32,168 bases of DNA from Rhodospirillaceae bacterium. Lineage in GTDB: Bacteria; Pseudomonadota; Alphaproteobacteria; SP197. This document shows positions 1 through 32,168 of this stretch, piece after piece. The stretch is from NCBI GenBank assembly GCA_018700655.1, contig JABIUG010000356.1:1-32168 (forward strand). The letters are read 5' to 3'. Positions within the stretch are counted from its first letter, which is position 1. Each line of letters starts with the position of its first letter. Under the pieces are notes generated by a model, which saw only the letters and a program-made list of their open reading frames with translations, did no database searches and had not been told where the DNA came from. A program made the position numbers and the translations under genes.

Positions 1-170
1 ACGCGCAGGCCGATCCCGCGAAATTTCCTGATGCGGTGGCAGGAGCGATCGGCCAGCGGCCGGCTATGCCTAAAGCGCTTCAACGCATCATGGAAATGCC
101 GGAACACGCGACGGTCTTGCCAAACGAACTGGCTGCTGTGCAGGCTTTCATAACTGGCGAATCGGGGTAA
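1..170 (+). CDS. thrC: Threonine synthase, C-terminal fragment (partial, 5' end outside window)
   Basis: The frame whose codons begin at base 3 is open from the left edge to a TAA at 168-170. It encodes about 55 residues containing HPAKFPDAV-like (ADPAKFPDAVAGAIG), RPAMP and LPNELAAVQAFI segments. These match the C-terminal tail of bacterial threonine synthase, the PLP enzyme that converts O-phosphohomoserine to threonine. The ORF track misses it because its start lies upstream. An M16 peptidase gene follows after 48 bases on the same strand, a common alphaproteobacterial arrangement. The homoserine kinase gene that makes its substrate lies about 4 kb away on the other strand. The call rests on the tail only, since no catalytic residues are in the window. 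Confidence 0.8.
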   Translation, partial: AQADPAKFPDAVAGAIGQRPAMPKALQRIMEMPEHATVLPNELAAVQAFITGESG

Positions 171-218
171 GGCGGAAAAAGCGGCGCAAAAGACGCCAAT
201 TACCGCCATGGGAGGAAT

Positions 219-1478
219 ATGACGGTTGAAGTCACCAGGCTGACCAACGGGATGCGCATCGCGACCGATGCACTCACAGGTGTCGAATCAGCTGCGGTCG
301 GGGTGTGGGTCGATGTCGGCGCACGCGACGAGCCGGCGGAACTGAACGGCATCTCGCATCTGCTTGAACACATGGCGTTCAAAGGCACGCAACGACGTGA
401 TGCCAGGATGATCGCGCAGGAAATCGAGGATGTCGGCGGTCACGTCAACGCCTATACCTCGCGCGAACACACCGCCTATTACGCCCGTGTGCTGAAGGAT
501 GATGTCGCGCTGGCGATCGACATGTTGTCGGACATTCTCCAGTACTCGACCTTCCATGACGACGAACTCGAGAAGGAACGCTGGGTCGTGATGCAGGAGA
601 TCGCACAGGTTTTCGACACGCCCGATGACCTGATCTTCGACCTTTTCCAGGAACGTGCCTTTCCCGATCAACCGATGGGCCGCTCGATCCTGGGAACGAG
701 CGAAGGCGTCAAGGGTTTCAGCCGCGATGCCCTGGTCGACTTCATGGGCCGGTACTACACCGCCGACAGCATGGTCCTGGCCGCCTCCGGCGCGGTTGAT
801 CATGACGCCGTCGTGCGCCTTGCCGAAGAACAATTCTCCGGCCTGCCCCGCTCCAACGGCCATGTCGCGCAACCTGCGAGCTACACCGGTGGTGCGGTCA
901 AGCGTGCGGAGGATGTCGAACAGCTTCATCTGATCGCCGGCTGCGACGGCTTCGGCTTTGACGACGCGCATTATTATCCGGTTCAGCTGTTCACCAATGC
1001 GCTGGGCGGGGGCATGTCATCGCGGCTGTTCCAGGAGGTTCGCGAAAAGCGCGGTCTGGCCTATGCGATCTATGCCTTCCATTCCTCGTTTGTCGATGGC
1101 GGCCTGTTTGGCGTTTATGCCGGCTGTGCCGACGAAGACGCTGCGGAAGTCGCCGATGTGATCGCCGAGGAACTGGTGCGCGCGGCCTGCGGTCTCGATG
1201 CCGGTGAACTGGAACGTGCGCGCACGCAGCTCAAGGCCGGGCTTTTGATGTCGCGCGAAAGCACGGCGGCACGCTGTGAAGCGCTGGCCCGCCAGATGCT
1301 GATCTTCAACCGGCCGATGCCCCAGGAAGAGGTTGTCGAAAAACTCGATGCGGTCGATCTCGAAGCTGTGCGCGCCTGCGCCGAACGCCTGCTCGACAAG
1401 ATCGAGCCGACCGTGGCCACGATCGGGCCCAAAGCCGGGATTGATCAGTTCGAACGTTTTGCCTCTCGGTTGAACTAG
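219..1478 (+). CDS. M16 family zinc metallopeptidase (mitochondrial processing peptidase beta-like)
   Basis: This 419-residue protein belongs to the pitrilysin/MPP family. The inverted zinc motif HLLEH is at residues 47-51. It is followed by the conserved FKGT and the GGHVNAYTSREHT stretch, and the third zinc ligand should be the Glu in the ERWVVMQEI helix. The C-terminal M16 domain carries the family signature REKRGLAYAIY. Length is typical of single-chain bacterial MPP-like proteases, which fold as two homologous domains and degrade or process peptides. No signal peptide is visible, so it is probably cytoplasmic. The ATG start has an excellent GGAGGA ribosome site at 211-216. It lies downstream of thrC, and its TAG stop forms part of the base of a hairpin. 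The physiological substrate cannot be inferred. Confidence 0.93.
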   Translation: MTVEVTRLTNGMRIATDALTGVESAAVGVWVDVGARDEPAELNGISHLLEHMAFKGTQRRDARMIAQEIEDVGGHVNAYTSREHTAYYARVLKDDVALAIDMLSDILQYSTFHDDELEKERWVVMQEIAQVFDTPDDLIFDLFQERAFPDQPMGRSILGTSEGVKGFSRDALVDFMGRYYTADSMVLAASGAVDHDAVVRLAEEQFSGLPRSNGHVAQPASYTGGAVKRAEDVEQLHLIAGCDGFGFDDAHYYPVQLFTNALGGGMSSRLFQEVREKRGLAYAIYAFHSSFVDGGLFGVYAGCADEDAAEVADVIAEELVRAACGLDAGELERARTQLKAGLLMSRESTAARCEALARQMLIFNRPMPQEEVVEKLDAVDLEAVRACAERLLDKIEPTVATIGPKAGIDQFERFASRLN

Positions 1479-1527
1479 AGCCCGGTCGGCTCAGGTCGTA
1501 CCGACCTGAGCCGTGAATCGGTCTCTA
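1476..1527. repeat. Long inverted repeat / hairpin 1 after the M16 gene
   Basis: A perfect 12-bp stem (CGGCTCAGGTCG at 1487-1498 with CGACCTGAGCCG at 1502-1513) closes on a three-base TAC loop. Outer TAGAG (1476-1480) and CTCTA (1523-1527) can pair to extend the structure, and the TAG is the stop codon of the upstream gene. There is no clear T-run after the stem, so simple Rho-independent termination is not well supported. It may be a transcript-stabilising 3' hairpin or half of a dispersed palindromic element together with hairpin 2. Confidence 0.75.
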
Positions 1528-1539
1528 AACCTTTGAAGA

Positions 1540-1589
1540 AGAGCAAGATTCACATGTCAGATCGGCTCGACCTGACATGATCTTGCTCT
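1540..1589. repeat. Long inverted repeat / hairpin 2, just upstream of the GNAT gene
   Basis: AGAGCAAGAT (1540-1549) pairs perfectly with ATCTTGCTCT (1580-1589). Inside this, after a three-base TCA bulge, CATGTCAG-TCG pairs with CGA-CTGACATG with one mismatch, around a GCT loop. The whole 50-base unit is close to self-complementary. It ends 13 bases before the GTG start of the acetyltransferase gene. The AGAGCA...TGCTCT ends resemble the palindromic intergenic elements dispersed in some alphaproteobacterial genomes, but only one copy is visible here, so repeat status is an inference. Confidence 0.7.
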
Positions 1590-1602
1590 AGGCGGGTTCC
1601 TC

Positions 1603-2232
1603 GTGTTTGGCTTGCTCAGGAAATCACTTCCGGAATCCCGCGAGGCTCCGCTCGTCAAGGGTCGCCTGATCCTGTGCCAGCCCATCATGGAGCATTGGTC
1701 GGACTGGGCGCAATTGCGCAGCGAAAGCCGCAATTTTCTTCAGCCCTGGGAGCCGACCTGGCCACGCGATTCACTGACCCAGGCCGCATTCCGCCGCAGA
1801 TTGCGCAATCATGCGCGTGATCGCGAGACCGGTGCGGGTTTCAGTTTTCTGGTCTTCCGGGCCGAAGATGATGCCCTGTTGGGTGGGGTGACGCTCTCTG
1901 AAATCAGACGCGGTGTCGCTCAGGCCGCGACGATCGGTTACTGGATTGGCGAGCGCTACGGCCGGATGGGTTACATGTCCGAAGCCGTTGAGTGTGTCAT
2001 TGCCCATGTCTTCGATACGCTCGATCTGCACCGGTTGGAAGCGGCCTGCCTGCCGGTCAACGAACCCAGCCGCCGCCTGCTCGAAGGCCGCGGTTTCCGC
2101 ATGGAAGGTCTGGCGCAGAGTTATCTGAAGATTGATGGCAGCTGGCGCGACCACCTGCTTTTCGCCCTGATCGATTCAGACTGGCGCGAACGCAAGGCGC
2201 GTGAACGTCACGAAGAACTCTCCGGGCGCTGA
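1603..2232 (+). CDS. GNAT N-acetyltransferase, RimJ/RimL type
   Basis: The product (209 residues) looks like a ribosomal-protein-alanine N-acetyltransferase-type GNAT enzyme, which transfers acetyl from acetyl-CoA to an amino group. Visible family features are the N-terminal VKGRLILCQPIMEHWSDWAQLR segment, the beta-strand LLGGVTLSEIRR, the GYWIGERYGRMGYMSEA acetyl-CoA binding region (motif A), and the C-terminal NEPSRRLLEGRGFRMEG segment (motif B). The start chosen is GTG at 1603. No good Shine-Dalgarno sequence precedes it and hairpin 2 ends just upstream, so translation may be weak or structurally controlled. The gene ends five bases from the convergent yqgE gene. The real acceptor (ribosomal protein, other protein or small molecule) is not known. 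Confidence 0.88.
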   Translation: MFGLLRKSLPESREAPLVKGRLILCQPIMEHWSDWAQLRSESRNFLQPWEPTWPRDSLTQAAFRRRLRNHARDRETGAGFSFLVFRAEDDALLGGVTLSEIRRGVAQAATIGYWIGERYGRMGYMSEAVECVIAHVFDTLDLHRLEAACLPVNEPSRRLLEGRGFRMEGLAQSYLKIDGSWRDHLLFALIDSDWRERKARERHEELSGR

Positions 2233-2237
2233 TCTTT

Positions 2238-2813
2238 TCAGTTCGGCTTGCCGCTTTCGCCGATATCGGTCGAGAGCATGGCCGGGTCGATGCCCATGTT
2301 GGTCAGGGCCTTGCGCCACTTGTTGTCGAGTTCAACATCGAACAGCAGCGCCCGATCGGCTTCGCAGGTGAGCCAGCCATTGGCCTGGATTTCCGCATCG
2401 AGCTGGCCCGGCGCCCATCCGGCATAACCAAGCGCCAGAAGACTGCTTTGAGGCCCGCTGCCGCAGGCCATCGCCTTCAAGACATCGATCGTGGCTGTCA
2501 GGGCGATGCCGTCTGCAATTTCCAGCGTGCCGTCATGCATGTAGTCGTCGGAATGGAGCACAAAGCCACGTCCGGTCTCGACCGGTCCGCCAAAATGCAG
2601 GCGGATCTGTTCGCCGGCTCCGCCCTGTTCGACGCCGAGTTGTTCGAGCAGTTCGGTGAACGAGAAATCATCGAGCGGTTTGTTGATTACCAGGCCCATC
2701 GCGCCATCAGGGGAGTGGGCGCACATGTAGATCAGTGTGCGGTCGAAGCGGGGGTCTCCGATCGTCGGCATGGCGATCAGGCAGCGGCCTTCGAGATAGG
2801 TGTCATCGGCCAT
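2238..2813 (-). CDS. yqgE: YqgE/AlgH family protein (UPF0301, DUF179)
   Basis: The 191-residue protein shows the UPF0301 hallmarks in order: YLEGRCLIAMP, FDRTLIYMCAHSPDGAMGLVINKP, HFGGPVETGRGFVLHS, GYAGWAPGQLDAEIQANGWL and a C-terminal WRKALTNMGID. Length matches the usual 185-190 residues. The biochemical role of this family is not settled. The name AlgH comes from an alginate-related phenotype in Pseudomonas. The track ORF begins far upstream. I choose ATG at 2813 because the homology begins there and a GGAGAG site lies seven bases before it. It is transcribed divergently from the peroxiredoxin gene and converges with the GNAT gene. Confidence 0.93.
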   Translation of the reverse strand: MADDTYLEGRCLIAMPTIGDPRFDRTLIYMCAHSPDGAMGLVINKPLDDFSFTELLEQLGVEQGGAGEQIRLHFGGPVETGRGFVLHSDDYMHDGTLEIADGIALTATIDVLKAMACGSGPQSSLLALGYAGWAPGQLDAEIQANGWLTCEADRALLFDVELDNKWRKALTNMGIDPAMLSTDIGESGKPN

Positions 2814-3131
2814 TGGTTCACTCTCCGGGCACTTAACAGATACCCCCACCACACATAGGATAACCCGAGCGGACGGGAATGATCGATAAAGATTTCGCAG
2901 CGTAATCGTGGCTTGAGTGTGGCGATGGATTGAGAAATTCAGGTGAACGCAACATCGCCGGCGATTTTGCATGAACCTGTGAATGGCTCCAATGCAACGC
3001 AGGCGGGCCGGATTCACGCGCTTCCCCGGTACCAAGCGGTGTTTCGGGGTAGACATGATCCGTTCAAAGGCCATATGAGAATAGCTCGCAATGAACCGGG
3101 CCAAGACAACACAATTCGGAGAGAGAAAGCC
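2814..3131. other. Divergent intergenic region between yqgE and the peroxiredoxin gene
   Basis: This stretch of 318 bases contains no convincing gene. The track ORFs extending into it from both sides are start over-extensions. It must hold the promoters of yqgE (leftward) and the peroxiredoxin gene (rightward), but I see no strong sigma-70 match. A TTGCAT...ATGCAA inverted repeat with a 19-base spacer lies at 2967-2997. There is no recognisable OxyR-type spaced ATAG/CTAT pattern. Confidence 0.5.
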
Positions 3132-3614
3132 ATGACGATCAAGGTTGGAGACACGATGCCTTCAGGCACGATGCACACAATGACGGCCGATGGGCCGAAC
3201 GAGGTCAGCGCCGCCGAACTGTTCGGCGGCAAAAAGGTCGTGCTGTTTTCCGTGCCGGGCGCCTTCACCCCGACCTGTTCGGCCAAACATCTGCCGGGCT
3301 TTGTGCAGAACGCCGACGCGATCAAGGGCAAGGGTGTCGACACCATCGCCTGTATGGCAGTGAACGATGCCTTCGTCATGGGCGCCTGGGGCGACCATCA
3401 GAGCGTCGGCGACAAGGTCCTGATGCTGGCCGATGGTGCCGCCGAATATTCCACGGCACTGGGTCTTGAGCTTGATCTGACCGGCGTCGCCTTCGGCATG
3501 CGTGGCAAGCGCTTCTCCCTGCTGGTCAACGATGGTGTCGTCGAGCAGGTCAATGTCGATGAGGACGGTTTCTCCTCGACCAGCGCCGAGACGATGATCG
3601 AACAACTCGGCTGA
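3132..3614 (+). CDS. Peroxiredoxin, Prx5 (AhpC/TSA, redoxin) family
   Basis: This 160-residue thiol peroxidase should reduce hydrogen peroxide or organic hydroperoxides in the cytoplasm. The Prx5 active-site motif VPGAFTPTCSAKHLPGF is clear, placing the peroxidatic cysteine at residue 49 with the preceding Pro and Thr conserved. Further family signatures are the CMAVNDAFVMGAWG segment and RFSLLVNDGVVEQVNVDE. The track ORF starts at 2943, but the N-terminal extension is unlike the family. ATG at 3132 has a GGAGAG site at 3119-3124 and gives a typical N-terminus (MTIKVGDTMP). A terminator hairpin follows the stop. No fused glutaredoxin domain is present, so an external thiol donor is expected. 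Confidence 0.94.
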   Translation: MTIKVGDTMPSGTMHTMTADGPNEVSAAELFGGKKVVLFSVPGAFTPTCSAKHLPGFVQNADAIKGKGVDTIACMAVNDAFVMGAWGDHQSVGDKVLMLADGAAEYSTALGLELDLTGVAFGMRGKRFSLLVNDGVVEQVNVDEDGFSSTSAETMIEQLG

Positions 3615-3628
3615 TCGTCTAACCTGAA

Positions 3629-3668
3629 CCCGGCCCGCCGGCTGTTTTGGTCGACGGGCCGGGCTTTG
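3629..3668. terminator. Hairpin terminator between convergent peroxiredoxin and rnhA genes
   Basis: CCCGGCCCG (3629-3637) pairs perfectly with CGGGCCGGG (3655-3663), followed by CTTTGTGTT on the plus strand. On the minus strand the stem is followed only by TTCAGG, so a U-tract is weak there. Its position 15 bases after the peroxiredoxin stop, and 22 bases from the rnhA stop, suggests termination mainly of the plus-strand gene. Confidence 0.7.
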
Positions 3669-3684
3669 TGTTCCCGGTATCGTG

Positions 3685-4125
3685 TCAGGGCAGGTAGATC
3701 TGCATGCCCTGGCGCGCCAGTTTGTCGGCGCGTTCGTTGCCGGGGTCGCCGGCATGGCCCTTTACCCAGCGCCAGTCGATGGTGTGGCGTTGTGCCGCCA
3801 GGTCGAGTGCCTGCCACAGATCGACGTTCTTGACCGGCTTCTTGGCAGAGGTTTTCCAGCCGTTGGTCTTCCAGCGCGGCATCCACGATGTCAGGCCATC
3901 CTTCACATAGACGCTGTCGGTATGGAGGATTATGTCGGCCGCTCGTTTCAGGGCATCGAGCGCCTGGATCGCCGCCATCAGTTCCATGCGGTTGTTGGTC
4001 GTCTCGAACGTGCCGCCGGAAAGTTCACGCTCTTCATCGCGCCACAGCATCAGCACGCCCCATCCGCCCGGTCCCGGATTGCCTGAGCAGGCGCCATCGG
4101 TGTAGATCGTGATCGTGTCGCTCAC
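3685..4125 (-). CDS. rnhA: Ribonuclease HI
   Basis: This 146-residue enzyme cleaves the RNA strand of RNA-DNA hybrids, using two metal ions. The catalytic residues fall at the same numbers as in E. coli RNase HI: Asp10 in [16 protein letters not shown], Glu48 in NNRMELMA, Asp70 in HTDSVYV, His124 and Asp134 in [15 protein letters not shown]. The basic handle region ([17 protein letters not shown]) is also present. The track ORF starts upstream inside thrB. The supported start is GTG at 4125, which overlaps the thrB TGA in a GTGA junction, implying translational coupling. It is the last gene of ispH-thrB-rnhA. Confidence 0.96.
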
Positions 4126-5090
4126 GTGTCCAGAAGCCCATAGGCAACGGCGCTCTCGACACCGCGATGGAAGCGCATCCTGGAGAGGTATTCGTGCGGG
4201 TTCTTGGGCGTTACCAGGGCACCGTCGACCGGGTTGAGCCAGTCGAACAGTCGGGTCAGCAGAAAACGCAGTGCCGCACCGCGCGCGAGCAGGGGCAGGG
4301 CCTCGATTTCGGCGGCTTCGAACGGGCGGACCTGACGGTAGGCATGGAGCAGGGCGCGAGCCTTGGTGACGTTGAACTCCTTTGCGCTTTCGAAACACCA
4401 GGCGTTCAGGGCGATCGCCACGTCATAGGCAAAGAGATCGTTGCACGCGAAATAGAAATCGATCAGGCCGCTCAGCGTATTGCCTTCGAAAAAGACATTG
4501 TCGCAAAACAGGTCGGCATGGATCACGCCGGCCGGCAGGTCGTGCGGCCAGCACGTTTCCATCAGGGCGATTTCGGCGGCAATCTCGTCGCACAGCCCTG
4601 GTTCGATCTCGTCGGCCTGGCCATGGCAGCCCAGGGCCAGTTCACGCCATCCCGCGACCGAAAGGCTGTTTTCGCGTCGAATCGAGAAGTCGGCGCCCTT
4701 CAGATGCAAGTCGGCCATGGCCCGCCCAACCCCGGCGCAGTGTTCGACCGTCGCCCGGCGTGGCGAGACGCCATTCAGGAAGCTGATGAGCACTGCGGGC
4801 CTGCCGTTTAGTTCCTTCAGCGCGGTGCCGTTGCGATCCTTGATCGGAGTCGGACAGGGCACGCCCCGCTGGGCCAGGTGATCCATCAGGCCCAGAAAAA
4901 AAGGCAAGTCATCGGCGTTCACGCGTTTTTCGTAGAGCGTCAGGATATGGGGCCCGGCATCGGTCATGACGAAGTAATTGCTGTTCTCAACACCTTCGGC
5001 GATGCCCTTGAGCGAGAGCAACCCGCCCAGATCATAGTCGTCCAGGAAGACAATCAGATCCTCGGCTGCAACATCGGTATAAACGGCCAT
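4122..5090 (-). CDS. thrB: Homoserine kinase, ThrB type with aminoglycoside-phosphotransferase fold
   Basis: The 322-residue product phosphorylates homoserine for threonine synthesis. It belongs to the APH-fold ThrB family rather than the GHMP kinases. The N-terminus [22 protein letters not shown], the [21 protein letters not shown] nucleotide-binding region, the catalytic loop [13 protein letters not shown] and the following [11 protein letters not shown] metal-binding segment are all recognisable. Length is as expected. The start ATG at 5090 lies 11 bases after the ispH stop, and the stop overlaps the rnhA start. Threonine synthase, the next enzyme in the pathway, is at the left edge in a separate transcription unit. 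Confidence 0.95.
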
Positions 5091-5101
5091 GGCGTGCCTG
5101 C

Positions 5102-6061
5102 TCAGCCAGCCAGAGCGCGTGGCAGCTTGAAGTGAACATCCTCACGTGTGACCTCGACCTCTTCAATCGTGAGGTCATGGTCTTCACGCAGGACCGCGAT
5201 CACTTCTTCGACCAGAAGCTCGGGCGCAGAAGCACCGGCGGTGATGCCCAGGGTGGCGATGCCTGAAAGGTCCATCGCGCCAAGTTCGCTGGCGCGCGCG
5301 ATCAGGACAGCGTCGCCCGAGCCAGATGCCTTGGCGACTTCGACCAGGCGAACCGAGTTCGACGAATTGCTCGCGCCGATCACCAGCATCAGATCACAAC
5401 GCCGGGCCATGGCCTTGACGGCCTCCTGGCGGTTCGTCGTGGCGTAACAGATATCCTGGCGGTGTGGGCCGTGCACGGCCGGGAAACGGCGGCGCAGGAC
5501 ATCAACAATTGCAGAGGTGTCATCGACCGATAACGTGGTCTGGGTGATATAGGCCAAAGCTTCCGGGTTTTCAGGCTCGACCGCCTCGGCATCGGCGACC
5601 GACTGGACCAGCACGATCGCGCCATCAGGCAACTGGCCCATAGTGCCGACGACCTCGGGGTGACCGGCATGACCGATCAAGATGATGTTCCGCCCGACAC
5701 CATGGTGTTTTTCGGCCTCGTGATGGACCTTGCTGACCAGCGGGCAGGTCGCATCGAGATAGAACAATTTGCGCTGCTTGGCGTCGGCCGGGACCGATTT
5801 TGGTACACCATGGGCCGAAAATACCACCGGTCGATCATCATGGGGTATCTCGTCGAGCTCTTCGACAAAGATTGCGCCCTTGGCTTCCAACGCTTCGACG
5901 ACAAACCGGTTGTGCACAATTTCGTGGCGGACATAGACCGGCGCACCATGCTGTTCGATGGCCTGTTCGACGATCTGGATCGCGCGATCGACACCGGCGC
6001 AAAATCCTCGGGGGCTGGCAAGCAGGACGTGCATGGGCGGTTGTTGGCCGGGCAGTGACAT
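5102..6061 (-). CDS. ispH: 4-hydroxy-3-methylbut-2-enyl diphosphate reductase
   Basis: IspH performs the last step of the MEP isoprenoid pathway, reducing HMBPP to IPP and DMAPP with an Fe-S cluster. The three cluster cysteines are visible: Cys21 in [11 protein letters not shown], the Cys in [11 protein letters not shown], and the Cys in [14 protein letters not shown]. The catalytic [20 protein letters not shown] and [11 protein letters not shown] segments are also present. The protein has 319 residues, close to the family norm. The chosen ATG at 6061 has a modest AGGA site about ten bases upstream. A second Met at residue 10 is possible but has no ribosome site. It heads the ispH-thrB-rnhA operon and is divergent from the CDGSH gene. 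Confidence 0.96.
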
Positions 6062-6120
6062 GAAGATTTGATCCTAACGCAACGATCGGGGGCACGCGAG
6101 CGCCAAGGTGTCTGGCAGCC

Positions 6121-6149
6121 TTGTTCGCAAACCCGTGCGCCACTATTGT
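6121..6149 (+). promoter_or_regulatory. Candidate sigma-70-type promoter for the CDGSH gene
   Basis: TTGTTC (6121-6126) and TATTGT (6144-6149) are separated by 17 bases and lie about 50 bases upstream of the CDGSH start. Both boxes match the consensus only in part. The -10 region sits in CTATTGTAG, which also reads TACAAT on the minus strand, so the same spot could serve ispH. Confidence 0.35.
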
Positions 6150-6197
6150 AGCGCCGCCTGCAATAGCCGTTCCCGTCGCGTCATGGAAGGATTAGCA

Positions 6198-6440
6198 ATG
6201 AGCGAAGGTGTCGTGATAGCCCAGAAAAGTCCCTACAAGGCCGAACTGAAGAAGGGTGAGAAGTATTTCTGGTGCAGCTGCGGGCGCAGTGCCAAACAGC
6301 CTTACTGCGACGGCTCGCACAAGGGCACCGGTCTCATGCCGATGATTTTTACCGCAGATGAGGACAAGACAGCATGGCTGTGTGGCTGCAAGAACACCCA
6401 GGGCAAGCCGTTCTGCGACGGCACGCACAGCAAACTCTGA
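6198..6440 (+). CDS. Small CDGSH iron-sulfur domain protein with two CDGSH motifs
   Basis: The 80-residue protein carries two CDGSH-type 2Fe-2S binding motifs. The first is CSCGRSAKQPYCDGSH and the second CGCKNTQGKPFCDGTH, each with the three Cys and one His ligand pattern. Tandem motifs in a soluble protein without a membrane anchor match the bacterial and mitochondrial Miner2 (CISD3) type. It is probably an electron-transfer or cluster-transfer protein, but the specific partner is unknown. The start chosen is ATG at 6198, preceded by GGAAGGA six bases upstream. The Met at 6183 in the same frame would overlap that ribosome site. A lipoprotein gene follows after 25 bases. Confidence 0.92.
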   Translation: MSEGVVIAQKSPYKAELKKGEKYFWCSCGRSAKQPYCDGSHKGTGLMPMIFTADEDKTAWLCGCKNTQGKPFCDGTHSKL

Positions 6441-6465
6441 ACCCCTGCAAGAAGATCGGCATCGC

Positions 6466-7011
6466 ATGATGAGTAAATGGCTTTGCCATTGGCGGCCCGC
6501 GACATTGCTTGGGCTGGCGCTTGCGCTGGCAAGTTGTGGCGGCGAGGAAGAGATTCTTGTCCTGACCTGCCCGCAGGTCCTGATCGTCGAAGAGGCCTCC
6601 GATCTCACGCTCTATACGCCGGGTGAAGGACGCGACATGCTCGATGTCCGGTTCGGCGTTGGTATTCAAGCCGTCGAGTGGGTTTGTGAGTTCTATGCCG
6701 ACGAAAATAAGGTCGACGTCGAGGTTCGATTCGGAATGCGCGCCTTGCGTGGGCCGGCTGCCGAAGGTTCGGTCGCGCGCTTCCCGTATTTTGCCGCGGT
6801 TGCCGATCCCCAGGGCAACATACTGGCCAAGCAGGTCTTTGCGATCGATATCGAATTTCCCGGCAACGCGATTGAAATAGGCCATATCGAGGCGGTTTTT
6901 CAGCGTTTGCGTTACACCAGCATTGCCGAAGCGTCCAAATACACGATCTATCTGGGTTTCCAGCTGACACCAGAGCAGCTCATGGACGCCCGCGCCAGGA
7001 ACGGCCTCTAG
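6466..7011 (+). CDS. Hypothetical lipoprotein
   Basis: I do not recognise a named family. The 181-residue product begins with a short basic region and the hydrophobic stretch PATLLGLALALASC, with lipobox L21-A22-S23-C24. It is therefore very likely exported and lipid-anchored at Cys24. The mature part is about 158 residues. It is mixed alpha/beta-looking and contains two further cysteines (in LTCPQV and EWVCEFY) that could form a disulfide. There is no repeat, catalytic motif or transmembrane segment beyond the signal. The ATG-ATG start at 6466 lies 25 bases after the CDGSH gene; the ribosome site is weak. The gene sits directly before the riboswitch leader of the gcv operon, but nothing suggests a glycine-related role. 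Confidence 0.8.
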   Translation: MMSKWLCHWRPATLLGLALALASCGGEEEILVLTCPQVLIVEEASDLTLYTPGEGRDMLDVRFGVGIQAVEWVCEFYADENKVDVEVRFGMRALRGPAAEGSVARFPYFAAVADPQGNILAKQVFAIDIEFPGNAIEIGHIEAVFQRLRYTSIAEASKYTIYLGFQLTPEQLMDARARNGL

Positions 7012-7090
7012 GGTCTGTCTTTTGCCTATGTTCCAGGCGCAATCAGGCGACCTGCCCACAGGCGTGGGCCTCACAGTCCTGTGCCATTGG

Positions 7091-7120
7091 TTGACCCTCG
7101 CACCCACTGACGCCCATGAT
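7091..7120 (+). promoter_or_regulatory. Candidate promoter for the glycine riboswitch-gcv transcript
   Basis: TTGACC (7091-7096) and CATGAT (7115-7120) are 18 bases apart. They would place the transcription start only about ten bases before the first aptamer stem, as expected for a riboswitch leader. A short palindrome CACAGTCCTGTG at 7072-7083 lies immediately upstream. Confidence 0.4.
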
Positions 7121-7125
7121 GGCGG

Positions 7126-7316
7126 CGGCCGCTGAATGCTGCGGGAGAGACCGGCTTCGAGCCGGCGCCGAAGGAGCAACCTGCCCCGGAATCTCTCAGG
7201 CCCATGGACCGCAGCGGAATGGCCACTCTGGAGAGTAGACGGTGCATAGGGCCGTCTCACCGAAGGGGAAAACCGGCTTTGCCGGTGAACGCTCTCAGGT
7301 CACGCAACAGAGGGGG
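7126..7316 (+). ncRNA. Tandem glycine riboswitch (two aptamers)
   Basis: Two consecutive glycine aptamers are visible. Aptamer 1 has P1 formed by GCTGCGG (7138-7144) with CCGCAGC (7209-7215). It contains the GGGAGAG, CGCCGAAGGAGCAA and AATCTCTCAGGC conserved pieces. Aptamer 2 is closed by CTCTG (7226-7230) with CAGAG (7308-7312) and contains GGAGAG, CACCGAAGGGG and GCTCTCAGG. Such RNAs bind glycine and usually switch on glycine-cleavage genes when glycine is plentiful. That fits the gcvT-H-PA-PB operon that begins about 50 bases downstream. A GGCC pair between leader and linker could form the kink-turn known in this class. Confidence 0.95.
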
Positions 7317-7348
7317 CAATTGCGGGTGCGATTCTGCGCCGGCGATTG
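7317..7348 (+). promoter_or_regulatory. Candidate riboswitch expression-platform hairpin
   Basis: CAATTGC (7317-7323), starting right after aptamer 2, can pair with GCGATTG (7342-7348) with one G-U pair. An inner GGTG/CGCC stem is also possible. No U-run follows. The GGAGGA ribosome site of gcvT begins ten bases downstream, so control of translation or an anti-terminator role is more likely than simple intrinsic termination. Confidence 0.4.
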
Positions 7349-7369
7349 TACCTGTGTGGAGGACCCCGA

Positions 7370-8497
7370 GTGAGCGCTGACGCAGATCTTCTGACGACGC
7401 CCCTGAATGACCTGCACCGCGAGCTCGGTGCCCGCATGGTGCCTTTTGCCGGCTATGCCATGCCGGTGCAGTACCCCGCCGGTATCCTTGAGGAACACAA
7501 ACACGCCCGGACCCAAGCGGGACTGTTCGATGTCTCCCACATGGGCCAGGTGCGAATCACCGCCAAGGGCGGCGCACCGCTCGACGATGCCGCGGCGGCG
7601 CTTGAGCGCCTGGTGCCGGCCGATATGCGCAACCTCAAGCCGGGACGCCAGCGCTATACCCAGTTCACCAATGCCGGGGGCGGCATTCTCGATGACCTGA
7701 TGGTGAACTGCATGGGCGATCACCTCTACATGGTGGTCAATGCCGGGACCAAGGGCGACGACATCGCACTGCTGCAGGCTGGGATCGGCGATACCTGCGA
7801 GATAGAAGTGCTGGAATCGCGAGCCCTGGTCGCGTTGCAGGGCCCCAAAGCAGTTGCCGTCCTTGCCCGGCTGATCCCAGAGGTCGCACAACTTTCGTTC
7901 ATGCAGGCCGCGACCTGGACACTTGATGGCGAGCGCCTGCTGATCAGCCGCTCGGGTTACACCGGCGAGGATGGCTGCGAGATTTCCGTGCCCGGCCATG
8001 CGGCCGAAGCCTTTGTGCGCCGGTTGCTCGGCGAGGACGAGGTTGCACCCGTGGGGCTTGGCGCGCGTGACAGTCTGCGCCTGGAAGCCGGTCTGTGCCT
8101 CTATGGCCACGACATCGACACGACCACGACGCCGGTCGAGGCCGGTTTGACCTGGTCGATCCAGAAGCGCCGCCGCGAGGAAGGCGGTTTTCCCGGCGCC
8201 GACATTATCCAGAGACAGATAACCGAGGGGCCGCCCAGGCGTCGCGTCGGGTTGAAGCCCGAAGGCGGGGCGCCGGTGCGTGAAGGTGCCGCGATCCGCG
8301 AGCCCGGTGGCGAGGCCATCGGCGTCGTCACCAGTGGTGGTTTTGGCGCAACGGTCGGCGGGCCGGTGGCGATGGGTTATGTAAGAAACGATCTGGCGGC
8401 GCCTGGTACGGCGCTGGAACTGGATTTGCGGGGCAAGGGTGTGGCTGCGGAAGTGGTGGCAATGCCCTTTGTTCCACCGGGATTTCACAGAAAATAG
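7370..8497 (+). CDS. gcvT: Aminomethyltransferase, glycine cleavage system T protein
   Basis: The T protein moves the aminomethyl group from lipoyl-H protein to tetrahydrofolate, releasing ammonia. The 375-residue product shows the standard N-terminus TPLNDLHRELGARMVPFAGYAMPVQY, then AGLFDVSHMGQV, the folate-binding VVNAGTKGDDIALL region, SRSGYTGEDGCEI, GLGARDSLRLEAGLCLYGHDID and a C-terminal GYV segment. The track start at 7346 is a TTG without a ribosome site. I choose GTG at 7370 with GGAGGA six bases upstream. It is the first gene of the riboswitch-controlled gcv operon; gcvH follows after 26 bases. Confidence 0.96.
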   Translation: MSADADLLTTPLNDLHRELGARMVPFAGYAMPVQYPAGILEEHKHARTQAGLFDVSHMGQVRITAKGGAPLDDAAAALERLVPADMRNLKPGRQRYTQFTNAGGGILDDLMVNCMGDHLYMVVNAGTKGDDIALLQAGIGDTCEIEVLESRALVALQGPKAVAVLARLIPEVAQLSFMQAATWTLDGERLLISRSGYTGEDGCEISVPGHAAEAFVRRLLGEDEVAPVGLGARDSLRLEAGLCLYGHDIDTTTTPVEAGLTWSIQKRRREEGGFPGADIIQRQITEGPPRRRVGLKPEGGAPVREGAAIREPGGEAIGVVTSGGFGATVGGPVAMGYVRNDLAAPGTALELDLRGKGVAAEVVAMPFVPPGFHRK

Positions 8498-8523
8498 AGC
8501 AACGGCTCAAGGGAGGCCTAACA

Positions 8524-8901
8524 ATGAGCGACAGGCTTTACAGCAAGGACCATGAATGGATCGAGATGGACGGCGATATTGCGACCGTGGGCATCTCTGA
8601 ACACGCGCAGGAGCAATTGGGCGATGTCGTGTTCGTCGAATTGCCTGATATCGGGCGCAGTCTCTCGCAGAACGAAGAGGCCGGTGTCGTCGAGTCGGTC
8701 AAGGCGGCGAGCGAGCTCTACGCGCCGCTTGCCGGTGAGATTGTCGAGGTCAACGAGACCCTGGTCGATGACCCGGCCCAGGTGAATGCTGACCCATACG
8801 GCAATGGCTGGTTCATGCGGGTCCGCATCGACGACACCGGGCAACTCGATGGCTTGATGGATGAGGAAGCCTATCAGGAGTTTCTTGCGGAGCTTGAGTG
8901 A
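8524..8901 (+). CDS. gcvH: Glycine cleavage system H protein
   Basis: This 125-residue lipoyl carrier protein shuttles the aminomethyl group from the P protein to the T protein. The lipoylation site is Lys60 in [15 protein letters not shown]. The N-terminal [39 protein letters not shown] and C-terminal NPYG-like [13 protein letters not shown] stretches are typical. The ATG has an AGGGAGG site. Its stop TGA overlaps the start of gcvPA in TGATG. The dihydrolipoamide dehydrogenase (L protein) gene is not in this window, as is usual because it is shared with 2-oxoacid dehydrogenases. Confidence 0.97.
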
Positions 8902-10247
8902 TGCGATATCTGCCCCAGACCGATGCCGACCGTGCCGAGATGCTTGCGCTGATCGGGGCTGCCAGCATTGACGATCTTTATGTCGATGTGCCGCGTTCGG
9001 CCTGGCTTGATGGGCCGGTGGATCTGCCGCCCCATCAGGGTGAGCTGCAGGTCGAACGTGCGATGGCTGCGATGGCCGGGAAGAACCTGCATGGCGGCAA
9101 TGCACCGTTTTTTGTCGGTTGCGGCGCCTATCGCCACCACGTCCCGGCTTCGGTCGATGCCCTGATCCAGCGCGGCGAGTTCCTCACCTCCTACACCCCC
9201 TACCAGCCCGAGGTGAGCCAGGGCACGTTGCAGATGCTGTTTGAGTTCCAGACCATGGTCGCGATGCTGACCGGGATGGATGTCGCCAATGCCTCGATGT
9301 ACGACGGCGCATCCGGGACGGCAGAGGCGGTGCTGATGGCCAACCGGTCCACGCGTCGCCATCGTGCGGTGCTCTCGGGCGGTCTTCATCCCCATTACCG
9401 CGAGGCGGTCGAGACCTATGCACGTTATGGCGATTTTGAGATCGCCAGCCAGACGCTTGTTCCAGACGGCGTCGAAGATCTCGCCTCCCTGATTGATGAT
9501 TCCACGAGTTGTGTGGTCGTCCAGACGCCCGACATCATGGGCCGCCTGCATGATTTGCGTGGGCTCGCCGAGGCGTGCCATGCGGCGGGCGCGTTGCTGG
9601 TTGTCGTTGTGACCGAGATCGTCTCGCTCGGACTTGTGCGTTCGCCGGGCGACATGGGTGCCGACATCGTGGTCTGCGAGGGCCAGTCGATCGGCAACCC
9701 GATGGGTTTTGGCGGGCCCTATCTCGGGCTCTTTGCGACACGCGACAAATACGTGCGCCAGATGCCCGGGCGCCTGGTCGGCGAGACCGCCGATTCCGAC
9801 GGCAAGCGCGGTTATGTGCTCACGCTTTCAACCCGTGAACAGCATATCCGCCGCGAAAAGGCGACCAGCAACATCTGCACCAATTCCGGTTTGTGCGCGC
9901 TGGCATTCACAATTCATCTCGCGCTGCTGGGCGAGGCCGGGATGATGCGGCTGGCCCGGCTCAATCACGAAGCAGCGCAACGCACGGCCGAGCGACTCGC
10001 GACGATCGACGGCGTTACGGTGCTCAACGAAAGTTATTTCAACGAGTTCACGGTTCGACTTTCGCGACCGGCAGCAGACGTGATCGATGCCCTGGTTGAA
10101 CGCGGTGTGCTCGGCGGTGTGCCGATTTCACGTTTTGAGCCCGATAACGGAGAACTGGCGGATCTGATGGTCGTCGCCGCGACAGAAATGACCACGGTCG
10201 AGGAGATTGATGCCCTGGGCAACGCTCTTGCGGAGGTTCTGTCATGA
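8901..10247 (+). CDS. gcvPA: Glycine dehydrogenase (decarboxylating) subunit 1
   Basis: This is the N-terminal half of the split glycine-cleavage P protein, pairing with GcvPB to decarboxylate glycine using PLP. The 448-residue product has the family segments [80 protein letters not shown] and [20 protein letters not shown]. The track begins at GTG 8898. I prefer ATG at 8901, which forms a TGATG junction with the gcvH stop and has GGAG eight bases upstream. The C-terminus overlaps gcvPB by four bases (ATGA), so the two subunits are likely made in equal amounts. Confidence 0.96.
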
Positions 10248-11746
10248 CCATGGTGACCTCTTCGGGCCATCGCGGCCTTGTCATGGATGAACCACTGTTG
10301 TTTGAGCAGAGCGCCGAAGGCCGCACCGGAGTCGATCTGGAAGCGCCCGAAGGCCGCCCCTTGAAACTGGGCGGGCTGGAGCGCGAAGCCCCGATCGGCC
10401 TGCCCGGTCTTTCCGAGCCCCAGGTCGTGCGTCACTACACCCGCCTCTCACAGAAAAACTATGCGATCGATGCCGGGTTTTACCCGTTGGGTTCCTGCAC
10501 GATGAAACATAATCCCCGGCTCAACGAAAAGGTCGTGCGGATGCCCGGGTTCGCGATGGCGCACCCGATGCAGCCCCAGCAGACCGTACAGGGTTGTCTG
10601 GAGCTGATTTCGACCCTAGCGCACTGGCTGACAACCATGACCGGTATGCCCGGCGTTGCGATGTCGCCCGCCGCCGGTGCCCATGGCGAGCTCGCCGGGC
10701 TGATGACGATCCGTGCCGCACTGACGGACCGTGGCGATGCGCGCAAGCGCGTGCTGGTGCCCGAATCGGCCCACGGAACCAACCCGGCTACAGCGGCCCT
10801 GTGCGATTACAAGGTCGAGTCGATCCCGGCCAACGAACGCGGCCGGATTGATATCGAGGCGCTCAAGGAAGCGCTCGATGAGGATGTCGCCGCCCTGATG
10901 CTGACCAACCCCAACACCTGCGGCCTGTTCGAAGATGAGGTCGTTGAAGTCGCCAGGCTGGTCCATGACGCCGGTGCGTTTTTCTATGCTGATGGCGCCA
11001 ACTTCAACGCCATTGTCGGGCGGGTACGTCCGGGCGACCTGGGTGTCGATGCCATGCACATCAACCTCCACAAGACATTCTCCACACCCCATGGCGGCGG
11101 CGGGCCGGGCAGTGGCCCGGTGGTGCTTTCGGAACCATTGTTGCCGTTCGCGCCGCTTCCCTATGTCGTCGTCGATGGCGAGGGCTGGCGTCTGGTCGAA
11201 CATGACGACACCGGCAAGTCATTCGGGCGGCTGCGCAGCTTTCACGGCCAGATGGGCATGTTCGTGCGTGCCCTTGCCTACATGATGAGCCATGGCTCGG
11301 ACGGTCTGCGCCAGGTCGCAGAGGATGCCGTGCTCAACGCCAACTATATCATGGCCAGGTTGAAGGGCGCTTATAACGCCCCTTTCCCGGGGCCCTGCAT
11401 GCACGAGTGCCTGTTCGACGACCATTCACTGAAAGATACCGGGGTCAGCACGCTTGATCTGGCCAAGGCCATGATCGACGAGGGTTTCCACCCGATGACG
11501 ATGTATTTCCCGCTGGTCGTTCACGGCGCGATGCTGATCGAGCCGACCGAGACCGAAAGCCGCCAGAGCCTCGACCTCTTCTGCGACAGCATGCTGCACC
11601 TGATGGAACGGGCCAAGGCGGGTGACGCCGAATGGTTCCACAATGCGCCTTATCTGGCGCCCTGGAGCCGTCTGGACGAAACCGCAGCCGCGCGCCGTCC
11701 GGTGCTGACCTGGAAACCCGCAGCAGAGACCAACCGGGCAGTTTGA
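10244..11746 (+). CDS. gcvPB: Glycine dehydrogenase (decarboxylating) subunit 2
   Basis: This is the PLP-binding half of the split P protein. The 500-residue product carries the Schiff-base lysine at residue 277 in [21 protein letters not shown]. It also has [42 protein letters not shown] and a conserved C-terminus with EPTETES and PVLTWKP. The start is the ATG of the ATGA overlap with gcvPA. A second ATG two codons later is also possible. It is the last gene of the gcv operon, followed by a hairpin terminator before the convergent F0 operon. Confidence 0.97.
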
Positions 11747-11767
11747 CAGCCCGAACAGCGGACAAAG

Positions 11768-11802
11768 AAAAGGGCGCCCGCGTTGCCGCGAAGCGCCCCC
11801 TT
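11768..11802. terminator. Bidirectional-type terminator between gcvPB and the b-subunit gene
   Basis: AAAAGGGCGC (11768-11777) pairs imperfectly with GCGCCCCCTT (11793-11802) across a 15-base loop that can itself pair (CGCG repeats). A-rich sequence on the left and T-rich sequence on the right fit termination in both directions between convergent operons. Confidence 0.6.
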
Positions 11803-11827
11803 CGTTCCGGTGCCCCCCGGAGTAGTT

Positions 11828-12319
11828 TCAGTGCAGGCGTTTGCCGATTTCGCTGATCGCGTCCTCGACCAGCTTGGCCTGTTCGGCCTCGCCGATCTTG
11901 TCGTCGAGCAGCTTGCGGGTTGCCTTCAATGCCAGTTCGACAGCGGCCGAGCGAACTTCGCGTACGGCATCTGATTCGGCCTGGCCGATCCGGTCGAGCG
12001 CCAACTGGCGGCGACGTGAGACCTGGTGTTCGAGTTCTTCGGCGGCACGGCGCGACAGGCGTTCGGCCTCTTCGCGGGCATGAGCCACGATGCCTTCGGC
12101 TTCCTTCTCGGCCTCGCGCTGCTTGCGTTCGTAGGATGCCAGGAGCTCCTGGGCTTCCTCACGAAGTTGGCGGGCGTGGTCGAGTTCGTCGGCAATCTTC
12201 TGGCTGCGGGCATCAAGGCCGCCCACGATCATCTTCGACGCCGGCTTCCAGGCAATGCCGATAGCGATGAAGAAGGCAATCGCGACCCAGAATGCGGGAT
12301 CGTTGATGTATGCGTCCAT
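11828..12319 (-). CDS. atpF: F0F1 ATP synthase subunit b
   Basis: This 163-residue peripheral-stalk subunit has one N-terminal membrane helix (PAFWVAIAFFIAIGIAW), followed by a long charged, Ala/Glu/Arg-rich coiled coil that dimerises and reaches to F1. Motifs such as LDARSQKIADELDHARQLREEAQELLASYERKQREAEKEAE are typical of alphaproteobacterial b. It is the last of the five F0 genes. The ATG start is two bases after the b' stop and has a GAGAGG site. A b/b' heterodimer is expected because two different b-type genes are adjacent. Confidence 0.93.
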   Translation of the reverse strand: MDAYINDPAFWVAIAFFIAIGIAWKPASKMIVGGLDARSQKIADELDHARQLREEAQELLASYERKQREAEKEAEGIVAHAREEAERLSRRAAEELEHQVSRRRQLALDRIGQAESDAVREVRSAAVELALKATRKLLDDKIGEAEQAKLVEDAISEIGKRLH

Positions 12320-12321
12320 GA

Positions 12322-12807
12322 TCAGGCCTCTCTCGCCGCGGCGACCGCACGGGCGACGTCGTCGTCGCTGACATCGACACCGATCAGCTTGGAGGTTGCC
12401 TCACGCGCTGCATCGGCTGCCATGGTGGTCAGATTGTCCATGGCATCGGACTTTGCAGCGGTGATCGAACGCTGGGCTTCCTCGATCTGGCCGGCGATTT
12501 CGCCATCCAGTTCGTGGTTGCGTGCTTCAGCGGCCTTGGAACCGGCCACAGCCGCTTCGGCGATTGCGCCGTGCGCAGCCGAACGGGCACCGACCAGGGA
12601 AGCTTCATAGGCTTCCAGGGCAGCATCGGCGTTCGACTTTGCTTTTTCGGCCGCGTCGAGATCTGTCTCGATCTTCTCCTTGCGCTCCGCCAGGATCCCG
12701 CCGATGCGGGGCAGGGCGAAAAACGCCATCACCAGATAAAGGGTGATGAAGCAGACGGCGAGCCAGAAGAACTGCGGCAGAAAGTGCCAGAACTCTAACT
12801 GAGGCAT
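12322..12807 (-). CDS. atpX: F0F1 ATP synthase subunit b' (second b-type subunit)
   Basis: The 161-residue protein has an N-terminal membrane helix (FWHFLPQFFWLAVCFITLYLVMAFFALPRIGGIL) followed by a coiled coil beginning ERKEKIETDLDAAEKAK, the usual form of b' in alphaproteobacteria and photosynthetic bacteria. The Pro-Arg-Ile after the helix is a family feature. The track ORF over-extends. ATG at 12807, with AGGAAGG about ten bases upstream, gives the correct N-terminus. It is also called atpG or atpF2 in some genomes; which of the two adjacent genes is b and which b' follows the conserved order c-b'-b. Confidence 0.9.
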   Translation of the reverse strand: MPQLEFWHFLPQFFWLAVCFITLYLVMAFFALPRIGGILAERKEKIETDLDAAEKAKSNADAALEAYEASLVGARSAAHGAIAEAAVAGSKAAEARNHELDGEIAGQIEEAQRSITAAKSDAMDNLTTMAADAAREATSKLIGVDVSDDDVARAVAAAREA

Positions 12808-12872
12808 GGGCTTCGAGCCTTCCTGTTCAAAAAGACGATGCGCCGCTCCGGGGGTCCGGAACGGCGCGGCGA

Positions 12873-13100
12873 TCAGAACACGAAGAGTAGAAGAAGTGCG
12901 ATCAGCAGGGCGTAGAGCGCAACAGCTTCGACCAGCGCAAAGCCGATCCACATGAAGCCCTGTACGTTGCCCGCCGCGGCCGGGTTACGGCCAACCGATG
13001 AAATCATCGACGCGAAGATGTTGCCGATACCGGCACCAACTCCACCCAGGCCGATCACTGCCAGACCGGCACCAATGAGCTTTGCAGCTTCAGCTTCCAT
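12873..13100 (-). CDS. atpE: F0F1 ATP synthase subunit c
   Basis: This 75-residue proteolipid forms the proton-carrying rotor ring. It has two membrane helices: a glycine-rich first helix (AGLAVIGLGGVGAGIGNIFAS) and a second helix with the essential carboxylate Glu58 in GFALVEAVALYALLIALLLLF. The polar loop is R38-N39-P40. Glu58 is followed by Ala and the first helix lacks the sodium-coordinating Gln, so proton coupling is expected. The ATG at 13100 is preceded by GAGAGGA. The track ORF start at 13334 is an over-extension into atpB. Confidence 0.95.
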   Translation of the reverse strand: MEAEAAKLIGAGLAVIGLGGVGAGIGNIFASMISSVGRNPAAAGNVQGFMWIGFALVEAVALYALLIALLLLFVF

Positions 13101-13164
13101 GACCAAATGTCCTCTCTTCTTGCTTAACGAGATTCTCGTGTGACGACCGGATGGCCGCCGGTGA

Positions 13165-13926
13165 TTAGTGCATTTCCAGTGCGTCGTGCAGGTAGATGCA
13201 GCTAAGGACTGCAAAGACGTAGGCCTGCAGGAACGCAATGGCGAATTCCAGAATGGTGAGACCCACCACGGCAGCCATCGGGATGGCGCCGGGGATGATG
13301 TAGAAGGCGCCCAGCGGAGCAATGAAACCCGCAAAGACCTTCAGCATGGTGTGACCTGCCGTCAGGTTTGCGAACAGTCGCAAACCGAGGCTTACCGGGC
13401 GGATCAGGTAGCTCAGCACCTCGATGGGGATGACCAGAGGTGCAAGGAAGCCGGGAACGCCGGTGGGCAGGAAAAAGCCGAAGAAACCGATGCCGTGTTT
13501 CATAAAGCCGATGATCGTGACACCGATGAAAACGACAAACGCGAGGCCGAAGGTGACGACGATCTGGCTCGTCACGGTAAAGCTGTAGGGCAGCATGCCC
13601 AGCATGTTGCAGGCCAGAATGAACATGAACAGCGTGAAAACGAACGGGAAATAGGCCCGGCCGTCACTGCCGACATTGTCGCGAATCATGTTGGCGATGA
13701 ATTCGTAGGTGACTTCCACGAGCGACTGCATGCGGCCAGGCACCATCGCGCGCTTGCCGACAAACAGCGTGGTGAAGGCGATGACCAGAATGGTCGCCGC
13801 GAACATCCACAACGCCGCGTTGGTAATATGCAGTTCAAGGCCGCCGATGTTGATATCGACGAACTTCTCGACTGTGAACTGATAAAGCGGGCCGTGCCCG
13901 CCATCGCCTTGGGATTCAGTCGCCAC
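13165..13926 (-). CDS. atpB: F0F1 ATP synthase subunit a
   Basis: The membrane stator of the proton channel. The 253-residue protein is strongly hydrophobic with five or more membrane spans. It contains the essential arginine region RPVSLGLRLFANLTAGHTML and the C-terminal AFLQAYVFAVLSCIYLHDALEMH. The N-terminus GPLYQFTVEKFVDINIGGLELHITNAALWMF is typical for alphaproteobacteria. The track start at 13986 is inside atpI. I choose GTG at 13926 because it begins where family similarity begins; it overlaps the end of atpI by 11 bases. Confidence 0.94.
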   Translation of the reverse strand: MATESQGDGGHGPLYQFTVEKFVDINIGGLELHITNAALWMFAATILVIAFTTLFVGKRAMVPGRMQSLVEVTYEFIANMIRDNVGSDGRAYFPFVFTLFMFILACNMLGMLPYSFTVTSQIVVTFGLAFVVFIGVTIIGFMKHGIGFFGFFLPTGVPGFLAPLVIPIEVLSYLIRPVSLGLRLFANLTAGHTMLKVFAGFIAPLGAFYIIPGAIPMAAVVGLTILEFAIAFLQAYVFAVLSCIYLHDALEMH

Positions 13927-14272
13927 GCGTCGTCCCGTCCTTCTTGCCACTCTTCGGATCGCGAAGCGATCCGTGGGAAAATCCACTCACGGTCTTGTAG
14001 ACATTGATGAACCCGGCCCCCATGCCCATGACCAGAAAGATCATGATGAACAGGGGCGCGGTGCCCAACTCGCCGTCAATCCAGATACCCAGAAAAACAG
14101 ACACGCCCAACGCCGCAACCATCTCAACCGCCAGACGGATGGCCATGCCGTAACCGGATGCCATCGCACGTTTCTGGGCATCGGGCCGGTTGGCGGCCTG
14201 TTCCCGTTCGCGTGCTGCTGCAATCCGCTTCTGCAAATCGGAAAGATCAGGCGGATGGTCTTTTTTGGTCAT
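13916..14272 (-). CDS. atpI: AtpI-type ATP synthase assembly protein
   Basis: The 118-residue protein has a charged N-terminal half (LSDLQKRIAAAREREQAAN) and two membrane helices (AIRLAVEMVAALGVSVFLGIWIDGELG and LFIMIFLVMGMGAGFINVYKTV). This is the pattern of AtpI/AtpZ-type proteins, which help c-ring assembly and possibly ion supply. The position directly upstream of atpB is standard. It starts with ATG, follows the operon promoter, and overlaps atpB at its 3' end. Confidence 0.9.
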   Translation of the reverse strand: MTKKDHPPDLSDLQKRIAAAREREQAANRPDAQKRAMASGYGMAIRLAVEMVAALGVSVFLGIWIDGELGTAPLFIMIFLVMGMGAGFINVYKTVSGFSHGSLRDPKSGKKDGTTRGD

Positions 14273-14329
14273 GACCCCCGCTCTCCCGTCATGCGCGGCG
14301 CCCCCAAATCCGGGCGATAGAGCGCGCGA

Positions 14330-14358
14330 ACCATACGGACGGCCCCATGGCGTGTCAA
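14330..14358 (-). promoter_or_regulatory. Strong sigma-70-type promoter of the F0 operon
   Basis: On the minus strand TTGACA (14353-14358) is a perfect -35 box, followed by 17 bases and TATGGT (14330-14335). This gives a leader of roughly 50 bases before atpI. The -35 box lies inside a palindrome CGTGTC-CTT-GACACG (14351-14365), which could be an operator or a transcript hairpin. Confidence 0.6.
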
Positions 14359-14418
14359 GGACACGGGGCGACTCTTTCCAGGTCTAATTTTTTGTTATAT
14401 TTCAGATAGTTAGTCGCA

Positions 14419-17400
14419 TCATGCCATAGCGCGCAGTTGCTCCGCCGCGTCAAGGTCGACAGAGACCAGCTGAGAGACGCCAGGCTCACTCATCGTGACG
14501 CCGAAAAGCCGATCCATGCGTGCCATGGTGAGGCGATGATGGGTGATTACCAGGAAACGGGTGTCGCCGTTGTTGGCAAACTCGTCGAGCAGGTCGCAGA
14601 AACGGTCGACATTGGCGTCGTCGAGCGGGGCGTCGACCTCATCAAGCACGCAGACCGGTGCCGGGTTGGTCAGGAACAGGGCAAAGATCAGCGCCATGGC
14701 GGTCAGCGCTTGTTCACCGCCCGACAGCAGCGAAAGAATCTGCATCTTCTTGCCCGAGGGACTGGCTTCGATCTCGAGCCCGGCTTCCAGGGGGTCGTCC
14801 GAATCGACCATCGAGAGGCGGGCATGACCGCCGAACAGGCGTTTGTAGAGACGCTGGAAATGTTCGTTGATTTCCCGGAAGGCGGTCAGCAGCCGTTCGC
14901 GACCTTCGCGGTTGAGTTCGCCGATTCCTGTGCGCAGGCGTGCGATTGCAGCTTCCAGGTCTTCACGTTCCGAGAGCATGACCGAAAGCTGTTCATCGAC
15001 CTCCTGGGCCTCGATCTCGGCACGCAGGTTGACCGGACCCATGTTCTCGCGTTCACGCACGACACGGCCGAACTTCTGCTCCAGGTCTTCGGCGTCGGAG
15101 AGTTTGTCGTGATCGGTCACGATTTCTGTCAGGGCTTCGGGGGCGCATTCCAGACGCTCGTTGATCTGGCGTGTTATCTCGGTTGCCGCCTGGCGTGATT
15201 GTTCGACGGCGCCTTCGCGGCGGGCCCGCTCCTCACGACGATCCGAAAGGGCGGCATCGGCCTGGCGCAGATTGCGATCGCACTGGGCCTGGACTGTCTC
15301 GGCCGCTGCGCGCTCGTCGGCTGCGGCGCGGCGGACCGCTTCGGACGCTTCAAGGCGTTCGGCAAGCCCAAGGCGCTGGGCTTCAATGCGCGCCGGCTTT
15401 TCTTCCATGTCGGCCGATTCGGCCTGGCCGGCGGCCAACCGTGTTTCCAGATTGGTAATGCGTTCCTGTGCGCCACCTGCGCGGCCCTGCCAGGACTGGC
15501 GCTCACCCGCGAGCGCGGCCAGACGCCGGGTTCGGAACTCTGCCTCGCGATGGAGGCGATCATGCTCGCCCTGACGCCGCGAAAGTTCGGCACGCTGGGC
15601 ATTAAGCTCGTCGCGCAGTGCTTCCAGCCCGTCACCGGCCTCAGCCGGGGGCATATCAGCATGCTGCTGGCGTACCTGACCCATCGCCAGCGCCAGTTCG
15701 CCGCGTTCGGTTGCGACGCGCTCGGCCATGGCGGCCAGATCCTTGCGCCGTGCCTCGGCGGCCTGGGTCCGGCTTTCTTCGTTGCGCAGTCCTTCGCGGG
15801 CATGGGCCAGCGTTTCGGCTGCCGCATCAGCGGTCGCCCTTGCCGTGTTTTCGGTGCGCATCGATTCTGCCAAGGCTTCGGCTGCCGCTGCGAGCGCCTG
15901 CTGGGCCGTGTCGTTGATCTGCGATGCGTTCTCGATTTCCTGGCCCAGGGCATCAAGCCTGGTGCGTTGCGCCAGCCGCGCGGCTGCACCGCTCTTGGCG
16001 TCGTTGACGACAAAACCATCCCAGCGCCACAGGCGGCCCGAACGGCTGACGAGGCGTTGCCCGGGTCGAAGCTGGCGCGAGAGTTCACCACCCCTATCAT
16101 CGTCAACCACGCCGACCTGGGTCAGGCGGTGGGCAAGCTCCGGGGGAGCAGCGACATGGGTGGAAAGCGCTTCGACGCCCTGGGGCAGGGCCGGTGCGTC
16201 GCCATAGGGCGGCAACAGGGTCCAGCCGGTCGGGCCGTCACGGCCAACCGGTGCATCGATATCATCGCCCAGGGCAACACCCAGGGCGGTCTCATAACCA
16301 TCGGCGACACGCAGGGCATCGAGCACCGGTGCACCGTCATGGCTGCTGCGCGCGACCAGAGCGGCCAGCGCATCACGTTCGGCTTTCAGTCCGGTCAGTT
16401 TGGCGTCGGTGTCGCGCGCCCTGGCGCGGCAAGCCTCTTCGGCTTCGCGTTTTGCGCGCTGGTCGTTCTGTGCTGCGGCGAAGGCTTCACGTGCTGCTTC
16501 GATCGCTTCGACGGCCTGGCTCTCTTCGCGGCGCAGGCGGTCGAGCGAGTCTGAGTCGTCGAGGCCAAGGTTGAGTTGGCCGCGTTCGGCTTCGATGTCG
16601 CCGGCCTGATGGTCGAGCCTGCCGATCCGGGTGTCGAGATCGGCAATGCGCGCTTCCAGCGCCTGGCGCCGCGCAGTGCGTGCGGCGCGTTCTTCAGCCA
16701 GCGCGGTGACGCGGCTTTCCAGCTCCGACACGGCCGTGCGCATTTCGTCTGAGGCGGCCTGTGCCATGGCGACGGCTTCAGCCTCGCCTTCGCGCTGCTG
16801 GGTGAGCTGGGTTTCTTCCCGCTCGAGTTCGGCCAGGGCACGGGTGGCATCTTCGGCCAGGGTGCGTTCGCGCTCGAGGTCGGCGCCCAACTGATTCAGC
16901 CGTTCGGCGATCTCGCGACGCTGCTCGTTGAACCGGCGTTCCTCTGCTTCCAACGCGACCCTTGCGACATTGAGCTCGTTGAGTGCTGTGCCGGCCTGGG
17001 TCTCGGCTTCGCGCAGGGGCGGCAGGGCTTCGGCTGCTTCGGCCTGGGCCGTGGTGGTCTGGGCGACGACCCGCGTCGCTTCGGCTGCTTCGGCCTCGAT
17101 CACCGTCAGGGCCCCGGCACAGATGGCGACTGCGGACTGGGCATCCTGCCAGCGGCGCAGGAGCCAGCGTGATTCGGCTTCACGAATACGGTCGCTCAAC
17201 CGACGATAACGTTGGGCCTGGCGTGCCTGGCGCTGGAGATTGGCGAGCTGGCCTTCGAGCCCGCCGACCACGTCGCCAAGCCGTTCCAGATTGGTTTCGG
17301 CCGCCCGCAGGCGCAATTCGGCTTCATGCCGGCGCGATTGCAGGCCGGCGATCCCGGCGGCTTCTTCAAGCAGATGGCGCCTGGCGGCCGGCTTCGAGCG

Positions 17401-17859
17401 AATCAGGTCGGAAATCTGGCCCTGGCTTACCAGGGCCGAACTTTTGGTACCCGTCGCGATATCGGCAAAGAAAAGCTGCACATCACGGGCACGGGTGTCC
17501 TGTCCGTTGATCCGGTAGTTCGACCCGCCACCGCGTTCGATCCTCCGGGCGATCTGGACTTCTTCGTTTTCGTTCCAGGCCGGCGGCGCATCGCGTTTGG
17601 TGTTGTCGAGGTTGAGCGTGACCTCGGCAACGTTGCGCCCCGGGCGGAAATCGGTGCCTGAAAAAATGACATCATCCATCCCGCCGCCGCGCATCTTCTT
17701 GGCGGATGTCTCGCCCATGACCCAGCGCAGCGCTTCGAGCAGGTTCGACTTGCCACAGCCATTGGGTCCGACAATGCCGGTCAGGCCAGGTTCGATGACG
17801 AACTCGGTGGGGTCGACGAAGGACTTGAAACCGCTCAGCCGCAGACGTGAAAAATGCAC
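14419..17859 (-). CDS. smc: Chromosome partition protein SMC
   Basis: This 1146-residue condensin-type ATPase organises and segregates the chromosome. The N-terminal head has Walker A [9 protein letters not shown] (residues 31-39). Two long coiled-coil arms follow, very rich in Ala, Glu and Arg. They flank a hinge around residues 490-640 ([20 protein letters not shown] to [22 protein letters not shown]). The C-terminal head has the ABC signature [19 protein letters not shown] and Walker B [19 protein letters not shown]. The start is GTG at 17859 with GAGGG six bases upstream. ScpA/ScpB partners are not in the window. The dsbA-like gene is 51 bases upstream, and atpI begins downstream from its own promoter. 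Confidence 0.97.
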   Translation of the reverse strand: [1146 protein letters not shown]

Positions 17860-17910
17860 GGCAGACCCTCAGACGTCGGGGAAGGAAGGATGAAAGATAG
17901 AAGTCGTCAT

Positions 17911-18516
17911 TCAGACATTGCCCTCGATTTCGCGCAGCAGTTCATCGAATTCCTCGAAAGTCAGATTGCCGGGAACACTCTCGCCGTTGACGATGAAGGT
18001 CGGTGTTGAGTTGATGTCATAGGTCTGATCGCCGGCCAGACGCACGGCAAGAATGCCGTCGATTACCGCCTGGTCTTCGAGGCAGGCATCAACCATGGCC
18101 GGGTCCTGGCCGCCCATCCGCACGATCGATTTGATCGCCTCGGTAGGGTTGGCCGCACGCGCCCATTCCTCCTGCGTCCGGAACATGACGTCGACGAACG
18201 GGAAGAACCTGTCCTCGCCGCTGCAGCGTGCAATAGCCGAGACCATCAGCGCGACCCGGTCGAGTGGAAACTCGCGAAAGACCAGCTTGGCGCGGCCGGT
18301 ATCGAGATACTCCGCCTTGAGCTGGGGCAACGTCCCGGTATGGAAGGCGGCACAGTGCGGGCATGTCATCGAGGAATACTCGATGATTTCGATGGGCGCG
18401 TCGGGATCGCCCATGATCATATCCGGCAGCGGCTGGGCCTCCTGGGCACGCAGTCCGACAACAGGCAGGGCCGCCGCAATGGTAACGGCAGCAAGAAATT
18501 CGCGTCGTTTCAGCAA
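17911..18516 (-). CDS. DsbA-family thiol:disulfide oxidoreductase, exported
   Basis: The 201-residue protein has a signal sequence LKRREFLAAVTIAAALPVVGLRAQ with an RR-x-F-L pattern, suggesting Tat export to the periplasm. The thioredoxin-fold active site is CPHC in YSSMTCPHCAAFH, and the cis-Pro loop is NSTPTFIVNG. Two more cysteines (ARCSGE and ACLEDQ) could form a second disulfide, as in alphaproteobacterial DsbA-like proteins. It would catalyse disulfide formation in secreted proteins. The start appears to be TTG at 18516, with GAGAGGA seven bases before it; the nearby ATG is out of frame. It lies between DUF721 and smc on the same strand. Confidence 0.9.
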   Translation of the reverse strand: MLKRREFLAAVTIAAALPVVGLRAQEAQPLPDMIMGDPDAPIEIIEYSSMTCPHCAAFHTGTLPQLKAEYLDTGRAKLVFREFPLDRVALMVSAIARCSGEDRFFPFVDVMFRTQEEWARAANPTEAIKSIVRMGGQDPAMVDACLEDQAVIDGILAVRLAGDQTYDINSTPTFIVNGESVPGNLTFEEFDELLREIEGNV

Positions 18517-18643
18517 AGTCCGATCCTCTCATGGAATCGAGGCGCCGGAGTGGCGTGGCGTGTCCGAGTATAAGGTGCGGGAGTCCGACGCCTCAAGCGC
18601 TCCTCCGCACCCCTGGGGATACTCGTACTGTGGATAAGTTGGC

Positions 18644-19144
18644 TCACGATGGCGCTGGTCTGGTCCCAAGGACCGCCCGGCCCAGTCGTTCCAGCGCTTC
18701 CTTCAGCTTGTCGTCATCGACATTGGCAAGTTTGGTGTCGAGCTCGGCGGCCTCACTCTCGGTCAGGGAGCGCGGCTGGCGCTGTTGATGTTTTTCATGG
18801 CGCGCGACCTCGCCCTGCTTGAGTTTCAGGCGTGTTACCGCCCGATGGCCGAAAAATGTCGCGATTCGCTCCAGCACCTTGGGCTCGAGATGTTGCAGTT
18901 CCAGCGCGAAGGCCGGTGTCACACGAATCGAGAGCGCACCGTCGCGGCTGAGTTTTTCGGGCAGGCAGACTTCGGCCAGGCGTTCGCCGACAATCACCTG
19001 CCAGTCGGTGATCAGGCGCGATTCGGCAAAGCCGTGTTGGCGATAAGCACGTGCCGCCGCTTTGGGCAGCAACAGGCCGGCGCGCGTGGGATAACCGCGC
19101 CGCTTGGGTTTCGGTTCTGTCTGTTTGGCCTTTGGTGGGGCCAT
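18644..19144 (-). CDS. DUF721 domain protein (DciA-like)
   Basis: The 166-residue protein has a basic, Pro/Lys-rich N-terminus (PKAKQTEPKPKRRG). The DUF721 domain follows, with RLITDWQVIVGERLAEVCLPEKLSRDGALSIRVTPAFALELQHLEPKVLERIATFFG. The rest is a charged, helical tail (SEAAELDTKLANVDDDKLKEALERLGRAVL). DUF721 includes DciA, the replicative helicase loader or operator found in bacteria without DnaC, so a role in replication is plausible. The start ATG at 19144 was chosen over the upstream track start because GAGG lies nine bases before it and the domain fits. It is divergent from mutY. Confidence 0.85.
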   Translation of the reverse strand: MAPPKAKQTEPKPKRRGYPTRAGLLLPKAAARAYRQHGFAESRLITDWQVIVGERLAEVCLPEKLSRDGALSIRVTPAFALELQHLEPKVLERIATFFGHRAVTRLKLKQGEVARHEKHQQRQPRSLTESEAAELDTKLANVDDDKLKEALERLGRAVLGTRPAPS

Positions 19145-19248
19145 TGTGCGTCGCCTCGTTCGGGCTGGGTGTGTTATCGGTATGCCACGTGCGGCAGCCG
19201 TCGACCCCGACGGCTTTATCCTGTTTGCGGTCGCAATGTGGCGAGGCC

Positions 19249-20322
19249 ATGGCGGAAACGTCAACTTCTGAACTCCAAGCCGATTCCCTTCTGGCCTGGT
19301 ATGACCGGCACCGGCGCGACCTCCCATGGCGCGCCAGACCTGGTGAAACCGCCGATCCCTATCGTGTCTGGCTCTCGGAAATCATGCTCCAGCAGACCCA
19401 GGTACAGGCTGTGATCCCCTATTTTCTGAGCTTTCTGGAGCGTTGGCCCGATGTCGGCGCGCTCGGCGCTGCGCCGCGTGAGGAGGTCATGGCGGCCTGG
19501 GCGGGCCTTGGCTATTACGCGCGGGCACGGCGGCTTCACGATTGCGCGCGCCAGATAGCGGGCGAATTGGATGGCGTCTTCCCCGATACCGAGGCTGGTT
19601 TGCGCGCTTTGCCGGGGATCGGTGCCTATACCTCAGGCGCTGTCGCAGCGATCGCCTTTGACCGCCCCGCAGCGGCGGTCGACGGGAATGTCGAGCGGGT
19701 GATGGCGCGTTCCTATGCCATCGGCGCGCCGATGCCCGCGGCCAAGAAGGAAATCCGCAAGCGCACGCAAGCGCTGGTGCCGACCGATCGCCCCGGCGAC
19801 TTCGCCCAGGCCCTGATGGATCTTGGGGCGACGATCTGTACGCCACGCAGGCCTGCCTGTGGCCTCTGCCCCTGGCGCGACGCCTGTGCCGGGCGGTTGG
19901 CGGGGATCGCAGAAGAATTACCCCGCCCGGCACCACGTAAGGAACGCCCGCATCGCCACGGCCTGGTCTTCTGGCTGGAACGCGACGATGGCGCCGTGCT
20001 GCTGCGCACCCGCCCGGATGAGGGGCTGCTTGGCGGCATGATGGAAGCACCGACGACGCCCTGGCGTGAGGCTCCCTGGACCCTGGAAGAAGCCTTGCCG
20101 CATGCGCCGTTGGCAGGTGACTGGGAGTTGTTGCCCGATCTGGTGCGCCACGGATTCACGCATTTCACGATCGACCTCAAAGTCGCCGTTCTGTCGGGTG
20201 CGACAGCACCGGGTCATGGCAGCTGGCACCACCCCGAAAGCTTCGACTCGCTGGCCCTGCCGACCCTGACTCGCAAGGTTGTGCGCCACGCTTTCAGCGC
20301 CGGGCGGCGATCTCCGCGATAG
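19249..20322 (+). CDS. mutY: A/G-specific adenine DNA glycosylase
   Basis: MutY removes adenine mispaired with 8-oxoguanine. The 357-residue protein has the catalytic Glu in [12 protein letters not shown] (residue 44). The helix-hairpin-helix [17 protein letters not shown] leads into the catalytic Asp in [10 protein letters not shown]. The 4Fe-4S cluster cysteines follow as C-x6-C-x2-C-x5-C in [17 protein letters not shown]. The C-terminal Nudix-like domain that recognises 8-oxoG begins near [35 protein letters not shown]. The start ATG at 19249 fits the family; the ribosome site is weak (GCGAGG). Its 3' end overlaps the convergent rnhB gene by 29 bases. Confidence 0.96.
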
Positions 20323-20896
20323 GCCGAAACGAAAGCCGGTGGTGCGGCGTGAGGCCGAGCAGATCGAGACCGGCGCGGTGTTCCGCCGTGCCGTAGCCGG
20401 CGTTGCGTTCCCAGCCATAGCCTGGATGTTGTCCTGCGAGATCCGCCATCCAGCAGTCACGCGTGACCTTGGCAATGATCGAGGCTGCCGCAATCGAAAG
20501 GCTCCGTGCATCGCCTTTTACCACGGTGGTCACCGGGCAGGGGAGATCTGGTGCGCGGTTGCCGTCGACCAGTGCATGGGCCGGGACCAGGGGCAGCTCT
20601 GCCAATGCCCGCTGCATCGCCAACATGGATGCGGCCAGAATTTTGAGGTCGTCGATCTCCTCGACCTCGGCCCTGCCGACCCCGATTGATGCACGGCCCT
20701 GAAGCGCGGCGAACAACGCCTCACGTCGTCTGGCGGTGAGTTTCTTGGAATCGTTCAGACCGTCTGGAATGGTGGTGGGATCAAGGATGACGGCGGCCGC
20801 GACGACCGGTCCGGCCCAGGGGCCGCGACCGACCTCGTCGATCCCGGCCACCGGCGCGGAGACGCCGCGCTCGAAATCAAGATTGGGCTTTGTCAT
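20294..20896 (-). CDS. rnhB: Ribonuclease HII
   Basis: RNase HII removes ribonucleotides and RNA primers from DNA. The 200-residue protein has the DEDD active site. Asp and Glu are in [20 protein letters not shown], Asp is in [11 protein letters not shown], and another Asp is in [13 protein letters not shown]. The [16 protein letters not shown] and [21 protein letters not shown] segments are typical. The ATG start at 20896 lies inside the end of the upstream antiporter gene (20-base overlap), so translation may be coupled. The 3' end overlaps mutY. A type HI RNase H gene is also present in the window. Confidence 0.96.
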
Positions 20897-22226
20897 CGCC
20901 TCTGGGTCTGCTGACTGGTTGATCGTCGGCCAGGCTTTCGGGCAGGGCTTTGGCGTGTCGTTCGGCGATCTGCTGGCGTTTCACCAGTGTCCACGCGATC
21001 GATTGCTGGGTTCTGGCGGTCGCCAGGGGGTAAAGCCGCGTCATGAGGTCGCGCAGTGTGTCGACATGAACCGCCAGGCGCTCGATCCGGCGCGCGCTGT
21101 CGAGCCAGAGCGGGCTGATGATCAGGCTGAGCGCGATCACGGCGACAAACAGGCGGTAACCTTCATCGTCGAGTGCGCCGACCGAAAGGCCCAGCGCAAT
21201 CAGGACGAACGAGAACTCACCGACCTGGCCCAGCGCGACGCCGCCCAGCCAGGCGCGCGGCCAGGGCTCCTTGAGAAAACGCAGGATACCGACATTCATC
21301 GCGGTTTTTCCCAGGGTGACGATCAGCAGCATCAGAATGATCTCGCCCAGATTGTCCCAGATGAATCCCAGGTCGATCAGCAGGCCGATCGAGAGGAAAA
21401 AGACCATCAGCAACAGGCCCTGGATCGGCAGGGTCGAGCGCAGCATCAGTTTGCGGTCGGTGCTGTTGCCGAGCAGAAGCCCGGCCAGAAAAGCGCCATA
21501 GGCGGTCGACATGCCGAACAGGCCGCTTACCGCCGCCGCGGCAAAACACAACGCCACCGCACTGACTGCGATCAGATCGGATTGATTGCGGGCGAGCTCG
21601 CGCAGGGGGAGTTTTATCTTGCCCTTGCGTCCCAGGAACCAGAGAAGGCCAGCCAGAATCAGAACCGATCCGATCAGGGGCAGAACATCCTTGATCGTGA
21701 TGGTTTGATCGGGTGCCAGCGCGGCGATGAAAAGCATCATCGGAACGATGGCGAGATCCTGGGCGATCAGGATGGCGATGGCGCGTCGTCCGACCTCGCT
21801 TTTGATCTCGCCGACATCCTCAAGCAACTTGATCGTCACCGCGGTCGACGAGAGCGCGATGCCAAAGCCGATCAGGACGCCGCGTTCCCAGGGCCAGCCC
21901 AACGGCCAGGTGAGCAACAGGATGACGGTCGTGGCAATGGTGATCTGCAGGCCGGTGCCGATGGCGGCGAACTTGAGAACCGAGCGAAAGTCGCTGACAT
22001 CAAGTTCCATGCCAATGCTGAAGAGCAGCAGCAACACGCCCAGCTCGGCCAGCAGGTTGATCTGGTCACGGTCCTCGACAAACCCCAGAGCCGAGGGCCC
22101 CAGAACAACGCCGGCCAGGATGTAGCCGACAATCGCGGGCTGTCGCAGGCGACCCAGGAACAGGCCGCACAGCAGCGCGACCGATACGACGATCGCGATC
22201 TGGGTGAGTTCGTGGCCCTGTTCCAT
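20877..22226 (-). CDS. CPA2-family cation:proton antiporter (Kef/RosB-like), no TrkA-N domain
   Basis: The 449-residue integral membrane protein has about 12 hydrophobic spans. It carries the CPA2 signatures [89 protein letters not shown] and the [14 protein letters not shown] helix. It should exchange K+ or Na+ for H+ at the inner membrane. After the last span there is only a short charged tail of about 70 residues, with no RCK/TrkA-N domain, unlike full-length KefB/KefC. Substrate ion and direction are not certain. It is upstream of rnhB and overlaps it. Confidence 0.9.
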
Positions 22227-22275
22227 GACGCCACTCTATCACGCGCCGTTGTGGCACGATGAGGGCAAAGCGGTG

Positions 22276-23484
22276 TTAGCGGCGCAGAACGTCCTTGATG
22301 CGACCAGCCAAAATCTCCGGTTCGCCTTCCTTCAGGCACAAGGGATTCACCACAAGGGTGGCGCTGCCGACCTCGCCGGGCTCGAAATAGACCGGTGGCG
22401 ATCCGCATTCGAGTTCGATCAGGACTGCTTCGGCATCGCGCGCCAGTGCCTTCTCGTCCAGGGTCAACGCCAGAGCCGGAACCGGGTGGCGTTCGGGATC
22501 GTCGCGCACGGCAATCGTGGCGTTGTTGACCCCCGCCAGGCCTTCGGCAACCGTTGCGATGGTGCGTGACCAACCGGCCCGCAGGGCGCCGGAGGCATCG
22601 TCTTCCAGGGTCAGGCGCAGGGCGGTCACCAGCCCGGCGATTTCTTCCTTGCCGACCTTGCAGATGCGTCCGATGCCATCGCGCGGCATGCCCTGAATGG
22701 CGTTGCGGTCGATCAGGGAAGCCGGCGGATTCCAGCGGCTGGGTGCGGTATCCATGTCGAGATGCTGCATGGCGACCGACATCACGAGGTCGCGCCGTCC
22801 CGCAAGAATGCCCGAAGCCTGTGGCCCGCCGATCGCCTTGCCCCCCGAGAAACACACAAGATCGGCACCCTCGGCGATGAAACGTTTGAGGTTCGACATT
22901 GGCGGCAACTGTCCGGCGGCGTCGACGATGATCGGAATGCCGTGTGGTGCGACGGCAGCGACGATTTCGGGGAGGGTCGGCTGGTTGCCCGGCACGACGA
23001 CACAATAGACGGCGGCAGTGCGTTCGTTGATCTCGGCGACGTATTCCCAGGGCTCCGCATCGCGGACGCCCGCGCCGGTGTTGCGGTCGGAGACCCCGAC
23101 CTCGATCAGTTTGGCGCCGGCGGTCCGGACCGCATGGTCGTACATGTTGCGATGGCCGCGTGCGACGATGATTTCGTTCTTGAGGCCGGTTGTGTCGGGC
23201 AGACGGTTCTGGGCCGCGAGATCGTGACCGGCGATGCAGGCTGCGGCAGCCAGCATCAGGCCGCTGGCCGCGCCGTCGGTGACATAACCTGACTGGGCGC
23301 CGGTCACTTCCGCAATGTAGGCGCCTGCTGCTGCCTGGAGGTGGGCGAGATCGACACAATGTTGCGACGCCTCGACCATCGCTTGGGCGACTTCCGGGCG
23401 CAGAATGCTGCCGGTCAACCGGGTCGCGGGGCCCTTGGCGTTGATGATGGTGTCGACGCCCAGGCGCTCATAGATGTTGGTCAT
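22276..23484 (-). CDS. SelA/DgaE-like PLP-dependent enzyme (aminotransferase-fold)
   Basis: The 402-residue protein is a fold-type I PLP enzyme of the SelA-like group that includes D-glucosaminate-6-phosphate ammonia-lyase DgaE. The PLP lysine is Lys216 in LVCFSGGKAIGGPQASGILAGR, and the PLP-pyridine Asp is Asp188 in IIVDAAGQLPP. The GYVTDGAASGLMLAAAACIAG and VARGHRNMYDHAVRTAGA segments are typical. It is very unlikely to be selenocysteine synthase, since no selB, selD or tRNA-Sec is visible and similar DgaE-like proteins act on sugar amines or amino acids. It begins with ATG at 23484, 82 bases after the radical SAM gene on the same strand. Substrate unknown. Confidence 0.83.
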   Translation of the reverse strand: MTNIYERLGVDTIINAKGPATRLTGSILRPEVAQAMVEASQHCVDLAHLQAAAGAYIAEVTGAQSGYVTDGAASGLMLAAAACIAGHDLAAQNRLPDTTGLKNEIIVARGHRNMYDHAVRTAGAKLIEVGVSDRNTGAGVRDAEPWEYVAEINERTAAVYCVVVPGNQPTLPEIVAAVAPHGIPIIVDAAGQLPPMSNLKRFIAEGADLVCFSGGKAIGGPQASGILAGRRDLVMSVAMQHLDMDTAPSRWNPPASLIDRNAIQGMPRDGIGRICKVGKEEIAGLVTALRLTLEDDASGALRAGWSRTIATVAEGLAGVNNATIAVRDDPERHPVPALALTLDEKALARDAEAVLIELECGSPPVYFEPGEVGSATLVVNPLCLKEGEPEILAGRIKDVLRR

Positions 23485-23566
23485 GGTCTTAATCCATTGT
23501 CATCCTGTTCGAATCCACAAGCGCAGCATGACGATCCGGCGCTGTGCTGTCACGGCAGGCGCGCCG

Positions 23567-24646
23567 TCAAAGCAGAGCGAGCTGATCGGCGTCGGCGGCG
23601 GGTTTGACGAAGCGGGTGGTGTCGAGTTCCCAGCTCCGCTTGTCGAGGCCATAACGGCGGCAGGCTATCGCGAAACGTTTGGCGACCATATCTGCAAAGG
23701 GCCCCGTGCCTTTAAGGCGTTTGCCCCATTCGGCGTCATAGTCGCGCCCGCCGCGACAATCGCGCACCAGCGTTATGACACGACCGGCGCGGTCAGGGTA
23801 CTGGGCTTCGAGCCACTCGCGGAAGAGGTCCTTGATCTCGAGCGGCAGGCGCAACAGCACATAGCCGCCGGTTGAGGCTCCCGCATCGTGGGAGGCCTGC
23901 AGCACGTCCTCCATCTCATGGTCGTTTAGCCCCGGAATGATCGGGGCAAACATGACACCAACGGGCACGCCTGCCTTGGCAAGCGCCTCGATCGCCTTGA
24001 GCCGTTTGGCCGGTGTCGGCGCGCGTGGTTCCATGCGCCGCGCCAGGCTGCCGTCGAGCGTTGTGATGGAGATATAGGCACGGGCCAGATGCTGCTCGGC
24101 CATCGCGCTCAGGATGTCGGCATCGCGGGCAATCAGGGCAGATTTGGTGACGATGCCGACGGGATGGCGGCATTCCTGCAGAACCTCGAGGATCTGGCGG
24201 GTGATGCCGTAACCGCGTTCGATCGGCTGGTAGGGATCGGTGTTGGTCCCCAGCGCAATCACCCGTGGCCGGTAGCCTGAGCGGGACAACTCCTGGCGCA
24301 GCAGAAGGGCTGCGTCGGGTTTCATCAGGAGTTTCGATTCGAAATCCTGGCCCGGCGAGAGGCCGAGCCAGGCATGGGTCGGGCGGGCAAAACAATAGAC
24401 GCAGCCGTGCTCGCAGCCGCGATAGGGATTGATCGAGCGGTCGAACGGAATATCGGGGGAGTTGTTGCGTGCGATCACGGTGCGACTTGCATCAATCGAG
24501 ATTTCGGTCTCGAGTGGCGGAAGTTCCTCTTCGATGCCACCCCAGCCGTCGTCGAAGGCTTCGTGCGTGTGCGGCTCGAAACGTCCTGCCTGGTTGCTCG
24601 CCGCGCCGCGCCCCCGACGTTGCAGGATATGTGTTCGTTGTTTCAT
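23567..24646 (-). CDS. PA0069-family radical SAM protein (COG1533, SplB-like)
   Basis: The 359-residue protein binds a 4Fe-4S cluster through Cys78, Cys82 and Cys85 in NPYRGCEHGCVYCFARPTHAW, the radical SAM CX3CX2C motif. The GLSPGQDFESKLLMK, VIALGTNTDPYQPIERGYGITRQ and SITTLDGSLARRMEPRAPTPAKRLKAIEAL segments are diagnostic of the PA0069 group. COG1533 is often labelled DNA repair photolyase by distant similarity to spore photoproduct lyase, but the reaction of this subgroup is not established. The track start is upstream. ATG at 24646 has GGAGAG about six bases before it. A LexA-type box sits 21 bases further upstream, suggesting SOS induction. Confidence 0.9.
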   Translation of the reverse strand: MKQRTHILQRRGRGAASNQAGRFEPHTHEAFDDGWGGIEEELPPLETEISIDASRTVIARNNSPDIPFDRSINPYRGCEHGCVYCFARPTHAWLGLSPGQDFESKLLMKPDAALLLRQELSRSGYRPRVIALGTNTDPYQPIERGYGITRQILEVLQECRHPVGIVTKSALIARDADILSAMAEQHLARAYISITTLDGSLARRMEPRAPTPAKRLKAIEALAKAGVPVGVMFAPIIPGLNDHEMEDVLQASHDAGASTGGYVLLRLPLEIKDLFREWLEAQYPDRAGRVITLVRDCRGGRDYDAEWGKRLKGTGPFADMVAKRFAIACRRYGLDKRSWELDTTRFVKPAADADQLALL

Positions 24647-24667
24647 TGTTCTCTCCTCATGTGAAAA

Positions 24668-24682
24668 GAACAATAAAGGAAC
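24668..24682 (-). promoter_or_regulatory. LexA-type SOS box (GTTC-N7-GTTC)
   Basis: On the minus strand this reads GTTCCTTTATTGTTC, an exact match to the alphaproteobacterial LexA operator GTTC-N7-GTTC. It ends 21 bases before the radical SAM start and overlaps a plausible -10 (TTTATT, with TTGCCT 16 bases upstream at 24694-24699), the usual place for a repressor. It is also 58 bases upstream of the divergent glycosyltransferase start. Confidence 0.7.
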
Positions 24683-24740
24683 AAACAAATCTTAGGCAAG
24701 CCCGATACGTGGATTTCGTGAAGACGCTAGGATGGCAGCC

Positions 24741-25421
24741 ATGGAACGCCTCACGGTGATCATCCCGGCGCTCAACGCCGCAACTACGCTGAGCGTGATG
24801 CTGGACCAGTTCCTGGTCACCGCAGACGTCGATGCCACCGTGCTGGTCGTCGACAGCGGTTCGAACGATGCGACGCTTGAGATCGCAAAATCGCGCGATG
24901 TTGCGGTGATCCAGACCGAGCGTGGCCGCGGCAGTCAGATGGCTGCGGGTGGTGCAGCAGCCGACCGGCCGTGGCTTCTTTTCCTCCATGCCGATACCCG
25001 CCTGCAGGAAGGTTGGGACGGGGCGGTTGCGCGCTTCATCGCCGACACGGGCGAGTCTGATCGGGCTGCGGTGTTCCGCTTGCGGTTTGATGATCCTTCA
25101 CCGGCGGCGCGGCGGGTAGAGTGGATTGCGGCGCGAAGAAGCCGCTGGTTGGGTCTGCCCTACGGCGATCAGGGCCTCCTGATCTCGCGTGCGTTTTACG
25201 AGTCGCTGGGCGGCTTCAGGCCGTTGGCGATCATGGAAGATGTTGACATGGTGCGCCGCATTGAGCGGCGCCGCCTTGTGACCCTGTCCTGCGATGCCGT
25301 CACAAGTGCTGTGCGTTACCGCCGGATGGGCTATACCGCGCGGATGTTTAGAAACCTCCTCTGCCTGACCTGTTATTTCCTGGGGATGCCGCCGCGCTGG
25401 CTGCTGCGGCTCTACGGATGA
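24741..25421 (+). CDS. Family 2 glycosyltransferase, TIGR04283 type (rSAM/selenodomain-associated transferase 2)
   Basis: The 226-residue GT-A fold enzyme starts LTVIIPALNAATTL and has a VVDSGSNDATLEIA nucleotide-binding strand. It also has the metal-binding LFLHADTRLQEGWD and a downstream acidic EDVDMVRRIERR. The C-terminus MFRNLLCLTCYFLGMPPRWLLRLYG is hydrophobic and typical of TIGR04283. This family was named for frequent neighbourhood with particular radical SAM proteins, including arsenosugar ArsS. The track starts at 24732, but AGGA at 24729-24732 overlaps that ATG and serves as ribosome site for the ATG at 24741, so I use the latter. It is coupled to the next gene by ATGA. Confidence 0.87.
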   Translation: MERLTVIIPALNAATTLSVMLDQFLVTADVDATVLVVDSGSNDATLEIAKSRDVAVIQTERGRGSQMAAGGAAADRPWLLFLHADTRLQEGWDGAVARFIADTGESDRAAVFRLRFDDPSPAARRVEWIAARRSRWLGLPYGDQGLLISRAFYESLGGFRPLAIMEDVDMVRRIERRRLVTLSCDAVTSAVRYRRMGYTARMFRNLLCLTCYFLGMPPRWLLRLYG

Positions 25422-26011
25422 TGCGCGATCGTCATGTCGTCGTAATGGCCCGAAGGCCCGAGCACGGCAAGGTCAAGACACGTCTTGCCGATGCGCTCGG
25501 CCCGGATGCGGCGCTTTCCTTCTATGCGAGCACCTTGCGTCGCACGCTCAAGCGCCTTGGCGATGATCCCCGCTGGTCGACGGTGATCGCGGCGACACCG
25601 CCATCGGCCGCGCGCCATCCCGGCAGGTGGACCAGGGGCTTGCCGGTTTTTGCCCAGGAAGAGGGTGATCTGGGCCAACGCATGCAGGGCGCGTTTGATG
25701 CCATGCCGGCGGGGCCGGTGGTAATCGTGGGAAGCGACATTCCCGATCTCTCGGCGCGCCATGTCGCACGCGCCTTCCGGGCGCTGGAGCGTCACGACGC
25801 CGTGTTCGGCCCGTCTGATGATGGTGGCTACTGGCTGGTTGGCATTGCCCGCTCGCTGCGTGCCAGCGAGATTTTTGGCCCGGTGCGCTGGTCGACACGC
25901 CACGCGCTTGCCGACACCCTTCAGGGACTCCCCGAAGGTGCCCGCGTCGCCACGCTCGAGACCCTGGCCGATATCGACACGGTCGATGATCTCAGGCGAT
26001 TGCGCGCATGA
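25418..26011 (+). CDS. TIGR04282-family glycosyltransferase-like protein (rSAM/selenodomain-associated transferase 1, DUF2064)
   Basis: The 197-residue protein has the family pattern VVVMARRPEHGKVKTRLADALG at the N-terminus, then FAQEEGDLGQRMQGAF, the IVGSDIPDLSARHVARAF strand and FGPSDDGGYWLVGI. This is a nucleotidyltransferase-like GT-A fold that usually occurs beside TIGR04283, as here. The start overlaps the upstream stop (ATGATG), so the two are translationally coupled and probably work together on one glycosylated product. The product and acceptor are unknown. The MFS gene follows 13 bases later. Confidence 0.87.
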   Translation: MMRDRHVVVMARRPEHGKVKTRLADALGPDAALSFYASTLRRTLKRLGDDPRWSTVIAATPPSAARHPGRWTRGLPVFAQEEGDLGQRMQGAFDAMPAGPVVIVGSDIPDLSARHVARAFRALERHDAVFGPSDDGGYWLVGIARSLRASEIFGPVRWSTRHALADTLQGLPEGARVATLETLADIDTVDDLRRLRA

Positions 26012-26024
26012 ACCGGGTGGCCTG

Positions 26025-27272
26025 ATGAGCAAACCGGTGGCGGTCGATGGCGCAGCCGATGGCCTGGCGGCCTGGCGTGTTGCCCTTGCCTCGCTCCTGA
26101 TTGTCTTCTGCGGCATGGGGATCGAATACCTGCTGTGGACCAGCGTGAAGACGATCTCCGACGATATGGACTGGTCGCGCGGCACGACGTCGGCGGCCTA
26201 TGCGCTGGAAATGATCGGCACCGGTGTCGGCGGCATCCTGATGGGCCGGCTTTGCGATAAAATCGGTGCGCTGCCCGTGGTGTTGATCGGCGCCATGATG
26301 ATTCCGGCCGGTGCGTTGACGCTGACCCATGTCACGCAACCCTGGCAGTTCTGCCTGGTCTTCGGGTTGATGATCGGCTTCCTTGGCAATGCGACCCTGT
26401 TCGCACCGCTGATTACGACGGCGACGCGATGGTTCGAGCGTTATCGTGGTCTCGCGGTCGCTGTCGTGGCCTCTGGCCAGGGGCTTGCGGGTTTCATCTG
26501 GCCCACGGTCTTTGATGTCCTGATTGCCGATTATGGCTGGCGCGGCGCGCTTTTCATCTATGGCTGCTTTGCCATGGTCGCGATGCCGCCTCTGGTGATT
26601 CTGCTCAAGGGAAACCCGCCGGGCTGGAGCGCCATGCAGGCCGAACGTGTCAGCGACGACCGTTCGGCTTTCCGGATGGGCAGCCTTTCCGAGAATGTGC
26701 CCCATGCGCTGTTATGCGCCGCGATCTTGTGTTGTTGCATCGCCATGGCCATGCCGCTGGTCCACATCGCATCGCACGCGCGCGACATCGGCTACACCAG
26801 CAGCGACGGTGCCCTGCTCCTGACCTGGATCATGGGATCGTCTTTCATCGGGCGGCTTGGCATGGGTGCTTTCGCAGATCGGATCGGCGGCTTGCAGGCC
26901 ATGCTTATCGGCTCGGGCATGCAGGCGCTTGGTATCCTGATCCTGGCGCCGTTCGACAACTTCGCCGTCCTGCTTCTGGGCGCCACGGTCTTCGGGCTCG
27001 GCTTCGGGGGGCTGGTGCCGATGTATGCGGTCGCCCTGCGATCGATCTATCCGGCCAAGGGGCTGGGCTGGCGCGTCGGTGTGATCTTCCTGTTCGGCGC
27101 GACCGGCATGGCCATGGGCGGCCAGCTTGCAGGTTCCATGTTCGACTGGACCGGGACCTACCGTTGGGCCTTCCTGATCGGTTTTGCCTTCAACGTCGTC
27201 AACCTGTTCCTGATCGTGACGGTCATGACCCTGCGCGGCAGGCCCCAGCCTCTGGTCGGCACCACAGCCTGA
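26025..27272 (+). CDS. MFS transporter, monocarboxylate-porter-like
   Basis: The 415-residue protein shows 12 hydrophobic spans in two halves with the inter-domain loop around PPGWSAMQAERVSDDRSAFRMGS. The loop between helices 2 and 3 reads GRLCDKIGALPVVLIG, the MFS motif A pattern, and the second half repeats it as GAFADRIGGLQAMLIG. The N-terminal part (WTSVKTISDDMDWSRGTTSAAYALEMIGTGVGGILMG) resembles bacterial monocarboxylate or oxalate-type MFS carriers. The track start is far upstream in the glycosyltransferase. ATG at 26025 begins the homologous part, with a weak GGGTGG site. It may share a transcript with the two glycosyltransferases. Substrate unknown. Confidence 0.88.
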   Translation: MSKPVAVDGAADGLAAWRVALASLLIVFCGMGIEYLLWTSVKTISDDMDWSRGTTSAAYALEMIGTGVGGILMGRLCDKIGALPVVLIGAMMIPAGALTLTHVTQPWQFCLVFGLMIGFLGNATLFAPLITTATRWFERYRGLAVAVVASGQGLAGFIWPTVFDVLIADYGWRGALFIYGCFAMVAMPPLVILLKGNPPGWSAMQAERVSDDRSAFRMGSLSENVPHALLCAAILCCCIAMAMPLVHIASHARDIGYTSSDGALLLTWIMGSSFIGRLGMGAFADRIGGLQAMLIGSGMQALGILILAPFDNFAVLLLGATVFGLGFGGLVPMYAVALRSIYPAKGLGWRVGVIFLFGATGMAMGGQLAGSMFDWTGTYRWAFLIGFAFNVVNLFLIVTVMTLRGRPQPLVGTTA

Positions 27273-27555
27273 GTGTCCTGTCGCTGCGCGGGCGGTTTCG
27301 AGAACCACAACGCCCCACTGGCCCAAGACTTCGACGAACTTTGGTGCCATTCGTTCCTGATCGATCTGGTGTGTACTGTCTGCGTCAAAGAAGCCTCGAA
27401 AAAAGAGGGGCACGGCAGGGGTCGGCCAGTTTGGGCAAACGAAAGGTTTTTCAGGGCTGCGGTAACGTGGTGCCTGTCTGGCCGCCAGTACCTTCCCGGG
27501 GCTTCGCGATCGATCTTGCCGGAATGGTCCGGCCAAAAGGGAGGTACGATCAGAC
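27273..27555. other. Intergenic region upstream of the ABC importer operon
   Basis: These 283 bases hold no convincing gene. A GCCGGA-ATGG-TCCGGC inverted repeat at 27518-27533 is followed at once by AAAAGGGAGG, the probable ribosome site of the binding-protein gene, and could be an operator or leader hairpin. I see no strong -35/-10 pair. Confidence 0.5.
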
Positions 27556-28545
27556 ATGGATTTCAAGAAAGTAGTACTGGGTGCTGCTGTTGGTGCAGTA
27601 GCGCTTGCTTCGGGTACGGCTGCGGTGTTGGCTGGCCATGACGACACGGTCACCGTGGCTTATTTCCTGGAGTGGCCGACGGCCAACCAGGTCGCGCAGA
27701 TCGAAAAGACCTAAGACGAAGCGATGGGTGTCGAGCTCGATTGGCGTGCCTTTGGCAACGGCAACGAGATGACCCAGGCGATGGTCTCTGGTGATGTCCA
27801 GATTGCCTACAGCCAGGGTTTCGTGCCCTTCGTCGTCGGTGTTTCCAACGGTGCGCCGCTCAAACTCGTCGGTATCGCAGTGACTTATGCCGAGAACGAT
27901 CTCTGCATCATTCGCGATGGCTCCGGCATCACGCAGGCCAATGCCACCGAACTGGAAGGCATGAAGGTCGCAACGCCGATCGGCAACGTGACCCACTACA
28001 AGCTGCTGCGCACACTCGATCACCTGGGTGTCGATGCTTCCAAGGTCGATCTCGTGCAGATGAACCCGGCCGATGCCGCCGTCGCGCTGATCCGCGGCGA
28101 TGTCGTCATGGGCTGTGCCTTTGGCGGTGCGCTTGATCGCATGAGGACCGTAGGCTCGCCCCTCATGACTGGCGCCGAACAGGAAGCGATCGGGATCAAC
28201 ACGTTCGATATCGTGACGGTGACTGAAGACTTTACCAACGAGCATCCCGACCTGGTCAGGAAGTTCATGGAAGTTACCGAAGCATCCAATGCAGCCTACG
28301 CGGCCGATTCGGCTGCGGCCCTTGGTACCATCGCCATGGCGGCAGGCATGGATGAGGACGCCACGGCAGCCATGCTGGCAGGCTTTGGCTTCCCGACGGC
28401 AGCCGATCAGATGGGCCCCAACTGGCTCGGTGGCGGTGTGCAGGCCATGACCAAGGGCGTCGCCGACGTCATGGTCGAAGCCGGCAACATGGATGCCTCG
28501 CTCGATGATTATTCGGGCTTTATCGACGACAGCTATCTGCAGTAA
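27556..28545 (+). pseudogene. TauA-like ABC transporter substrate-binding protein, interrupted by an in-frame TAA
   Basis: Reading from ATG at 27556 gives a signal peptide (MDFKKVVLGAAVGAVALASG...VLA). The mature TauA-type start VTVAYFLEWPTANQVAQIEKT follows, then TAA at 27712-27714. After the stop the same frame continues without interruption as DEAMGVELDWRAFGNGNEMTQAMVSGDVQIAYSQG through to LDDYSGFIDDSYLQ (28545). Related proteins have Tyr at this place, so a single change TAT/TAC to TAA explains it. Total length without the stop would be 329 residues, normal for the family. The track ORF from 27724 lacks the signal peptide and would not reach the periplasm. The ATPase and permease genes downstream are intact. 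It may be a recent mutation, a sequencing or assembly error, or readthrough. Confidence 0.85.
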
Positions 28546-28553
28546 GTGCAGGT

Positions 28554-28588
28554 AAGGGCGGCGGGGAAACCCGCCGCCCTTTTCGTTT
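28554..28588 (+). terminator. Intercistronic hairpin (attenuator-type) between binding-protein and ATPase genes
   Basis: AAGGGCGGCGGG (28554-28565) pairs perfectly with CCCGCCGCCCTT (28570-28581) around a GAAA tetraloop, followed by TTCGTTT. This is a strong intrinsic-terminator-like structure. Placed directly after a binding-protein gene, it would let most transcripts stop there and protect the 3' end, a usual way to make excess binding protein relative to the membrane subunits. Confidence 0.8.
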
Positions 28589-28608
28589 GAATCACGGGGG
28601 GCAAAGTC

Positions 28609-29418
28609 GTGGCTGGAATTGTGATCGACGGGCTGTCGATGGTTTATACGCTGCCTGGCGGTGGCGATGTTCATGCGCTCAACGACGTCTCGCTCGATAT
28701 CAAGCAGGGCGAGATCGTCACCGTTCTGGGCCCTTCGGGCTGCGGCAAGACGACCCTGCTCAACATCATCGCAGGATTTCTGTCGCCGACTGAAGGCGAG
28801 ATTCGTCTGGGCGACAAACCGGTTACAGGCCCCGGTGCCGAGCGTGGCATGGTGTTCCAGCAGGGCGCGCTCTTCGAATGGCTGACGGTCGAGAAGAACG
28901 TTGCCTTCGGCCCGCGCATGGCCGGAAAGCCGGCTGCCGAAACGGCAGAAAAAGTTGAATATCTCCTCGATATCGTTGGCCTGCAGGGTTTCGGAGAAAA
29001 GCCGGTTTACCAACTTTCCGGCGGCATGCAGCAGCGCGTTGCGCTGGCCCGCTGCCTTGCCAACGACCCCGATGTCATCCTGATGGACGAACCGCTGGGC
29101 GCGCTCGACGCGCTCACCCGCGAGAAGATGCAGGGCCTGGTACTGAAGCTCTGGAAGGAAACCGGCAAGACCATCCTGCTGATCACCCATTCGGTCGAAG
29201 AGGCACTCATCCTGGGCGAGCGTTTGATCGTGATGGCGCCGCGACCGGGCCGGATTGAGAAGGAGTTCAGGCTGCCCTTCCCCGATGAGGCGCTGGTCAA
29301 ACCTGCGCGCGAGGTCAAGGCCGGAGCCCAGTTCGTCGAAACCCGTGAGGAAATCCTTTCCATGATCTGGGACATGGAAGAGGAAATCATGGGCCAGTCC
29401 GACGAACCTCAGGTTTAG
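28609..29418 (+). CDS. TauB/SsuB-like ABC transporter ATP-binding protein
   Basis: The 269-residue ATPase has Walker A GPSGCGKTTLL, the Q-loop region VFQQGALFEWLTVEKNVAFG, signature LSGGMQQRVALARCLANDPDVILMDEPLGALDALTR with Walker B, and the switch His in LLITHSVEEAL. It belongs to the nitrate/sulfonate/taurine subfamily and energises uptake through the permease encoded next. The start is GTG at 28609, with a G-run (28595-28601) as ribosome site. It is slightly longer than TauB, with a charged C-terminal tail. The terminator-like hairpin lies just upstream. Confidence 0.93.
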   Translation: MAGIVIDGLSMVYTLPGGGDVHALNDVSLDIKQGEIVTVLGPSGCGKTTLLNIIAGFLSPTEGEIRLGDKPVTGPGAERGMVFQQGALFEWLTVEKNVAFGPRMAGKPAAETAEKVEYLLDIVGLQGFGEKPVYQLSGGMQQRVALARCLANDPDVILMDEPLGALDALTREKMQGLVLKLWKETGKTILLITHSVEEALILGERLIVMAPRPGRIEKEFRLPFPDEALVKPAREVKAGAQFVETREEILSMIWDMEEEIMGQSDEPQV

Positions 29419-29428
29419 GAGGCAAGAT

Positions 29429-30295
29429 ATGAGCGACAAGAAAAAACCAACCGATCTGTCGATCTGGCTAGGCCTGTCGGACAACACGTTCACGCGCCAG
29501 AAGACCGTAAAGTTCGGCGACGCCACAGCGGTCAACTCGGGCCGCTTTTATTCGATCCTGGCTGTCGTGCTCCTGTTCGCGGCTTGGATCATCGCCTCGG
29601 TCTTTAATCTGGTCGAGCCGTTTTTCTGGCCGACGATCGATGGAACCTGGGATCGTTTCATCAAGCTAGTCACGGAGGGATTCCGCAATGTGCCGCTGTG
29701 GGAGCATGTCGGCATCAGTGTCTATCGTGTGCTCTCGGGCGTGTTCTTCGGCACGCTGGTCGGCGTACCCCTGGGTTTTGCCATGGGCCTGTCACCGGTT
29801 GGGCGCGGCATCTTTGACCCCATTGTCGAGTTCATGCGCCCGATCCCCCCGCTTGCTCTGATCCCGCTGATCATCCTGTGGTTCGGGATCGACGAATTCG
29901 CCAAGATCTTCCTGCTCTTCCTGGCCTCGCTCTTCATCATGACGATCGCCGCCTGGGCCGGTGTTTCCAGTGTGCGTATCTCGAAAGTCCATGCGGCCTA
30001 TTCGCTGGGAGCCTCGAAATTCCAGATCCTGCGCCATGTCATTCTGCCCAATGCCCTGCCCGAGATTTTTACCGGTCTGCGCACCTCGATGGGTGTGTGC
30101 TGGGGCACGGTCGTCGCGGCCGAACTGGTTGCCGCCAACAAGGGGCTTGGTTCGATGATCATGATCGCCAAGAACTTCCTGCAGACTGACACGGTCGTGA
30201 TCGGCATCATCATCATCGGCCTGATCGGCTATGCCATCGAGATGCTGATGCGCCGCCTTGAGCGCTGGTTGATCCCATGGAAAGGCAAGGGCTGA
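29429..30295 (+). CDS. TauC/SsuC-like ABC transporter permease
   Basis: The 288-residue membrane protein has about six to seven spans. Its EAA-type loop contacts the ATPase (HAAYSLGASKFQILRHVILPNALPEIFTGLRTSMGVCWGTVVAAELVAANKGLG). The N-terminal part has a cytoplasmic segment of about 40 residues before the first helix. The ATG has a perfect AGGAGG site at 29417-29422 that overlaps the TAG stop of the ATPase gene. The gene ends only three bases from the convergent oxygenase gene. Substrate could be taurine, another sulfonate, or a related small organic compound; the sequence does not decide. Confidence 0.93.
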   Translation: MSDKKKPTDLSIWLGLSDNTFTRQKTVKFGDATAVNSGRFYSILAVVLLFAAWIIASVFNLVEPFFWPTIDGTWDRFIKLVTEGFRNVPLWEHVGISVYRVLSGVFFGTLVGVPLGFAMGLSPVGRGIFDPIVEFMRPIPPLALIPLIILWFGIDEFAKIFLLFLASLFIMTIAAWAGVSSVRISKVHAAYSLGASKFQILRHVILPNALPEIFTGLRTSMGVCWGTVVAAELVAANKGLGSMIMIAKNFLQTDTVVIGIIIIGLIGYAIEMLMRRLERWLIPWKGKG

Positions 30296-30298
30296 GGA

Positions 30299-31138
30299 TC
30301 AGTTCGACAGATTTTTTCCATCGCTGATGCGGCGGAACCAGTGGAGCGGCTGGCGCGGTGCTGCGGCATCGACGTTGGGAGCACCCCGACCTGTCTCCAT
30401 ATCACCGAGATCGACCGTGCGGACCTCGATGCTGTAGCGCATCAATCCGGTCTGGTTTGGCACACTGGCATGCAGGTGGGCACCTGAGAATGCCAGGATC
30501 TCACCAGGAGCAATGACCACAGGGACCGGTTCCCTGAGGGTTTGAGGCTCGGTCACCACTGGCACTACGGGGTAATCGGTTTGCCCGTTTTTCCGGCTCG
30601 CGATCAGAGCATCGTAGTCCCAAGCGGCACTTGTGTTGGCGACGGGCCGGTCGAACAGGTCCGGCCACATGGCGATGGTTCGCCCGACATCGATGTCGAA
30701 GATCGGGGCCCACCAGTTGACCTGGGCCTGGACGTTGGAACCCCAGCTGTCGCGGTGAGGATCAAGCGTCATCAGGGCTGCGCGGTCGTGAGGATCATCC
30801 GAACTCTGGATGCGCAGACGAAGGCGATCACGATGAGTCGTAACCGGATCGCAGCCCAACGCGACGAGGACCTGGTCGAGCAGGTCATTCCAGAGAGGTT
30901 CCCTGGCCGCCCGGTGAAACAGCGCCTGCGTTCGTTCGTGAAGTTCGTCGGCTGCGATGTCACGGCAGGCTTCAAGCGGTTTGTGCGGCGCCATGGCTGC
31001 CGCAATGTCGACGCGGATGGCATCAATCAGTGCGTTCACTTCGCTGTTGTCGGAGAAGCGCAACACGGCACCGGCGAACAAAGCCTCGCGCGCGGCGAGA
31101 TCAAGCCTGGTGCAGGGTTGGAGGTGGCCCGGTGTCAT
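30299..31138 (-). CDS. Putative 2-oxoglutarate/Fe(II)-dependent oxygenase (phytanoyl-CoA dioxygenase-like)
   Basis: I do not recognise a named family with certainty. The 279-residue soluble protein has an HxD motif (His128, Asp130 in LDPHRDSWGSN), a Trp-rich strand (VQAQVNWWAPIFDID), and a distal LAFSGAHLHASVPNQTGLMRYSIEVRTV. In the last segment His223 and Arg234 have the spacing of the third iron ligand and the 2-oxoglutarate-binding Arg. This supports a double-stranded beta-helix oxygenase, perhaps acting on a carboxylate or CoA-linked substrate. Its start ATG overlaps the stop of the acyl-CoA ligase gene (ATGA), implying coupled expression and a shared pathway. The opposing transporter genes end three bases away. 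Confidence 0.6.
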   Translation of the reverse strand: MTPGHLQPCTRLDLAAREALFAGAVLRFSDNSEVNALIDAIRVDIAAAMAPHKPLEACRDIAADELHERTQALFHRAAREPLWNDLLDQVLVALGCDPVTTHRDRLRLRIQSSDDPHDRAALMTLDPHRDSWGSNVQAQVNWWAPIFDIDVGRTIAMWPDLFDRPVANTSAAWDYDALIASRKNGQTDYPVVPVVTEPQTLREPVPVVIAPGEILAFSGAHLHASVPNQTGLMRYSIEVRTVDLGDMETGRGAPNVDAAAPRQPLHWFRRISDGKNLSN

Positions 31139-32168
31139 GCGTCTTTTGGCCAGTAGCGATCCCGCAGTTCCCGGCGCAGGACCTTGTCCACGCTCGAGCG
31201 CGGAAAGCTCATGGTGAAGTCAACCGATTTGGGCACCTTGAAGGCCGCGATGTTCTCCCGGCAATAGGCGATCAGTGTTTGGGCCAGCTTGTCATCGGGT
31301 TCAAATCCGTCGTTGAGCTCGATCACGGCCTTGATCTCTTCGCTCCAGCGTTCGCTCGGCACGCCGACGCAGACGGCCTCCTTCACGGCCGGATGACTGT
31401 TCAGCACCAGGTCGATCTCGGCGGGGTAGATGTTGACGCCGCCCGAGACCACCGTGTCGGCGTTGCGCCCGGTGAGATAGAGATAACCGTCGTCATCGAC
31501 GTAACCCATGTCGCCCATGGTGAACCAGTCGCCCAGGCGATTGTCGTGGGTTTTCTTGGGCGCCTTGTAATAAACGAACTGTTCGGTTTCGGGCGCGAGC
31601 AGATAGACGGCTCCGATTGTGCCGTTGGGACAATCGCGTGTGTTGTCGCCGACGATCCGGATTTCGCCGTCCTCGACCGTCTTGCCGACCGTGCCTGGAT
31701 GCGATGCCCAGTCCCGGGGTGTGCTGTAAACCAGCGCACCTTCCGTGCCGCCGAAGAACTCGTGGAGGATCGGGCCGAGCCAGGCAATGACCTGGTTCTT
31801 GAGTTCCGCCGAGCAGGGTGCCGAGCCATGCAGCATCCAGCGCAGCGAGGAGATGTCGTAGGCGTTGCGTGTCTTTTCGGGCAGATCGAGCAGGCGCTGG
31901 AACATGACCGGCACGACATGGCTGTGGCTGATGCGGTGCTGTTCGATCAGGGCCAGAAACTGCTCAGGTTCGAAACGCTCCATCAGGACCATGCCCATGC
32001 CCTGGTTGAGCCCCCACCACAGATTCAGGCTCATCGGGGCGGCGTGGTAGAGCGGGCTGGGGTTGAGCAGGATGTCGTTGCCGGGTCGCAATCCGGCCGA
32101 CGCGGTCAGCGCAGGCAGCAGCGGGACTTTGCGTTTGTTGAGAAACTTCACGCCCTTGGGCCGGCCGG
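31135..32168 (-). CDS. AMP-dependent acyl-CoA synthetase/ligase, partial (5' end beyond right edge)
   Basis: The frame stays open to the right edge, where GRPKGVKF matches the adenylate-forming P-loop motif TSGTTGxPKG, so the true start is outside the window and the Met of the track ORF is internal. About 343 residues are seen. The later motifs are HGSAPCSAELK, FFGGTEGALVYSTP, the A7-like GDWFTMGDMGYVDDDGYLYLTGRNADTVVSGGVNIYPAEID, and the C-terminal catalytic Lys in SSVDKVLRRELRD. In that last motif the Gly usually preceding the Lys is replaced by Asp. It would activate a carboxylic acid to an acyl-CoA through an acyl-AMP. It is coupled to the oxygenase gene downstream. Substrate unknown. Confidence 0.92.
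   Translation of the reverse strand, partial: GRPKGVKFLNKRKVPLLPALTASAGLRPGNDILLNPSPLYHAAPMSLNLWWGLNQGMGMVLMERFEPEQFLALIEQHRISHSHVVPVMFQRLLDLPEKTRNAYDISSLRWMLHGSAPCSAELKNQVIAWLGPILHEFFGGTEGALVYSTPRDWASHPGTVGKTVEDGEIRIVGDNTRDCPNGTIGAVYLLAPETEQFVYYKAPKKTHDNRLGDWFTMGDMGYVDDDGYLYLTGRNADTVVSGGVNIYPAEIDLVLNSHPAVKEAVCVGVPSERWSEEIKAVIELNDGFEPDDKLAQTLIAYCRENIAAFKVPKSVDFTMSFPRSSVDKVLRRELRDRYWPKDA

Follow-up and report, generated by a model that had tools for sequence, protein, structure and literature searches.

A predicted LexA operator in front of a PA0069-family radical SAM gene in an alphaproteobacterium and its relatives

The locus and the repeat upstream of the radical SAM gene

The window, i.e., the whole stretch of DNA that was analysed (32,168 nucleotides), carries a PA0069-family radical SAM gene on the minus strand and, divergent from it, a plus-strand unit (24732-27272) with two 'arsenosugar' glycosyltransferase families (TIGR04283 and TIGR04282) and an MFS transporter. 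The features which bear on the regulation of the radical SAM gene are the following:

24668..24682, minus strand: predicted LexA operator (SOS box), GTTCCTTTATTGTTC; based on the exact motif, its conservation, and the same motif type before the genome's own lexA and the recA of relatives
23567..24646, minus strand: PA0069-family radical SAM protein of 359 aa, with the cysteines C78-EHG-C82-VY-C85; based on NF033668, PF04055 and the predicted fold
24732..25421, plus strand: divergent glycosyltransferase TIGR04283, by family match; adjacent to the box but probably not controlled by it
24670..24675, minus strand: possible -10 hexamer TATTGT inside the box, read from the sequence; weak

The plus strand at positions 24668-24682 is GAACAATAAAGGAAC, giving on the minus strand GTTCCTTTATTGTTC, an exact GTTC-N7-GTTC and thus a direct repeat of GTTC with exactly the 7-base spacer that characterizes the operator. 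The repeat extends further to two 10-mers, AAAAGAACAA and AAAGGAACAA, with an 11-base period. The ATG of the radical SAM gene lies at 24646 on the minus strand, with the purine-rich GAGGAGAGAACA just 5' of it, and the box ends 21 bases before this start. Direct inspection hence bears out both the exact motif and its distance from the gene as given in the preliminary description of this DNA.

The box had also been described as overlapping a likely -10 element. A candidate hexamer, TATTGT, does lie inside the box, with a possible -35 hexamer, TTGCCT, readable about 18 bases upstream of it, and TATAAT-like sequences in the genus clade are commonest at offset 7, counted from where the box begins; a consensus promoter scanner, however, called no promoter anywhere in the window. 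Judged by eye, the box of several other families seems to cover the -35 instead, with a TATAAT-like element downstream, and outside the genus clade no single downstream TATAAT-like position is dominant among the offsets. The promoter layout is accordingly to be taken as a weak reading. Additionally, a third half-site, GAACAATG (window 24641-24652), lies across the ribosome site and the start codon; several close relatives also have it. With the box part 24668-24674 it forms the inverted repeat ATTGTTC/GAACAAT. The third half-site may reflect only start-codon and protein constraints. A hairpin formed by this inverted repeat was considered and rejected: it would take in the ribosome site and the start codon, and a transcript from the inferred start would lack most of the upstream arm.

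Taken by itself, the bare motif is not significant in either the window or the draft genome. Its chance expectation in the window is 0.89, with at least one motif in 61 of 100 shuffles, and the genome-wide scan proposed in the preliminary description returned 119 copies versus 88 for a reversed control pattern, a result that is uninformative in the genome's own draft; in a complete relative (G009) the corresponding counts are 112 versus 28. A stricter form, GTTC-N4-WWTGTTC, has only two copies in the genome, the second of which lies at a site crossed by several long reading frames. Since the bare motif is near its chance frequency, the case for the box rests on conservation among genomes.

Conservation of the box and its relation to LexA

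An exact GTTC-N7-GTTC is found within 300 bases of the gene in 91 of the 98 alphaproteobacterial genomes that have this gene. These comprise the genome itself with its relatives (27 of 29 with the box) and 69 additional alphaproteobacterial genomes, sampled evenly from the phylum, which form two sets with the box in 37 of 40 and 27 of 29, respectively; shuffles of the same upstream regions give expectations of 0.20 for the 40-genome set and 0.28 for the further 29-genome set. Each comparison set thus contains a few gene-bearing genomes that lack the exact box. A collection of 80 mostly named loci, including Agrobacterium, Rhizobium, Bradyrhizobium, Brevundimonas, Bartonella and Stella, has the box in 74; this collection partly overlaps the 98 genomes, with at least one genome shared (L256 being the same contig stretch as L039). 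When the spacer is varied from 3 to 15 over these 80 loci, a spacer of 7 accounts for 74, and any other length for at most 8, and the consensus of the box is GTTCTTGnWWTGTTC. The preliminary description had named a loss of the half-sites or their spacing in relatives that keep the gene as counterevidence; instead, both are retained in these 91 genomes and 74 loci. One locus, L315, titled Mycobacterium sp. KBS0706, has a typical alphaproteobacterial gene and box, and its title looks mislabelled.

As the box also faces the divergent glycosyltransferase pair (TIGR04283 followed by TIGR04282, 24732-26011), it might be supposed to serve this pair, or both directions. The position is as the preliminary description had it, with the glycosyltransferase start only 50 bases from the box, and the divergent arrangement recurs in the genome's own family and a few others. 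However, a divergent glycosyltransferase-like start is present in only 8 of 79 named loci, whereas the box is present in 74 of 80, and its GTTC reads towards the radical SAM gene. Because the box is kept where the glycosyltransferase neighbour is not seen, it goes with the radical SAM gene. An operator for the pair, whose genes are not seen in most loci, is hence rejected as very unlikely, although some side repression may occur at this locus.

The LexA of this genome is complete, having the DNA-binding domain PF01726, the S24 peptidase PF00717 and a score above the TIGR00498 cut-off, and the promoter of its own lexA carries the same motif type, GTTCTAGTTAGGTTC. Exact boxes also occur before lexA in 26 of 31 genomes and before recA in 9 of 10 relatives. 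The radical SAM consensus is matched in full by one distant lexA box, GTTCTTGTTTTGTTC. In G009, recA has the box GTTCCAAAATTGTTC, lexA is likewise boxed, and a further box lies between divergent frames read as ssb and uvrA, the latter confirmed by TIGR00630; uvrA boxes recur in several other relatives. A search of the genome's own draft for recA and uvrA did not find them, and the SOS circuit is judged from the relatives. Of the three genes that the preliminary description proposed to check, lexA carries the motif type in the genome itself, and recA and uvrA do so in relatives. The genome's own lexA promoter, together with the recA promoters of the relatives, supports the view that its LexA recognises the GTTC-N7-GTTC type, and the contrary suggestion, that this LexA uses another motif, did not hold.

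Two further observations concern the boxes themselves. The lexA box is opposite in orientation to its gene in nearly all genomes (L063-L092, L031), with GTTCTAGTTTGGTTC as the common form, whereas the recA and radical SAM boxes read in the direction of the gene. Moreover, G009 has several copies of a box-like GTTCTTTCTATGTTC or GTTCATTCCATGTTC (L218, L219, L220, L222), in places beside similar repeated reading frames; these copies are possibly mobile or repeated elements with LexA-like sites.

Outside Alphaproteobacteria, none of 40 genomes of the phylum has a GTTC-N7-GTTC box before the PA0069-family gene. Instead, 29 of the 40 have an exact CTGT-N8-ACAG (0.06 expected), and 2 of the 11 left without it have TTAG-N6-TACTA, which we take to be the LexA motif of Xanthomonadaceae. 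According to PMC3323433, CTGT-N8-ACAG is what most LexA proteins of beta- and gammaproteobacteria recognise. Given that the GTTC boxes are replaced by other LexA motifs outside the class, SOS control appears to be kept across the operator change; the operator type would thus follow the LexA type, with the gene remaining under SOS control. Such persistence of LexA control despite a changing recognition sequence (three operator types) would point to strong selection for a DNA-damage response, and it marks out the PA0069 family, as yet uncharacterised, as a good candidate for a genuine DNA-repair enzyme.

These comparisons also bear on a rival reading, in which the repeat is no operator but a conserved element of the core promoter of the radical SAM gene. 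It does overlap the possible -10 in the genome's own genus and possibly the -35 (CTTGTTT) in several other families. Against this, the box does not seem to keep one position with respect to the promoter elements from clade to clade, lexA and recA are preceded by the same GTTC-N7-GTTC, and other LexA motifs stand in its place outside the class. On these grounds a promoter element alone is rejected as highly improbable. A mere chance match, for which the 0.89 copies expected in a 32-kb window and the 119 versus 88 genomic copies could be cited, has a negligible probability, given that 91 of 98 genomes, from many families, keep the exact spacing before this gene, and given the 74 of 80 loci with their spacer-length control.

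What the compared genomes show directly is that the site exists and is conserved, that it matches the box before this genome's lexA, and that the operator type switches along with the LexA type; together these points make it very likely that the 15-mer is a LexA operator which represses the PA0069-family radical SAM gene. LexA binding and induction by damage are inferred from them along the following lines. A LexA dimer would contact the two GTTC half-sites, which lie one helical turn apart on the same face, and would thereby cover a core promoter element, here probably the -10, and block transcription. Upon DNA damage, RecA on single-stranded DNA would trigger the self-cleavage of LexA, freeing the operator and allowing the enzyme to be made.

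The radical SAM enzyme

The protein matches the NCBIfam family NF033668 (PA0069 family radical SAM protein) over residues 11-359 with 527.8 bits versus a cut-off of 360, and additionally has a match to Pfam PF04055. For a structure model with a mean pLDDT of 81.5, computed from 18 family members, the best hits of a fold search are six spore photoproduct lyase structures (E ~1e-8, TM 0.5-0.6, 16-17% identity); sequence searches of the PDB with the protein did not recover spore photoproduct lyase, and the relationship was found by the fold search alone. On this modelled fold, the protein should work as a radical SAM enzyme of the spore photoproduct lyase fold, in which a [4Fe-4S] cluster and S-adenosylmethionine would yield a 5'-deoxyadenosyl radical. 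Much as in spore photoproduct lyase, this radical chemistry would most likely serve to undo or process a lesion in DNA.

Among 218 proteins, which were picked by the cluster motif and are hence informative only on the absence of a fourth cysteine, C78, C82 and C85 alone are invariant, and the next-best cysteine column reaches 36%. Spore photoproduct lyase needs a fourth cysteine as hydrogen donor, and it is this residue that the C140 mutants among the PDB structures concern. The likeness to spore photoproduct lyase (PDB 4fhc and others) therefore lies in the fold and the CX3CX2C cluster motif, and the differences in the identity of about 16% and the lack of a conserved match for the hydrogen-donor Cys140/141. 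As the fourth cysteine is not conserved, the protein should not be classed as a spore photoproduct lyase.

That the enzyme acts on damaged DNA is rather likely, judging by the fold similarity and the regulation. More speculatively, the PA0069 family could represent an SOS repair enzyme that works without light and belongs to the core of most Pseudomonadota, with a lesion or mechanism unlike that of spore photoproduct lyase given the missing fourth cysteine, its gene in many alphaproteobacteria lying upstream of, and codirectional with, that of RNase HII; this can be put forward only tentatively. With regard to gene order, 62 of the 79 loci of the named set (L257-L335) have the RNase HII signature DE[AV]GRG in a codirectional frame downstream, within about 1.3 kb, and one such frame (L291) was confirmed by NCBIfam. 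The clade of the window is without this arrangement. If the two genes are co-transcribed, RNase HII would fall under SOS control.

Earlier predictions and related systems

PA0069 of Pseudomonas aeruginosa reportedly figures in a published SOS list. Cirz 2006 is said to deal with PA0069 in Pseudomonas aeruginosa, and da Rocha 2008 and Davis 2002 reportedly concern Caulobacter and Rv2578c of Mycobacterium tuberculosis, respectively. Among the papers searched, none connects PA0069 to LexA or ciprofloxacin.

LexA control of the broader COG1533/splB group had been predicted beforehand, and the present gene is a further instance of it. A 2012 study in BMC Genomics (PMC3323433) made this prediction for splB (COG1533) of alpha- and betaproteobacteria and reports that the regulation was not observed in gammaproteobacteria. 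In a 2021 paper COG1533 is SOS-regulated in several species (PMC8565304). The preliminary description had offered SOS control as an independent hint of a DNA-damage function; the hint itself is supported, but it is not a new one in view of the 2012 prediction. Since the control had already been predicted for this enzyme group, the box is no surprise but adds support for a role in DNA repair. At the same time, the CTGT-N8-ACAG sites found outside the class suggest that LexA control of the PA0069-family gene may be wider than the 2012 paper says.

The 2012 study shares with the present analysis the broad protein group, the alphaproteobacterial LexA motif and an argument from two divergent LexA motifs. 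It treats genomes with several chromosomes and names the gene splB after spore photoproduct lyase, and its available text does not state that splB is NF033668; here, in contrast, the gene is placed in that family and tested across the phylum. Elsewhere, a radical SAM gene is likewise under LexA in Bacteroidetes (PMC8565304), in Gram-positives and Balneolaeota (PMC7739468), and in Streptomyces venezuelae, where it is within the LexA regulon (PMC9380542). These systems differ from the present one in their LexA motifs and involve other subfamilies, or a subfamily that is not stated, and have in common with it the placing of a radical SAM gene under LexA.
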